Positions 1 through 64,000 of a DNA stretch of 64,000 nucleotides are shown piece by piece. Location of the stretch: the NCBI RefSeq assembly GCF_900119165.1, contig NZ_FPJG01000006.1:248001-312000 (forward strand), written 5' to 3'. Position numbers and translations under genes: made by a program. Every line of letters starts with the position of its first letter. Positions within the stretch are counted from its first letter, which is position 1. The notes beneath the pieces are model-generated. The model was given only the letters and a program-made list of their open reading frames with translations. It searched no databases and was not told the DNA's origin. This DNA is from Amycolatopsis australiensis. GTDB lineage: Bacteria > Actinomycetota > Actinomycetes > Mycobacteriales > Pseudonocardiaceae.

Positions 1-410
1 AGGCCGCCGAAGAAGCCTCTCGCCCCAAGACCTGCCTCCCGGCTCACGGGACGTTCACGTCGGGCTTCGGCGCCCGGTGGGGCACGAGCCACCTGGGTAT
101 CGACATCGCCAACGCGATCGGCACCCCGATCTACGCGGCCTCCGACGGCACGGTGATCGAGGCCGGCCCGGCGAGCGGCTTCGGCCTGTGGGTCCGCATC
201 CAGCTCGACGACGGCACGATCCAGGTCTACGGCCACATGAACAGCTTCTCCGTGAAGGAGGGGCAGAAGGTCAAGTGCGGCGAGCAGATCGCGGAGATCG
301 GCAACCGCGGCCAGAGCACCGGCCCGCACCTGCACTTCGAGGTGTGGCAGAACGGCACGAAGAAGATCGACCCCCGGCCGTGGCTGGCCGCGCGCGGCAT
401 CGTCATCTGA
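1..410 (+). CDS. M23 family metallopeptidase, 3' part (5' end outside window)
   Basis: This is the C-terminal part of a secreted peptidoglycan endopeptidase of the M23 (LytM/lysostaphin) family. The reading frame is open from base 3 of the window, so the start and any signal peptide lie upstream. The zinc-site motifs are visible: SHLGIDIAN supplies the HxxxD pair and HLHFEVW the HxH pair. The core GTPIYAASDGTVIEAG is typical of the family. The order peptidase, helicase, chorismate mutase matches M. tuberculosis Rv0950c-uvrD1-Rv0948c, so this is probably the Rv0950c orthologue, a cell-wall hydrolase acting outside the membrane. Family assignment is secure; the cleavage specificity is not known. 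Confidence 0.92.
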   Translation, partial: AAEEASRPKTCLPAHGTFTSGFGARWGTSHLGIDIANAIGTPIYAASDGTVIEAGPASGFGLWVRIQLDDGTIQVYGHMNSFSVKEGQKVKCGEQIAEIGNRGQSTGPHLHFEVWQNGTKKIDPRPWLAARGIVI

Positions 411-524
411 CCCGTTCACGACGCCCCCTCGCGTGCTGAGCGCGCGGGGAAACCGGCCACAGAGCGCTGTTTCGCCGCCGAGGGCCGACGCCGACCCTCG
501 GCACGGCGAACACCGGTGCCGGTT

Positions 525-957
525 GAGCACCCGCCGCTCGGGAACACCCGGTGCGATCGAGGTTCCGCCGCAGGTGAGCCTCGCCCCGGGCGAGCACCCC
601 GAGTCGGCTGAACACACGCCGTTCGGAACGCCTGCTGGCCGGAGCCCCGCCGCAGCGAGACAAACCACCCCGCGCGAACACCCGCGCCGACCGAGCACGC
701 GCCGTTCGGAACGCCTGCTGGCCGGAGCCCCGCCGCAGCGAGACACGCCTCCCCGTGCGAACACCCGACTGGCTGAACACGCGCCACTGGAACGCCCGCC
801 GGACGAAGCCCCGCCGTAGCAAGACAAACCACCCCGCGCGAACACCCGAGCTGACTGAACACGCGGCGCTGGGTACGCCCGCCGACCGGAGCCCCGCCGC
901 AGCGAGACAAACCACCCCGCGCGAACACCCGCGGCCGCCGAGACCCCGCCGCCGGGA
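525..957. repeat. Tandem repeat array, units of about 82-85 bp
   Basis: About five head-to-tail units begin near 525, 610, 693, 775 and 857, with a decayed sixth after 940. Each carries a GAACACGCGCCGTTCGGAACG-like head, a GGAGCCCCGCCGCAGCGAGA core and an AACCACCCCGCGCGAACACC tail. The units at 610, 693, 775 and 857 are 82-83 bp, so they do not keep a reading frame and the array is almost certainly non-coding. It lies in the 900-bp gene-free stretch 411-1310; the rest of that stretch (958-1310) shows no recognisable feature. Confidence 0.75.
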
Positions 958-1310
958 GAACGCCCGCCCCAGCGAGGGCCACGCCACCGGGCACCAGTCC
1001 GCTCCGACTGAGCCGTTTCCCGGCGCGACAACCCACTCCGGGCGAACGCCCCCTCCGGCCGAATCCGCGGGTGACGGCACGCTCCAGCCAGCTCCCCGCC
1101 TCCTGGGGGACGCTTGCCCGGCGGCCGAACCGCTCTCGCGCTGAAACCCGTCACGAACTGAGAGATCGCCGCCAGGGCCAATCGGCAAACTCCCGCTTCG
1201 GGTGATCTTCGCCCGCGGACTCCCCTGGGCGCCCGAAACCCGCCCTCGGCCACCGGAACCCCACCCCGGCCGCCCAGGCCGTCACAAGCCGCCTCAGCGC
1301 GGGGAACCGC

Positions 1311-1646
1311 CTATCGTTGCCCGCCCGGCAACCGGCGGATGAAGTACGCCACCGCGATCTGCCACACCGTGCACAGCTCCGTCGCGGAGCGGACACGCGC
1401 GGCACGACGTGTCGTCCAGCGGCGTCCCCGGCCGCAGGTGACACATCGGCCGTCCGCTCCCAGCTCGTGCTGCTTGAGCAGCGCTCGCCAGGCGGCAGCC
1501 AGCCGGCACGCCTCCGCTCCCGCACGCGAAGAGCTTCCCGAAGCCCCCGAAGGCTCCCGACCCCGATCGGGAACCGCAGTCCCCAGGACTCCTCGCAGGT
1601 ATTTCTGTACCCCTTCGGCCAGCAGGCCAAACAGCACCGGGTCCAC
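1311..1646 (-). CDS. Small conserved actinobacterial protein with paired cysteines
   Basis: A 111-aa protein with a GTG start. The C-terminal half has the pattern HELGADGRCVTCGRG, followed about 25 residues later by CTVWQIAVAYFIRRL. Short proteins with a DGRCxxC motif and a later C-x-VWQ motif are common in Pseudonocardiales as hypothetical proteins. The three cysteines and the histidine could bind zinc, which is inference. It sits alone between the repeat array and pcrA, on the same strand as pcrA and downstream of it. No function can be assigned. Confidence 0.6.
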   Translation of the reverse strand: MDPVLFGLLAEGVQKYLRGVLGTAVPDRGREPSGASGSSSRAGAEACRLAAAWRALLKQHELGADGRCVTCGRGRRWTTRRAARVRSATELCTVWQIAVAYFIRRLPGGQR

Positions 1647-1762
1647 ACCACACTACCCCCTCCGTCGAACTTGTGTTCGATGACGGGGTCAGTTCTACCG
1701 GCGGGGTACGACGATTTCGGGGGCGATCGCCGGGATCGGCGCCGGGTTCACTCGGACGGGTG

Positions 1763-4177
1763 TCAGAGCTTCACCATCGGCACGCTGCCGATGAGCATCA
1801 GGCGGACCTTGCCCGCCGCGCCGAAGTCGATCGTCGCCGTCGCGCGCGGACCCACGCCGTCGCACGAGATGACCGTGCCCAGGCCGTACTTGTCGTGGCT
1901 GACGCGGTCGCCGACGTCCAGCTTCAGCGCCACCGTGTCCTTCCAGCCCTTGCCGAACGACGGCGTCCCGGAGGACGAAGACGGCGAAGAAGACCGGCGG
2001 CCGCCCCACGTGGTGGCCGCCCGCGGAGTCCCGCGGGAACCGGACCCGAAGCCGAATCCCGGGCTGGACGGCTCCAGCCGCCGCCAGTCGACGAGGTCCG
2101 GCGGCAGCTCGTCCAGGAACCGCGAAGCCGGGTTCATCGACGGCTGGCCCCAGGCCGACCGCGTGATCGCCCGCGAGACGTACAGGCGCTTCCGCGCCCG
2201 CGTGATCGCGACGTACGCCAGCCGCCGTTCCTCGGCCAGCTCCGTCGGGTCGCCCAGCGCCCGCATGTGCGGGAAGACGCCGTCCTCCCAGCCGGTGCAG
2301 AACACCACCGGGTACTCCAGGCCCTTCGCGGTGTGCACGGTCATCAGCGTGACCACGCCCGCGCCGCCGTCACCTTCGTCGCCGCCGTCGGGCGAAGGCA
2401 CCGAATCGGCGTCCGCGACCAGCGAAACGCGCTCCAGGAACGCGGGCAGCGACCCCGGCGCCGGCACCCCCGGGTCCACGACCAGCTCGGCGTTCTCGTC
2501 CGCGGCGACCTCGGCGGTGATCTCGGTGAACTCCCGCGCCACCGTGACGAGCTCGTCCAGGTTCTCCACGCGCGTGTGGTCCTGCGGGTCCTCCGACTCC
2601 TCGAGCTCGACACGGTAGCCGGTCTTGTCCAGCACGGCCTCCAGCACGTCGTGCACCTCGGCACCGGAGTCGACCAGCGCGCCCAGCTCGTCGAGCAGCG
2701 CCACGAACCCGCCGATCGCCTTGACCGAGCGCGGGTTCAGCAGCGGCACCTTGCCCTCGACGGCGTCGCGCAACGCCTGGGCGAACGAGATCCGCTCGCG
2801 CTCGGCGTGCGTCGCCACGACGGCTTCCGCGCGGTCGCCGATGCCGCGCTTGGGCACGTTCAGCACGCGCCGCAGGCTGACCGTGTCCTCCGGGTTCGCC
2901 AGCACGCGCAGGTACGCGATCATGTCGCGGACCTCGCGGCGCTCGTAGAACCGCACGCCGCCGACAACCTTGTACGGCAGGCCGAGCCGGATGAAGATCT
3001 CTTCGAAGACGCGGGACTGGTTGTTGGTCCGGTAGAAGACGGCGACGTCGGAGTAGTCGGCCTCGCCCTTCTCGGCCAGCGCGTCGATTTCGCCCGCGAC
3101 GAACGCGGCTTCGTCGTGGTCGTTGTCCGCGACGTAGCCGACGATCTTCTCGCCGTCACCCGAGTCGGTCCACAGCCGCTTCGCGCGCCGGTTCGGGTTC
3201 CGCTCGATGACGGCGTTGGCCGCGGACAGGATCGTCTGCGTCGACCGGTAGTTCTGCTCCAGCAGGATGGTGTGCGCGTTCGGGAAGTCCCGCTCGAACT
3301 CCTCGATGTTGCGGATCGTCGCGCCGCGGAAGGCGTAGATCGACTGGTCCGCGTCACCCACGACGACCAGCTCGGCCGGCGGGACGCCCGCCTCGTCCGG
3401 CGCGGTCCCGGCGAGCTCGCGCACCAGGGTGTACTGCGCGTGGTTCGTGTCCTGGTACTCGTCGACCAGCACGTGGCGGAACCGCCGCCGGTAGTACTCG
3501 GCGACGTCCGGGAACGCCTGCAGCAGCGACACCGTGCGCATGATGAGGTCGTCGAAGTCGAACGCGTTGGCCAGCGCCAGCCGCCGCTGGTACTCGGCGT
3601 AGACCTCGGCGACGCGGCGCTCCAGGTCGTTGGCCGCGTTCGCCGCCGCGGTCTCCGGGTCGGTCAGCTCGTTCTTCAGGTTCGAGATGTGCACGGCCAG
3701 CGTGCGCGCCGCGTACCGCTTCGGGTCGATGTCGAGGTCCCGCGCCACGAGCGTGATGAGCCGCTTCGTGTCGTCCGAGTCGTAGATGGAGAAGTTCGAC
3801 GACATCTCCAGCGTCTTGGCTTCGCGGCGCAGGATCCGCACGCACATCGAGTGGAACGTCGACACCCACATCGCGTTCGCGCGACGGCCGACGAGCGCGG
3901 CGACCCGCTCGCGCATCTCCGCGGCCGCCTTGTTGGTGAACGTGATCGCCATGATCTCGCCAGGGTGCACGCGGCGTTCCGCGAGCAGGTAGGCGATCCG
4001 GCGGGTCAGCACCCGGGTCTTGCCCGATCCCGCGCCCGCCACCACCAGCAGCGGGCCACCGGCGTGAGTGACGGCTTCGCGCTGGGCGGGGTTCAGGTCG
4101 TCGAGCAGCTCGGCCTGCCCGCCGGCGGCGGGCTTGCGCACAGGGGTCTCGGCGGGGAGATCGAAGAGGGTGTCCAT
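1763..4177 (-). CDS. pcrA: ATP-dependent DNA helicase PcrA/UvrD
   Basis: An 804-aa superfamily 1A helicase acting in nucleotide excision repair and in clearing replication or recombination intermediates. The Q-motif region LNPAQREAV is followed by Walker A GAGSGKTR near residue 48, the motif II box VDEYQDTN, the GDADQSIYAFRGA box and LLEQNYRS. VMTVHTAKGLEYPVVF appears as LMTVHTAKGLEY, with VAITRARKRLYV near the C-terminal core. The end (DKYGLGTVISCDG) is the small Tudor-like domain of PcrA that contacts RNA polymerase. Length is normal for the family. The start MDTLFDLP fits known orthologues. It is the counterpart of M. tuberculosis uvrD1. Confidence 0.97.
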   Translation of the reverse strand: MDTLFDLPAETPVRKPAAGGQAELLDDLNPAQREAVTHAGGPLLVVAGAGSGKTRVLTRRIAYLLAERRVHPGEIMAITFTNKAAAEMRERVAALVGRRANAMWVSTFHSMCVRILRREAKTLEMSSNFSIYDSDDTKRLITLVARDLDIDPKRYAARTLAVHISNLKNELTDPETAAANAANDLERRVAEVYAEYQRRLALANAFDFDDLIMRTVSLLQAFPDVAEYYRRRFRHVLVDEYQDTNHAQYTLVRELAGTAPDEAGVPPAELVVVGDADQSIYAFRGATIRNIEEFERDFPNAHTILLEQNYRSTQTILSAANAVIERNPNRRAKRLWTDSGDGEKIVGYVADNDHDEAAFVAGEIDALAEKGEADYSDVAVFYRTNNQSRVFEEIFIRLGLPYKVVGGVRFYERREVRDMIAYLRVLANPEDTVSLRRVLNVPKRGIGDRAEAVVATHAERERISFAQALRDAVEGKVPLLNPRSVKAIGGFVALLDELGALVDSGAEVHDVLEAVLDKTGYRVELEESEDPQDHTRVENLDELVTVAREFTEITAEVAADENAELVVDPGVPAPGSLPAFLERVSLVADADSVPSPDGGDEGDGGAGVVTLMTVHTAKGLEYPVVFCTGWEDGVFPHMRALGDPTELAEERRLAYVAITRARKRLYVSRAITRSAWGQPSMNPASRFLDELPPDLVDWRRLEPSSPGFGFGSGSRGTPRAATTWGGRRSSSPSSSSGTPSFGKGWKDTVALKLDVGDRVSHDKYGLGTVISCDGVGPRATATIDFGAAGKVRLMLIGSVPMVKL

Positions 4178-4333
4178 CGCCTGTCCACGCTACCCCGGGC
4201 GGGCGGGGCTCCGGCACAGCCTGCCGACGCGGCGATCCGGCGTGGCGGCGGCGGGGTACCGCGCCGGGCGTAGCGGCGGATGTCGCCTGCCGTCCGACGC
4301 GCGGCGGGGTCGCCGCGCGGAGCATCGACGGAC

Positions 4334-4759
4334 ATGGAAGACAACCGCACCGCCCGCATCCGGGCCGCCGACGCCGACCGCGAACGCGTCGCCACCACCG
4401 TCCAGACCGCCGGTTCCGAAGGCCGGCTGACCCTCGAAGAGGTCGAAGAGCGCCTCACCCGCGTCTACGCCGCGAAGTTCACCGACGAGCTCACCGCGCT
4501 CACCGCCGACCTGCCGCGGCCCGCGCCGGCCCGCCCCGGCTTCCCGCTCACCCTCGCCGCGTTGCGCCGGCACCCCGCGCTGCGCCTGCACCTCGCCGTG
4601 GTCGTGGTGATCTCGGTGGTGGCGATCGTCCGCTGGGCGGTGCTCGGCGCCGGGTTCTTCTGGCCGGCCTTCCCGATGTTCTGGCTCGCCGTCAGCCTCT
4701 TGGTTCATGCGGGGATGCGCTCGGTCCGGGAGCGCCCCGGCGCGCCTGTGCCATACTGA
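4334..4759 (+). CDS. DUF1707 domain membrane protein
   Basis: A 141-aa protein divergent from pcrA. Residues about 5-58 (IRAADADRERVATTVQTAGS to LTALTADLP) form a DUF1707 domain, a SHOCT-like helical module common in actinobacteria. Two hydrophobic segments follow (LAVVVVISVVAIVRWAVLG and FWPAFPMFWLAVSLLVHAG). The ATG at 4334 was chosen because the domain begins right after it; upstream codons look like spacer. The function is unknown; such proteins are thought to associate with the membrane through the C-terminal pair of helices. Confidence 0.85.
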   Translation: MEDNRTARIRAADADRERVATTVQTAGSEGRLTLEEVEERLTRVYAAKFTDELTALTADLPRPAPARPGFPLTLAALRRHPALRLHLAVVVVISVVAIVRWAVLGAGFFWPAFPMFWLAVSLLVHAGMRSVRERPGAPVPY

Positions 4760-4921
4760 AGGCGTGCGGCACCACGCGGAGCGATTTTTTTACGGGACCC
4801 GGACTCCGGCTCCCGTGATCGCGTAGTGCCCGAACCGCCATCACCGCCAGCCCCGGAGTCCACGGACCCGGGGCTGTCGCCGTCCCTGGGGCCGGGTCCG
4901 GGCATCGAGGGAGAGGTCCCG
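4760..4921 (+). other. Intergenic segment with T-run and hairpin
   Basis: Between the DUF1707 gene and chorismate mutase there is a short GCGTG/CACGC stem, a run of seven T at about 4787-4793, and then an imperfect 12-bp inverted repeat (ACGGGACCCGGA with TCCGGCTCCCGT). The first stem plus T-run may terminate the DUF1707 transcript. The second hairpin could lie in the leader of the next gene. These roles are inferred from sequence alone. Confidence 0.4.
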
Positions 4922-5218
4922 ATGAACGCACAAGCGACGAACGCCGACGGCCAGCCCGCCGAGCACACCCCCGCCGGGGACGACATCGCGTCGCTCCGGC
5001 AGGAGATCGACTGGCTGGACAAGGAGATCCTCCGGCTGGTGAAACGCCGGATCGAGGTGTCCAAGACGATCGGGGCCGCGCGGATGGCCGCCGGCGGCAC
5101 GCGGATCGTCTACAACCGCGAGATGGACGTGCTCGCCCGCTACCGCGAGCTGGGCCCGGAAGGCAGGCAGCTGGCCATGGCGCTGCTCAACCTCGGGCGC
5201 GGCAGGCTCGGCCGGTAA
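4922..5218 (+). CDS. Chorismate mutase, short AroQ type
   Basis: A 98-aa all-helical chorismate mutase that converts chorismate to prephenate at the head of phenylalanine and tyrosine synthesis. The AroQ signature is seen in LRQEIDWLDKEILRLVKRRIEVSKTIGAARM, with the active-site Arg/Lys positions present. The ATG at 4922 follows a GAGGGAGAGG ribosome site; an in-frame upstream extension to about 4826 has no ribosome site. The protein matches the M. tuberculosis Rv0948c type, a small intracellular mutase that needs complex formation with DAHP synthase for full activity; partnership here is inferred. Confidence 0.93.
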   Translation: MNAQATNADGQPAEHTPAGDDIASLRQEIDWLDKEILRLVKRRIEVSKTIGAARMAAGGTRIVYNREMDVLARYRELGPEGRQLAMALLNLGRGRLGR

Positions 5219-5282
5219 CGATCGGCCCAACTCGGGGACTTCCCGGAGGCACCGGCGGCCCGGCTGCGGGCAGACTGGACCC

Positions 5283-5597
5283 ATGGACTGGCTCGTCAAC
5301 CTCATCGCCGTCATCGTCGCGCTCGCCAGCGTGCTGGCCGCGCTGGGCCACGTGGGATACCTGGCGCTGCTGAACAACGCGGCGGGCAAGCGGGCGGGCG
5401 GTGCTCCCGTCGCGCAGTACGTCCGCAGCCGGTGGGCCGTCGCCGGCGGCACCACCGCCGCGTCGCTGTTCGCGTGGCTGCTCACCGCGGGCGGCCCGGC
5501 GCTCGACGTCGTCGCGATCATCGTCGCGGCGGGAAGCGGTGTGGTGGCGACGAAGGCGCTGCAGTCCACTCGGGACCGCTACCGCACGGGTGGCTGA
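5283..5597 (+). CDS. Small integral membrane protein
   Basis: A 104-aa protein with an N-terminal membrane helix (WLVNLIAVIVALASVLAALGHVGYLALL) and a second hydrophobic pair (TTAASLFAWLLTAGGPALDVVAIIVAAGSGVVAT). It ends in a short basic tail. It has no recognised domain. It follows the chorismate mutase gene by 64 bp on the same strand and may be cotranscribed. The stretch from 5598 to 5907 contains no convincing gene and probably holds the promoter of the next one. Confidence 0.65.
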   Translation: MDWLVNLIAVIVALASVLAALGHVGYLALLNNAAGKRAGGAPVAQYVRSRWAVAGGTTAASLFAWLLTAGGPALDVVAIIVAAGSGVVATKALQSTRDRYRTGG

Positions 5598-5907
5598 GTC
5601 CCGGCGACTTCGCAGCGTCACCTTCCCCCGCCCGGTCGCGCCCGACCGAGTGAAACCTGTGCAACTTGCAGGTTTGGAGGCGACTTTCTCCGCCGAATGC
5701 TCCTAGGGTTGACGCCGTGAGGACCCTTGCGTCTGGGTCGGGCATCGCCCGGGGGACGCGCGGGGGCAGCGGCCCCGCGCGCCCAGTGTCGCATGCGCGT
5801 GCATCTGCGCAGGATTCCGAACGCGATTCCGCGCGTGAGGATGCTCCGATCGGGTCCTCTGGCCGCCGGACGGCGTCAGGACCGCACCCCGGGGCGGTCG
5901 AGCCGAC

Positions 5908-7077
5908 ATGAGCAACGGCACGGAGTTCCACGGACGCGGCACCGCGCCCGCGCATCCCGGGCGGCACCGGCTCGACGGCACGGGCGGCTGGACGCCGCCG
6001 CTGCCCCCGAACCGCGCCGCGCGGCGGCACGCGGCCGGGCTCGCCCCGGCCGACCCGCCGGTGTCCGGCTCCCTGCCGCTCCCCCAACCCCGCGACCGGC
6101 GGCCCGCGCCGCCGCTGTTCCCCGCCGCGCACGGCAGCCTGCCGCTCGACGGCGTCGAGGACCTCGAAACCGACGAAGCGCCACCGCGCACCGAGTCCCG
6201 CACCGACCAGGCCGCCCGGCGCACCCGCGTCTCGCTGGCCACCCCGCGGCCCCGCGTCGCGGACCAGGACGACGAAGACGTCCGCATCTACGCCGCGCCC
6301 CCGATCGACGGGCTCGGCGGGTTCACCATCGGCTCGGTGCCCGCTTCCGTGACCCCGCCCAAGACCTGGAAGAAGGCGGCCTGGTTCGCGACCGGCGCGT
6401 CCGGTGCCGTGGTCGTCGGGCTGCTGTTCGCCGGGTCCTACCTGGTCGGGAAGCCGCCGGTGGACCAGGCCGTGCAGGGCGCGTGGCCGGGCTACCAGGG
6501 CGCCCCGACCGTCATCGACCCGACCGGCGACGCCGAGCCGCCGACCCACCAGGGCGGCTCCGCCCCGGAGCCGGACAGCACGGCCCCGCCGGAGAAGGCG
6601 GCCGGGCGCAGCGGGGGCGGCGGCGCCGGTCCCGTCGACGGCACCGCCCCGCCGCCGGCCGCCGTCACCGAGCGGCCCGTGACGACCGGGACGGTCACGC
6701 CGAGCGGGCCGCCGCACAAGCCGCCGGTCACGCCGGCCCCGCGCGAGACGTCGGCCACGGCGCCCTGGTACTACTCCTTCCCGCCGGACCCGCAGACCAT
6801 GGGGGACAACTCCGAGAAGTTCTTCAACACCGTCACCACCGACCCGGCGGCGGCGTCGTCGGTCACCACCGGCCAGCTGCACGACCAGGGCCCGAAGGCC
6901 CTCGCCGAGCGGTACGCCGGCATCGCGTACTTCGAGGTCCGCAAGATCAGCATCGACCAGCAGCGCGGGGTCACGGTGAACACCGTCGAGATCACCTACA
7001 CCGACGGCTCCAAGAAGGTCGAGGAGCGCACGCTGACGTTCGGGGACGGCGACAAGATCACGGCTGACGGCCAGTAA
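5908..7077 (+). CDS. Single-pass membrane protein with extracytoplasmic NTF2-like tail
   Basis: A 389-aa protein. Residues 1 to about 150 are cytoplasmic, proline-rich and disordered-looking. One membrane helix (AAWFATGASGAVVVGLLFAGSYLVG) lies near 155-180. A long Pro/Thr/Gly linker follows, then a folded C-terminal module of about 100 residues (SEKFFNTVTTDPAAASSVTTGQ onward). The module resembles small NTF2/SnoaL-like domains. The next gene has the same architecture. The pair lies just upstream of two kinase genes, which suggests a signalling or cell-envelope-sensing role; this is inference. The ATG at 5908 is the first good start, though its ribosome site is weak. Confidence 0.75.
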   Translation: MSNGTEFHGRGTAPAHPGRHRLDGTGGWTPPLPPNRAARRHAAGLAPADPPVSGSLPLPQPRDRRPAPPLFPAAHGSLPLDGVEDLETDEAPPRTESRTDQAARRTRVSLATPRPRVADQDDEDVRIYAAPPIDGLGGFTIGSVPASVTPPKTWKKAAWFATGASGAVVVGLLFAGSYLVGKPPVDQAVQGAWPGYQGAPTVIDPTGDAEPPTHQGGSAPEPDSTAPPEKAAGRSGGGGAGPVDGTAPPPAAVTERPVTTGTVTPSGPPHKPPVTPAPRETSATAPWYYSFPPDPQTMGDNSEKFFNTVTTDPAAASSVTTGQLHDQGPKALAERYAGIAYFEVRKISIDQQRGVTVNTVEITYTDGSKKVEERTLTFGDGDKITADGQ

Positions 7078-7337
7078 CGGGGCCTGCACGTGCGGCTCGC
7101 CCGTTCCGATGCACGTGCGGTGCGCCGAGCGGTTACCCCTGGTCCGGGTGGGTGACATAAGCTGCCGCTCGTCGTCTCGCGACGGCATTCCGGCGACAGA
7201 GCCTGGTGGTGCCCGTCCGCACAGGGTTACCTGACGACAGCGGGTCCGGATCCGGCCACGAGTCGGCCAGCCGGACCAACGGCAGCCCGGCCGAACGGCC
7301 GAGCGGCCGTCCCCGGAACCCCAGAGCGAGGACTTTC

Positions 7338-8201
7338 GTGCTTGATCGGCAGCGCACACGGCGTGAGGCAGCACCTCAGGCCGTCCGCGTCGAGGACGTG
7401 ATCCCGGCCGAGATTCTCGACGGCGTCGGCGACGCCGACCGCGACTATCTCGAGCAGGTCTTCCGCGACCCGCAGAAGTTCCTGCCGCCCCGCCCGGAAC
7501 CGGTCCGCGAACCGGAGCGGGCCGAGGACGCCGGCGAACCCGAAAGCCGGCTGGCCCGCCGGGCCAAGCTGGCCGGGCTCGTCGCCGCGGGCGCGCTCGT
7601 CGCCGGCGCGGTGGCCGCCGCGCCGATGCTGACCAGTACGCACCGCGCGGTGTCCGAAGGCGGCCAGGCCCGGCCCGCCGGGTTCAGCGGCGCCGCCGAG
7701 CTCGGCGGCCTCGCCGTCCCGCAGCGCCAGTCCGGCGGCGGCGCGCCGGAGCAGCGCAGCACGTCCACGCCGGGCACGCACTCCGGTGGCACGCCGACGG
7801 CCCAGCAGCCTGCCGGGGGCAGCCCGCAGGTCCAGGCCGCGCCGGCCCCGCCGAACGCGGTGCCGGACACGGCGGCCGACGCGCGCAGCGCGAGCCGGAA
7901 GATCCAGGCCGTCAAGGATTTCTACGCCACCATCGCGAAGGACCCGGCGGGCGCGCTGGCCCTGCTGAGCCCCTCGCTGGCCGATGGCGCGGCGGGCGAG
8001 CTGGTCCGCACCTGGAGCTCGATGGACGCCATCGACGTCCAGGAAGCCGACACGCAGATCAAGCCGGACGGCTCGATCCTCGCGGTCGCGACGCTGCACC
8101 GGCCGGACGGCGCCCTGGTCCGCGTCACCCAGCTCTTCCGCGTCGCCGACACCGGTGGGCTGATCACCGAAGCCGAGCTCGTCTCGGCCCAGTACATGTA
8201 G
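7338..8201 (+). CDS. Single-pass membrane protein with NTF2-like tail, second of a pair
   Basis: A 287-aa protein with a short cytoplasmic N-terminus, a hydrophobic helix near residues 75-97 (AKLAGLVAAGALVAGAVAAAPML), a Ser/Thr/Gly/Pro linker and a C-terminal domain (VKDFYATIAKDPAGALALLSP onward). This domain resembles the tail of the preceding gene product. The GTG at 7338 is preceded by AGCGAGGA; an upstream in-frame GTG at 7206 lacks this and adds a low-complexity extension. The 260-bp gap before it (7078-7337) contains two GCACGTGCGG copies and probably the promoter. Function unknown. Confidence 0.75.
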   Translation: MLDRQRTRREAAPQAVRVEDVIPAEILDGVGDADRDYLEQVFRDPQKFLPPRPEPVREPERAEDAGEPESRLARRAKLAGLVAAGALVAGAVAAAPMLTSTHRAVSEGGQARPAGFSGAAELGGLAVPQRQSGGGAPEQRSTSTPGTHSGGTPTAQQPAGGSPQVQAAPAPPNAVPDTAADARSASRKIQAVKDFYATIAKDPAGALALLSPSLADGAAGELVRTWSSMDAIDVQEADTQIKPDGSILAVATLHRPDGALVRVTQLFRVADTGGLITEAELVSAQYM

Positions 8202-8416
8202 CCCTCGGCGATCACTCCTTCACCCGTGGTTCAAGTGCCTGTACCGGATTCGTGTGCGCAGAGTGAGCGCCTAGCCTTGTCACGGGCCGGTCTCGGAAAA
8301 GCCGGCACGCAGCCCACGACATGTGCATACGCTCCAGCGAAGCGGCGTGCGCGTGGCCGCGTCACCAGGCACCGATCCTCACGCCCTGGTGAAGTCGGAG
8401 CCCAAAGGGAGGTCGC

Positions 8417-10033
8417 GTGAGCGACGAGGGTCGTCTGGTCGCCGGTCGGTACCGCATCGTCGGCCGGATCGGCACGGGCGCGATGGGGGCCGTCTGGCAG
8501 GCGCACGACGAGGTCCTGGGCCGCACGGTCGCCATCAAGCAGCTGCTCCTCCAGCCGCACCTGGACGAGCACGACGCCGAGGACGCCCGGCAGCGGACCA
8601 TGCGCGAGGGCCGGATCGCGGCCCGCCTGCACCACCCGAACGCGATCTCCGTCTTCGACGTCGTCACCGACGACAACGGGCAGCCCTGCCTGATCATGGA
8701 GTACCTCAACTCCACCAGCCTGGCCGCCGTGCTGCAGGAACGCCGCACGCTGCCGCCGACGGAGGTGGCGCGCATCGGCGCCCAGGTCGCCGCGGCGCTG
8801 CGCGAGGCGCACGCGAACGGCATCGTGCACCGCGACATCAAGCCGGGCAACATCCTGCTCGCCGGCAACGGCACCGTGAAGATCACCGACTTCGGCATCT
8901 CCCGCGCCAAGGACGACGTCACGGTCACCAAGACCGGGATGATCGCCGGCACCCCCGCCTACCTCGCCCCCGAGGTCGCCATCGGCGGCGAGCCGGGACC
9001 CGAGTCCGACGTCTTCTCCCTCGGCTCCACGCTGTATGCCGCGTGCGAGGGCCAGCCGCCGTTCGGGCTGTCGGAGAACACGCTGAGCCTGCTGCACGCG
9101 GTCGCGGCGGGCCAGATCATCCCGCCGCGCCAGTCCGGGCCGCTGGCGAGCGTGCTGGCCGTGCTGCTGCACCCGGACGTCCAGCACCGGCCGACCGCCG
9201 AGGAGTGCGAGGAGCTGCTCGCGGCCGTCGCCCGCGGTGAGACGCCGCTCGGCGCCCCGGCCGACGAGACGGTGCTGGCGCCGTCCGCCGGCGTCCTCGG
9301 CGCGGCCGCCGTCGCGGACCCGAACGCGACCCAGATGTTCGACGAGGTCCCGGCGGGCCACTCGGGCACGCTGCTGAACGACCCGGCCCCGACCCAGGCC
9401 GTGCCGTACTACGACGAGGACGACTACCCGGAGGCCACCGGCTACCCGGAGGACGACTACGACGGGTACGGCCACCAGGCCGCGGGGAACGTGCCACCCG
9501 GACTGGCCGCGACCCGCGCGGTGCCGGTGCCGCCGCACGAGCAGAGCCCGTACGCGGACGACTACGACGACTACGAAGACGAGCCGGCCCCGCCGCCCCC
9601 GCCGCGGCGCCCGCAGACGAGCCCGGCGGACGAGGACGACGAGAAGCCCGGCGCCTGGAAGCGCCCGGCGATCATCGGCGGCATCGTGGTCGTGGGCCTG
9701 GTGGCGCTCGCCGTGTGGCTGCTGAGCCCGAACAACCCGGAGGCCCCCGCGGCGCCGGTGTCGAGCAGCAAGCCGGCGCCCGTCGCGACGTCGGAGTCGC
9801 TGCCGTCGACGACGGAGGATTCGGTCAGCACGGCGGACGTGCCGCCGCCTGCCCAGGAGACGACCTCGTCGGCCAGGCACACGTCCACTCCACGCGAAAC
9901 GCAACCCGTGGAAACGACCACTACGCCGAAGTCGACGACGCCGAAACCGCCTTCTACGACGCCGTCAACCGACACCAAGCCGACCGATACGCCAACTGGC
10001 GGCTCCAGCTCGAGCGTAGCCAACGGCGGATGA
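8417..10033 (+). CDS. Transmembrane serine/threonine protein kinase
   Basis: A 538-aa Hanks-type kinase. It has a glycine loop IGTGAMGAVW near residue 18, VAIK lysine near 41, an intact catalytic loop HRDIKPGNILL near 138, and metal-binding DFG in KITDFGIS. The APE equivalent is YLAPEV. A long acidic Tyr/Asp/Pro juxtamembrane stretch (YYDEDDYPEATGYPEDDYDGY) leads to a membrane helix near 417-437. The extracellular tail is Ser/Thr/Pro-rich without PASTA repeats. The GTG start follows GGGAGG. All catalytic residues are present, so it should be active. The adjoining downstream gene encodes a degenerate kinase, a likely partner or substrate. Confidence 0.93.
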   Translation: MSDEGRLVAGRYRIVGRIGTGAMGAVWQAHDEVLGRTVAIKQLLLQPHLDEHDAEDARQRTMREGRIAARLHHPNAISVFDVVTDDNGQPCLIMEYLNSTSLAAVLQERRTLPPTEVARIGAQVAAALREAHANGIVHRDIKPGNILLAGNGTVKITDFGISRAKDDVTVTKTGMIAGTPAYLAPEVAIGGEPGPESDVFSLGSTLYAACEGQPPFGLSENTLSLLHAVAAGQIIPPRQSGPLASVLAVLLHPDVQHRPTAEECEELLAAVARGETPLGAPADETVLAPSAGVLGAAAVADPNATQMFDEVPAGHSGTLLNDPAPTQAVPYYDEDDYPEATGYPEDDYDGYGHQAAGNVPPGLAATRAVPVPPHEQSPYADDYDDYEDEPAPPPPPRRPQTSPADEDDEKPGAWKRPAIIGGIVVVGLVALAVWLLSPNNPEAPAAPVSSSKPAPVATSESLPSTTEDSVSTADVPPPAQETTSSARHTSTPRETQPVETTTTPKSTTPKPPSTTPSTDTKPTDTPTGGSSSSVANGG

Positions 10034-10046
10034 TCGAGGACCCACC

Positions 10047-11117
10047 TTGAGTTCTGAAGGCACCATCGTCGGCGGCCGGTTCCGGCTGGACCAGCCGATC
10101 GGCCGTGGCCGCGCGGGCATCGTGTGGCTGGCGTTCGACACGCGGCTGTTCCGCACCGTCGCGATGAAGCGGATGTACCTGCCCGTCGGGGCTGGGGACC
10201 GCGCCGAGCAGGCGCGCGCCGCCGCGATGCAGGAGGGCAAGGACGCCGCGCGGATCGAGCACCCGTGCGCGATCAAGGTGTTCGACGTGCTGCCCGACGG
10301 CCAGGACGTCTGGCTGGTGATGGAGTACATCCCGTCGCGCAGCATGGCGACGTTCCTCGCCGAGCACGGCAGGCTCACCCCCGACCAAGCGGCGCACCTG
10401 GGCATCCAGCTGGGCAACGCGCTCACGGCGATCCACGCGGCCGGGTTCGTGCACCGCACGCTCGAGCCGGGCACGGTGCTGCTCGCCGACGACGGCGGCG
10501 TGAAGCTCACCGACATCGGCATCAGCGGCGGCGGCCCCAGCCCGGCGTACGTGGCACCCGAGGTCGCGCGCGGGCTGCCGCCGACCCCGGCCGCGGACGT
10601 CTTCTCACTCGGCGCGACGCTCTACACGTCCGTCGAGGGTGTCCCGCCGTTCGGTGACGACGGCCAGTCTTCGGAACGCCCGCCGCAGAACGCGGGCGTG
10701 CTCACCGAGGCGCTGCGCAAGATGCTGCGCATCGACCCGACGACGCGTCCGACCATGGCCGACACGGTCCGCTCGCTGAAGGCGATCACCGAGGGCCGCG
10801 AGACGGCGTTCATCCCGCCGACCGCGCCGGCCATCCCGACGATGCCCGCGGGACGGCCGCCGGTGCCGCCGGGGCCGCCGCCGTTCCAGCAGCAGGTCCC
10901 GCTCACGCCGCCGCCCGGCTACGCGGCCCAGGGCGCGACGCAGCAGATCCCGCCGGTACCGCAGGCCATGCAGTACGCGCCGCCGCCGGCACCGCAGCCG
11001 CAGCAGCAGGCCGGCGGACGGAACCTGCCGGTGTCGAAGAAGACGCTGGTCACCGTGGCCGCGATTCTCGCGGCCGTGCTCGTCGGCATCCTCGTCTCGG
11101 AGCTGTTCTTCGTCTAG
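10047..11117 (+). CDS. Kinase-like membrane protein, predicted pseudokinase
   Basis: A 356-aa protein with a complete kinase fold, followed by a Pro/Gln-rich linker and a C-terminal membrane helix near 333-354. The glycine loop (IGRGRAGIVW) and the ATP lysine (VAMK, about residue 40) remain. The catalytic loop reads HRTLEPGTV near 135, so the catalytic Asp, the Lys and the metal-binding Asn are replaced. DFG is DIG near 155. It is therefore probably catalytically dead and acts as a scaffold or allosteric partner for the active kinase ending 13 bp upstream. The start is TTG with GAGGA six bases ahead. Confidence 0.88.
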   Translation: MSSEGTIVGGRFRLDQPIGRGRAGIVWLAFDTRLFRTVAMKRMYLPVGAGDRAEQARAAAMQEGKDAARIEHPCAIKVFDVLPDGQDVWLVMEYIPSRSMATFLAEHGRLTPDQAAHLGIQLGNALTAIHAAGFVHRTLEPGTVLLADDGGVKLTDIGISGGGPSPAYVAPEVARGLPPTPAADVFSLGATLYTSVEGVPPFGDDGQSSERPPQNAGVLTEALRKMLRIDPTTRPTMADTVRSLKAITEGRETAFIPPTAPAIPTMPAGRPPVPPGPPPFQQQVPLTPPPGYAAQGATQQIPPVPQAMQYAPPPAPQPQQQAGGRNLPVSKKTLVTVAAILAAVLVGILVSELFFV

Positions 11118-12016
11118 GCCACCTTGGCGGTCGCCGCGCGCATGGCCGCCAGCAGCGTGCGGACGGCCGGGTGGCCCGCCGCCCGTGACGCCACCGCCGC
11201 GTGGATCGCGCGGACCGGCTCCGGGTTGCGGATCCGGCGGACGACCACGCCGGGGTGCGGGGCGCCGAGTCCCAGTTCAGGCACCAGGCCGACGCCGATG
11301 CCGGCGGCGACGAACCCCTGCGCCGTCTGGTAGTCCTCGGACTCGACGACGATGTTCGGCGCGAACCCGGCGGACGCGCAGGCACTCTCCAGGATGTCGC
11401 GGCAGACGCCCGGGAGGCCGTCGACGCCGACCCACGGCTCCTCGGCGAACTCGGTCAGGTCGAGCACGCGCTTGCGGGCCAGCGGGTGCGTTTTCGGCAG
11501 CACGGCGCGGTACGGGTCGTCGAGCAGGTGCACCAGCTCGACCCCCTTGCCCGGCGGGGTCTTGCGCGGGAAGACAGTGATCGCGACGTCGGCCTCGCCC
11601 GCTTCGACGTCCATCATCGGGTCGTCCGGCTCGACGAGCTTCAGGTCGAGGCGGACGCCGGGGTGCTCGCGGCGGACCGCGGCGATGGCGGGCGGGACCA
11701 GGGACGCTCCGGCCGTCGCGAAGTAGCGGATGGCGACGCGGCCGATGCGGCCTTCCTTGAGCTCGGTCAGCGCGGCTTCGGCTCGGGCCAGCTCGGCGCT
11801 CAGCGTCTCGGCGTGCTCGGACAGCAGCGCGCCCGCCGCGGTCGGCCGGACGCCGCGGCCGACGCGCTCCAGCAGCTCGGTGCCCGCTTCGCGTTCGAGT
11901 GCCGAGAGCTGCTGGCTGATCGCGGACGGCGTGTAGCCGAGGTTGCGGGCCGCGGCGGTGATCGACCCGCTGGTGATCACGGCGCGGAGGACCTGCATGC
12001 GGCGAACGTCGAGCAT
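11114..12016 (-). CDS. LysR family transcriptional regulator
   Basis: A 300-aa regulator with an N-terminal winged helix (MQVLRAVITSGSITAAARNLGYTPSAISQQ) followed by the periplasmic-binding-protein-like effector domain. It is divergent from an EamA transporter gene 103 bp away, which it most likely controls. An AGCTTAAGC palindrome at 12035-12043 in the shared promoter is a candidate binding site. Its stop codon shares the bases CTAG with the stop of the convergent kinase-like gene (11114-11117). The effector is unknown. Confidence 0.93.
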   Translation of the reverse strand: MLDVRRMQVLRAVITSGSITAAARNLGYTPSAISQQLSALEREAGTELLERVGRGVRPTAAGALLSEHAETLSAELARAEAALTELKEGRIGRVAIRYFATAGASLVPPAIAAVRREHPGVRLDLKLVEPDDPMMDVEAGEADVAITVFPRKTPPGKGVELVHLLDDPYRAVLPKTHPLARKRVLDLTEFAEEPWVGVDGLPGVCRDILESACASAGFAPNIVVESEDYQTAQGFVAAGIGVGLVPELGLGAPHPGVVVRRIRNPEPVRAIHAAVASRAAGHPAVRTLLAAMRAATAKVA

Positions 12017-12034
12017 GCCCCGATCGTACAGCTC

Positions 12035-12043
12035 AGCTTAAGC
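12035..12043. promoter_or_regulatory. Candidate LysR operator in divergent promoter
   Basis: A perfect GCTTAAGC palindrome (12036-12043) with flanking A/T bases lies midway between the LysR and EamA starts, where an autoregulatory LysR site is expected. The nearby GCAGTTAATTTCGC adds AT-rich promoter character. Assigned by position and symmetry only. Confidence 0.35.
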
Positions 12044-12119
12044 GTCCCTGCAGTTAATTTCGCTTGTCCTTACGTCTCGGGCGAGCGAAGCTGGCGCTTG
12101 TTCGGCGAAGGAGGACTGG

Positions 12120-13034
12120 GTGGGAGAGACGAAGACCCTGCTGCGGATCGGCGCGCTGGCGTTGATGTGGGGCTCGAGCTTCTTCTGGATCAAGCTGGGG
12201 CTGGGAATGTTCTCGCCGGTCCAGCTGGTGCTGGCGCGGCTCGTGCTCGGCGCGGCGATGCTGGTGCTGCTGTGCCGGCTGCAGCGCGCGCGGCTGCCGC
12301 GGGGCCGCCGGATGTGGGGGCACCTGGCCGTCGCCGCGTTCTTCCACAACGCCCTGCCGTTCCTGCTGTTCGCGATCGGCGAGACGACGGTCGACTCCGG
12401 GATCACCGGGGTGCTGAACTCGACGACGCCGCTGTGGGTGCTGCTGGCGGCGCCGCTGATGGGGACGTCTTCGCGGATGACCGGCACGCGCGTGGCGGGG
12501 CTGGTCATCGGGCTGGGCGGGATCCTGCTGATCTTCGCGCCGTGGCAGGCGTCGGGCCTGCTGAGCTGGGGCGCGCTGGCCTGCCTCGCGGCCGCGGCGA
12601 GCTACGGCTTCGCGTTCGTCTACGAGGGCAAGTACCTGTCGGACCCCGGGTTGTCGCCGTACGCGACTTCGGCGGGCCAGATGCTGCTGGCCAGCGGGTT
12701 CATGGTGCTGGCGGTGCCGGTGGGCGGGTTGACGCCGGTGCACGTGTCGACGGGTCCGTTGCTCGCGGTGCTGGTGCTGGGCATCGGGTCGACGGGCATC
12801 GCGTTCGCGTTGAACTACCAGCTGCTGGCCAGCGAAGGCGCGGTGGCGGCGTCGGTGGTCGGGTACCTGCTGCCGGTGGTCTCGGTGCTGCTGGGCGCGT
12901 TGTTCCTCGGCGAGCAGCTGCACCTGCGGGTGATCGCCGGGATGGTGGTCGTGCTCGGCGGCGTCGCGCTGACCCGGATCCAGAAGCGCGTGACGGCACC
13001 GCCGCTGCCGGCGCGGGCGACGGAACGCGTCTAG
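12120..13034 (+). CDS. EamA/DMT-family transporter
   Basis: A 304-aa membrane protein with about ten hydrophobic segments in two EamA repeats, typical of drug/metabolite exporters. The first repeat begins LLRIGALALMWGSSFFWIKLGL; the second covers LSWGALACLAAAASYGFAFVYEGKYL to VVLGGVALTRIQKR. The GTG start is preceded by AAGGAGGA, a strong ribosome site. It is divergent from, and probably regulated by, the adjacent LysR gene. The substrate cannot be told from sequence; amino acids or related metabolites are typical. Confidence 0.92.
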   Translation: MGETKTLLRIGALALMWGSSFFWIKLGLGMFSPVQLVLARLVLGAAMLVLLCRLQRARLPRGRRMWGHLAVAAFFHNALPFLLFAIGETTVDSGITGVLNSTTPLWVLLAAPLMGTSSRMTGTRVAGLVIGLGGILLIFAPWQASGLLSWGALACLAAAASYGFAFVYEGKYLSDPGLSPYATSAGQMLLASGFMVLAVPVGGLTPVHVSTGPLLAVLVLGIGSTGIAFALNYQLLASEGAVAASVVGYLLPVVSVLLGALFLGEQLHLRVIAGMVVVLGGVALTRIQKRVTAPPLPARATERV

Positions 13035-13711
13035 ACGAGACGGCGGTCGGAGGCCCAGCGGGACAGCTCGTAGCGGTTCGACAGCTGGGTCTTCCGCAGG
13101 ACGCTCGACACGTGCGTCTCGACCGTCTTCACCGAGATGAACAGCTCCGACGCGATCTCCTTGTACGCGTACCCGCGGGCCAGCAGTCGCAGCACGTCCC
13201 GCTCGCGCGGGGTCAGCAGGTCCAGCTCCGGGTCGTTGATCGGCGCCGAGCCCGGGCGGTCGGCGAACGCGTCCAGGACGAAGCCGGCCAGGCGCGGGGA
13301 GAACACCGCGTCGCCGTCGGCCACCCGGACCACCGCGCGGACCAGCTCCTTCGACGAGATCGTCTTCGTGACGTAGCCGCGGGCGCCGGCGCGGATGACC
13401 GCGATGACGTCCTCCGCCGCGTCCGAGACCGACAGCGCCAGGAACACGACATCCGGCAGCTCGGGACGCACGCGGCGCAGTACCTCGGCGCCGCCGCCGT
13501 CGGGCATGTGGACGTCGAGCAGGACCACCTGCGGCTTCGTGCGGGCGATGCCGGCCACCGCTTCGGCCACCGAACCCGCTTCGCCGACGACGCGGACTTC
13601 GTCGGTGATCGAGTCGAGCTCGGTGCGGACGCCCGCGCGGAACAGCGCGTGGTCGTCGACGAGGAAGACCTTGACCGGTTCCCGCTGGCTGTCAGTCACG
13701 TCGTCGAGCAT
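13031..13711 (-). CDS. LuxR/NarL-type response regulator
   Basis: A 226-aa regulator. The receiver has the acidic pair VDDH, the phospho-acceptor Asp in VVLLDVHMPDGG near residue 67, and the Lys in YVTKTISS. The C-terminal HTH is LTPRERDVLRLLARGYAYKEIA and ISVKTVETHVSSVLRKTQL. It starts 7 bp after the histidine kinase gene and forms a two-component pair with it. Its stop codon overlaps that of the convergent EamA gene at CTAG (13031-13034). Confidence 0.95.
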   Translation of the reverse strand: MLDDVTDSQREPVKVFLVDDHALFRAGVRTELDSITDEVRVVGEAGSVAEAVAGIARTKPQVVLLDVHMPDGGGAEVLRRVRPELPDVVFLALSVSDAAEDVIAVIRAGARGYVTKTISSKELVRAVVRVADGDAVFSPRLAGFVLDAFADRPGSAPINDPELDLLTPRERDVLRLLARGYAYKEIASELFISVKTVETHVSSVLRKTQLSNRYELSRWASDRRLV

Positions 13712-13718
13712 AGCCGCC

Positions 13719-15008
13719 TCACGCCGCCCCCTTGCCCGCTTTCACCGGCATGGCGAGCTGCACTTCCGTGCCCTCGCCCGGCGCGGTGCGGACCTTGCAC
13801 GTGCCGCCGTGCCGGGTCATCCGGCCGCGGATGGAGTCGGCGAGCCCGTGGCGGTCGTCCGGGACGAGCTCGGGGTCGAAGCCCTTGCCGCGGTCGCGGA
13901 CGAACACCGTCACCGCCGTCGGCTCGACCTCGGCGTACACGCTGACCTCGTCGACCCCGGCGTGCTTGGCCGCGTTGACGATGGCTTCGCGCGCGGCCTG
14001 GACCAGCGCGACCAGCGACTCGTCCAGCTCCGCGTCACCGACGACCACCTGGCCGACGGAGATCGCGAACGTGTCCTCGACCTCGCCGCACGCCGTGGCG
14101 AGCGCTTCCGACAGCAGACCGGCGGCCTCCTCGACGGTCTCGGCGGGCTTGCCGTAGCCGTTGGGTCCGTAGAGCCAGCCGCGCAGCTCACGTTCCTGGC
14201 TGCGGGCCAGCCGCGCGACCTCGCGCGGGGATTCACTCTGCTTCTGGATCAACGCGAGCGTCTGCAGGACGGAGTCGTGCAGGTGAGCGGCGATTTCGGC
14301 GCGTTCGTCGGTGCGGATGCGGGCCTTGCGCTCGTCGGAGAGGTCCCGGACCAGCCGCAGCCAGAAGGGTACGGTCAGCACGGCGACGCCGATGAGCGTG
14401 GCGATGACGGCGATCAGCGCGAACTGGACCTGGTCGAAGCTGCCGCTGCGGAGCACGACCACCCCGATGCCGGTGATCACCAGCGCGACGCCGGCGACGA
14501 TCCGGATCGCGGCCGACCAGCCGCCCCCGCCGAGGAACGCCCCGGCGAAGCCGTCCTTCGCGCCGACCTTCCAGCGGCGGCGCTGCGACTCGTCGGCCTC
14601 CCGCCAGACGACCGCGGCCCCGATCATGGCGACGGCGAGCGGCACGGCGACCCAGCCGCTGATGAACCCGGTGAGCGTCCCGCTGGCGACGGCGAGGCCG
14701 ACACCGAGCGCGATCAGGCCGAAGGCCTGCTGACGTTCCTTGGCGGTGGGCGCCTTCGCGGCTTCTTCGGTCTGCTGCTGGACGAAGACCCAGAGGAGCC
14801 CGTAGGCGAGCAGGCCGGCGCCGTTGAGGGCGGCGAGCAGCGCGAAGGCGGTGCGCACCCAGACGACCGGCAGGCCGAGGTGGTCGGCGAGCCCCCCGGC
14901 GACCCCGGCGACCGCCCGCCCGGACCGCCGCCGGTACATCTTGGGCTTTTCCGGGACGGCCACTTGCTCGCTGGTGACGTGGTCGAGGGACTCCTGCACG
15001 CCGTCCAT
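13719..15008 (-). CDS. PspC-domain sensor histidine kinase
   Basis: A 429-aa kinase. An N-terminal PspC domain (MYRRRSGRAVAGVAGGLADHLGLPVVWVRTAFALL) is followed by about four further membrane helices, a HisKA_3 dimerisation helix with the phospho-acceptor His (EIAAHLHDSVLQTLALIQKQ) and an HATPase domain (REAIVNAAKHAG, RDRGKGFD, HGLADSI). The start at 15008 places the PspC domain at the N-terminus; an upstream GTG at 15026 is possible. A separate PspC protein lies nearby on the other strand. This PspC-kinase-LuxR grouping recurs in actinobacteria and probably senses envelope stress; the signal is not known. Confidence 0.93.
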   Translation of the reverse strand: MDGVQESLDHVTSEQVAVPEKPKMYRRRSGRAVAGVAGGLADHLGLPVVWVRTAFALLAALNGAGLLAYGLLWVFVQQQTEEAAKAPTAKERQQAFGLIALGVGLAVASGTLTGFISGWVAVPLAVAMIGAAVVWREADESQRRRWKVGAKDGFAGAFLGGGGWSAAIRIVAGVALVITGIGVVVLRSGSFDQVQFALIAVIATLIGVAVLTVPFWLRLVRDLSDERKARIRTDERAEIAAHLHDSVLQTLALIQKQSESPREVARLARSQERELRGWLYGPNGYGKPAETVEEAAGLLSEALATACGEVEDTFAISVGQVVVGDAELDESLVALVQAAREAIVNAAKHAGVDEVSVYAEVEPTAVTVFVRDRGKGFDPELVPDDRHGLADSIRGRMTRHGGTCKVRTAPGEGTEVQLAMPVKAGKGAA

Positions 15009-15057
15009 GGTCACACGCGCGGGCACGGCGTTCCATCGGGGGAAATCCCTGATCCAC

Positions 15058-15935
15058 CTACGGCACGAGCGCGACGGCGAGCCCGGGATCGAACACCCCG
15101 CGGCGGCTGTGCGGCGCGGTTCCGCAGGGCCCGTCGGACACGCCGGGCGTGGTCAGCCAGAGCCCCTGCGGTTGCGGCGCCGGGGCGAGCCGCGTCCAGG
15201 CGCCGGTCTTCGCGCCGGCCGGATTGCAGGTGCCGGTCACGGCGGCACCGTTGCGGCTGGTGTCGGAGAGGGGCAGGTAGTCGGTGCGGCCGGTCGATGC
15301 GGCCAGGCGGGCCTGGATCGCCTTCGCCGTCGCGGTGAGCTGGTCGTCGGGGGCGTATCGGCCGACGTTGAGCGCGAACCCGGCCGCGTCCCGCACGTCC
15401 GCGTCGGCGAGCAACCGGGCCGCGTCGTCCGGGAAGCCGAGGTCGGAGACGTCGAGCAGCACGGTCGTGCGGGCGCGCGCAGAATGCGCACGGCGTCCGC
15501 GAGCGCGGCGGCCCGGCCGTCGTCGCACGCTCGCACGACGACGAGCGCGGGCTGCCCGGCGATCTCCCGCGCCAGCGCGGCGAACCACTCGTGGGCGGCC
15601 TCGGCGGGGCAGGCACCGGAAGCGTCGGCGAGCAGGACGGGCTGCCGCTTCGCCGTGGCCGCCGCGCGCACGAACGGTCCCGCTTCGCCGGGGACGGTGA
15701 TCCGGCGGGCCGCGGGCCGGTTCGCGATCCGGTCGCGGACCGTGTCGCGCGCGGGTCCGGGCGGCGCCGCCGGGACCCAGGTCGCCGCAGGGCCGCCGGG
15801 ATCGACGTAGAAATCGCCCGAGTCGCCCAGGAGTACGTAGTGCACAGCCTTCGACGGTGGCGGGTCGCCGCCCGCGTACGGGCCGCACGCTGCCAGCAGG
15901 GCGACGAGCGCGAGCACGGCGAGGCGGCGGATCAT
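15058..15935 (-). pseudogene. GH6-like lipoprotein interrupted by a frameshift
   Basis: The N-terminal frame starts at 15935 with a lipoprotein signal (MIRRLAVLALVALLAACGP), reads FYVDPGGPAATWV and continues to DAVRILRAPAR. The rest of the family fold continues in another frame: ARTTVLLDVSDLGFPDDA to GLWLTTPGVSDGPCG and the stop at 15058. The switch falls in a GC-only run at about 15470-15480, where one base appears to be missing. The fold resembles glycoside hydrolase family 6, but catalytic motifs are weak: the usual PPGESDG is TPGVSDG and EPD-type residues are absent. It is either a sequencing error in a divergent GH6-like protein or a real pseudogene. Confidence 0.75.
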
Positions 15936-16008
15936 GGCGTCATTCTCCGGGAAACCTCAGGGGCCATCCCCGATGTACGCCGTCTTCGCGTGGCGCATGC
16001 TCTTCGGT

Positions 16009-17286
16009 ATGAGTGGTGCGAGTGAGACGCGGGCTCCGAAGCCCGGTCCGTTGAACGGCTTCGAGGAGACCGTCAAGGACTTCTGGGTGAGCCGTCCCCG
16101 GCGGCCGCATGCGGGGCGGAAGCTGGCCGGGGTGGCCGCCGCCATCGGGTACCGGTACGGGATCGATCCCGTCGTCGTGCGGATCGCCCTGGTGGTCGCC
16201 ACCGTCTTCGGGGGGTTCGGCGTTCCGTTCTACCTGCTGGGGTGGCTGTTCCTGCCCGGGGAGGGCGACGAGGTGTCCGGCTTCGAAGGCCTGATCGGGC
16301 GCGGCCGGTCGGCCGTGTCGCCCGCGTTCGCCGTCGTCCTGTCCGTCCTCACCGTCGTCAGCGTCGGGGGCAGCTTCAGCGGCTCGTGGTTCGACGGCGG
16401 CGGCCTCATCAGCTTCGCGCTCATCACCGTCGCCCTCTACCTGCTGCACCGCAGCCGCGGCCAGGAGAACCGGCCGGCCCCGGTCGTTCCGCGGGCCCCG
16501 GCCTTCACCGGGAACGGAGCCTTCACCATGACCGACACCGCCACGGCCGAGGCCGGGGCCAAGCCGGGGTGGGACCCCCTCGCCGCCGACCCGGCGGGCT
16601 GGGACCTGCCCGACCCGCCTTCGGCACCGCCGCCCGCGCCGCCGACGTCGTCGTACCGGCCGCCCGAGCCGCGACACCGCTCCAAGGTCGGCTCGGTGAC
16701 CTTCGCGGTCGCCGTGCTCATCGCCGGCGGTGGCGTGCTCGCGAACCTCGACGGCAACGCCTGGTTCTCCGCGCAGCACATCATCGGCCTGGTGCTGGGC
16801 GTGGTCGGGATCGGCCTGGTCGTCGGCGCGTTCGCCCGCGGCGGCCGCGGCCTGATCGGGCTGGCCGTGCCGCTGGCCATCGCCGGGATGGTGCTGACGA
16901 CCGTGCCGTTCCAGAACTTCGACTTCCGCGGCGGCACGGGCGACCTCCGGGCCACGCCGCGCTCGGTGGCCGACGTCCAGCCGCGCTACCAGCACGCGGC
17001 CGGCGACATCGACCTCGACCTGTCGAAGCTGCCCGCCGGCGCGCCCTTCTCGACCGAAGTGGTCAACGGCGCGGGCGACACCACCGTCATCGTGCCGGAG
17101 ACCGCGGACGTCACCTACGACTGCAGCACCGGCGCCGGCTCGGCGTCGTGCTTCGACCGGTCCACCGACGGCATCAGCCAGGACGCGCTCACCGGCACCG
17201 ACAACGGCCCCGACGGCGTCGGCGGCCAGAAGATCACCCTGCACGTCAAGAACAGCGTGGGCAACGTGGAGGTGCGCCGTGGCTGA
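16009..17286 (+). CDS. PspC domain membrane protein
   Basis: A 425-aa protein. Residues about 25-85 are a PspC domain (VSRPRRPHAGRKLAGVAAAIGYRYGIDPVVVRIAL). Several membrane helices follow, with a Pro-rich cytoplasmic loop near 200 and a C-terminal extracytoplasmic domain (LSKLPAGAPFSTEVVNGAGDTTVIVPETADV). That domain resembles the DUF4097/LiaF-like beta solenoid tails found in PspC and envelope-stress proteins. The ATG at 16009 was chosen as closest to the domain; in-frame ATGs at 15934 and 15973 would run into the divergent gene's start. It probably works with the PspC-kinase/LuxR pair. Confidence 0.85.
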   Translation: MSGASETRAPKPGPLNGFEETVKDFWVSRPRRPHAGRKLAGVAAAIGYRYGIDPVVVRIALVVATVFGGFGVPFYLLGWLFLPGEGDEVSGFEGLIGRGRSAVSPAFAVVLSVLTVVSVGGSFSGSWFDGGGLISFALITVALYLLHRSRGQENRPAPVVPRAPAFTGNGAFTMTDTATAEAGAKPGWDPLAADPAGWDLPDPPSAPPPAPPTSSYRPPEPRHRSKVGSVTFAVAVLIAGGGVLANLDGNAWFSAQHIIGLVLGVVGIGLVVGAFARGGRGLIGLAVPLAIAGMVLTTVPFQNFDFRGGTGDLRATPRSVADVQPRYQHAAGDIDLDLSKLPAGAPFSTEVVNGAGDTTVIVPETADVTYDCSTGAGSASCFDRSTDGISQDALTGTDNGPDGVGGQKITLHVKNSVGNVEVRRG

Positions 17287-17509
17287 CCAGAACCCCTACG
17301 CCTACGACAACGAAACCCAGCCCGCGAAGCGCGGTACCGACGTCTTCACCCTGATCGTCGGGGTCGCGACGCTGCTGATCTCCGTGTACGTCCTCTCGGA
17401 CGGCGCGAGCTGGCTGCCACAGTTCGACTTCCGCTGGGTGATCGCCGGCGGCGCGGTGTTCGTCGGGCTGCTGCTCCTCGGCGCGTCGTTCGGCAAACGC
17501 CGCCGCTGA
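17279..17509 (+). CDS. Small two-helix membrane protein
   Basis: A 76-aa protein with two hydrophobic segments (VFTLIVGVATLLISVYVLS and FRWVIAGGAVFVGLLLLGASF) and a basic end. It overlaps the end of the PspC gene by 8 bp, so translation is probably coupled and the two belong to one operon. It has the form of small membrane partners found beside PspC genes. A strong terminator follows at 17517. Confidence 0.75.
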   Translation: MADQNPYAYDNETQPAKRGTDVFTLIVGVATLLISVYVLSDGASWLPQFDFRWVIAGGAVFVGLLLLGASFGKRRR

Positions 17510-17516
17510 AAGAACT

Positions 17517-17550
17517 CTCGAGGCCCCGGATCCCACGCCGGGGCCTCGAG
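17517..17550. terminator. Bidirectional hairpin terminator
   Basis: A perfect 13-bp stem (CTCGAGGCCCCGG with CCGGGGCCTCGAG) around an 8-base loop sits between the convergent PspC operon and guaA, 7 bp and 2 bp from the two stop codons. It most likely serves both transcripts. Confidence 0.8.
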
Positions 17551-17552
17551 TC

Positions 17553-19109
<1,557 letters not shown>

Positions 19110-19218
19110 CTGGCGACCTCCTGGCGAGAAGCGGGATTCCCCTCCATCGTCCCAGGTGGGCTGGGTCACCCGGGACTCAGGGCCGGTGCTGTCCTCGATC
19201 GCGCCTACGGTGCGTGGC

Positions 19219-19764
19219 ATGGCTGTGAACTGGACGAAGGAACTGGCCGACCAGCTCGGCTTCCACTGGCGGGTGCACACCCGCCCGAAGCTCCAGGGCC
19301 TCACCGACGAGGAGTACCTCTGGGAGCCGGTCGCCGGCTGCTGGACCGTCCGGCCGCGGAAGTCCGGCGCCGAACCGGGGACCGGTCCGTTCACCATCGA
19401 CTGGGCCTACCCGGAGCCGGTCCCGCCGCCGGTCACGACGATCGCGTGGCGCCTGGGCCACATCCTCGTCGGCGTGCTCGGCGCGCGGATCGGGTCGCAC
19501 TTCGGCGGCCAGCCGATCGGCTACGAGAACTACCCGTACCCCGGGACGGCCGCCGAGGCACTGGCCGAACTCGACAAGCTCTACGCGCAGTGGATCGCCG
19601 GCGTGCGGTCACTCGACGAGGACGGCTTGGCGCGGCCGTGCGGCCCGGCGGAGGGCCCGTACGCGAAGTACCCGATGGCGACGCTGGTGCTGCACATCCA
19701 CCGCGAGATGATCCACCACTGCGCCGAAGTCCTACTCCTGCGCGACCTCTACCGGAGCCGGTAG
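19219..19764 (+). CDS. DinB-superfamily protein
   Basis: A 181-aa protein with the DinB four-helix fold. Metal-ligand candidates are the His in [24 protein letters not shown] near the middle, and [15 protein letters not shown] near the end. The family includes mycothiol- or bacillithiol-dependent transferases, and this strand of actinobacteria makes mycothiol. The ATG at 19219 is the first start that leads straight into the domain. It overlaps the convergent rhomboid gene by 33 bp. The substrate is unknown. Confidence 0.85.
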
Positions 19765-20337
19765 CACCAGGAAGCCCAGCGCCAGGCCCAGCAGCAGCGG
19801 GAGGCCGTGGTTGTCGTGCAGCAGCGTGTCGATCACGGCCAGCACCGGCGCCGCGAACGCCATCACCCGGAACTGCACCGGCAGCGTCACGCCGTAGCGG
19901 CGCGACGCCACCATGACGACCGCGGCCAGCGCACCGATCAGTCCGACGACGCACATCGAGTTGCCCGCGCCGACGGGATTCAGCCACACGTAGCTCATGA
20001 CCTGGCCGAACAGGCCGCAGCCGAAGTACAGCAGCAACCACTTCGGGCGGCTGAAGACGCGCTCGGCGAGCGTGCCGAACACCGCCAGCCACAGCAGGTT
20101 CGAGACCAGGCCGAGCGCCCGGTTGTCCTGGAAGAACATGCCGGTCACCAGGCGGTACCACTGGCCGGCGTCGATGCGGGACGCGTCGCGGACGACGTGG
20201 TCGTACAGCGGCGGGTGCACCAGCTGCGCGATCCCGCACGCGAGCGTCACGGCGAACACCGCGGCGGTCAGGACCGGGCGGCGCGCCCCGGTGCCGAGTG
20301 CCCCGAACGGGTGGCGGCCTGCGGTGGTCGTGTTCAT
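19732..20337 (-). CDS. Rhomboid-family intramembrane protease-like protein
   Basis: A 201-aa, six-helix membrane protein. The rhomboid features are GQWYRLVTGMFF after the first helix, an Asn in VSNLLWLAVFG (TM2), the presumed nucleophile Ser in GAGNSMCVVGLIGAL (TM4) and a His in DNHGLPLLLGLALG (TM6). The usual GxSG box reads GNSMC, so activity is plausible but not certain. The start at 20337 avoids an in-frame extension to 20409 that would run toward the divergent dehydrogenase gene. Its substrate is unknown. Confidence 0.82.
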   Translation of the reverse strand: MNTTTAGRHPFGALGTGARRPVLTAAVFAVTLACGIAQLVHPPLYDHVVRDASRIDAGQWYRLVTGMFFQDNRALGLVSNLLWLAVFGTLAERVFSRPKWLLLYFGCGLFGQVMSYVWLNPVGAGNSMCVVGLIGALAAVVMVASRRYGVTLPVQFRVMAFAAPVLAVIDTLLHDNHGLPLLLGLALGFLVLPAPVEVAQE

Positions 20338-20411
20338 GGCGCAAAATCTAGGCGCGCCACCGCGGTCGCACCCCCGACGTTTGTCACGATCCCTCCCGGG
20401 AAGGCCCAACC

Positions 20412-21446
20412 ATGCGAGCGACAGTCATCTACGGTGCCGGCGACGTGCGGGTCGAGACGGTCCCGGACCCGAAGCTGGTGGAGCCGACCGACGTCGTCCT
20501 GCGGGTCGTGCGGTCGTGCATCTGCGGCAGCGACCTCTGGCCGTACGCGGACATGAAGCCGAGCGAGCACGGCCGCCGGATCGGCCACGAGTTCCTCGGG
20601 GTGGTCGAGGAGACCGGCGCCGACGTCACGACGCTGAAGAAAGGCGACCTCGCCGTCGCGCCGTTCGTCTGGTCCGACAACACGTGCGAGTTCTGCCGCG
20701 AAGGGCTGCAGACGTCGTGCCTGCACGGCGGCGGCTGGGGCGCGAAGGGCGTCGACGGCGGCCAGGGCGAGGCCGTACGCGTCCCGCAGGCCGACGGCAC
20801 CCTCGTCAAGCTCCCGGACACCGAAGACGCCGGCCTGCTCGCGTCGTTCCTCACGCTGTCGGACGTCTTCTCGACCGGGCACCACGCCGCGGTGAAGGCG
20901 CGCGTGCGCCCGGGACAGAACGTCACCGTGATCGGGGACGGCGCCGTCGGCCTCTGCGCGGTTCTCGCGGCGAAACGGCTCGGCGCCGACCGGATCGTCC
21001 TCATGGGACGCCACCGGGCGCGCACCGACCTCGGCCGCGAGTTCGGCGCCACCGACGTCGTCGCCGAGCGCGGCGAAGAGGGCATCGAGAAGGTGCGGGA
21101 GCTGACGAACGGGCGGGGCACGCACGCCGTCCTCGAGTGCGTCGGCACGAAGGCCGCGTTCGAGATGGGCGTCGGGGTCGTGCGCGCGGGCGGGGAGGTC
21201 AGCCGGGTCGGCCTGCCACAGTACGAAGAAGGCCCGATCGGCGTGGGCGTGTTCCGCCGCAACGTCACCGTCACCGGCGGCGTCGCCCCGGCCCGGCACT
21301 ACATCCCCGAGCTGCTGCCGGACGTCCTCGACGGCAAGTACCAGCCCGGGAAGGTGTTCGACCGCACCATCGACGTCGAGGGCGTGCCGGACGGCTACCG
21401 CGCGATGGCGGCTCGCGAAGCGCTGAAGGTGCTCATCGAGCCGTGA
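20412..21446 (+). CDS. Zinc-dependent alcohol dehydrogenase family protein
   Basis: A 344-aa medium-chain dehydrogenase. The catalytic-zinc site is CICGSDLWPY and GHEFLGVVEE. The structural-zinc loop is DNTCEFCREGLQTSC, where the first of the usual four Cys is replaced by Asp, as in some relatives. The Rossmann motif GDGAVGLCAVLAAKRLGADRI binds the nicotinamide cofactor. It is followed at 55 bp by an aldehyde dehydrogenase gene on the same strand, so the pair may oxidise an alcohol through aldehyde to acid. The substrate is unknown. Confidence 0.93.
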   Translation: MRATVIYGAGDVRVETVPDPKLVEPTDVVLRVVRSCICGSDLWPYADMKPSEHGRRIGHEFLGVVEETGADVTTLKKGDLAVAPFVWSDNTCEFCREGLQTSCLHGGGWGAKGVDGGQGEAVRVPQADGTLVKLPDTEDAGLLASFLTLSDVFSTGHHAAVKARVRPGQNVTVIGDGAVGLCAVLAAKRLGADRIVLMGRHRARTDLGREFGATDVVAERGEEGIEKVRELTNGRGTHAVLECVGTKAAFEMGVGVVRAGGEVSRVGLPQYEEGPIGVGVFRRNVTVTGGVAPARHYIPELLPDVLDGKYQPGKVFDRTIDVEGVPDGYRAMAAREALKVLIEP

Positions 21447-21501
21447 CCCGTCCGGGTGGGGGTCCGGCGGCGGGCCACCCACCCGGATTACGTTGGTACG
21501 C

Positions 21502-22947
21502 ATGGACATGATCACCCCCGAGCCGCGCCCCGCCTGGATCGCCGGCCGCCCGGAGCCGGGCGCCACCACCCTCGTCGTGCACCACCCGTACGACGGCAGC
21601 GAGGTCGCCACGGTCGCGGTGCCCGGGCCGGAGCAGGTCGAGCGTGCGGTGACCGCTGCCGTCTCGGTGGCCAAGGACCTGCGGCGGACCCCGGCGCACG
21701 TCCGCGCGGGCGCGCTGGAGCACGTCTCCCGCGTGCTCGCCGCGCGCGCCGAAGAGATCGCCGAGGTGATCACCGCCGAGAACGGCAAGCCGCTCAAGTG
21801 GGCCGAGGCCGAGGTCAAGCGCGCGGTGTCGGTGTTCCGGATCGCCGCCGAAGACGCCCGCCGGTTCACCGGCGACGTCCAGCGGCTCGACACCGATCCC
21901 GCGGGCGAGGCGCGGCTGGCGCTGACCCGGCGCGTGCCGCGCGGGCCGGTGCTCGGCATCGCGCCGTTCAACTTCCCGCTGAACCTCGTGGCCCACAAGG
22001 TGGCGCCGTCGCTGGCGATCGGCGCGCCGATCATCGTCAAGCCCGCGCCGCGGACTCCGCTGTCGGCGTTGATCCTCGGCGAGATCCTCGCCGAGACGGA
22101 CCTGCCTGAAGGCGCGTTTTCCGTGCTGCCGCTGGGAAACGAGGAGACGCAGCGGCTCGTCGCCGACCCGCGGCTGCCCGTCGTGTCGTTCACCGGCTCG
22201 GGCCCGGTCGGCTGGTCGCTCAAGGACGCCGCGCCGCGCAAGCACGTCGTCCTGGAGCTCGGCGGGAACGCGGCCGCCGTCGTGCTGCGGGACTGGCCGG
22301 ACCCCGAAGGCGCGGCGCAGCGCATCGCGACGTTCGGCAACTACCAGGCCGGGCAGTCGTGCATCGCCGTGCAGCGGGTGATCGTGGACGCCGCCGTCGC
22401 CGGCGAGTTCGTGCCCGCGCTGCTGGAAGCGGTGCAGGCGCAGCGGACCGGCGACCCGTACGACCGCAACACCGACGTCGGCCCGGTCGTCGACGAAGCC
22501 GCCGCCGAGCGGATCGTCGCGTGGGTCGACGAGGCCGTCGCCGCGGGCGCGAAGGTCCTCACCGGCGGCACCCGTGACGGCGCGACGGTCGCGCCGACCC
22601 TGCTCACCGACGTCCCGCCGGACACCAGGGCGTGGGCCGAGGAGATCTTCGGGCCGGTGCTCGCGGTGTCCGTTGTGGACGGTGTGGACGACGCCTTCCG
22701 GGCGGTGAACGCCTCCGCGTATGGCCTCCAGGCCGGCGTCTTCACCACCGACGTCCAGCTCGCCTTCCACGCGTCCGCGGAGCTGGAGGTCGGCGGCGTG
22801 ATCATCGGTGACGTCCCCTCCTACCGCGCCGACCAGATGCCCTACGGCGGCGTGAAGGGCTCCGGCGTCGGCCGTGAAGGCGTCCTCGCGGCGATGCACG
22901 ACCTGACGGAGGAACGCGTCACCGTCTTCACCGGCATCGACCTCTGA
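21502..22947 (+). CDS. Aldehyde dehydrogenase family protein
   Basis: A 481-aa NAD(P)-dependent aldehyde dehydrogenase. The general-base Glu is in VVLELGGNAAAV and the catalytic Cys in NYQAGQSCIAVQRV. The cofactor region FNFPLNLVAHKVAPSLAIGAPIIVKPA and the C-terminal EEIFGPVLAV box are normal. The ATG at 21502 is preferred over a TTG nine bases earlier. It probably forms a functional pair with the upstream alcohol dehydrogenase. It ends one base before the stop of the convergent FAD oxidase gene. Confidence 0.94.
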   Translation: MDMITPEPRPAWIAGRPEPGATTLVVHHPYDGSEVATVAVPGPEQVERAVTAAVSVAKDLRRTPAHVRAGALEHVSRVLAARAEEIAEVITAENGKPLKWAEAEVKRAVSVFRIAAEDARRFTGDVQRLDTDPAGEARLALTRRVPRGPVLGIAPFNFPLNLVAHKVAPSLAIGAPIIVKPAPRTPLSALILGEILAETDLPEGAFSVLPLGNEETQRLVADPRLPVVSFTGSGPVGWSLKDAAPRKHVVLELGGNAAAVVLRDWPDPEGAAQRIATFGNYQAGQSCIAVQRVIVDAAVAGEFVPALLEAVQAQRTGDPYDRNTDVGPVVDEAAAERIVAWVDEAVAAGAKVLTGGTRDGATVAPTLLTDVPPDTRAWAEEIFGPVLAVSVVDGVDDAFRAVNASAYGLQAGVFTTDVQLAFHASAELEVGGVIIGDVPSYRADQMPYGGVKGSGVGREGVLAAMHDLTEERVTVFTGIDL

Positions 22948-22948
22948 C

Positions 22949-24421
22949 TCAGGACTGGATGCCCTGCCCGAACCGGAAGACGTTGAAGGGGTCGTACTTC
23001 TTCGCGACGTCGGCCAGCCGCTTGGCGTTGTCGCCGTAGTAGGCGGTCTTCCAGTCGGGCAGGTCCGGGTCGATGTAGTTGACGTACCCGCCACCCGCGC
23101 CGGCCGCGGCGAGCCCGGTGACGACGTCGTCCACCGACTGCGTCACCTGTGTGCGGTTCTTCGTCGTGGCCGGCGCGTAGATCTGCACGCTGGCCAGCGC
23201 GTCGCGGTGCCAGAACGCCGTCGCGTCCTTCGCCGGCTCGGCGACCTTGCCGCCGAGGCCGTCGATGAGCAGGTCCATCCCCGCCCGCCCGTCGGCGAGG
23301 GCGACGACCTTCGCCGCGTCGACCGGGGTGGTGATGATCCGCGACGACGCCACGAACGACTGCCGGGCCGAGCTGCCCTCGAAGTACTTCATCGCGCCGA
23401 GGTAATCGAGGCTGCGCACGACCCGCTGCGCCGGCCGCGCACCGGCGTTGGTGGTGAGGTTGTTCAGCAGCGTGTTCAGCCCGGCGGCGCCACCGACGTA
23501 ACAGCCGCCGACGCGGCACTGGACCGGCGAACCACCCGAGAGCACCAGGTTGGCCCACAGCTCGGGCGGCATGGCGGCGATCCACTGCTGCCACGCGGCG
23601 AGCACGTCGGCCGCGGAACCGGCCGGGAAGTGCAGCGAGAACACCGTCAGGTCCGGCGCCGGATCCGTGTCGAAGGTGAACTCGGTGACGATGCCGAAGT
23701 TGCCGCCGCCCCCGCCGCGCAACGCCCAGAACAGGTCCGGTTCGGAGTTCGCGGACGCCGTGACCACCCGGCCGTCGGCCGTGACGACCTGCGCGGAGAC
23801 CAGGTGGTCGCAGGTCAGGCCGTACTTGCGGGCCAGCACGCCGATGCCGCCGCCGAGGGTCAGCCCGGCGATGCCGACCGTCGGGCAGGAGCCGGCGGGC
23901 AGCGCGCGCCCGGCCCCGGCCAGGCCGGCGTAGACGTCGTGCAGCTTCGCCCCGGCGCCGATCACGGCCTGGCTGCCGCGGACCTCGACCTTGTTCAGCG
24001 CGGAGACGTCGATGACCAGCCCGCCCTCGGGGACGGAGTAACCGGCGTAGCTGTGGCCGCCGCTGCGCGCGGCGAGCGTCACGCGGCCGGCGGCGGCCTG
24101 GACGCACGTCTGGACGTCCTGGACCGTCGCCGCCGTCGCCACCGCGACCGGGTTGTTGCCGTCGAAGAGCGAGTTGAAGCCGCGTTTGGCGGCCGAGTAG
24201 CCGTCGCTGGCCGGGCGCAGCAGGCCGCCGGTGAGCTTCGTGCGCAGGTCGTCCCAGTTCGGCGGGCCGCTGGGCGGCCGGCTCGCGGGCGGCCCGGACG
24301 TCACCGGCGGTGGCGGCGCGGTCGAGGCGACGGGCGCGGAGGGGCCGCCCGGCCCGCACGCGGCCGCGACGGCGCCGGCGGCCGACACGCCCGCGACCCG
24401 CAGGAACGCCCTTCTGTCCAT
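22949..24421 (-). CDS. Secreted FAD-linked oxidase, BBE family
   Basis: A 490-aa oxidase. The N-terminus MDRRAFLRVAGVSAAGAVAAACG combines a twin-arginine motif with a lipobox-like Cys, so it is exported folded by Tat and perhaps lipidated. The FAD domain carries ARSGGHSYAGYSV, whose His can bind FAD covalently, and AGSCPTVGIAGLTLGGGIG, whose Cys is the second attachment point in bicovalent enzymes. The C-terminal BBE motif is YDPFNVFRFGQGI. Such enzymes oxidise sugars, alkaloids or polyketide alcohols; the substrate is not known. The start was set so that the Tat motif is N-terminal. Confidence 0.92.
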   Translation of the reverse strand: MDRRAFLRVAGVSAAGAVAAACGPGGPSAPVASTAPPPPVTSGPPASRPPSGPPNWDDLRTKLTGGLLRPASDGYSAAKRGFNSLFDGNNPVAVATAATVQDVQTCVQAAAGRVTLAARSGGHSYAGYSVPEGGLVIDVSALNKVEVRGSQAVIGAGAKLHDVYAGLAGAGRALPAGSCPTVGIAGLTLGGGIGVLARKYGLTCDHLVSAQVVTADGRVVTASANSEPDLFWALRGGGGGNFGIVTEFTFDTDPAPDLTVFSLHFPAGSAADVLAAWQQWIAAMPPELWANLVLSGGSPVQCRVGGCYVGGAAGLNTLLNNLTTNAGARPAQRVVRSLDYLGAMKYFEGSSARQSFVASSRIITTPVDAAKVVALADGRAGMDLLIDGLGGKVAEPAKDATAFWHRDALASVQIYAPATTKNRTQVTQSVDDVVTGLAAAGAGGGYVNYIDPDLPDWKTAYYGDNAKRLADVAKKYDPFNVFRFGQGIQS

Positions 24422-24582
24422 ATGGTCGGAGACGTGCGGCCGTCCGGCGGGTTGCCCGGTCACGCGACCGGCCTGCTCACGCTGTCCACATCGGACTCCT
24501 CGCTGCCGGGGAGGCCCAGTTTAGGACGGGCCCGGGCCTGCGCGCGCCCTCGACCGGTACACGGCGGACGGTGCCGGCGAGT

Positions 24583-25293
24583 TCACGCCCAGGCGGGGAG
24601 CCGCGGCACGTCGCCGTCGAGGGCCGCGCCGTCGGAACGGCCGGTGAGCCAGGCCAGCAGCTGGCCGGCGGACCCGCTGACGGTCACCCCCGGCGCGGCA
24701 CCCATGGTCCACTCGAAGCCGCCGCCGGCCAGGCGCAGTGCGGGCAGGTGCGCGGCGCGGGAGGTGATCGCGTGCTGGACGACGTCCTCGGTGAGCGGGC
24801 CGAGCAGGCCGAGCACCCGGTCCAGGTCGTAGCCGCGGTCGAGGTCGGCGAGGTGGATGGTCAGCTCGGACAGCCGCATCCGCGCGACGACGGCCCCGGT
24901 GACGGGTGCGCCCTGCCGGTTGCGGGCTTCGCGCGCCCACGCCTCGTCCGGCATCGCGGCGGCGTACTGCTCGAACCGCCCGGCCGACGCGACGAAGTCG
25001 GCCAGGATGTCGGCGGCACCGCGCCGCGCACCGGCCTCGATGTCGGCGTCGCGGGCTTCCGGACTGGCGTACATCGGGGTCTCGACGCCGGTGTTCGCCC
25101 ACGTCAGCAGGTTGCGCAGGCCATCGGCGTTGCGGGCGAGGTGCGCCAGGACGTGCGCTCGCGACCAGCCGGGCAACGCGCTGGGCGCGCGCAGCTCGGG
25201 CTCGCCGAGGCCGCCGATGACCCGGGCCCATTCGTCGTCGAGCTTCCTGACCCCGTCGAGCAGTGCGTGCGCCTTCTCGGATGCCGTCGTCAC
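24583..25293 (-). CDS. Mycothiol-dependent maleylpyruvate isomerase-type protein (DinB fold)
   Basis: A 236-aa protein. The N-terminal DinB-like domain has the typical LPGWSRAHVLAHLARNADGL with the metal-binding His, and the later RLSELTIHLADLDRGYD supplies further His/Asp ligands. The C-terminal segment is an SCP2/MDMPI-C-like fold (GGGFEWTMGAAPGVTVSGSAGQLLAWLTGR). Known members isomerise maleylpyruvate using mycothiol; most are uncharacterised. It lies 10 bp downstream of the choD-like gene and may be cotranscribed. Confidence 0.88.
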   Translation of the reverse strand: MTTASEKAHALLDGVRKLDDEWARVIGGLGEPELRAPSALPGWSRAHVLAHLARNADGLRNLLTWANTGVETPMYASPEARDADIEAGARRGAADILADFVASAGRFEQYAAAMPDEAWAREARNRQGAPVTGAVVARMRLSELTIHLADLDRGYDLDRVLGLLGPLTEDVVQHAITSRAAHLPALRLAGGGFEWTMGAAPGVTVSGSAGQLLAWLTGRSDGAALDGDVPRLPAWA

Positions 25294-25303
25294 GGCGCCG
25301 AGT

Positions 25304-27013
25304 CTAGGACCGGCGCAGCGCGGCCGGGGCGCCGGCGGGCACGGCCGGGTTCTTCGGCGCGACCGGCTCCAGCCGGACGTACGGCGCGTCCTGCGGCGGC
25401 CGCGCGTCCGGCTCGCCCTTGTTGGGCCAGAACGAAAACGCCCGCTCCGCCTGGGCGGCGATGGTCAGCGACGGGTTCACGCCGAGGTTGGCCGTGATCG
25501 CCGCGCCGTCCACCACCGACAGGCCCGGGTAGCCGAAGACGCGGTGGTACGGGTCGATGACGCCTTCCTCGGGTGTCGCGCCGATCGGGACGCCGCCGAT
25601 GAAGTGTGCCGTCAGCGGGATGTCGAAGATCTCGCCCCACGTGCCGCCCGCGATGCCGCCGATGTGCTCGGCCGTGCGCTGGTTGGCTTCGTGACCGGCC
25701 GGGATGAAGCTCGGGTTCGGTTCGCCGTGGCCCTGCTTCGACGTGTACTTGCGCCGGCCGAACAGCCCGCGCTTGGTGTACGTCGTGATCGAGTTGTCCA
25801 GGCTCTGCATCACCAGCAGGATCACCGTGCGCTCGCTCCAGCGGTAGCCGTTGAGCATGCGCGCCGACTGCACCGGGTGCTTGAGCAGGAAGCGCAGGAG
25901 CTGCTGCCAGCGCGGCACCGGCGACGCGCCGTCGGTGGCGATCGTCTGCAGCAGGCTCATCGCGTTGCTGCCCTTGCCGTAGCGGACCGGCTCGATGTGG
26001 GTGTTCTCGTCGGGGTGGATCGACGACGTGATCGCCACGCCGCGGCTGAAGTTGCGGCTCTCGTCGACTTCGGTGCGCGCGGCGCCGATGATCGCCTCGG
26101 AGTTGGTGCGGGTCAGCTCGCCGAGCCGGCGCGACAGCTTCGGCAGCGTGCCGGTGTCCTTCATCCGGTGCAGCAGGTTCTGCGTGCCCCACGTGCCGGC
26201 CGCGAAGACGACCTTTTCGGCGGTGATCGTGGTCCGGAAGCGCCGGGACGTCGTCCCGGTCTTCTTCAGGTCGACCGCGTACCCGCCGTCGATCGGCCGC
26301 ACCGACGTCACGGTGGTCAGCGGGATGACCTTCGCGCCGTCCTGCTCGGCGAGGTAGAGGTAGTTCTTGACCAGCGTGTTCTTCGCCCCGACGCGGCAGC
26401 CGGTCATGCAGGAGCCGCACTCGGTGCAGCCGACGCGGTCCGGACCGGCGCCGCCGAAGTACGGGTCCTTCACCCGCTCGCCGGGCTTGCCGAAGTAGAC
26501 GCCGACGGGCGTCGGGTGGAAGGAGCCGGCGACCCCCATGTCCTTGGCGACCTCGCGCATCACGACGTCCGACGGCGTGATCGTCGGGTTCGTGACCACG
26601 CCCAGCATCCGGCTCGCCTGGTCATAGTGCGGCGCGAGCTCGGCCTCCCAGTCGGTGATGTGCGCCCATTGCCGGTCGCGGTAGAACGGCTTCAGCGGCC
26701 GGTACAGCGTGTTCGCGTAGACGAGCGACCCGCCGCCGACGCCCGCGCCCGCCAGCACCATGACGTCGTTGAGCATGTGGATGCGCTGGATGCCGTAGCA
26801 GCCGACCTGCGGCGCCCACAGGTAGCGTTTGAGGTCCCACGACGTCTTCGCGAACTCGTCGTCGGCGAACCGGCGGCCCGCCTCGACGACGGCTACCCGG
26901 TAGCCCTTCTCGGTGAGCCGCAGCGCCGCGACGCTGCCGCCGAACCCCGACCCCACCACGACGACGTCGTAGTCGAGGCCACCCGCACTGGTGGTGGTGT
27001 TACTGGCAGTCAC
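25304..27013 (-). CDS. choD: GMC-family FAD oxidoreductase, ChoD-like
   Basis: A 569-aa flavoprotein with an N-terminal FAD motif VVVVGSGFGGSVAALRLTEKG and the C-terminal GMC region (VVDGAAITANLGVNPSLTIAAQAER). The family is annotated as cholesterol oxidase, but true steroid activity of actinobacterial ChoD is doubtful. A Cys cluster, CTECGSCMTGC at residues 196-206, has ferredoxin-like CxxCxxCxxxC spacing. The gene sits next to guaB3 and guaB exactly as Rv3409c does in M. tuberculosis. The start MTASNTTTSAGGLDYD puts the FAD motif near residue 17. Family assignment is secure; the substrate is open. Confidence 0.9.
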   Translation of the reverse strand: MTASNTTTSAGGLDYDVVVVGSGFGGSVAALRLTEKGYRVAVVEAGRRFADDEFAKTSWDLKRYLWAPQVGCYGIQRIHMLNDVMVLAGAGVGGGSLVYANTLYRPLKPFYRDRQWAHITDWEAELAPHYDQASRMLGVVTNPTITPSDVVMREVAKDMGVAGSFHPTPVGVYFGKPGERVKDPYFGGAGPDRVGCTECGSCMTGCRVGAKNTLVKNYLYLAEQDGAKVIPLTTVTSVRPIDGGYAVDLKKTGTTSRRFRTTITAEKVVFAAGTWGTQNLLHRMKDTGTLPKLSRRLGELTRTNSEAIIGAARTEVDESRNFSRGVAITSSIHPDENTHIEPVRYGKGSNAMSLLQTIATDGASPVPRWQQLLRFLLKHPVQSARMLNGYRWSERTVILLVMQSLDNSITTYTKRGLFGRRKYTSKQGHGEPNPSFIPAGHEANQRTAEHIGGIAGGTWGEIFDIPLTAHFIGGVPIGATPEEGVIDPYHRVFGYPGLSVVDGAAITANLGVNPSLTIAAQAERAFSFWPNKGEPDARPPQDAPYVRLEPVAPKNPAVPAGAPAALRRS

Positions 27014-27166
27014 ACCCTGAGCGTAACCCGGGGCCCTCGTCCTGACCAGAGGTAAGTTACTCGCCAGTCACGGTTGTCCGACGGCAATTGTGGGTATCTA
27101 CCACGGTGCTCGATGTCCGCGTCGCCGATTCACCGGCGGCGGGACACGATTTCCGGGAGGGACCAC

Positions 27167-27361
27167 ATGCGCCCCCAGCAGCTCACCGGTTGGCACAAAT
27201 CGAGCCACAGCCACTTCGAGGAGAACGCCTGCGTCGAGGTCGGCACCGGTCCCGGTGTCGTGGGCGTGCGGGACACCAAGCAACCGGAGCCCCGCCCGAT
27301 CCTCACCTGCTCGACGACCGCATTCGCGGCGTTCCTCGACCACCTCACCGGCGGACGGTGA
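27167..27361 (+). CDS. DUF397 protein without an adjacent XRE regulator
   Basis: A 64-aa protein with the DUF397 signature (WHKSSHSHFEENACVEVG, GVVGVRDTKQPEPRPIL, TAFAAFLDHLTGGR). The ATG is preceded by GGGAGG. Such proteins are usually next to a helix-turn-helix regulator gene, often acting as its antagonist or partner in Streptomyces. None is present here, so it is an orphan. Its 3' end overlaps the convergent guaB3 gene by 17 bp. Confidence 0.88.
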   Translation: MRPQQLTGWHKSSHSHFEENACVEVGTGPGVVGVRDTKQPEPRPILTCSTTAFAAFLDHLTGGR

Positions 27362-28478
27362 GCCCCACCCGCTGGAACTCCTTGAGGTCGGAGTAGCCCG
27401 TCTTCGCCATCGCGCGGCGAAGCGCCCCGAAGAGGTTCACGACGCCTTCCGCGTCGGACGACGGCCCGAACAGCAGGGTCTTGAGGTCCACGGCGTAGTC
27501 CGGCCCGGCCGCCACGCGCGAGCGCGGCAGCGACGGGTGCGCGGCCGCCGCCGTCCAGTAGAGGCCCTGGCCGGGCGCGTCCGACGCCGCGGCCAGCGGG
27601 GCGCCGAGCATGACGGCGTCCGCGCCGCACGCGATGGCCTTCGCGATGTCGCCCGACGTCGTCATGCCACCGTCCGCGAGCACGTGCACGTACCGGCCGC
27701 CGGTCTCGTCGAGGTAGTCGCGGCGGGCGGCCGCGGCGTCGATGATCGCCGTGGCCATCGGGACGCCGATGCCGAGGACGCGGTCGGTGCTGGTGACACC
27801 GGGCGTGTAGCCGTGGCCGACGATGACGCCCGCGGCGCCGGTCCGCATGAGGTGCATCGCCGTGCGGTAGTCGCTGACGCCGCCGGCGATCACCGGCACG
27901 TCGAGGCGGCCGATGAACTCCTTGAGGTTCAGCGGCTCGGCGTCGCGCTGCACGTGCTCGGCGGAGATGATCGTGCCCTGCACGACGAGGATCTCGACGC
28001 CGGCGGCGATGAGGTCCGGCGTCAGCTCGGCGGCGTGCTGCGGGCTCACGCGCGCGGCGACGGTGACGCCGGACTCGCGGATGGTCTTGATCGCCTCGGT
28101 CAGCAGGTCGAGCCGGATCGGCGCGGCGTGCAGCTCCTGCAGCACGCGGCCGACCGCGGTCGCGTCCTCGAGGTCCTCGGCCGCGCGGACCAGCTGGAAG
28201 ATGGCGTCCTCGACGTTGGCGTGCCGCGCCCAGAGACCTTCGGCGTTGAGCACGCCCAGCCCGCCCAGCTCACCGACGGCGACCGCGGTGCCGGGCGAGA
28301 CGGTCGCGTCCGTCGGGTGCGTGACGAGCGGTAGGTCGAAGCGGTACGCGTCGATCTGCCAAGCGGTGGACACCACCGACGACGACCGGGTCCGCCGCGA
28401 CGGCACGATCTCGACGTCGTCCAGGTCGTACGCCCGCCGCGCGGTGCGGCCCATCCCGATCTCGACCAGGTCCCGCAC
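27345..28478 (-). CDS. guaB3: GuaB3-type IMP dehydrogenase/GMP reductase family protein
   Basis: A 377-aa TIM-barrel protein lacking CBS domains. It matches the actinobacterial GuaB3 group by YDLDDVEIVPSRRTRSS at the start and VLGIGVPMATAIIDAAAARRDYLDETGGRYVHVLADGG further on. The IMPDH catalytic-Cys loop is replaced by GYTPGVTSTDRV, with no cysteine, so ordinary IMPDH catalysis is doubtful. It is conserved beside guaB and choD (Rv3410c). Its role in purine balance is suggested by context, not shown here. Confidence 0.93.
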   Translation of the reverse strand: MRDLVEIGMGRTARRAYDLDDVEIVPSRRTRSSSVVSTAWQIDAYRFDLPLVTHPTDATVSPGTAVAVGELGGLGVLNAEGLWARHANVEDAIFQLVRAAEDLEDATAVGRVLQELHAAPIRLDLLTEAIKTIRESGVTVAARVSPQHAAELTPDLIAAGVEILVVQGTIISAEHVQRDAEPLNLKEFIGRLDVPVIAGGVSDYRTAMHLMRTGAAGVIVGHGYTPGVTSTDRVLGIGVPMATAIIDAAAARRDYLDETGGRYVHVLADGGMTTSGDIAKAIACGADAVMLGAPLAAASDAPGQGLYWTAAAAHPSLPRSRVAAGPDYAVDLKTLLFGPSSDAEGVVNLFGALRRAMAKTGYSDLKEFQRVGLTVRR

Positions 28479-28571
28479 GTGAAGCCTCCTCCGACGACGA
28501 CAATCTGCCGTGCCCCATTGTCGCTAGGCCGCGTGGGTGACCCGCGCACGGGGGTTCCAACCGCCCGGAGC

Positions 28572-28660
28572 AAGCGCCCCAATGCGGCCTTGGTTGCGTC
28601 TTGCGCACCGAAGGCCGCCTTGGTTGCGTCTGACGCACCGAAGGCCACATTGGGGCGCTT
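28572..28660. repeat. 89-bp palindromic dispersed repeat, copy A
   Basis: The outer arms AAGCGCCCCAA and TTGGGGCGCTT are exact inverted repeats. Inside are two smaller imperfect hairpins built from GGCCTTGGTTGCGTC and GCGCACCGAAGGCC-type halves. The whole can fold as a three-armed cruciform. It lies between guaB3 and a membrane-protein gene and has the same length as copies at 57000 and 60534. Its first 18 bases read as the counterpart of the end of copy B. Confidence 0.9.
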
Positions 28661-28668
28661 TTGGACCC

Positions 28669-29196
28669 TCACAGCCGCACGAACACCGCCACCGGGGCCA
28701 GCACCGCGCCCAGCGCGAGGGCCAGCCAGGTCGCCACCGGCGGGTAGACGTTCAGCCGGACCGCACCGAAGTACACCGCGCCCAGCGCCAGCAGCGCCGC
28801 GACGATCAGCAGCACCGGACGCACCACTCCCGGGCGCAGGTCGACCACGCCGCCGCCGGCGTGGAGATAGGCGACCGCGCCGTCCGCCGTCGAGACGTCG
28901 AGCGCCACCGGCTGTCCCGGCGGCAGGTCGAGGCCGGCGCTGACCGCCGTGATGCGGTAGCGCCGGTTTCCCGCGTCGACCGCGATGGTGTGGCTCACCG
29001 CGTCGTCGTCCCCGCCGACCGGGAGCGCTCCCCGTTCGTGGGACACGACGTGCCCGTCGACGCGGTAAGTGGGCGCGTCCCGGCCGGCCAGCACCTGGCA
29101 CATCAGGCAGACGACTCCGCCGAGGCACAGCGAGACGAGTGCGACGGCCGTGAAGAACACCTTGCGCAGCACGCGCGCGAAGCGGCTGACCGTCAT
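28669..29196 (-). CDS. Membrane protein of unknown function (DUF3592-like layout)
   Basis: A 175-aa protein with an N-terminal membrane helix (VFFTAVALVSLCLGGVVCLMC), an extracytoplasmic beta-rich middle (YRVDGHVVSHERGALPVGG to GAVAYLHAGGG) and two C-terminal helices (PVLLIVAALLALGAVYFGA; WLALALGAVLAPVAVFV). This layout is that of DUF3592-type proteins. It ends beside the 89-bp repeat. Nothing nearby indicates its role. Confidence 0.72.
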   Translation of the reverse strand: MTVSRFARVLRKVFFTAVALVSLCLGGVVCLMCQVLAGRDAPTYRVDGHVVSHERGALPVGGDDDAVSHTIAVDAGNRRYRITAVSAGLDLPPGQPVALDVSTADGAVAYLHAGGGVVDLRPGVVRPVLLIVAALLALGAVYFGAVRLNVYPPVATWLALALGAVLAPVAVFVRL

Positions 29197-29270
29197 GTCC
29201 TTCAGTGCACACCACGGCGGCCACGCAAGGCGATAGACCGATTACCGTAAGCACGCTAGGTCACGGGAAC

Positions 29271-29729
29271 TCAGAAGGAGACCTTCTCCACGGAGTCCGA
29301 ACGCAGTACCGACTCCTGCCGGAACTGCTTCTTGTAGTCGGCTCGCAGCCCTTCGATCTCCCGTTCGGCGTCCCGGTCGGTGAACGGGTACAGCAGCACG
29401 ATCACGTGCGTGTGCTCCCGCACGATCGCTCCCGTCCCGCCGCGCCACTGGCCGGTCCCGTCGAGCCGGGTGAAGCCGTCCGGGAACGCCGGGGTGATCT
29501 CGCGCTCGGCGAACGCGGCGAACTCCGGGTCGGTCACCTCGGTGCCGTCCGGCTTGCCCGTGCCGAAGAACAGCTCGGTGCGTTTCCAGAGCTCGCCCGG
29601 TGACTGCACGGCCGGCGTGGCCGGCGAAGGCGTCGAAGCGGCCGATGCGGCGACACCGCCGCCGAGTCCGAGCACGGCCGCGGCGGCGGCGGCCACCACT
29701 GTCCGTCGGGAGATCGCCATCCTGGTCAT
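29271..29729 (-). CDS. Tat-exported DUF3574 protein
   Basis: A protein of about 152 aa. The N-terminus (MAISRRTVVAAAAAAVLGLGGGVAASA) has a twin-arginine type signal. The mature part fits DUF3574: LWKRTELFFGTGKPDG, FPDGFTRLDGTGQWRGG and HTHVIVLLYPFTDRDAEREIE. The start is uncertain between 29729 (MTRMAIS) and 29720 (MAIS). The family is secreted and of unknown function. It stands alone 52 bp downstream of guaB. Confidence 0.8.
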   Translation of the reverse strand: MTRMAISRRTVVAAAAAAVLGLGGGVAASAASTPSPATPAVQSPGELWKRTELFFGTGKPDGTEVTDPEFAAFAEREITPAFPDGFTRLDGTGQWRGGTGAIVREHTHVIVLLYPFTDRDAEREIEGLRADYKKQFRQESVLRSDSVEKVSF

Positions 29730-29781
29730 GGGCCGAGTGTCGCGGCCCATGACCAGGGCGCGAAACGACCGGAAGGGCGGA

Positions 29782-32845
<3,064 letters not shown>

Positions 32846-33418
32846 TCAGATCACCTCCTCCGCGGCCAGGACCTTTCTCAGCCGCGCGAGGGCGCGGTGC
32901 TGGGCGACGCGGACGGCGCCGGGGGTCGACCCCACGGCGTCCGCGGTCTCCTCCGCCGACAGGCCGACGACCACGCGCAACACCACGATCTCCCGCTGCT
33001 TGTCCGGCAGCACCTGCAACAACTGGGACATCCGCTCGTTCAGCTCACCTTGCAGCGCCCGCTGCTCGGGGCCCACCCCGCCCTCGATCTCGTCGGGGAT
33101 CTCGGCCACCGGCTCGGCCCGGTTGCGCGCCGCCGCGCGATGCGCGTCGGCCACCTTGTGCTGGGCGATGCCGTAGACGAACGCCAGGAACGGGCGGCCT
33201 TGGTCACGGTACGAAGGCAATGCCGTTAGCACCGCGAGACACACCTCCTGCGCAACGTCGTCCGCCGAAGCGAACGATCGCTCCTGCCTGCCAACCCGGG
33301 CGCGGCAATACCGCACTACCAGTGGACGGATAGCCGCCAGCAGCCGCTCCACTGCCTGGGGATCTCCCTCGACAGCAGCGGCGACTGGCTCATCCAGTCC
33401 ATCCCCCACATTGGCCAT
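32846..33418 (-). CDS. sigD: ECF RNA polymerase sigma factor SigD
   Basis: A 190-aa sigma-70 family factor. Region 2 has YCRARVGRQERSFASADDVAQEVCLAVLTALPSYRDQGRPFLAFVYGIAQHKVADAHR. Region 4 has LPDKQREIVVLRVVVGLSAEETADAVGSTPGAVRVAQHRALARLRKVL. The start is either the ATG at 33418 (MANVGDG) or one three codons earlier at 33427. It is cotranscribed with its anti-sigma gene and next to guaB, as in mycobacteria and Streptomyces. A GTAAC-17-CGAT motif at the start could be an autoregulatory promoter, but this is speculative. Confidence 0.94.
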   Translation of the reverse strand: MANVGDGLDEPVAAAVEGDPQAVERLLAAIRPLVVRYCRARVGRQERSFASADDVAQEVCLAVLTALPSYRDQGRPFLAFVYGIAQHKVADAHRAAARNRAEPVAEIPDEIEGGVGPEQRALQGELNERMSQLLQVLPDKQREIVVLRVVVGLSAEETADAVGSTPGAVRVAQHRALARLRKVLAAEEVI

Positions 33419-33427
33419 CGCAGACAA

Positions 33428-33806
33428 CAGTCCCAGTGTTACGTGTAGGTGGGCAAAGAACCCGGCCCGTGGTCGCCTCCACCGCGCGCCGGAGACCGCT
33501 ACCGTACCTTCGGTCCGCTTCGGGGCGGCGCGCGCGGTGCTCCCGGGCGTGCCGCGGCCTCGGTAGCCGCGAAAACACGGATCGTGCTGCCGACCCGCGG
33601 TCGACGTCGCCGATTCAACGAGCGAAGGACGTCACGGGTACGAGATCCGTCGGAGGGACGGGTGCCCGGGCGGGCTTCCGGCCCGGGGGCTGCCCCGAAG
33701 GGCGCCGGAGTGTGATGGGGACCACAAGGGTACGGGCCAGGGCGGTGCGCCCTGGCCCGTCGTCACCTGTATACCGGCCGTGTCAGGAACGGGGAGCGAG
33801 GAGAGG
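33428..33806. other. Intergenic region between sigD and bldM
   Basis: These 379 bases hold no convincing gene. The sigD-proximal part should contain the sigD promoter. The part near 33690-33775 is GC-rich and contains the bldM terminator hairpin described separately. No other recognisable element was seen. Confidence 0.6.
33732..33760. terminator. Hairpin terminator downstream of bldM
   Basis: The sequence ACGGGCCAGGGC and its complement GCCCTGGCCCGT flank a short loop about 47 bp past the bldM stop codon (on the minus strand). It is a strong GC stem without a long U-tract, typical of high-GC actinobacterial terminators. Confidence 0.7.
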
Positions 33807-34403
33807 TCAGCTGACCAGGCCGCGACGGAAGCCGTGGGCCACGGCCTGCGCGCGGTCGCGCACGCCGAGCTTGCGGAACAGCCGCCGGGCGTGGGTCTTC
33901 ACCGTGTCCTCGGACAGGTAGAGCTCGCGGCCGATCTGGCCGTTGCTCTTGCCCTGGCTCATCCCGCGAAGCACCTGAAGCTCGCGCTCGGTCAGCTGGA
34001 CGCCCGGGTCGGACGGCTGACGGGGCGCGGGCACCGAGGTGCTCGCCAGGGTGTGGGCCAGCGCGGCGACCAGCTCCGGCCGGGACGCGTCCCAGCGGAG
34101 GTAGCCGCGCGCGCCGCCGGCGATCGCGGCGGCGATGCTGCCCGCGTCGTCCGGGGCGCCGAAGACGATGACGTTCGCCTGGGGGTTGGCCGAGACGAGC
34201 CGCCGGGTGGCTTCGACACCCGTCGGGACCGCGCGCTGCGTCCCGACCAGCACGACGTCGACGGGCTGACGGGAGTACCGGGCCAGCAGCTCGTCACCGT
34301 GCGCTACGCAGTCGATGCGACTGACCCCAGGGACCGCGGACATCACTCGGGTGAGCCCTTCACGGACACTGCGTCGGTCGTCGCAGATCAAGACCGTCGT
34401 CAC
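33807..34403 (-). CDS. bldM: BldM-like atypical response regulator
   Basis: A 198-aa LuxR-family regulator. The C-terminus (LTERELQVLRGMSQGKSNGQIGRELYLSEDTVKTHARRLFRKLGVRDRAQAVAHGFRRGLV) closely resembles Streptomyces BldM, a regulator of aerial growth and sporulation. The neighbours sigD and guaB also match the bldM locus. In the receiver the acidic pair CDDR is kept, but residue 54, the expected phospho-acceptor Asp, is Gly (VVLVGTQRAV), and the switch Lys region reads RWDAS. It must work without conventional phosphorylation. A strong ribosome site (AGGAAGGAAA) precedes the ATG. Confidence 0.9.
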   Translation of the reverse strand: MTTVLICDDRRSVREGLTRVMSAVPGVSRIDCVAHGDELLARYSRQPVDVVLVGTQRAVPTGVEATRRLVSANPQANVIVFGAPDDAGSIAAAIAGGARGYLRWDASRPELVAALAHTLASTSVPAPRQPSDPGVQLTERELQVLRGMSQGKSNGQIGRELYLSEDTVKTHARRLFRKLGVRDRAQAVAHGFRRGLVS

Positions 34404-34534
34404 GGGGTTTCCTTCCTGCAGCCGGGTGACATTCCTCTTCCCCTATCGGACGCTTTAGCCCGAACCTTGACACGATCCGGTGGCTTTTTTTGAAGTTTCT
34501 TAGCCCGGATGCCGGAACACCCCATTCCGACGGC

Positions 34535-35389
34535 TCAACCACCCGGGACGGGCACCCATGGTGATTCCCCCGCGACCCTCCTCCCGCAAGGATCTGCGCT
34601 TCGTAACACTGCGTGCAACACCTCTGCCACTCTGAATCGATACTCCTCGGCGTGTCCTGGGCGCAGGTCGGCCATGACGAGTGCGGCCGGCCACAAAAGT
34701 GAAAGGAGTTCGCATTCCTCGGCGGTCGCCATCGCATTTCCGACAAGACCGTCCGAAATCTTCCGGTGATCGGGAGCTCCGGCGGCCAGCAGCGCGACGG
34801 CCAGCACAATCCCGGATTTCGTGGCGTGCCGCCGGGCACCGCGCGCGACCGCCGTTTCGAAGGCGCGCTCGGCGTGCGGCACGGCGGCGGCCCCTTGACC
34901 TGCGGCGAGCTCGATCTCGGCGCCGACCCAGCCACCGCGGACGCAGGCCCGCCAGCCGGCGCGCTGCTCGGCGGCCCGGGCGGCCAGCCGCCGGGCGGCT
35001 CCCAGGCGCCCGAGGGCGAGGTTGTCGGCGGCGAGGCCGAGCAGCGCGTCGGCACGGGCCCCGGCGGCGTCGAGGCCGTCCGGGTCGGGCTCGGTCCCGA
35101 GAGTGACGGCGCGGGCGAGGGCCTCGCCATCGAGGGCGCGGGCTTCCCGGTGCCCGCCGAGCTGCCGCCGGTGCGCGGCGAGGGTGCTGGCCGCGAGGGA
35201 GGCGTGCAGCGGATCGCGCTCGCGCCGGAGCGGGCCGAGCAGGCTCGCGGCGGCGGCGTACCGGCCCTGAGCGCCGAGGACGACGGCGGCGAGCAGCCGT
35301 TCCCGCGAAGTACGGGCGCGGCGCGTGACGACGGGATCGGGCAGCGGATCGCCCCCGAACGCGGCGGCCCTCAGGGCGGGTTCGTGCAC
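34535..35389 (-). CDS. Rv3415c-like helical repeat protein
   Basis: A 284-aa alanine-rich protein made of TPR-like helices (LGAQGRYAAAASLLGPLRRERDPLHASLAASTLAAHRRQLGGH and following). No catalytic motif is visible. Location between the sigD and whiB3/groEL1 genes matches Rv3415c in M. tuberculosis. Toward its 3' end, base composition drops noticeably below that of its neighbours. The function is unknown; a protein-interaction role is inferred from the repeat fold. Confidence 0.82.
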   Translation of the reverse strand: MHEPALRAAAFGGDPLPDPVVTRRARTSRERLLAAVVLGAQGRYAAAASLLGPLRRERDPLHASLAASTLAAHRRQLGGHREARALDGEALARAVTLGTEPDPDGLDAAGARADALLGLAADNLALGRLGAARRLAARAAEQRAGWRACVRGGWVGAEIELAAGQGAAAVPHAERAFETAVARGARRHATKSGIVLAVALLAAGAPDHRKISDGLVGNAMATAEECELLSLLWPAALVMADLRPGHAEEYRFRVAEVLHAVLRSADPCGRRVAGESPWVPVPGG

Positions 35390-35445
35390 CCGTCCTTTCT
35401 AGCGGGTCCCACCGACAGAAACCGGATGGAACCGCGCACCCGCGC

Positions 35446-36453
35446 CTACCGGCGTGCGCCGGCCAGCACGTGCTCGATGCGGTCCGCCGCTCCCGGCAGG
35501 TCCGTCAGCAGCTCCACCTTGTCCGGCAGCGTCGCCGGGTCCCAGCCGGGGCCGCAGGCGAACAACCGGCTCCGCTGCCTGCCGCGGGACACCCGCGCGA
35601 ACAGCCGCGTGTCCGCCACCGCTCGCCGGTGCGCCCACAGCACCACCGCCGCCGGGGCGCTGCGGCGGACCGCCACCGCCAGCACCTCCGCCGGCAGCGG
35701 GACGCCGAACAGCTGGACGCCGATCCGGCGTCCGGCCAGTGCCGCCGCCAGCGCGTACATCGGCATCGTGTCGCGCTCCTCCGGGACGCAGCCCAGCAGC
35801 ACCGGGCGGGTGTTGCGGGGCTCGTCGAGCACCGGGGTCGCCCGCACCAGCGCCGCGAACACGCACTCCGCCAGCAGGTACTCGACTTCCGCGCCCGCGC
35901 TCGCGCCCCGCCAGCGCGCCCCCAGTGCCGACAGCACCGGCTCGATCACGCCCGTCCACGCCGGGAGGACGCCCAGCTCCGCGATCGTGTCGGCGAGCAT
36001 GCGCTGGACCGCGCCGACGTCCATCGCCAGCGCCGCCGTGCTCAGCCGGCGCGCCAGGCGGGACCGGACTTCGAGACCGTCGTCGGCGACCGGGTCGCCC
36101 GGCGGCTCTCCCGGCTCTTCGGGCTGCGGCGGCCCGGAACGCGGCATCTGCTCAAGGGCGTAGCGCGCGGCCTCCGCCGTCGACGCCCCGCTCAGCAACG
36201 CCCGCTGCATCAGTTCCAGCCTGCCGATGTCGGAGCTGCCGTAACGGCGGTGACGGCCGTCGGTGTGCCGGCTGGGGCCCAGCCCGTAGCGGCGGTCCCA
36301 GGTTCGGAGGGTGGACGGGGCGACCCCGAGCCGGCGGGCGACGGAGGCCACCGGCAGGGTGGGTTCTTCGGTGCCCGACCCAGCTCCCACGAGCCTCAAT
36401 ATCCAGGCACCCACCGGAGTCGGCAACCGGAGGCGAAACCGCTGCTCACACAT
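35446..36453 (-). CDS. MerR-family regulator with degenerate B12-binding-like domain
   Basis: A 335-aa regulator. A MerR winged helix (VASVARRLGVAPSTLRTWDRRYGLGPSRHTDGRHRRYGSSDIGRL) covers about residues 33-80. After a Pro/Glu linker come a four-helix segment (LGARWRGASAGAEVEYLLAECV) and a Rossmann-like domain (VLLGCVPEERDTMPMYALAAAL). This is the layout of CarH/LitR cobalamin photosensors. However, the two key His positions are Tyr (EVEY) and Asp (EERD), so cobalamin binding is unlikely in the usual mode. The start at 36453 is tentative. It is divergent from whiB3, which it might regulate. Confidence 0.88.
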   Translation of the reverse strand: MCEQRFRLRLPTPVGAWILRLVGAGSGTEEPTLPVASVARRLGVAPSTLRTWDRRYGLGPSRHTDGRHRRYGSSDIGRLELMQRALLSGASTAEAARYALEQMPRSGPPQPEEPGEPPGDPVADDGLEVRSRLARRLSTAALAMDVGAVQRMLADTIAELGVLPAWTGVIEPVLSALGARWRGASAGAEVEYLLAECVFAALVRATPVLDEPRNTRPVLLGCVPEERDTMPMYALAAALAGRRIGVQLFGVPLPAEVLAVAVRRSAPAAVVLWAHRRAVADTRLFARVSRGRQRSRLFACGPGWDPATLPDKVELLTDLPGAADRIEHVLAGARR

Positions 36454-36599
36454 CCGGGGGATGCCTAACGGCTGAATCGAGCCGGATCGCTTGAACAACT
36501 ATTGGCGCGCTTCTAACGTTACCGCCGTTGCACCGAATGGAGTATCGGCACCACAGCAGAGCAGCTAGCGGCATCGACCGAATGACGGAGGCGGTCAGG

Positions 36600-36902
36600 A
36601 TGGCAGACACGCGCAGGCTCCCGGGTCCCAACGCCGACATGTGGGACTGGCAGCTCGAGGGGTCGTGCCGGGGAATGGACAGCGCGTCCTTCTTTCACCC
36701 GGACGGCGAGCGCGGCCCGGCGCGGGCACGGCGGGAGGCCAGAGCCAAGGCCGTCTGCCTGAGCTGTCCCGTCTTGGAGATGTGCCGCAGCCACGCGCTC
36801 GCCGTGCACGAGCCGTACGGCATCTGGGGCGGGCTCTCGGAGTCCGAACGCGAGCACATCATCAAGTCCGACAAGCGCGCGCTCAGCATGTCCGGCGGCT
36901 GA
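36600..36902 (+). CDS. whiB3: WhiB-family redox regulator, WhiB3/WhiD type
   Basis: A 100-aa iron-sulphur protein. The four cluster ligands are Cys23, Cys53, Cys56 and Cys62 (GSCRG, AVCLSCPVLEMC). The turn GIWGGLSESER and a basic tail follow. The ATG at 36600 is preceded by GGAGG; an upstream ATG at 36582 is less likely. WhiB3 (Rv3416c) and Streptomyces WhiD occupy the same position beside groEL1, and control redox homeostasis or sporulation through contact with the principal sigma factor. Here the same role is inferred by orthology and context. Confidence 0.94.
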   Translation: MADTRRLPGPNADMWDWQLEGSCRGMDSASFFHPDGERGPARARREARAKAVCLSCPVLEMCRSHALAVHEPYGIWGGLSESEREHIIKSDKRALSMSGG

Positions 36903-36917
36903 GCGCGCCACAGACAT

Positions 36918-36951
36918 CGGAGGGCGGCACCGGGTGGGGTGCCGCCCTCCG
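36918..36951. terminator. whiB3 terminator hairpin
   Basis: A perfect 14-bp stem (CGGAGGGCGGCACC with GGTGCCGCCCTCCG) begins 16 bp after the whiB3 stop codon. It shares its GGCGGCACC core with a second hairpin 22 bp further on. Confidence 0.85.
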
Positions 36952-36973
36952 TGCTTTCCGGGCCGGACGGGAA

Positions 36974-37006
36974 CGGGGCGGCACCTCCGCCAGAGGTGCC
37001 GCCCCG
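36974..37006. terminator. groEL1 terminator hairpin
   Basis: A perfect 14-bp stem (CGGGGCGGCACCTC with GAGGTGCCGCCCCG) around a 5-base loop ends 15 bp from the groEL1 stop codon. It faces the whiB3 terminator and shares its core. Confidence 0.85.
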
Positions 37007-37021
37007 TTTCGTGGAACTGCG

Positions 37022-38647
<1,626 letters not shown>

Positions 38648-38676
38648 TTACCTTTCGGTGGGTCTGAAACGCAAGA

Positions 38677-38713
38677 ACGCCCCGTCCCCCGGCTTGTGCG
38701 GGGCCCGGGGCGT
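38677..38713 (-). terminator. Hairpin between groES and groEL1
   Basis: ACGCCCCG and CGGGGCGT pair across a GC-rich loop that can form a second stem (CCCC with GGGG). In the groES-groEL1 transcript this could act as a partial terminator or a processing site that lowers groEL1 relative to groES. Function inferred from structure only. Confidence 0.5.
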
Positions 38714-38733
38714 CATTGCGCTGCGAGCGGACG

Positions 38734-39027
38734 TCAGTTGATGACGGCCAGCACGTCGCGGGCGGACAGGATGAGGTAGTCCTCACCGTTGTACTTGACC
38801 TCGGTGCCGCCGTACTTCGAGTAGATGACGACGTCGCCGACGTTCACGTCCAGCGGGACGCGGTTGCCCTTGTCGTCGATCCGGCCCGGGCCCACGGCCA
38901 GAACCTTGCCCTCCTGGGGCTTCTCCTTGGCGGTGTCGGGGATGACGAGGCCGGAAGCGGTCGTCTCCTCGGCCTCGCTCGTCTGGACAACGATCTTGTC
39001 CTCGAGCGGCTTGATGTTCACGCTCAC
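38734..39027 (-). CDS. groES: Co-chaperonin GroES
   Basis: A 97-aa co-chaperonin. The conserved parts are [40 protein letters not shown] (start and mobile loop) and [28 protein letters not shown] (end). The GTG at 39027 is chosen because GGAGG lies about eight bases upstream; a GTG five codons earlier would leave no ribosome site. A CIRCE operator lies about 100 bp upstream, so HrcA repression is likely. It corresponds to Rv3418c. Confidence 0.96.
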
Positions 39028-39125
39028 CGGGTTGACCTCCACGGTCGTCGAAAGCGTCGGCAGGATGACTTACGGCTCCTACCACCCCCGCCGTCGCGGG
39101 TGCCGGGGCGTGTCGGGCCGTGCGA

Positions 39126-39152
39126 TTAGCACTCTAGCCACGTGAGTGCCAG
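39126..39152. promoter_or_regulatory. CIRCE operator for HrcA
   Basis: The sequence TTAGCACTC, nine bases, GAGTGCCAG matches the CIRCE consensus TTAGCACTC-N9-GAGTGCTAA at 16 of 18 positions. It sits upstream of groES in the expected place, so groES-groEL1 should be repressed by HrcA and induced by heat. Confidence 0.9.
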
Positions 39153-39349
39153 TCGTGCAAGGAGGGCCCCCACGGCCGTGTGAAACACCCGCGCAGGGTT
39201 CCTGACCGGCCATGACGCCCACGGTGGCCCGGCCTCCCGCGCCCGGCGGCGGTCAGCACCGGAGACGAGGAGCGGGAGAACAAGCCCTTACCCCAAGCGT
39301 GAGTTTCGGGTTAGGTTCTCACCACCTGGCACCTGAACCCTGGGGGTTT

Positions 39350-41227
39350 ATGCCCATGTCCTCCCATCCCCTCCACAGAACGGCGTTCCTGGCGGCCGCC
39401 ATCGCCCTGACGGCCGGGCTGGCCGCCGCACCGGCCCAATCGGCAACCCAGGACCAACGGCAACACGACTTCGCCGCCGCGGCGAAGGAGTTCGGCGTCC
39501 CGGAGAACGTCCTCCTCGGCGTCTCGTACCTGGAGTCCCGCTGGGACGTCCACGGCGGCACGCCGAGCACGTCGGCAGGCTACGGCCCGATGCACCTGAC
39601 GGACGTCCGCGAAGCCGGCGCGGCGACGAGCCACCACGACGAAGGCACCGAAGACCCACGCGGCGACGACGCCCGTCCGGCACTGCACCCCCAGGCGGGC
39701 CCCGCCGCCCCGCCCGAGGGACTGCAGACCGTCGACGAAGCGGCGAAGCTCATCGGCACCGACGCCGCGACCCTCCGCACCAACCCCGCCGAGAACATCC
39801 GAGGCGGCGCAGCCCTGCTGGCGAAGTACCACGCCGGAACGACGGACTGGTACGACGCCGTCGCCCGCTACAGCGGCTCCACGGACCAGACCGCCGCCAA
39901 CGCCTTCGCCGACGAGGTCTTCGAGACCATCAAGAGCGGCGTGAGCCGGACCACCGACGACGGCCAGCAGATCACCCTCGCCGCGACCCCGGACATCCCG
40001 CTGCCGCGGCGCGCCGCGAACCCCGCGGACGTCGAGTGCCCGCGAACCGTGGCCTGCGAGTCGGTCCCGGCGCCGTACCAGCAGCTGCCGGGCGACGACT
40101 ACGGCAACCACGACCTGGCCGACCGGCCGGTGAGCCAGAAGATCGACCACATCGTCATCCACGACACCGAGGGCTACTGGGACAGCGTCCTCAAGCTCGC
40201 GCAGGACCCGACGTACGTGAGCTGGCACTACACCGTCCGCTCGAACGACGGCCTGATCGCGCAGCACGTGCCGACGAAGGACGTCGCCTGGCACGCCGGC
40301 AACTGGTACGTCAACTCGAAGTCCATCGGCATCGAGCACGAGGGCTTCGCCGCGAAGGGCACCTGGTACACCGAAGCGATGTACCGCTCGAGCGCGAAGC
40401 TCGTCGGCTACCTCGCGCGCAAGTACGGCATCCCGCTCGACCGGGCGCACATCATCGGCCACGACAACGTGCCCGGCACTGTCCCGTCGACGATCAAGGG
40501 CATGCACTGGGACCCGGGCCCCTACTGGGACTGGTCGCACTACTTCGACCTGCTGGGCGCGCCGCTGGGCGGGTTCGGCCTGCCGGGCTCGTCGCTGGTC
40601 ACCATCGACCCGGACTTCGCCAGGAACCAGCCCGTGTTCACCGGGTGCGACACCGCGGGCCGGCCGTGCGCGCCACGGGGTTCCGAAGCCGTCGTGCTGC
40701 ACTCCGAGCCGAGTGAAACCGCGCCGCTGCTGAAGGACGCCGGTCTGCATCCCGACGGCTCGGCGTCCACGATGGACGTCGCCGACGTCGGCAGCCGCGT
40801 CGCCACCGGGCAGCAGTACGCCGTCGCCGAAGTCCGGGGCGACTGGACGGCGATCTGGTACCTCGGCCAGAAGGGCTGGTTCCACAACCCGCGCGACGCC
40901 CGCGTCGCCAAGCCCGCGTTCGGGTGGGTCGTGACGCCGAAGCCGGGCCTCGCGACCGTGCCCGTGTACGGCCGCGCCTACCCCGAGCCCGAGGCCTACC
41001 CGGCGAACGTGCCGGTGCAGGCGATCACGCCGCTGCCCTACACGCTGGCCGCCGGCCAGCAGTACTCCTCGGCCGGCACGGTCGGCTCGGAGTACTACTA
41101 CGCGGTGACCTTCGACCCGGCAGGCCACGTCGTGGTCAAGGGCAAGCTCAAGTACGTCCAGATCCAGTTCGGGCACCGGATCGCGTTCGTCAAGGCCGAC
41201 GACGTCCGGATCCTGCCCGCGTTCTAG
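39350..41227 (+). CDS. Secreted lysozyme-like/N-acetylmuramoyl-L-alanine amidase fusion
   Basis: A 625-aa secreted cell-wall enzyme. A signal peptide (HRTAFLAAAIALTAGLAAAPAQSA) precedes a transglycosylase-like region (FAAAAKEFGVPENVLLGVSYLESRWDVHGG). A type-2 amidase domain follows near residues 265-410: zinc-ligand candidates are HIVIHDTEG, HIIGHDNVPG and HWDPGPYWDW. The C-terminal about 200 residues are SH3-like beta repeats. The ATG at 39350 follows CTGGGGGT. It should cleave peptidoglycan; the first domain has the Glu of lysozyme-like folds but its activity is unproven. Confidence 0.9.
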   Translation: MPMSSHPLHRTAFLAAAIALTAGLAAAPAQSATQDQRQHDFAAAAKEFGVPENVLLGVSYLESRWDVHGGTPSTSAGYGPMHLTDVREAGAATSHHDEGTEDPRGDDARPALHPQAGPAAPPEGLQTVDEAAKLIGTDAATLRTNPAENIRGGAALLAKYHAGTTDWYDAVARYSGSTDQTAANAFADEVFETIKSGVSRTTDDGQQITLAATPDIPLPRRAANPADVECPRTVACESVPAPYQQLPGDDYGNHDLADRPVSQKIDHIVIHDTEGYWDSVLKLAQDPTYVSWHYTVRSNDGLIAQHVPTKDVAWHAGNWYVNSKSIGIEHEGFAAKGTWYTEAMYRSSAKLVGYLARKYGIPLDRAHIIGHDNVPGTVPSTIKGMHWDPGPYWDWSHYFDLLGAPLGGFGLPGSSLVTIDPDFARNQPVFTGCDTAGRPCAPRGSEAVVLHSEPSETAPLLKDAGLHPDGSASTMDVADVGSRVATGQQYAVAEVRGDWTAIWYLGQKGWFHNPRDARVAKPAFGWVVTPKPGLATVPVYGRAYPEPEAYPANVPVQAITPLPYTLAAGQQYSSAGTVGSEYYYAVTFDPAGHVVVKGKLKYVQIQFGHRIAFVKADDVRILPAF

Positions 41228-41252
41228 GAGAACGTCCGGGCGGAGGTCGCGC

Positions 41253-42629
41253 TCACGCGTCGAGCGCGACCTTCGCCCCGGCCGCCCGTTCGGTGTTGCG
41301 GCGCGTCTTCGCCCAGCCGTTGCGGCCGCGCACCAGCCGGAACAGCGCACGCCACGACGTCACGTAGAACGTGTAGATGTACGCCGCGTACGCGAAGCCC
41401 ATGCCGAGCCCGCGCAGGACGTTCCTGCTGCGCAGGCACTTCAGCTGGTAGATCGGGCCCCAGACGAGGAACGGCAGCAGCCCGAACGAGCCGTAGATCG
41501 CGAACAGGATCCAGGCGCCGCCGGTGAACCACGTCCACATCTGCCCCGGGTCGCCCGCCGTGCCCACCACCAGCAGCACGAACGGGATCGGGTACAGCAG
41601 CGAGCCGAGCAGCTGCAGCCACGGCTGGGCGAGGTAGTACATCATCTCCGCCGCCCCGAGCGTGCTGACGTGCGGCGAGTCCCAGATCCGGCGCAGGTAC
41701 CGGCCGCACTGCATCGTGCCCTGGCCCCACCGCGTGCGCTGCACCAGGAACCGCCGCAGGCTGTACAGCCCCTCCTGCGCCACATGGGAATCCGGCGTGA
41801 ACCCGGTGCGCCAGCCCGCCGTCAGCAGGTGGACGCCGAGCTCGAAGTCCTCCAGCAGCGAGCCGCGCCACGGCTGCTGGTCGCCGCCCGCGATCGAGTC
41901 GAGCGCGGTGAGCCGGGTGAACTGGCCGTTGCCGCCCATGGAGATCGTGCCGGTGAACCCGCGCGAGGTCTGGATCGCCGCGATCGCCGTGCGGAACTCC
42001 AGGTCCTGCAGCTGCGCGAGCTTGAGCCCGAACCAGCGCCCCACCGCGGTCCGCGACGGCGGCGGCGTCCCGACGTTGCTCATCCGGACGTCCAGCTGCA
42101 CCGCGCCGATCTCCGGGTCGCCGAACAGGTGCGGCGCCGCGCAGACCTCCAGGCAGTTCGGGGCCGGGCGGCCGTCGGCGTCGACGACCACCACGACGAC
42201 GTCGTCGCGGCGCGCGTCCGGGCCCATCCACTCGTTCAGCGCCCGGTAGGCGGCGTTGAGCGCGTCGCCCTTGCCGGTCCGGGCCTCGGGCCGCACGCGC
42301 GGCACGAGGTGCAGGTACGGGTCGTAGCCGCCGTGCCGCCGCCACAGCATCCGGACGACGCGGGCGGTGCGGTCCTCGGAATCGTCGTCGACGACCCAGA
42401 CGTGCGCCTTGCGGAACGTCGTGCGCAGGTAGCGGATCGTCTCGCGGATGACCGCCTGCTCGTCGCGGCAGGGGACGAAGAAGTGCCAGGTGAACTCGGC
42501 CGGATCGCCGACCGGTCCCGGCTTGCGCCGCAGGTACGGCACGACGATCAGGACGACGTACACGAGGAAGGCCACGCTCATCGTGAGCGCGAACGCCTGC
42601 GTGATCGCGAGGAGGACCTTGACGCTCAT
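41253..42629 (-). CDS. Membrane glycosyltransferase family 2, exosortase-linked
   Basis: A 458-aa processive-type GT2. An N-terminal membrane helix precedes the catalytic domain: FVPCRDEQAVIRETIRYL, WVVDDDSEDRTA, the DAD-like VVVDADGRPAPN, the acceptor region LLEDFELGVHLLTAGWRT and the QxxRW motif FLVQRTRWGQG. Three or four C-terminal helices follow. Its start overlaps the exosortase stop codon (ATGA), so the two are translationally coupled. GT2 enzymes next to exosortases are known in several Gram-positive systems. It may build the glycan to which the cargo is attached; the acceptor is unknown. Confidence 0.9.
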   Translation of the reverse strand: MSVKVLLAITQAFALTMSVAFLVYVVLIVVPYLRRKPGPVGDPAEFTWHFFVPCRDEQAVIRETIRYLRTTFRKAHVWVVDDDSEDRTARVVRMLWRRHGGYDPYLHLVPRVRPEARTGKGDALNAAYRALNEWMGPDARRDDVVVVVVDADGRPAPNCLEVCAAPHLFGDPEIGAVQLDVRMSNVGTPPPSRTAVGRWFGLKLAQLQDLEFRTAIAAIQTSRGFTGTISMGGNGQFTRLTALDSIAGGDQQPWRGSLLEDFELGVHLLTAGWRTGFTPDSHVAQEGLYSLRRFLVQRTRWGQGTMQCGRYLRRIWDSPHVSTLGAAEMMYYLAQPWLQLLGSLLYPIPFVLLVVGTAGDPGQMWTWFTGGAWILFAIYGSFGLLPFLVWGPIYQLKCLRSRNVLRGLGMGFAYAAYIYTFYVTSWRALFRLVRGRNGWAKTRRNTERAAGAKVALDA

Positions 42630-43165
42630 GCCGCGCGCTTCCGCGTGGCGAGCCAGACGAACAGGACGAGGGAGACCGCGCCGCCGAGCACGCTGACCAT
42701 CGAGCCGAGCAGCGTGTGCCCCCAGTAGTAGCCGTCGTCGGTGCCGAACCAGTGCACGAGCCCGACGATGGTGAGAATGCGCAACTGGTTCACCAGCACG
42801 ACCACGAGTGTGGAAATGCCGAGCGAAAAGAACACCCGCTTCGCATTCGACGGCCGGAAGTACACCATGAGCATCGTCACAACGAGCAGCGGGAGCAAAA
42901 GGAACGCCGAAGAGCATTCCGGAGTCATTCTCAACCCGAATGGAGTAGCGCTGGATAACCCAAAGTAGACCGTCTCCCGATCAGGGGCGACATAAACACC
43001 CGATGTAGTGATGACGTCGAGGATCGCGCCCGCCAGGCGCACTTCCAGTTCGCGGTAGAGCCGCTCGGCCAGCACCACCACGGCACCCGCGGCCGCGAGC
43101 GCGCTCAGCGCGATGACCAGCGGAAATCTTGCCATGCCTCGATTCGGAGCGCTCGCTACGGCCAC
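42626..43165 (-). CDS. Exosortase/archaeosortase family protein
   Basis: A 179-aa membrane protein with about six helices. The exosortase active-site pattern is present: Cys in MTPECSSAFLLLPLL, Arg in NQLRILTIVGLVHWF and His in GYYWGHTLLGS. Such enzymes cleave C-terminal sorting signals and transfer the protein to a cell-envelope target. The GTG at 43165 has AGAGGA five bases ahead; ATG at 43135 is an alternative. Base composition is visibly less GC-rich than in neighbouring genes. It forms an operon with the GT2 gene. Likely cargo genes lie divergently upstream. Confidence 0.88.
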   Translation of the reverse strand: MAVASAPNRGMARFPLVIALSALAAAGAVVVLAERLYRELEVRLAGAILDVITTSGVYVAPDRETVYFGLSSATPFGLRMTPECSSAFLLLPLLVVTMLMVYFRPSNAKRVFFSLGISTLVVVLVNQLRILTIVGLVHWFGTDDGYYWGHTLLGSMVSVLGGAVSLVLFVWLATRKRAA

Positions 43166-43495
43166 GACGTTCCTCTCGGTGTCGATTCTTCGATCAAGCT
43201 GCGGACCCCCGGGCGAGCGTAAGTCATGGTCACCCGGTCGTTCCACCCGGAGGGGTGGTTTCGGCGGCCCATTCGGCACGATCGAGTGCAAACTTGTTAC
43301 GCCGTTCGAGTGATGTGGTGCGCGACCAGCGTAAACACCCTCGGGTTATACCTGATCAGGTGAAATGAGAATTTTTGTGTGCTATTCGGGCCGCACTTCG
43401 CGATAGTCGATTCGCGTGCCGAGTCGAGGCAAGCCGGTTCGATCCGCGCCGCCGTCACGCGAAACCCCGGAAACTCACTCAATTCGGAGGATCAG
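43166..43495. promoter_or_regulatory. Divergent promoter region of the exosortase island
   Basis: This 330-bp gap lies between the exosortase and cargo genes and is the most AT-rich stretch nearby (for example GAGAATTTTTGTGTGC). It contains a perfect 12-bp palindrome, ACCTGATCAGGT, at 43350-43361, a candidate operator that could coordinate both directions. No gene was recognised in it. Confidence 0.5.
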
Positions 43496-44266
43496 TTGAA
43501 GAAGAGCTCCCTCGTGCGCCGCGGCGGCCTGCTCGCCGCGGTCGTGGCGAGCGTCGTGCTCGCCGGCGCGACCCCGGCTTCGGCCGCGCCCGGCGACGGG
43601 TCCGCCTACGGCGCCAAGGTCGACGTCAAGCTGCTCGGCCAGGACGCGGTGAAGGCGGGCCCGTTCGCGGCCGCCAGCACCGCGGGCCCGACGAGCAACA
43701 GCCTGGCCAAGGTCGACCTGACCGGCATCCTCACCGCCGGCGCGATCAACACCGAGGCCAAGCGCGACGACAACTCCGGCGCGGTGACGGCGAAGGCGAG
43801 CACCGCCGACGTCGGGCTGCCGCTGCTGAAGGCGGCCCTCGGCACCGTCGGCATCAAGCTCGTCGAGGCCGTCTGCACCGCGACGCAGAAGGGCGTCGAG
43901 GGCAGCACGCAGCTGGTGGGCGCGAACCTCGGCAGCGCCGGCGCGGTCGACTCCACCCCGGCGGCGAACACGCAGATCAAGGTGGGTCTCGGCGCGATCA
44001 ACGTCGCGACGATCATCCTCAACGAGCAGATCAAGAACAGCGACGGCAGCCTCACGGTCAACGCCGTCCACGTGAAGCTGCTCGGCGAGGGCCTCAACGC
44101 GCTCGGCTCGGGTGACGTGATCGTGTCGTCGGCCACGTGCGGCCCGGCCGCGCCGCCGATGCCGCTGGCGTCCGGCGCCGGCCTGTGGATCGGGCTCGGC
44201 CTGCTCGGCGCGATCGCGATCCCGGTCGGCACCCGCGTCTACCGCCGCCGCTCCGCCCAGGCCTGA
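43496..44266 (+). CDS. Secreted choice-of-anchor-type protein, likely exosortase cargo
   Basis: A 256-aa secreted protein. A signal peptide (KKSSLVRRGGLLAAVVASVVLAGATPASA) starts at TTG 43496, with GGAGG five bases upstream. The mature domain (SAYGAKVDVKLLGQ to TVNAVHVKLLGEGLNALGSGDVIVSSATCG) resembles actinobacterial choice-of-anchor P proteins. The C-terminus is a sorting-signal-like tripartite end: PPMPLASGAGLW, a hydrophobic helix and YRRRSAQA. Its position beside an exosortase makes it the probable substrate. The exact anchoring chemistry is not known. Confidence 0.82.
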   Translation: MKKSSLVRRGGLLAAVVASVVLAGATPASAAPGDGSAYGAKVDVKLLGQDAVKAGPFAAASTAGPTSNSLAKVDLTGILTAGAINTEAKRDDNSGAVTAKASTADVGLPLLKAALGTVGIKLVEAVCTATQKGVEGSTQLVGANLGSAGAVDSTPAANTQIKVGLGAINVATIILNEQIKNSDGSLTVNAVHVKLLGEGLNALGSGDVIVSSATCGPAAPPMPLASGAGLWIGLGLLGAIAIPVGTRVYRRRSAQA

Positions 44267-44277
44267 GCGAGGCGCGG

Positions 44278-44457
44278 ATGTACAAGATGCCGGGCGCGGG
44301 CGTCGGCGTGGCCGGGGGTGGCGTGGGCACCCTCGCGGCCACCGGCGCCGACATCGGGTGGTGGCTGGCCCTCGGCGTGCTGCTGGTCCTGCTCGGGACC
44401 GTCGCGCTGATCGCCGTCCACCGCCGCAACCGCCGCCTCTCCCAGGCGCGGGAGTGA
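44278..44457 (+). CDS. 59-aa sorting-signal-like membrane microprotein
   Basis: The whole protein consists of a Gly-rich start (MYKMPGAGVGVAGGGVG), a LAATGAD motif, a hydrophobic helix (IGWWLALGVLLVLLGTVALIAV) and a basic tail (HRRNRRLSQARE). It lacks a separate signal peptide. It resembles a free-standing C-terminal sorting signal. The start ATG at 44278 has GAGG about six bases upstream, 11 bp after the cargo gene. It may be a second substrate, a chaperone or a regulatory decoy for the exosortase; these are hypotheses. Confidence 0.75.
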   Translation: MYKMPGAGVGVAGGGVGTLAATGADIGWWLALGVLLVLLGTVALIAVHRRNRRLSQARE

Positions 44458-44572
44458 GGCTCGTGCGGCCTCGTTGAGGTGCGGCCGCCGGCGTGTGCCC
44501 CTCGCACGCCGGCGGCCGCACCGGGGGGAATTTTCCTGGAGACTGGACGATGTGGAGAAGGAGCACCGCGCA

Positions 44573-45724
44573 GTGGACGTGATGTTGCTGGCCGGCACGC
44601 GGCCGGAAGCGCTGAAGCTGGCCCCGCTGGCACTGGCTCTGGACGCGCATCCGGCGCTGCGGCCGGTCCTCGTCCACAGCGGCCAGCACCCGGGCATGGT
44701 CGAGCAGGCGCTGGAGCCGTTCGGCCTGACCGCGGATGCGTGGCTGGACGTGCCCCCGCGCGTCACCGGCAGCCAGGCCGAGCTCGTCGCCGGCCTGCTG
44801 CCCGCCCTCGACGACGTGCTGCGCCGGCACGCCCCGGCCGCGCTGGTCGTCCAGGGCGACACGACGACGACACTCGCCGGCGCGCTCGCCGCGTTCTGGC
44901 TCGGCATCCCGGTGGTGCACCTGGAAGCCGGGCTGCGCACGCACGACCTGGCGGCGCCGTTCCCCGAGGAAGGCGCGCGCCAGATGGTGTCCCGGCTGGC
45001 GGCCCTGCACCTGGCCCCGACCCTCGGGGCGGCCGCCGCGCTGCGTGCGGAAGGCGTTGCGCGGCAACGGATCGCCGTCACGGGCAACACGGTCGTCGAC
45101 GCGGTGCTGGAAATCGCCGCGCGCGACCTCCCGGCGCGGGACACGGCACTGGCATTGCTGGAAATGGAGATCGCGGAGGCGGGCGAACGGCTGGTGCTCG
45201 TGACTTCCCACCGCCGCGAGTCGTGGGGCGAGCCGCTGGAGCGGACCCTCGCGGCGGTGCAGCTGATCGTGGCCGAGCACCCGGACGTGCAGGTGCTGTT
45301 CCCGGCCCACCCGAACCCGCAGGTCCGCACCCAGGTCGAGGCGGCGCTGGGTGGCCTGCCGCGGGTGACGGTCACCGACCCGCTGGAGTACCCGGACCTC
45401 GTCCGGGCGCTGCGGCTGGCGTCCCTGGTGCTGACGGATTCGGGCGGCATCCAGGAGGAGGCGCCGACGTTCGGCACACCGGTGCTGGTGCTGCGGGACG
45501 TCACCGAGCGGATGGAGGTCGTCGAGGCCGGCTGCGCGTGGCTGGTGGGCACGGACACCGAACGCATCGCCGACACCGCGGCGCGGCTGCTGCGCGGCGA
45601 GCTGCGTCCCGCGCAGGTGGGAAACCCTTACGGCGAAGGCAATGCCGCGGTTCTCGCGGTCGCGGCGATCGAGGAACTGCTGGGCGTGGGCAGCCACGCA
45701 CACAAGCACGCGGCGGCTTCGTAG
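44573..45724 (+). CDS. wecB: UDP-N-acetylglucosamine 2-epimerase (non-hydrolysing)
   Basis: A 383-aa enzyme interconverting UDP-GlcNAc and UDP-ManNAc. The motifs MLLAGTRPEALKLAPL, VVQGDTTTTLAGALAAF, VVHLEAGLRTHDL, FPEEGARQMVSRLAALHLAP and LTDSGGIQEEAPTFGTPVLVLRDVTER are all typical. The GTG at 44573 leads directly into the first motif with AAGGAG upstream. It is likely part of the exosortase island: epimerases of this type occur beside several exosortase systems and would supply a sugar nucleotide for the glycan made by the GT2 enzyme. Confidence 0.93.
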   Translation: MDVMLLAGTRPEALKLAPLALALDAHPALRPVLVHSGQHPGMVEQALEPFGLTADAWLDVPPRVTGSQAELVAGLLPALDDVLRRHAPAALVVQGDTTTTLAGALAAFWLGIPVVHLEAGLRTHDLAAPFPEEGARQMVSRLAALHLAPTLGAAAALRAEGVARQRIAVTGNTVVDAVLEIAARDLPARDTALALLEMEIAEAGERLVLVTSHRRESWGEPLERTLAAVQLIVAEHPDVQVLFPAHPNPQVRTQVEAALGGLPRVTVTDPLEYPDLVRALRLASLVLTDSGGIQEEAPTFGTPVLVLRDVTERMEVVEAGCAWLVGTDTERIADTAARLLRGELRPAQVGNPYGEGNAAVLAVAAIEELLGVGSHAHKHAAAS

Positions 45725-45733
45725 GCCGTCGTA

Positions 45734-46780
45734 CTAGAGCGAGACGACCTCGACCGGCAACGCCGGGTTCGCGCTGAAGTCCAGCGGCGCCGTCGGGCGC
45801 CCGGCCGCCACCACGTGCGCGCCCAGTGCCGCGATCATCGCGCCGTTGTCCGTGCACAGCCTCGGCCGCGGCACCCGCAGCTCGATTCCCGCCTCGGCAC
45901 AGCGTTCGGCCGCCAGGGAGGACAGCCGGGAGTTCGCCGCGACTCCGCCGGAGATCACGATGGTGCCGATCTCCTGCTCCTTCGCCGCGCGGACCGCCTT
46001 CATCGTCAGCACGTCCGCGACGGACTCCTGGAACGACGCCGCGACGTCGTCCACCGGGATCTCCTCCCCGCGCCGCGCCGCGCCTTCGACCCAGCGGGCC
46101 ACCGCCGTCTTGAGACCGGAGAACGAGAAGTCGTTCTTCGCGTCACGCGGGCCCGTCATGCCACGCGGGAACGCGATCGCCGCCGGATTTCCGTTCCCGG
46201 CCGCCTTGTCGATCGGCGGGCCGCCCGGGTACGGCAGGCCGAGCACGCGCGCGACCTTGTCGTACGCCTCGCCCGCCGCGTCGTCCACAGTGGACCCGAG
46301 CTCGGTGATCCGCGACGCGATGTCGTCGACGCGCAGCAGCTGCGTGTGCCCGCCGGAAACCAGCAGCGCCAGGCACGGCGTGGGCAGCGGCCCGTGCTGC
46401 AGCGTGTCGACCGCGATGTGCCCGGCCAGGTGGTTGACGCCGTAGAGCGGCACGTCCAGCGCCGCCGCGTAGGCCTTCGCCGCCGAGACGCCGACGAGCA
46501 GCGCACCCGCCAGGCCCGGCCCCGCCGTGACCGCGATGGCGTCCACATCGGACAATTTCAGCCCGGCCTGGTCGAAGGCGCGCGAAGTCGTCGGGACCAT
46601 CGCCTCCAGGTGCGCGCGGCTGGCGACTTCCGGTACCACGCCACCGAAGCGGGCGTGCTGCTCGACGCTGGAGGCGACCTCGTCGGCGAGCAGCTCGACC
46701 GTGCCGTCGTCGTGCAGGCGGACCAGGCCGACCCCGGTCTCGTCGCACGAGCTCTCGATGCCCATGATGATGCGCGGCAT
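45734..46780 (-). CDS. tsaD: tRNA N6-threonylcarbamoyladenosine transferase TsaD
   Basis: A 348-aa enzyme (formerly Gcp) that attaches the threonylcarbamoyl group to A37 of ANN-decoding tRNAs. The start [20 protein letters not shown], the metal-binding His motif [19 protein letters not shown], the [10 protein letters not shown] loop and [12 protein letters not shown] are all present. Its start overlaps the rimI stop by one base. TsaD works with TsaB and TsaE, both encoded in this window. Matches Rv3419c. Confidence 0.97.
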
Positions 46781-47259
46781 CAGCCCGCCACCTCGTCTCG
46801 CGTCCGCGCCGGGCGGACCATCGTGTACGCATCGGCGCCGGAAGGCTGGTAGTAGCGCTTCCGGATGCCGAGCCGTTCGAAGCCGTGGCTCTCGTACAGC
46901 GCGAGCGCCGGGTCGTTGTCCGTTCGGACCTCGAGGAAGACCGGTGCCTCGACCTCGTCGGCCCGCGCCAGCAGCGCCCGCAGCAGCGCCTTGCCGATGC
47001 CCTGGCCCTGGTACTCGGGGGCGACGCCGATCGTGTGCACGGTCGCCTCGTACTCGCCGCGGCGGCGCCCGACGACGGCGAGCCCGGCGTACCCGAGCAG
47101 CTCGTCACTCTCGTCCGGGCGCGCGGCCAGGTAGAAGTGGCCCGCGTCCAGCTCGGAGTGGAACGCGCGGGCGCTCCACGGGTCGTCGCCGGGGAAGAGG
47201 ATCTGCTCGATCTCGACGCACCGGGCGATGTCCCGGCGGCGCAGCGGCTCGAGTCTCAC
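46780..47259 (-). CDS. rimI: Ribosomal protein S18-alanine N-acetyltransferase RimI
   Basis: A 159-aa GNAT acetyltransferase. The acetyl-CoA binding motif is [38 protein letters not shown] and [30 protein letters not shown] are typical of RimI. It overlaps tsaB by 4 bp and tsaD by one base, forming the operon tsaB-rimI-tsaD. It should acetylate the N-terminus of ribosomal protein S18. Confidence 0.95.
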
Positions 47260-47921
47260 GGCACGGTCACCCGTTTCGGCGCCGCGGGCTCGGCGGCGTC
47301 GGGACGGCGCAGGTACAACGGCGTCAGCGGCGCCGGAGTCGCCTTCGCCAGCAACGCGGCGCGAGCGGCCTTCACCAGCCCGGCGGGCGACGGGAAACGC
47401 GGCTCGATCGGCTGGACGTCGAGCGCGGCGGCGTACAGCAGGGCACCGTCACCGGCCGCGACCTTGACGCCGGTCTCGAGGTCGGCCGGACGCTGCACGT
47501 GCGGGCCGTCGGTCCGGTTCCCGGCGGCGTCGTAGGCGGCCCAGTAGACCTCGCGGCGGCGCGCGTCGGTGAGGACGAGGAAGGGACTGCTGCCGGGGAC
47601 GACGTCGGCGGCCAGCGCGTCGAGGCTGCAGACGGGGTACACCGGGATCCCGAGGGCGTGGCCGAGCGCGGCAGCGGTGGCCATCCCGGCACGCAGGCCG
47701 GTGAAGGGACCGGGACCGACCCCGGCGACGATCGCGTCGAGCTGCTTGAGAGTGACACCGGCGGCTTCGGTGGCGGCCAGCGCGTGCGGCATGATCAGCT
47801 CGCCGTGGGCGCGCGGGTCGACCGTGACGCGGTCACCCCGCGTTTCGACACCGTCGCCGTCCACCGCGACGACGCCCGCGGTCACCGCCGGGGTCGAGGT
47901 ATCGATCGCCAGTACCAACAC
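47256..47921 (-). CDS. tsaB: tRNA t6A modification protein TsaB
   Basis: A 221-aa ASKHA-fold partner of TsaD. The start VLVLAIDTSTPAVTAGVV matches orthologues, supporting the GTG at 47921 rather than an upstream in-frame extension to 48017. The motif VAGVGPGPFTGLRAGMATAAALGHALGIPVYPVCSLDAL is the TsaB signature. First gene of the tsaB-rimI-tsaD operon; corresponds to Rv3421c. It forms the dimer with TsaD that TsaE remodels. Confidence 0.95.
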   Translation of the reverse strand: MLVLAIDTSTPAVTAGVVAVDGDGVETRGDRVTVDPRAHGELIMPHALAATEAAGVTLKQLDAIVAGVGPGPFTGLRAGMATAAALGHALGIPVYPVCSLDALAADVVPGSSPFLVLTDARRREVYWAAYDAAGNRTDGPHVQRPADLETGVKVAAGDGALLYAAALDVQPIEPRFPSPAGLVKAARAALLAKATPAPLTPLYLRRPDAAEPAAPKRVTVP

Positions 47922-48121
47922 GGTGTCCCAGCCTACGACCAGGGCCTTCGGCAGCTCGCTGCAGGGGACGGATCCGCAGGGTACTGTGCCGTTCGTTACC
48001 CATCCGGCAGCAGTCACGGCGGAAACCGGCGCCTCGCGTCGATCGGCCGCGAAACGTATCCGCCCGCTTTCGGCCGGATTGGTAACGTGCGGATGGAGTC
48101 CGACTCTGGGAGGTCCCCGCG

Positions 48122-49546
48122 GTGCCCGCCCCGTTGTTCCCCGCCCTCGCCGACGGTTCCGGCCGCGAAGCCCTGCGCTTCGGCGACCACGCCCTCACCT
48201 ACGCCGACCTCGCCGCCGTCGCCGGCGACCTCGCCCGTGAGCTTCCGCCGCGCCGGGTCGCGGTGTGGGCGACGCCGACCGTGCACACCAGCGTGGCCGT
48301 CGTCGCCGCGCTGCTCGCCGGTGTCCCGGCCGTGCCGCTCAACCCGAAGATCGGCGAGCGTGAGCTCGCGCACATCCTCGCCGACAGCGACCCCGCGCTC
48401 GTGCTGGCCGAACCGGGCGCCGAGCTGCCCCCCGGGCTGGCCGGCCTCCCGCGCCGGGACATCCCGCTGACCGGCGAGAAGACACCTATCGCGGACGAAC
48501 CCGACCCCGAGGCGCCGGCCTTGATCGTCTACACGTCGGGCACCACCGGGCCGCCCAAGGGGGTCGTCCTCCCCCGCCGCGCGCTCGCGACCACGCTCGA
48601 CGCCCTCGAGGACGCCTGGGGCTGGACCGCCGACGACGTCCTCGTGCACGCCCTCCCGCTGTTCCACGTGCACGGCCTGATCCTCGGCATCCTCGGGCCG
48701 CTGCGCCGGGGCGGCTCGGTGCGTCACCTCGGCCGCTTTTCCCCCGAAGGTGTCGCGCACGAGCTGGCGAACGGCGCGACCATGCTGTTCGGCGTCCCGA
48801 CGATGTACCACCGCATCGCCGGCGAAGTCGGCACGAACCCCGCGCTGGCGGACGCGCTGCGGGCCGCGCGGCTGCTCGTCTCCGGCTCCGCGGCGCTGCC
48901 GGTGCACGACCACCAGCGGATCACCGCGGCGACCGGCCAGCAGGTCGTCGAGCGCTACGGCATGACCGAGACGCTGATGAACACCAGCGTCCGCGCGGAC
49001 GGCGAACGCAAGCCGGGCACGGTCGGCGTGCCGCTGCGGGGCGTCGAACTGCGGCTGGTCGGCGAGGACGGCGAGGTCGTCGACGACCCCGAGACGGTCG
49101 GCGAGATCCAGGTGCGCGGGCCGAACCTGTTCACCGAGTACCTCAACCGCCCGGACGCCACCGCGGCCGCGTTCGACGACGGCTGGTTCCGCACCGGCGA
49201 CATGGCCACGCGCGACGCCGACGGGTACGTCAAGATCGTCGGGCGCAAGGCCACCGACCTGATCAAGAGCGGCGGCTACAAGATCGGTGCCGGCGAGATC
49301 GAAAACGCGCTGCTCGAACACCCCGGCGTCGCCGAAGCGGCCGTCACCGGCGAGCCGGACGACGACCTCGGCGAGCGGATCGTCGCGTGGATCGTGCCCA
49401 GCGGCGAACCACCGTCCGCCGGGGAACTGGCCGACCACGTCGCCAAGCTGCTCGCGCCGCACAAGCGCCCGCGGGTCGTCCGGTACCTGGATGCCTTGCC
49501 GCGCAACGACATGGGCAAGGTCATGAAGCGGGCGCTCGGTGCCTAG
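48122..49546 (+). CDS. matB: Malonyl-CoA synthetase-type acyl-CoA ligase
   Basis: A 474-aa ANL-superfamily ligase. The P-loop VYTSGTTGPPKG, the A5 motif RYGMTETL, WFRTGDMA, and the catalytic Lys near the end in RNDMGKVMKRAL are present. The overall sequence is very close to Streptomyces coelicolor MatB, which makes malonyl- and methylmalonyl-CoA. The GTG at 48122 leads into VPAPLFPALADG. The next gene overlaps by 8 bp and encodes a carboxyltransferase. The pair would link malonate use to malonyl-CoA supply. Confidence 0.93.
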   Translation: MPAPLFPALADGSGREALRFGDHALTYADLAAVAGDLARELPPRRVAVWATPTVHTSVAVVAALLAGVPAVPLNPKIGERELAHILADSDPALVLAEPGAELPPGLAGLPRRDIPLTGEKTPIADEPDPEAPALIVYTSGTTGPPKGVVLPRRALATTLDALEDAWGWTADDVLVHALPLFHVHGLILGILGPLRRGGSVRHLGRFSPEGVAHELANGATMLFGVPTMYHRIAGEVGTNPALADALRAARLLVSGSAALPVHDHQRITAATGQQVVERYGMTETLMNTSVRADGERKPGTVGVPLRGVELRLVGEDGEVVDDPETVGEIQVRGPNLFTEYLNRPDATAAAFDDGWFRTGDMATRDADGYVKIVGRKATDLIKSGGYKIGAGEIENALLEHPGVAEAAVTGEPDDDLGERIVAWIVPSGEPPSAGELADHVAKLLAPHKRPRVVRYLDALPRNDMGKVMKRALGA

Positions 49547-50870
49547 GCTGCCGGCGCGCGAAGTCGTCGGCGCGATCGCGAACGGCTTCGCGGAGTTCCC
49601 CACCCCGCTGCGCGACGAGCCGGCCGACGGCCCGATCGGCTGGCCGGGTTACCGCGAAGCACGCGCGGATGCGGAAGAGCGCACCGGCGAGAAGGAGTCG
49701 GTCGTCTGCGGGACGGCGAAGATCGGCGACGTCGAGGCCGTGCTGATCGCGTTCGAGTTCGGGTTCCTCGGCGGCTCGCTCGGGCAGCGGACCGGCGACC
49801 GGATCGAGGCGGCGTTCGCGCACGCGCGCGACGCCCGGCTGCCGGTGGTTTCGCTGGTCGCCACCGGTGGCAGCCGCATGCAGCAGGGCATGCGCGCGTT
49901 GATGCAGCTGCAGCGGGTGGCGCGGGCGTCGGCGTTGACGCGTTCGCTGGGCATCCCGCAGATCTCGGTGCTGCGCGATCCGACGACCGGCGGCGGCTGG
50001 GCGACGCTCGGCGCGGGCGCCGACGTCATCCTCGCCCTGCCGGAAGCGCAGGTCGGCTTCGCGGGTTCGCGGGTGCGGCCGCCCGGGTCGCCGGAGGCTT
50101 ACACGGCCGAGGCCAAGTACGAGTGGGGACAAGTCGACGCGATCGTGTCGCCGGACGAGCTCGGCGGCACCCTGGAGCGGTGGCTGCGGCTGCTGACCGC
50201 ACGTTCGTCGGCGGCGGCTCCGCCCCCCTCGGCCCTGCGGCCGGCTTCGCTGCCGGAGACCGGCTGGGAAGCCGTCGAGGCGGCGCGTTCACCGCGGCGG
50301 CCCCGCGCTCACGAGTACCTCGACGCGTACTTCGACTGGCGTGCGGACATCAGCGGCGACCGCTGCGGCGGCGTCGACCCGGGTGTGGCCTGCGGCTTCG
50401 GCTGGCGGGACGGCCGGACGATCGCGTACGCGGCCCAGTGCGGCACGCCCACGCAACCGGCGGGCTTCCGGACGGCGGCGCGCTTGGTGCGGCTGGCGTC
50501 CCGCCTGGGCATTCCGGTGCTGACGCTGGTCGATACCCCGGGTGCGGCCAACGACGCGGCCGCGGAGCAGGCGGGCGCGGGCGGCGCGATCGCGGCGATG
50601 TTCGAGGCGGTGGCGACGGCATCGATCCCGGTGACGACGCTGGTGATCGGCGAAGGCGGCTCGGGCGGCGCGCTGGCGTTCGCCGCGGCGGAGTCGACGT
50701 GGGTGGCGCCGGACGCGTACTTCTCGGTGACGTCCCCGGAGGCCGCGGCGGCCATCCTCAAGCGCCCGGCTTCGGAGGTCCCGGCCATCGCCAACCAGCT
50801 GCACCTGCGGCCGCAGGACCTCGTGGACCTGGGTGTGGCGCGCGCGGTCGTGAGTGAGAAACAGGGTTAG
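49539..50870 (+). CDS. Fused acetyl/propionyl-CoA carboxylase carboxyltransferase-type protein
   Basis: A 443-aa protein of the crotonase-like carboxyltransferase fold carrying both beta-like (FEFGFLGGSLGQRTGDRIEAA, VATGGSRMQQGM) and alpha-like halves (GFRTAARLVRLASRLGIPVLTLVDTPGAAND, GEGGSGGALAFAAA). Acyl-CoA and carboxybiotin oxyanion loops are present. It overlaps matB by 8 bp, so the two are coupled. It may act as a decarboxylase or as the transferase part of an acyl-CoA carboxylase; no biotin carrier gene is nearby. The exact reaction is unknown. Confidence 0.85.
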   Translation: MPRLPAREVVGAIANGFAEFPTPLRDEPADGPIGWPGYREARADAEERTGEKESVVCGTAKIGDVEAVLIAFEFGFLGGSLGQRTGDRIEAAFAHARDARLPVVSLVATGGSRMQQGMRALMQLQRVARASALTRSLGIPQISVLRDPTTGGGWATLGAGADVILALPEAQVGFAGSRVRPPGSPEAYTAEAKYEWGQVDAIVSPDELGGTLERWLRLLTARSSAAAPPPSALRPASLPETGWEAVEAARSPRRPRAHEYLDAYFDWRADISGDRCGGVDPGVACGFGWRDGRTIAYAAQCGTPTQPAGFRTAARLVRLASRLGIPVLTLVDTPGAANDAAAEQAGAGGAIAAMFEAVATASIPVTTLVIGEGGSGGALAFAAAESTWVAPDAYFSVTSPEAAAAILKRPASEVPAIANQLHLRPQDLVDLGVARAVVSEKQG

Positions 50871-50885
50871 CACACGGTTTCCCGC

Positions 50886-51359
50886 TCACGACATCTTGGC
50901 GAGTTCCGGGGTCCGGTCGGTCCAGGTGCCGTGCGGTTCGAGCGTCACCTCGCGGACGTCGTCCTCGCGGCGGGCCAGCCGGACCACCAGGTAGTCGTCC
51001 GTCAGCCGCTCCGCCGCGCCTTCACCCCACTCGACCACGATCGCCGAGCGCTCGAGGTCGGTGTCCAGGTCCAGGTCGTCGAGCTGCGAGAGGTCGCCGC
51101 CGAGCCGGTACGCGTCCACGTGTACCAGCGGCACGCCCGAGGCGCCCGCCGGGTGGACGCGGGCCAGGACGAACGTCGGGCTGCTCACGCGGCCGCCGAC
51201 GCCGAGCCCCTCGGCGATGCCGCGGGTCAGCGTCGTCTTGCCGGCGCCGAGCGGCCCGGCCAACAGGACCAGGTCACCGGCACGCAGGACGCGGCCGAGC
51301 GCGCGACCGAAGTCCATCGTCGCTTCGGGCGTCGGGAACACGAACGTCAACGCTGCCAC
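50886..51359 (-). CDS. tsaE: tRNA t6A ATPase TsaE
   Basis: A protein of about 157 aa with Walker A LAGPLGAGKTTLTRG, VSSPTFVLARVH, and the conserved HVDAYRLGGDLSQLDDLDLD and VVEWGEGA. It is the ATPase that recycles the TsaB-TsaD complex. Three in-frame starts are possible (GTG 51359, GTG 51341, ATG 51317); none has a strong ribosome site, and the first overlaps the upstream hydrolase gene by 13 bp. Matches Rv3422c, next to alr as in M. tuberculosis. Confidence 0.92.
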   Translation of the reverse strand: MAALTFVFPTPEATMDFGRALGRVLRAGDLVLLAGPLGAGKTTLTRGIAEGLGVGGRVSSPTFVLARVHPAGASGVPLVHVDAYRLGGDLSQLDDLDLDTDLERSAIVVEWGEGAAERLTDDYLVVRLARREDDVREVTLEPHGTWTDRTPELAKMS

Positions 51360-52440
51360 CACCAGGTTCGCCGGGACGTAGGCACGCCGTCCACGCCGGA
51401 GCAGCGTTGCAGGAGGTCGATCAGATGACTGTTCACCAGCTCCGGCTGCTCGAGCAGGACCATGTGCCCGGCGCCGCGGACGCGCACCAGCTCCGCGTCG
51501 GGCAGCTCGGCGGCGATCCGCTCGGCGTGCGAGAACGGCGTGAACCGGTCCGAGTCGCCGCCGATGACCAGCACTTCCGCGTGCTTCAGGCCGGCCAGCG
51601 CGGCATAGCGGTTGTGGCTGCCGAGGGTGTCGATGAAGTTGACCAGCCCGCGCACCGGCGTCACTTCGAGCATCTCGAGCATGAAGTCGACGAGCCGCGG
51701 CGCGACGTCGCGGCTGCCGAACGCCAGCCGTCGCACGGCCTGACGCGTCAGCTGCCCGCCCGCGGCGCGCACGAACTCCACCAGCCCGGGCTGCCAGCCG
51801 GCGAGCCCGCCCGCCGCGCGCGTCAACGGGTTGTACTTCGAGAGCAGCGAACGCGGCAACCCACGTGCGCCCACTTCGCCCGCCGCCGTCGCGATGAAAG
51901 CAACGCCGCACACACGGTCTTCGAACAGCTCGGGGAACTCGGCGGCCAGCTCCATGATCACCATGCCGCCCATCGAGTGCCCCATCAGCACGATCGGTCC
52001 CTCGGGCACCACGGACCGCAGGACGCAGTCGAGGTCACGGGCCAGCTGCTCGATCGTGGACGTCTCGGCGGAAGCCGCGCCGGACAGCCCGTGGCTGCGA
52101 TGGTCGTAGTACACCTGACGCACGCGCGGCAGCCGAAGCGACGCGAGGTCGCGACGCTGGAAATGCCAGCAGCGCCGCGAAAGCGCGAAGCCGTGTACTC
52201 CCACGACAGTCAGTTCGGGTTCGCCGCCGTCTTCCGGGTCGATCTCCTCGACCGAAAGCGGCGTGCCGTCCTCGGCCGCGACCGTGGAAGTACGGTCCGG
52301 CTTCAGCTCCCCCAGCGGCTCGTCCACGTACGGATCCTCACTGTGCCGCCGCTGCTGCGCGGCGACGGCGATGGCGGCGGCGGTCCCGGTGGCCAGTGCC
52401 CCGACCCCGCCGGCGATGGCCAGCAGTCGTCGTGAAGGTG

Positions 52441-52444
<4 letters not shown>
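51347..52444 (-). CDS. Alpha/beta hydrolase with N-terminal membrane helix
   Basis: A 365-aa hydrolase. Residues 7-27 (LLAIAGGVGALATGTAAAIAV) form a membrane or signal segment. The catalytic triad appears complete: Ser in LMGHSMGGMVIM, Asp in VIGGDSDRFTP and His in RGAGHMVLLEQPE; the oxyanion region is VVGVHGFALS. It overlaps alr by 4 bp (GTGA) at one end and tsaE at the other, so alr, this gene and tsaE form one operon. The substrate is unknown; the same gene occurs in this place in related actinobacteria. Confidence 0.9.
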
Positions 52445-53539
<1,095 letters not shown>

Positions 53540-53556
<17 letters not shown>

Positions 53557-53574
53557 GGCGACTCCCAGTTTCCC
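53540..53574 (-). promoter_or_regulatory. Perfect hairpin enclosing the alr start codon
   Basis: Arms GGGAAACTGGGAGTC and GACTCCCAGTTTCCC (15 bp, no mismatch) surround a 5-base loop. In the alr transcript the ribosome site is in the first arm and the AUG begins in the loop. It also lies 11 bp after the ugpC stop. It can sequester the start or act as an attenuator between ugpC and alr. No U-tract follows. Confidence 0.8.
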
Positions 53575-53585
53575 ATGACCCGAGG

Positions 53586-54677
<1,092 letters not shown>

Positions 54678-54680
54678 CGG

Positions 54681-56111
54681 TCAGTCCTCTCCGAGATTCC
54701 GCCGGGCCCCGTACGCCGCTTCGCGGGCTTCGAGGTGGCGCTGCTGGATCCGGTGGCCCTCGGCGCGCTGCGCCTCGGTCGGCTCGTCCAGCTCGAGCCG
54801 GGGTTTGCGGTTTTCCTGCCAGGACGGGGGTTCCGCACTGGAAGCCAGGGCCCACGCCGCCTGCCGCGCCGCGCCGAGCGCGACGTACTCGGCGACTTCG
54901 GGCAGCTGCACGGGCACGCCGAAGACGAGCGGCGCGACCGCGCGGACGGCGGCCGACTGCGCGCCCCCGCCGATCAGCAGCACGCGCTCGACGTCGAGGC
55001 CGTGCGCGCGCACGGCGTCGAGGCCGGCGGCCAGTCCGCAGAGCATGCCTTCGACGGCACTGCGCGCGAGGTTCTCCGGCGTCATGTTCGCCCTGGTCAG
55101 GCCGCTCAGCGAGCCGGTGGCACCCGGCAGGTTCGGGGTGCGCTCGCCGTCGAGGTAAGGCAGGAACGTGAGGCCGCCGACGCCGGGCTCGGCGCCGAGG
55201 GCGAGCCGGTCGAACTCGCTCAGCGTCGCCCCGAGCATGGTGGCCGTCGCGGTCAGGACGCGGGCGGCGTTGAGGGTGCAGGCCAGCGGGAGGAACCGGC
55301 CGGTGGCGTCGGCGAACCCGGCGACCTCGCCGGACGCGTCGGCCGCACCGGTCTCGGCCACGCCGAACACCGTGCCGCTGGTGCCGAGCGACACGACGAC
55401 GTCACCCGGCCGCAGTTCGAGCCCCAGCGCGGCGGCCATGTTGTCCCCGGTGCCCGCCGAGACGAGCACGCCGTCCGGGGTGTGGCCGGCGACGTCGGCC
55501 GGGCCGAGCACGGTCGGCAGCTCCGGCGTCCGGCCGCCGAACGCGTGGCTCAGGACGTCCAGGCGGTAGGAGTTGTCCGACGGCGAGAAGTAGCCGGTGC
55601 CGGACGCGTCGCCGCGGTCGGTGACCGGGTCGCCGCCGGTGAGCTTCCAGGTCAGCCAGTCGTGCGGCAGCAGGACGCGGGCGACGCGGTCGGCCAGCTT
55701 CGGCTCGTGGTCGGCCAGCCAGCGCAGCTTCGTCACGGTGAAGCTCGCGACCGGCACCGAGCCGACGGACTTCGCCCAGACCGACGGCCCGCCGAGCTCG
55801 TCGACGAGGTCGAGGGCGGCCTGCGCGGAGCGCGTGTCGTTCCACAGCAGCGCGGGCCGGACCACGTCGTTGTTTTCATCCAGCGTGACCATGCCGTGCT
55901 GCTGGCCGCCGACGCCGATGGCCTTGACGCCGTCGAGCACGCCGTTCGTCGCTTCCTGGAAGGCGCTCCACCAGGCGTCGGGGTGCACCTCGGTGCCGTC
56001 GGGGTGCGGCGCGCGGCCGGTGCGGACGATCTCGCCGGTTTCGGCGTCGCACACGACGACCTTGGTCGACTGCGTGGACGAGTCGATGCCGGCGACCAGC
56101 TCAGCTGTCAT
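54681..56111 (-). CDS. xylB: Xylulokinase/FGGY carbohydrate kinase
   Basis: A 476-aa FGGY kinase. The start [23 protein letters not shown] holds the phosphate-binding loop; [25 protein letters not shown] and ALLWNDTRS follow; the catalytic Asp is in [13 protein letters not shown]. It should phosphorylate D-xylulose, though some close FGGY enzymes use other pentuloses. Its start overlaps the upstream deoR-family gene by 11 bp and ugpC follows at 3 bp. The three form an operon for pentose use. Confidence 0.92.
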
Positions 56112-56934
56112 AGGGCTGCCCCTCTGCGACGTGTTCGACGATCTCGATCGCGGTGCCCGCGTTGAGCGCGGCCTCGATCTCCTCGGTGGGCGTGGCTTGC
56201 CCGGTGATCAGCAGGTCGTAGTCGCCGACGTCGCCGTGCGCGTAGGTCGCGGTGCGGCCGAACTTCGAGTGGTCGACGACGAGGACGTTCTGGTTGGCGA
56301 TCTTCAGCGCGGCCTTCTTCAGCTCGGCGTAGTCGCGGTCGGGGTGGAAGAGCCGCCCGACGGCGACGGCGGTGACCGAGACGAAGGAGACGTCCGCGCG
56401 GATCGAGTCGAGCAGGTTGAGGACCTCGGGGCCGGCGCAGGAGTCGTACTCGTGGCTGTACCGGCCGCCGGCGAGGACCACGTCGACCTTGGGCCCGAGC
56501 AGCCGCGCGGCGTGCAGCGAGTTGGTGACGACGGTGAGCGCGTCGATCTCGGCGAGCCGCCTGACCAGCGGAAGGAGGGTGGTGGAGTCGTCGACGAAGA
56601 CGGTCTGCCCGGGTTGGACGTGGTTGGCGGCGGCCGCGCCGAGCGCGTCCTTCTCGCCGTGGTGGAGCGTGTCGCGGAAGCGGGCGGCGGTCTCGATGGT
56701 GAGCGCCGGGTAGGCCTCGACCTTGCCGCGCAGCTTGCGCAGGAGCCGGCGTTCGGCCAGGTCGTCGAGGTCGCGGTGCATGGTCATGAGGCTGACCTTG
56801 AAGCGGGCGGTGAGGTCGTCGATGCGGGCTTCGCCGTGCTCGATGACGTGGTCGAGGATGTCCTGCCGCCGCCGTTCGACGACGGCATCGGACGGCCGGG
56901 TCTTCCGGTCTCCGGGTACTGTGCCGCCGCTCAC
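56101..56934 (-). CDS. DeoR/GlpR-family transcriptional regulator
   Basis: A 277-aa regulator with an N-terminal winged helix ([44 protein letters not shown]) and a sugar-phosphate isomerase-like effector domain ([40 protein letters not shown]). It heads the operon with xylB and ugpC and is likely its repressor, released by a phosphorylated pentose. The intergenic 89-bp repeat copy B lies just upstream of it. Confidence 0.92.
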
Positions 56935-56999
56935 ACAGCATTCTTACCAGATTTATCGCCCGGAGTTAACAGAGAACTCGATAACTCTTCGCACGCCCC

Positions 57000-57088
57000 A
57001 AGCGCCCCAATGTGGCCTTCGGTGCGTCAGACGCACCCAAGGCGGCCTTCGGTGCGTCTGACGCAACCAAGGCCGCCTTGGGGCGCTT
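57000..57088. repeat. 89-bp palindromic dispersed repeat, copy B
   Basis: Same arms (AAGCGCCCCAA / TTGGGGCGCTT) and same length as copies A and C, but inverted relative to them: its first 18 bases equal the reverse complement of the last 18 of copy A. It contains the perfect inner palindrome GGTGCGTC-A-GACGCACC. It lies between nnr and the deoR-family gene, 3 bp from the nnr stop codon. Confidence 0.92.
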
Positions 57089-57091
57089 GGG

Positions 57092-58531
57092 TCAGGTCGC
57101 GAGGGAGCGGATCGAGCGGATGGCTTCCGGGATCGCGTGGACCAGGCCGGACGCCGAGGTCGGGGCGTTCTGGGCCGCGATCGCGCCCGCCAGCGAGTGG
57201 ACGTGCGCCGCGGCCGCGGCCGCCAGCCACGGGTCCAGGCCCGCCGCCAGCAGCGAGCCCACCAGGCCCGACAGGACGTCTCCCGAGCCCGCCGTCGCCA
57301 GCCAGGCGCCACGCGGGGTGTTCACCGCCACCCGGCCGTCCGGGGCCGCGACCACCGTGCAGTGCCCCTTCAGCAGCACGACCGCGTTGTACTTCGAAGC
57401 CGCTTCGCGCGCCGCCGTCACGCGGTCCGGACCCGGCTTGCGGCCCATCAGGCGCTCGTACTCGCCCGCGTGCGGGGTCAGGACCAGCGGCGTGTCCGGG
57501 TCGCGCGCGTCGAGGACCTCCGGGGACTTCGCGATGATCGTGGTCGCGTCGGCGTCCGCGCAGACCGGGACGCCCTGGCCGAGCACGTACCGCAGCACGT
57601 CACGGCCCTCCGAGCCGGTGCCGATGCCCGGGCCGACCGCCCACGCCTGGACGCGCCCGGCGTCCGCGACCGTGCCCGTCGCGATGATCTCCGGCCACTG
57701 CGCCCGGACGACGTCGGCCGCGTGGCCCGCGTAGCGCACCATGCCCGCCGTCGCGCGGACCGCCGAGCCGGCCGCCAGCACCGCCGCACCCGGGTACGTC
57801 GCCGAGCCCGCCGCGATGCCCACGACACCCTGGCTGTACTTGTCGTCCTCCGGTCCAGGCACCGGCCAGGCCGCCGCGACGTCGACGATGTCGAGCAGGC
57901 GGAGATCGGGTTTCTCCAGCTGGAGGCCGATGTCGACCAGCACGACCTCGCCGCACCACGACGGCGCGAGCACGTGCACCGGCTTGAGCGCGCCGAACGT
58001 GACCGTCCGGGCCGCCTTGACCGCCGGGCCGTCGACCGCGCCGGTGTCCGGGTCGACGCCGCTGGGCAGGTCGACCGCGACGATCGGCGCCTCGGCCAGG
58101 TCCACCAGCCGCGCCGCGTCCGGCCGCAGCGGGCCGCGGCCGGAGATGCCGACGATCCCGTCGACCACGACGTCGGCGCGCTTGATCCACTGTGGACCGT
58201 CCTCGGCGGACACCACGCGCCCACCGGCGCGGCGCAGCGCCCGCAGTCCCGCGGGGTGCGCTTTGTCCGGCTTCAGCAGGATCGCCGTGACGGAGACCCC
58301 GCGCTTGCGCAGGAACGCCCCGGCCCACAGCGCGTCACCACCGTTGTCGCCGGAGCCGACGAGCAGCACGACCCGGCGTCCGGACACCGTGCCGACGTAC
58401 TCGGAGAGGAAGTCCGCGACCTGCACCGAAAGGCCGAACGACGCCCGCCGCATCAGCTCGCCCTCGGGCATCACGGCGAAGGCCCGCCCCTCCGCCTCGC
58501 GAATCCGTTCCGTGGTCCAGATTCCCTGCAC
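57092..58531 (-). CDS. nnr: Bifunctional NAD(P)H-hydrate epimerase/dehydratase
   Basis: A 479-aa repair enzyme. The N-terminal YjeF domain (epimerase) has VVLLVGSGDNGGDALWAGAFL and VVDGIVGISGRGPLRP; the C-terminal ribokinase-like domain (dehydratase) has VLTPHAGEYERLMG and the signature ATAGSGDVLSGLVGSLLAAG. It repairs damaged NAD(P)H. Eighteen bases separate it from the glmS stop codon, so they are probably cotranscribed, as alr, nnr and glmS cluster in relatives. Confidence 0.94.
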   Translation of the reverse strand: MQGIWTTERIREAEGRAFAVMPEGELMRRASFGLSVQVADFLSEYVGTVSGRRVVLLVGSGDNGGDALWAGAFLRKRGVSVTAILLKPDKAHPAGLRALRRAGGRVVSAEDGPQWIKRADVVVDGIVGISGRGPLRPDAARLVDLAEAPIVAVDLPSGVDPDTGAVDGPAVKAARTVTFGALKPVHVLAPSWCGEVVLVDIGLQLEKPDLRLLDIVDVAAAWPVPGPEDDKYSQGVVGIAAGSATYPGAAVLAAGSAVRATAGMVRYAGHAADVVRAQWPEIIATGTVADAGRVQAWAVGPGIGTGSEGRDVLRYVLGQGVPVCADADATTIIAKSPEVLDARDPDTPLVLTPHAGEYERLMGRKPGPDRVTAAREAASKYNAVVLLKGHCTVVAAPDGRVAVNTPRGAWLATAGSGDVLSGLVGSLLAAGLDPWLAAAAAAHVHSLAGAIAAQNAPTSASGLVHAIPEAIRSIRSLAT

Positions 58532-58549
58532 GGCGGGGCCTCCCGCGGG

Positions 58550-60412
58550 TTACTCGACAGTGACCGACTTCGCCAGGTTACGCGGCTTGTCGACGTCGTA
58601 CCCGCGGGCGCGGGCGATCTCCGCGGCCAGCACCTGCAGCGGCACCGTGGACACCAGCGGCTGCAGCAGCGTCGGCACGGCGGGCACCTCGATCAGCTCG
58701 TCGGCGAAGGGCCGGACGGTCTCGTCGCCCTCTTCCGCGATGACGATCGTGCGGGCGCCGCGCGCCTGGATCTCGCTGATGTTCGAGACCAGCTTCGAGT
58801 GCAGCACCGCGCGGCCCTTGGGCGACGGCATCACGACGACGACCGGCAGGCCCTCCTCGATCAGCGCGATCGGGCCGTGCTTGAGCTCGCCGGCCGCGAA
58901 GCCCTCGGCGTGCATGTACGCGAGTTCCTTGAGCTTCAGCGCGCCTTCGAGCGCGACCGGGAAGCCGACGTGCCTGCCGAGGAACAGCACCGCGCGCGAG
59001 TCGGCGATGCGACGGCCCAGCTCGCGCGTCTGCTCCACAGTGGACAGTACCTTCTGGACGGCCGCGGGCATGGCCTCCAGCTCGGCGAACTCGCGCGCGA
59101 CCTCGTCCGGGTACTTCGTGCCGCGGGCCTGTGCCAGCGCGAGGCCGACGAGGTAGTTGGCCGCGATCTGCGCGAGGAACGCCTTCGTCGAGGCGACGCC
59201 GATCTCGGGCCCGGCGTGGGTGTACAGGACCGCGTCGGACTCCCGCGGGATCTGCGCGCCGTTGGTGTTGCAGACGGCCAGGACGCGCGCCTTCTGCTCG
59301 CGCGCGTGCCGGACGGCTTCGAGCGTGTCCGCCGTCTCGCCCGACTGGGAGACGGCGACCACCAGCGTGTCACGGTCCAGGACCGGGTCGCGGTAGCGGA
59401 ACTCGGACGCCAGCTCGACCTCGACCGGCAGCCGCGTCCAGTGCTCGATCGCGTACTTGGCGACCAGGCCGGAGTGGTAGGCCGACCCGCAGGCGACGAC
59501 GAAGACCTTGTCGACGTCGCGCAGGTCCTGGTCGGAGATGCGCTGCTCGTCGAGGATGATCCGGCCGGACTCGAAGTGCCCGCGCAGCGTGTTGGCCAGC
59601 GCCTCGGGCTGCTCTTCGATCTCCTTGAGCATGAAGTACTCGTGGCCGCCCTTCTCGGCGGCCGACAGATCCCAGTCGACGGTGAACGGCTTCGCCTGGG
59701 CGGCGTCGCCGTGGAAGTCGGTGACCTCGTAACCCTCGCGCGTGATGACGACGAGCTGGTCCTGGCCCAGCTCGACGGCCTCGCGGGTGTGCTCGATGAA
59801 CGCGGCGACGTCGGAGGCGACGAAGTGCTCGCCGTCGCCCACCCCGACGACCAGCGGCGACGACCGGCGCGCGGCCACGATCGTGTCCGGCTCGTCGGCG
59901 TGCGTCACGACCAGCGTGAACGCCCCTTCGAGGCGGCGGCAGACGGCGGCGACGCTGGCGGCGAGGTCACCCTTGGTGTCGCCGTCGGCGTAGGCGCGGG
60001 CGACGAGGTGCGCGGCCGTCTCGCTGTCGGTGTCGCTGGTCATCTCGACGCCGTCGGCTTCCAGCTCGGCGCGCAGGGCGGCGAAGTTCTCGATGATGCC
60101 GTTGTGCACGACGGCGACGCGCTGCGAGGCGTCCCGGTGCGGGTGCGAGTTGCGGTCGATCGGCGCGCCGTGGGTGGCCCAGCGCGTGTGCCCCATGCCG
60201 GCGGTGCCGCCGAAGTGGTCGCGGCCGACCTTGTCGAGCTCGGCTTCCAGGTTGGCCAGGCGCCCGGCCTTGCGCTCGACGGTCAGCGAACCGGCGCCGT
60301 CGAGGACCGCGACACCGGCCGAGTCGTAACCGCGGTACTCCATGCGCCGGAGCCCGCCGAGGACGACGTCCAGAGCCGGGCGGTGCCCGACATATCCCAC
60401 GATTCCACACAC
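58550..60412 (-). CDS. glmS: Glutamine-fructose-6-phosphate aminotransferase
   Basis: A 620-aa enzyme making glucosamine-6-phosphate for the cell wall. The start VCGIVGYVG places the catalytic Cys at position 2, which supports GTG 60412 over the earlier GTG at 60418. The glutaminase domain has GHTRWATHGAP and NGIIENF; the two SIS domains include ACGSAYHSGLVAKYAIE, SQSGETADTLEAVRHA and GRHVGFPVALEGALKLKELAYMHAEGFAAGELKHGPIALI; the end DKPRNLAKSVTVE is normal. Confidence 0.97.
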   Translation of the reverse strand: MCGIVGYVGHRPALDVVLGGLRRMEYRGYDSAGVAVLDGAGSLTVERKAGRLANLEAELDKVGRDHFGGTAGMGHTRWATHGAPIDRNSHPHRDASQRVAVVHNGIIENFAALRAELEADGVEMTSDTDSETAAHLVARAYADGDTKGDLAASVAAVCRRLEGAFTLVVTHADEPDTIVAARRSSPLVVGVGDGEHFVASDVAAFIEHTREAVELGQDQLVVITREGYEVTDFHGDAAQAKPFTVDWDLSAAEKGGHEYFMLKEIEEQPEALANTLRGHFESGRIILDEQRISDQDLRDVDKVFVVACGSAYHSGLVAKYAIEHWTRLPVEVELASEFRYRDPVLDRDTLVVAVSQSGETADTLEAVRHAREQKARVLAVCNTNGAQIPRESDAVLYTHAGPEIGVASTKAFLAQIAANYLVGLALAQARGTKYPDEVAREFAELEAMPAAVQKVLSTVEQTRELGRRIADSRAVLFLGRHVGFPVALEGALKLKELAYMHAEGFAAGELKHGPIALIEEGLPVVVVMPSPKGRAVLHSKLVSNISEIQARGARTIVIAEEGDETVRPFADELIEVPAVPTLLQPLVSTVPLQVLAAEIARARGYDVDKPRNLAKSVTVE

Positions 60413-60533
60413 GCGCACCAGCCTAACGAGGGACGTTCAGCGGGTTGACGGGGTCCGGAAAGGCCGATTGACCTGCACGAACACTCGGCCGGGTGGTTCA
60501 AACCAATCCACCCCGGCCTGGAACGATCCACCC

Positions 60534-60622
60534 AAGCGCCCCAAGGCGGCCTTGGTTGCGTCTGACGCACCCAAGGCGGCCTTCGGTGCGTCTGACGCAC
60601 CCAAGGCCACATTGGGGCGCTC
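60534..60622. repeat. 89-bp palindromic dispersed repeat, copy C
   Basis: The third copy of the repeat, with arms AAGCGCCCCAA and TTGGGGCGCTC (one base changed) and the same spacing of inner hairpins. It has the same orientation as copy A. It lies between the glmS start and a hydrolase start, so it is in or near both promoters. The remaining parts of the 263-bp gap show no other element. Confidence 0.92.
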
Positions 60623-60675
60623 GGGCCGGGGCGGCGGGCGAGCCGCGGGAGGGCTCGCACAGTAGGGTTCCGGCC

Positions 60676-61500
60676 ATGGCCAGCAAGCCCAAGCAGCTGC
60701 TCGCGGAGTTGACGCACCCGGGCCCGCACGAGGTCCTGCGGGGCAATCTCGCCCTGGTCGGCCTGCCCGGCGTGGTCTTCACGCCACGCGCCGGCCTCGG
60801 GCTGCCCGCCGTCGCCTTCGGGCACGGCTGGCTGCAGCCGCCCGAGCGGTACCGGCAGCTGCTGCACCACCTCGCCAGCTGGGGCATCGTCGCCGCCGCG
60901 CCCGCGACGCAGCGGGGGCCGCTGCCGTCGCACCGGCTGCTCGCCGCCGACCTGATGACCACCCTCGACGTCGTCACGACCGTGCGGCTCGGACCGGACG
61001 GCATCAGCGTCGATCCCGCCAAGCTCGGCCTCGCCGGGCACTCGACCGGCGGCGGCTCGGCCGTCCTCGCCGCGGCGCAGGACGCGCCGGCCGAGCACCC
61101 CCGGATCAAGGCCGTCGCCACCATCGCCGCCGCTCAGACGCTGCCGCCCGCCACCGAGTCGGCGAAGGCCATCACCGTTCCCGGCCTGCACCTCGCCGCC
61201 GAAGAGGACCTGGTCGCCCCGAAGGTCGGGCACGCCGAGGCGATCACGAACGCCTGGGGCGGCGACGACGTCCAGCTGCGCACCCTCGGCAAGGCGACCC
61301 ACCTGGGCGTCACCGAGGGCAGGCACTGGTCACAGCTGATCATGCACGGCAAGCCGCACCGCAAGACGCAGCAGCTCACGCGCGCGCTGTTCACGGCGTT
61401 CTTCCTCACGCACCTGACCGGCACCGACAAGTACCGGCCCCTGCTCGAAGCCGACGTCAAGCGCGCCACCATCGAACGCGAGGAAGAACCCGCGCACTGA
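60676..61500 (+). CDS. Alpha/beta hydrolase, chlorophyllase/dienelactone-hydrolase-like
   Basis: A 274-aa hydrolase without a signal peptide. The oxyanion strand is VAFGHGWLQPPERYRQLLHHLASWGIVAAAP and the nucleophile is Ser in LGLAGHSTGGGSAVLAAA. Downstream, HLAAEEDLVAPKV and ATHLGVTEGRHW supply Asp and His candidates. The ATG at 60676 is the first start past the repeat. It ends 4 bp from the convergent gene. Relatives are esterases of unknown substrate. Confidence 0.88.
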   Translation: MASKPKQLLAELTHPGPHEVLRGNLALVGLPGVVFTPRAGLGLPAVAFGHGWLQPPERYRQLLHHLASWGIVAAAPATQRGPLPSHRLLAADLMTTLDVVTTVRLGPDGISVDPAKLGLAGHSTGGGSAVLAAAQDAPAEHPRIKAVATIAAAQTLPPATESAKAITVPGLHLAAEEDLVAPKVGHAEAITNAWGGDDVQLRTLGKATHLGVTEGRHWSQLIMHGKPHRKTQQLTRALFTAFFLTHLTGTDKYRPLLEADVKRATIEREEEPAH

Positions 61501-61504
61501 GCGC

Positions 61505-61960
61505 TCAGACGAGCCAGCTGGTGCTGGAGAAGTCGTCCTCGTCGTCGGGCTGCCGGGCGTGCCTGCCCCGCCGCGGGGGCTCCGGCGCCGGGGGTTCCGG
61601 TGCCGGCTCCGGGCGCGGCGCGGCCGTGACCGGAGTTCCGTAGCTCGGCGTCGGGTAGTTCGGGTACCCGGTGCCGGCTTCCTCGTCCTGGACGCCGAAC
61701 TCCATCAGCGACTCGCGGCTCTTGTCGGCCAGGGTCTTCTCCGTCGCCCAGCCGCCCGCGCTCTGCTTGCGCTTGTTGAGCTCGTCCATGTGCTCGGCGT
61801 ACTTCTGCGCGGCGGCCAGCTCCTGCTTCAGCCCCTCGCGGGCCTGCGCCTCCGCCTCCGCGACCCGGCGCTCCCGCAGGCCCCGCTGCTCGTCCTGCTC
61901 GCGCGCCGCGGCCTCCATCGTCGAGATCGCCGCGCGGTACCGGTCTTCGGCGCTGCTCAT
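61505..61960 (-). CDS. Coiled-coil protein downstream of a WXG-like gene
   Basis: A 151-aa soluble protein. Residues 1-75 form a charged helix (YRAAISTMEAAAREQDEQRGLRERRVAEAEAQAREGLKQELAAAQKYAEHMDELNKRK). The rest is a Pro-rich tail ending in an acidic DDEDDFSSTSWLV. The ATG is preceded by GGAGGG and starts 14 bp after the stop of the large WXG-like gene, so they form an operon. It may be a partner or chaperone of that protein, which is inference. Confidence 0.78.
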   Translation of the reverse strand: MSSAEDRYRAAISTMEAAAREQDEQRGLRERRVAEAEAQAREGLKQELAAAQKYAEHMDELNKRKQSAGGWATEKTLADKSRESLMEFGVQDEEAGTGYPNYPTPSYGTPVTAAPRPEPAPEPPAPEPPRRGRHARQPDDEDDFSSTSWLV

Positions 61961-61974
61961 CGGCCCTCCTCCCG

Positions 61975-64000
61975 TCACCGGTCGTACCGGATCGACCGGT
62001 CGCCCTCGTCGTCCAGCGAGCCGCTGATCCGGCCCTTGGCGCCGCTCGTCTCGAAGACGCCGCCTTCGATGCGGTACTGGCTCGGCCCGCGCTGCTGGTC
62101 ACCGCCGCCACCACCGGGCGCGGCACCCATGCCGCCCATCATGCCGCCCATGCCACCCATGCCGGTCATCCCGCTCATGCCGCCCGGCGCGCTCGCGGTG
62201 GCTTGGTGCATTCCCGGGTCGACCGGGGTGGCGCCGAGCCCGGCACCGCCGTCGGACATCGGGAGCGACGCGTCGCTACCCGTGTGCGCACCCGGGTCGA
62301 GCGAGACGGCGCCCGCGAAGTCGGCCGAACCACCGCCGGTGACGGCGGAGCCGAAGTCGCTCGCCCCGGCCGTCGTGGTCGCGTCGCCTGCCGCGCCGGC
62401 ACCGGCCGCGACGCCGGCGTCGGCCGTCGCCACGGCGGGCTCCGCGGCGACGCCGCCACCGGCACCGCCGCCGAAGTCACCGGAGAAGTCCTGCCCGCCC
62501 GGCGCGGTGAACCCACCGCCACCGGCGGCCGCCGCGCCCTGGGTGAAGCCCGGGTCCGGGTGGGGCGGCGCCGGGTCCTTCGTCAGCGGCGGCTCGGCGC
62601 CCGGGTCGTGGTGGATCGCCGAGCCGGTGACGCCGTCGCCCGTGGTGCGGGCCGGGTCGGTCTTGGCCTCACCCGCCTTGGCCTCGCCCGCCTTGGGGTC
62701 GTCCTTGTCGTCCAGCGTGTACGTGGTCGGCTCGCCCTTGCCGTCGTCGACCGTCACGATCGTGGGCCCGTTCGGGCCCTCCGGCCGCTCGGCGGTGATC
62801 TTCAGGTTGCCGTCCTGGATGTGGATCTTGCCGTCCGGGCCCGGCTTGTAGGTGCCGTCGGCCGACGGCTGCCCCTCCTTGACCGCGCCCTGCGGGCCGA
62901 AGCCGCCGTCGGCGGGCTTGGCGCCGTCCTTGCCCGCCTCGGCCTTGTCGCCGTCACCCCAGTCGAGGTGGTAGTCCTTCTTGTGGCCGTGGCCGTCGTC
63001 CACGGAGATGTCCTGCTTGCCCTCCTTGTCGGGCTCGGACATCTCGATCGTGTTGTCGCCCTTCTTGACCGACACCGTGTCCGTGTCGTCCAGGTCCTTG
63101 ATGGCTTCGCCGGTCGTCGGGTCGATCGGGTACGGCTTCCCGGTGGCCGGGTCGACCTCGAGGGGCTTGCCGGTGATCGGGTTCTTGCCGTCGTCGTGCT
63201 TCGCCGGCTCCTCGGCCTTGGGCGGCTCGGCCGCCGACGGCGTCGTGCTGCCCCCGCCGCCCGTGCTGCCACCAGCGCCCGTGCTGCCACCACCGCCGGT
63301 CGAGCCCCCGCCGCCGGTGGTCCCGCCGCCGCCGGTCGTGCCGCCGCCGTTGCCGTTGTGCGTGTCGCCGCCCTTGTCGCCGCCGGTGTTCTGCGTCTCG
63401 GTGAGCTGGTTGCGGTAGCCGTCCATGAACCGCTCGAGCGCGCCGAACTGCTGGTCGATCGTGTCCTTGGCGGATTTGCAGGAGCCGTTGAACGCGTTGA
63501 TCAGGCCCTGGTACTCCGTGGTGAACGCGCCATCCCGCCAGTACCGGCAGACGTTGCGGCCGTACTCCTTGTTCTCGTCGTTGAAGCCGCAGTCGTCGTT
63601 CTGCAGCCGCTCGGCGAGGTTCGTCTGGTTGCCGTTCTTCGCGTTGACGGCGTCGACCCAGCCGGCGACCTTCATGAAGTCGTCGAACTTGTCGGTCTCG
63701 CCGTTCGCGATCTTGAGGACGTCACGGGCCATGTTGATGTCGGCCTGCGCGATCGTCGTGCGGTGCAGCGCGAGGACCTCGTCGACCTTCTTCTTGACCG
63801 CGTCGTAGACGTGCGTCACGGTCTGCGGGATCAGCTTCGCGGCGCCGTCGATCTGCTGCGAAAGCTCCTTGGCGTGCGGCTTGATGACCTCGTCGTACTT
63901 GATCTCCGCCGCGTTCGCGCCCTTGCCCTTCCACTCCCCGAAGAGGGTCTGGAGCTCGGTGTCGCTCTTGGTGAGCGTGTCTTCGACGACCTTGTGCGCC
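61975..64000 (-). CDS. Large WXG/ESX-like secreted protein, C-terminal part (5' end outside window)
   Basis: The frame is open to the window edge, giving at least 674 aa. The visible N-terminal part is a helical domain with a W-x-G-type turn (FGEWKGKGANAAEIKYDEVIKPHAKEL) and a Cys-containing segment (CGFNDENKEYGRNVCRYWR). A low-complexity linker of GGGST repeats follows. A middle region has Asp/Lys-rich repeats (ITGKPLEVDPATGKPYPIDPTTGEAI, DVDDGHGHKK-like). The last part is Gly/Ala/Met-rich. This suits a type VII secretion substrate with an effector-like tail; the export route is inferred. Confidence 0.8.
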   Translation of the reverse strand, partial: AHKVVEDTLTKSDTELQTLFGEWKGKGANAAEIKYDEVIKPHAKELSQQIDGAAKLIPQTVTHVYDAVKKKVDEVLALHRTTIAQADINMARDVLKIANGETDKFDDFMKVAGWVDAVNAKNGNQTNLAERLQNDDCGFNDENKEYGRNVCRYWRDGAFTTEYQGLINAFNGSCKSAKDTIDQQFGALERFMDGYRNQLTETQNTGGDKGGDTHNGNGGGTTGGGGTTGGGGSTGGGGSTGAGGSTGGGGSTTPSAAEPPKAEEPAKHDDGKNPITGKPLEVDPATGKPYPIDPTTGEAIKDLDDTDTVSVKKGDNTIEMSEPDKEGKQDISVDDGHGHKKDYHLDWGDGDKAEAGKDGAKPADGGFGPQGAVKEGQPSADGTYKPGPDGKIHIQDGNLKITAERPEGPNGPTIVTVDDGKGEPTTYTLDDKDDPKAGEAKAGEAKTDPARTTGDGVTGSAIHHDPGAEPPLTKDPAPPHPDPGFTQGAAAAGGGGFTAPGGQDFSGDFGGGAGGGVAAEPAVATADAGVAAGAGAAGDATTTAGASDFGSAVTGGGSADFAGAVSLDPGAHTGSDASLPMSDGGAGLGATPVDPGMHQATASAPGGMSGMTGMGGMGGMMGGMGAAPGGGGGDQQRGPSQYRIEGGVFETSGAKGRISGSLDDEGDRSIRYDR

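Follow-up and report, generated by a model that had tools for sequence, protein, structure and literature searches.

The five genes of the exosortase island occupy positions 41,253 to 45,724 of the window, i.e., the whole 64,000-nucleotide stretch of Amycolatopsis australiensis DNA that was analysed, and all of them were found as outlined in an earlier note on this DNA. Exosortase P (XrtP; 42626..43165, reverse strand), a protein of 179 aa with a GTG start after GAGAGGA, and the XrtP-associated GT2 (41253..42629, reverse strand), a 458-aa enzyme of the membrane-integrated synthase type with a QRTRW motif, are coupled by the ATGA overlap that the note had described, and the 4-base overlap recurs in 63 of the 80 related loci. 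Both genes diverge from those for the secreted cargo CoaP (43496..44266, forward strand; 256 aa, TTG start after GGAGGA), a mini-protein of 59 aa (44278..44457, forward strand) and WecB, a non-hydrolysing UDP-GlcNAc 2-epimerase (44573..45724, forward strand; 383 aa). The intergenic region between XrtP and CoaP (43166..43495; GC 59.1%) presumably contains both putative divergent promoters. All five genes exceed NCBIfam cut-offs and the parts are thus already catalogued, namely, the GT by NF053846 (723 bits, cut-off 520), XrtP by NF012139 (272.1 bits, cut-off 200), CoaP by NF040603 (choice_anch_P; 94.5 bits, cut-off 27) and, for its tail, NF053845 (CoaP_CTERM; 63.6-67.9 bits, cut-off 35), the mini-protein by NF058583 (94.3 bits, cut-off 65), and WecB by TIGR00236 (366 bits, cut-off 210), the latter in agreement with the epimerase assignment of the note. 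The names of the XrtP, CoaP and GT models (NF012139, NF053845, NF053846) mention neither an epimerase nor a mini-protein, both of which are present in this island.

The whole gene set is kept across genera. All 26 genomes with an XrtP above the cut-off, out of 150 scanned genomes of the family, harbor the five genes in one order, and the same genes in the same order are found in 80 of 80 named loci, a sample that overlaps with the 26 genomes. The named loci represent six flanking contexts with 44, 32, 1, 1, 1 and 1 loci, and the constant order in all 80 of them is more than chance. The co-occurrence with XrtP in the 150 genomes amounts to 26/26 for the GT, 25/26 for CoaP_CTERM and 24/26 for the mini-protein (Fisher p 3e-23 to 2e-24, kinship ignored). 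The single genome without CoaP_CTERM (G418) exhibits runs of N inside its CoaP, and both missing mini-proteins score just below the cut-off. This conservation supports the view that GT2, cargo, mini-protein and epimerase are dedicated parts of an exosortase island in actinobacteria, and the interpretation given in the earlier note is, as a whole, partly supported.

The PECSS, NQLRI and YWGH motifs are all present in the exosortase, and an alignment of 18 relatives shows no substitution of Cys84, Arg129 or His150. All three residues occur in 80/80 named loci, which were themselves sought with active-site patterns. XrtG and XrtP had both been named as possible families: the protein passes the XrtP model with 272 bits (cut-off 200), whereas an identity as XrtG was rejected (TIGR03110, 24.8 bits, cut-off 102.75). 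XrtP is, judged from its sequence, an exosortase, and transpeptidation of CoaP is its predicted reaction. CoaP comprises a signal-peptide-like N-terminus, a beta-rich domain and, at about residues 220-254, a sorting tail of the form PMPLASGAG-TM-RRR; the structure model (pLDDT 83) contains a C-terminal helix at residues 228-255, and the P.P[LM]ASG.G-type motif is found in the CoaP of 79/80 loci. The cognate CoaP_CTERM signal occurs once in the genome, adjacent to XrtP. The search for the cargo C-terminus on other genes of the genome thus came back empty, which indicates a one-enzyme, one-substrate pair. A cargo regularly kept without its exosortase would, according to the note, speak against the proposal; such cases do occur, but in 2 of the 29 CoaP_CTERM genomes (G404, G421), where no TIGR04178 exosortase was detected, and the mini-protein of G404 has lost its WW/TM core. 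In a third CoaP_CTERM case, G321, the only exosortase is a diverged one located on a different contig, and CoaP is solitary, away from the mini-protein and WecB (L069). In G403 an N-terminally shortened XrtP keeps Cys, Arg and His, yet CoaP_CTERM is absent. These four genomes were counted against the best explanation outlined below.

The QxxRW motif of the GT is conserved in 80/80 loci, a DxD motif is present, and the structure model shows the fold of membrane GT2 synthases over its whole length, TM helices included; a PDB sequence match was not found at E 0.01. Hyaluronan synthase, cellulose synthase and PcManGT share this membrane-integrated fold with its helices as well as QxxRW and DxD, but their identity to the GT is 13-18%. 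The listing of PcManGT as a mannosyltransferase means that a fold of this kind is no proof of processivity; motifs and fold suggest a processive-type GT2 synthase, with a polymer as the predicted product. WecB is present in 80/80 named loci, and 7vza is a solved relative (E 7.4e-84). The motifs GDT, HLEAG and FPEE, conserved in 80/80 relatives, and HR[RK]E (79/80) hold what we take to be the catalytic residues. That the cargo is joined to a glycan made from UDP-ManNAc or UDP-GlcNAc, as the earlier note proposed, is something we still infer, but this putative link is strengthened because the set always includes the epimerase and because related GTs are paired with WecB without an exosortase in other loci.

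The mini-protein had been regarded as almost only an exosortase-type sorting helix, a view that has to be revised, as it carries a sortase-type LAxTG-TM-Arg signal instead. It consists of an MY[K/R]xP[G/T] tip, a Gly-rich linker, an LAATG sortase signal, one TM helix and a basic tail. The Met-Tyr start and LAxTG are found in 80/80 loci, MY opens 75 of 75 distinct mini-proteins compared with 1 of 889 background genes, and the last 15 residues have a mean net charge of +4.55. The protein matches LAXTG_small_WW and weakly LPXTG_anchor, CoaP matches CoaP_CTERM, and there are no cross-matches. The C-terminal succession of pentapeptide, TM helix and basic tail that characterizes sortase substrates is present, whereas the signal peptide that such substrates are said always to have in the relevant part of PMC3237569 is absent: in the 75 distinct mini-proteins the motif is preceded by only 2 + 13-18 residues, which leave no room for it, and this lack was also counted against the best explanation. 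The chaplins of Streptomyces, class E sortase substrates with LAXTG, exhibit LAxTG, TM helix and basic tail in the same order as described in PMC5148588, while the mini-protein has neither a signal peptide nor a cargo domain and only about 17 residues before the motif. A sortase domain was detected in 39/39 genomes of such loci and in the genome itself. The mini-protein, filed only in NF058583, probably works like a sortase substrate. With it, a single conserved gene set would combine sortase and exosortase sorting, two systems that are not related to each other, a combination unexpected to the specialist.

Decayed loci separate the XrtP-CoaP pair from the GT-WecB-mini module. The XrtP triad is broken in G352, G351, G420 and G436, and CoaP_CTERM was not found in these four genomes; G314, an intact congener, harbors the full set. 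In G352, the Cys and His of XrtP are lost and there is no CoaP, but the GT, WecB and a mini-protein with MY and LAVTG remain, and a class-E-like sortase gene starts at the GT stop, as seen in a scan with three sortase queries that other sortase classes could escape. Loci with a diverged exosortase contain a mini-protein with MY and L[AP]xTG (10/10), the GT (10/10) and WecB (8/10; not in the fetched stretch of L070 and L127). In most of them the mini gene lies directly beside that of the exosortase, and in L132, from a genome that is 68% complete, an open frame joins both into one protein of 233 aa. No such mini-protein is seen in three genomes with exosortases of another type (G011, G033, G040). 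Small single-TM proteins of 51-61 aa are located between WecB and the GT in 11 of the 15 fetched loci without an exosortase, where they usually abut or overlap the GT start; L[AP]xTG is lacking in 10 of these 11, and whatever the GT does in such loci thus does not require linkage to the wall. The loci without WecB, the genomes without the mini-protein and the ten proteins without the motif were again counted against the best explanation.

We give a roughly even chance to a cassette that is dedicated to protein anchoring and built from two coupled modules, in which CoaP is joined to a ManNAc-type glycan with the mini-protein as wall tether. XrtP would cut CoaP near its PxP[LM]ASGxG tail and transfer the new C-terminus to an acceptor, a glycan that GT2 and WecB may build with ManNAc, or from UDP-ManNAc/UDP-GlcNAc. 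The mini-protein would be inserted N-out and cut by the host sortase at LA-x-T|G, and its short MY-tipped peptide, joined to the cell wall, would tether the glycan. The predicted product is CoaP-glycan-(peptide)-wall, with every chemical step, sugar, acceptor and tether role being conjectural. A more specific version, in which the sortase fixes a cargo-free peptide on the wall, its Met-Tyr tip carries or primes the GT2-WecB glycan and the exosortase joins the cargo to the far end, appears unlikely to hold in all its parts; if true, the mini-protein would be the acceptor handle that has long been missing for actinobacterial exosortases (XrtP, related XrtR/S-like enzymes). Such two-enzyme anchoring chemistry was not described in the literature searched.

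PgaD is an accessory subunit of PgaC, and the mini-protein might likewise serve the GT2 synthase, with a sortase signal that only positions or recycles it and a CoaP that XrtP joins to an untethered glycan. The small TM proteins in 11/15 loci without an exosortase and the retention of the mini-protein with the GT in G352, after the loss of XrtP activity and CoaP, are in line with this rather unlikely alternative. The homology of those small proteins to the mini-protein rests, however, on position and topology, and L[AP]xTG is kept in 80/80 XrtP loci and 10/10 diverged exosortase loci, shifting between LAxTG and LPxTG as expected for a used sortase signal. The G352 locus also bears on the improbable scenario that XrtP uses the mini-protein directly as nucleophile and ligates CoaP to its N-terminal amine or Tyr2, with a sortase placing the mini-protein on the wall before or afterwards and with GT and WecB serving a separate envelope polymer: MY and LAVTG persist there despite a dead XrtP and no CoaP, and the most faithful companion of XrtP is the GT (26/26). 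The conservation of precisely the extreme N-terminus, the proximity of the mini gene to the exosortase in most diverged loci and the L132 fusion argue for such a ligation, but the fusion is one case from an incomplete genome.

Two independent functions, i.e., an exopolysaccharide made by GT, WecB and mini-protein and an XrtP whose only task is to cleave CoaP and either release it or anchor it to lipid, are hardly probable. GT-WecB pairs do occur without an exosortase, and there is no proven acceptor among the cassette members, but an XrtP above the cut-off is never found without the GT in the 150 genomes, and the ATGA overlap ties both genes together in most loci. The tails of CoaP and the mini-protein look similar (PMPLASGAGLWIGLG versus GTLAATGADIGWWLALG), which led the earlier note to a second XrtP substrate; this reading is highly improbable given that each tail matches its own models and neither those of the other, and that G352 retains the mini-protein beside a dead XrtP.

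The anchoring cassette, our preferred reading, has partial parallels. In some methanogens, PssA and PssD, genomic neighbors of the archaeosortase ArtA, make its acceptor according to the account in PMC7157517, a precedent for a neighbor-made acceptor of a sorting enzyme; the ArtA pathway described there is a lipid one, whereas XrtP is accompanied by a GT2 and a UDP-sugar epimerase. The T9SS sections of PMC7468200 report cargo whose C-terminus is amide-linked to an amino-sugar derivative of the Wbp/Vim pathway. The linking sugar of T. forsythia is the manno-configured mannuronic acid, with an epimerase that is predicted only, and the same sections describe the joining partner of exosortase substrates as unidentified. 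T9SS differs from the XrtP island by an unrelated transpeptidase, its outer membrane location and, as far as these sections go, the lack of a GT2-sortase-mini set. With one enzyme, one substrate and two neighboring glycan genes, the island represents a minimal case for the exosortase acceptor question. This five-gene kit of a soil bacterium appears to serve the attachment of a single surface protein to a chain of sugars. Genetics is possible in Amycolatopsis, and a tagged mini-protein may help to reveal what exosortases attach proteins to.

The GC content of XrtP (63.3%) is lower than that of the window (72.3%), as the note had remarked. Among the 80 related loci, no more than 38 have an XrtP with a lower GC content than the GT of the same locus, and the low GC is thus not a shared foreign signature.

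The two minus-strand genes of the cassette, a GT2 glycosyltransferase (GT; 41253-42629) and the exosortase XrtP (42626-43165), share an ATGA overlap in the window and diverge from three plus-strand genes, which encode CoaP (43496-44266), a choice-of-anchor P protein with the CoaP C-terminal signal (model CoaP_CTERM), a mini-protein of 59 aa (44278-44457) and the UDP-GlcNAc 2-epimerase WecB (44573-45724). The earlier note had located all five genes and the overlap correctly. Pfam and NCBIfam agree on all five genes: the GT ("XrtP-associated glycosyltransferase", 723, cut-off 520), XrtP (272 bits, cut-off 200), CoaP, WecB and the mini-protein, which with a score of 94.3 (cut-off 65) is a "LAXTG motif-containing small protein". 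Judged by model names and scores, NCBIfam already covers each part singly and also the relation of XrtP, GT and CoaP. The 9.3-Mb home genome, in which the window occupies positions 248001-312000 of contig C6, contains one CoaP_CTERM protein, so that XrtP has a single substrate there. It also has ten sortase-domain places and three wecB-like places, two of them over the cut-off; the cassette WecB, although best-scoring, is thus not the only one.

The cassette is strictly conserved in composition and order. Among 150 genomes of the same family, identical for all four profile searches, XrtP exceeds its cut-off in 26, CoaP_CTERM in 29, the mini-protein in 26 and the GT in 31. The XrtP genomes also harbor the GT (26/26), CoaP_CTERM (25/26) and the mini-protein (24/26); the lone CoaP_CTERM miss has a CoaP containing runs of N (G418), and the two mini-protein misses score just under the cut-off (G325, G426). 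Co-occurrence with XrtP yields Fisher p values of 3e-23 to 2e-24, uncorrected for kinship, and 20-kb stretches (L083-L108) show the five genes in a single order in all 26 genomes. A scan of named genomes, in which the closest relatives of the window exosortase belong to Amycolatopsis, provided 80 loci from 11 genus names, mostly Amycolatopsis (34) and Lentzea (21). All 80 contain the five genes in the same order, but they overlap with the 26 family genomes and represent far fewer than 80 independent cases; the active-site triad is present in 80/80, in part a product of the active-site patterns used in the scan. Flanking genes divide the loci into six contexts (44, 32, 1, 1, 1 and 1 loci). A secreted protein adjoining the cassette in the window (39350-41227), which matches Amidase_2 with 120 bits and SLT marginally, is kept beside it in the Amycolatopsis context only. 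Six loci carry a second CoaP-like protein without tail downstream of WecB (L067:11688-12344, L074:11636-12295, L075, L076, L081, L125), and one genome (G301) has two complete diverged cassettes (L077, L082) with XrtP just under the cut-off (191 and 177 bits).

The mini-protein has the layout MYKMPGAGVGVAGGGVGT-LAATG-TM-basic tail in the window. The earlier note had regarded it as little more than a sorting-like helix; by its sequence pattern the signal is of the sortase type, not the exosortase type, and sits in an exosortase locus. LAxTG is found in 80/80 mini-proteins (LAATG 43, LAVTG 24, LAMTG 9, LALTG 2, LASTG 1, LAYTG 1), which correspond to 75 distinct sequences with start codons set by alignment. 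All start with MY, followed by K or R in 74/75, and position 5 is P in 74/75; a tyrosine at position 2 occurs in 1/889 other predicted genes. The linker ahead of the motif spans 13-18 residues, 64% of them Gly, Ala, Ser or Thr. The mean charge is +4.55 in the last 15 residues versus +0.99 ahead of the motif, which predicts N-out insertion. The sortase-type reading is based on the MY/LAxTG pattern, the basic tail and the use of LAXTG by class E sortases (PMC5148588). Unlike ordinary sortase substrates, the mini-protein lacks a signal peptide and a cargo domain.

The same pattern extends beyond XrtP proper. XrtP exceeds its cut-off in one of 296 genomes of the wider class sample, the window's own, and the broader exosortase model TIGR04178 in 11. 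The eight XrtP/R/S-like genomes among these all have a mini-protein with MY and LAxTG or LPxTG; none was found within 20 kb in the other three (G011, G033, G040). Of ten diverged exosortase loci from the home family and other families (L070, L072, L078, L079, L127-L132), every one encodes a small protein in which MY is combined with LAxTG or LPxTG. In one case, from a genome that is 68% complete, a single open frame of 233 aa reads MYKPP...LPYTG-TM-exosortase (L132:6614-7315). Another of these loci has, in place of CoaP, a DUF11 protein as putative cargo, whose tail is hydrophobic and ends in Arg (L072:8578-9429).

Decayed loci indicate which components are separable. In genus g133, whose member G314 has the full set, the Cys of XrtP is lost in G351, G420 and G436, and G403 has a shortened XrtP with intact triad; in all four the GT is cut or missing, CoaP_CTERM is absent, no mini-protein is found at the locus and WecB is retained. 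Cargo without exosortase, which the earlier note would count against its coupled set if it were regular, does occur: no exosortase is detected in the genomes G404 and G421, though CoaP_CTERM, mini-protein and WecB are kept. With a 96-base GT remnant and a damaged WW/TM core of the mini-protein, the state of G404 looks like a recent loss. G317 keeps WecB and a mini-protein without MY start, and in G321 CoaP lies on another contig without mini-protein or WecB (L069). The XrtP homologue of G352 (L071) retains the Arg and has lost the Cys and His positions; CoaP is missing, XrtP and mini-protein are 370 bases apart, and GT, WecB and mini-protein (MY...LAVTG) are intact. A class-E-like sortase gene starts at the GT stop, so that a predicted catalytically dead XrtP homologue, GT and sortase are consecutive (L071:7270-9916). 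G321 and G358 also have a sortase of this type downstream of the GT on the same strand; among L067-L215, class-E-like queries found a sortase beside the GT in these three genomes only. Behind the sortase of G352 comes a small membrane protein, presumably of the kind found in housekeeping srtE loci, and the placement may therefore be due to chance.

The pairing of XrtP with CoaP is well supported by linkage, the single substrate and joint loss. GT and WecB would make the acceptor glycan to which XrtP would join CoaP, as suggested by the fixed linkage and the ATGA coupling of XrtP and GT in 63 of 80 loci. ArtA with PssA/PssD offers a precedent for neighbours making the acceptor (PMC7157517), and the T9SS linking sugar an analogue (PMC7468200). 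The boldest step is that the mini-protein may act as a wall-placed tether; conservation centres on its tip and its sortase signal, as expected of a wall handle. Less probably, it is a subunit of the GT or itself the direct nucleophile.

The exosortase parts are known from curation, and two members, the sortase-tagged mini-protein and the epimerase, appear to be fixed and functionally separable. In the exosortase, sortase and archaeosortase literature, with few subscription journals covered, we found no publication that deals with WecB or a sortase-tagged mini-protein at XrtP loci, and none on an exosortase in Amycolatopsis within the same coverage. Exosortases go unmentioned in the accessible part of a 2026 paper about sortase E from Actinoplanes.

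WecB also occurs with a GT2 relative where the exosortase is absent (L109-L117, L120, L121, L124). A single-TM protein of 51-61 aa lies between the two in 11/15 exosortase-less loci, and one neighbour examined is a DUF2334 protein; possibly, these represent an undescribed ManNAc-polymer locus. At the far end of the window (61501-64000) the AT skew falls to about -0.5, in contrast to the remainder.
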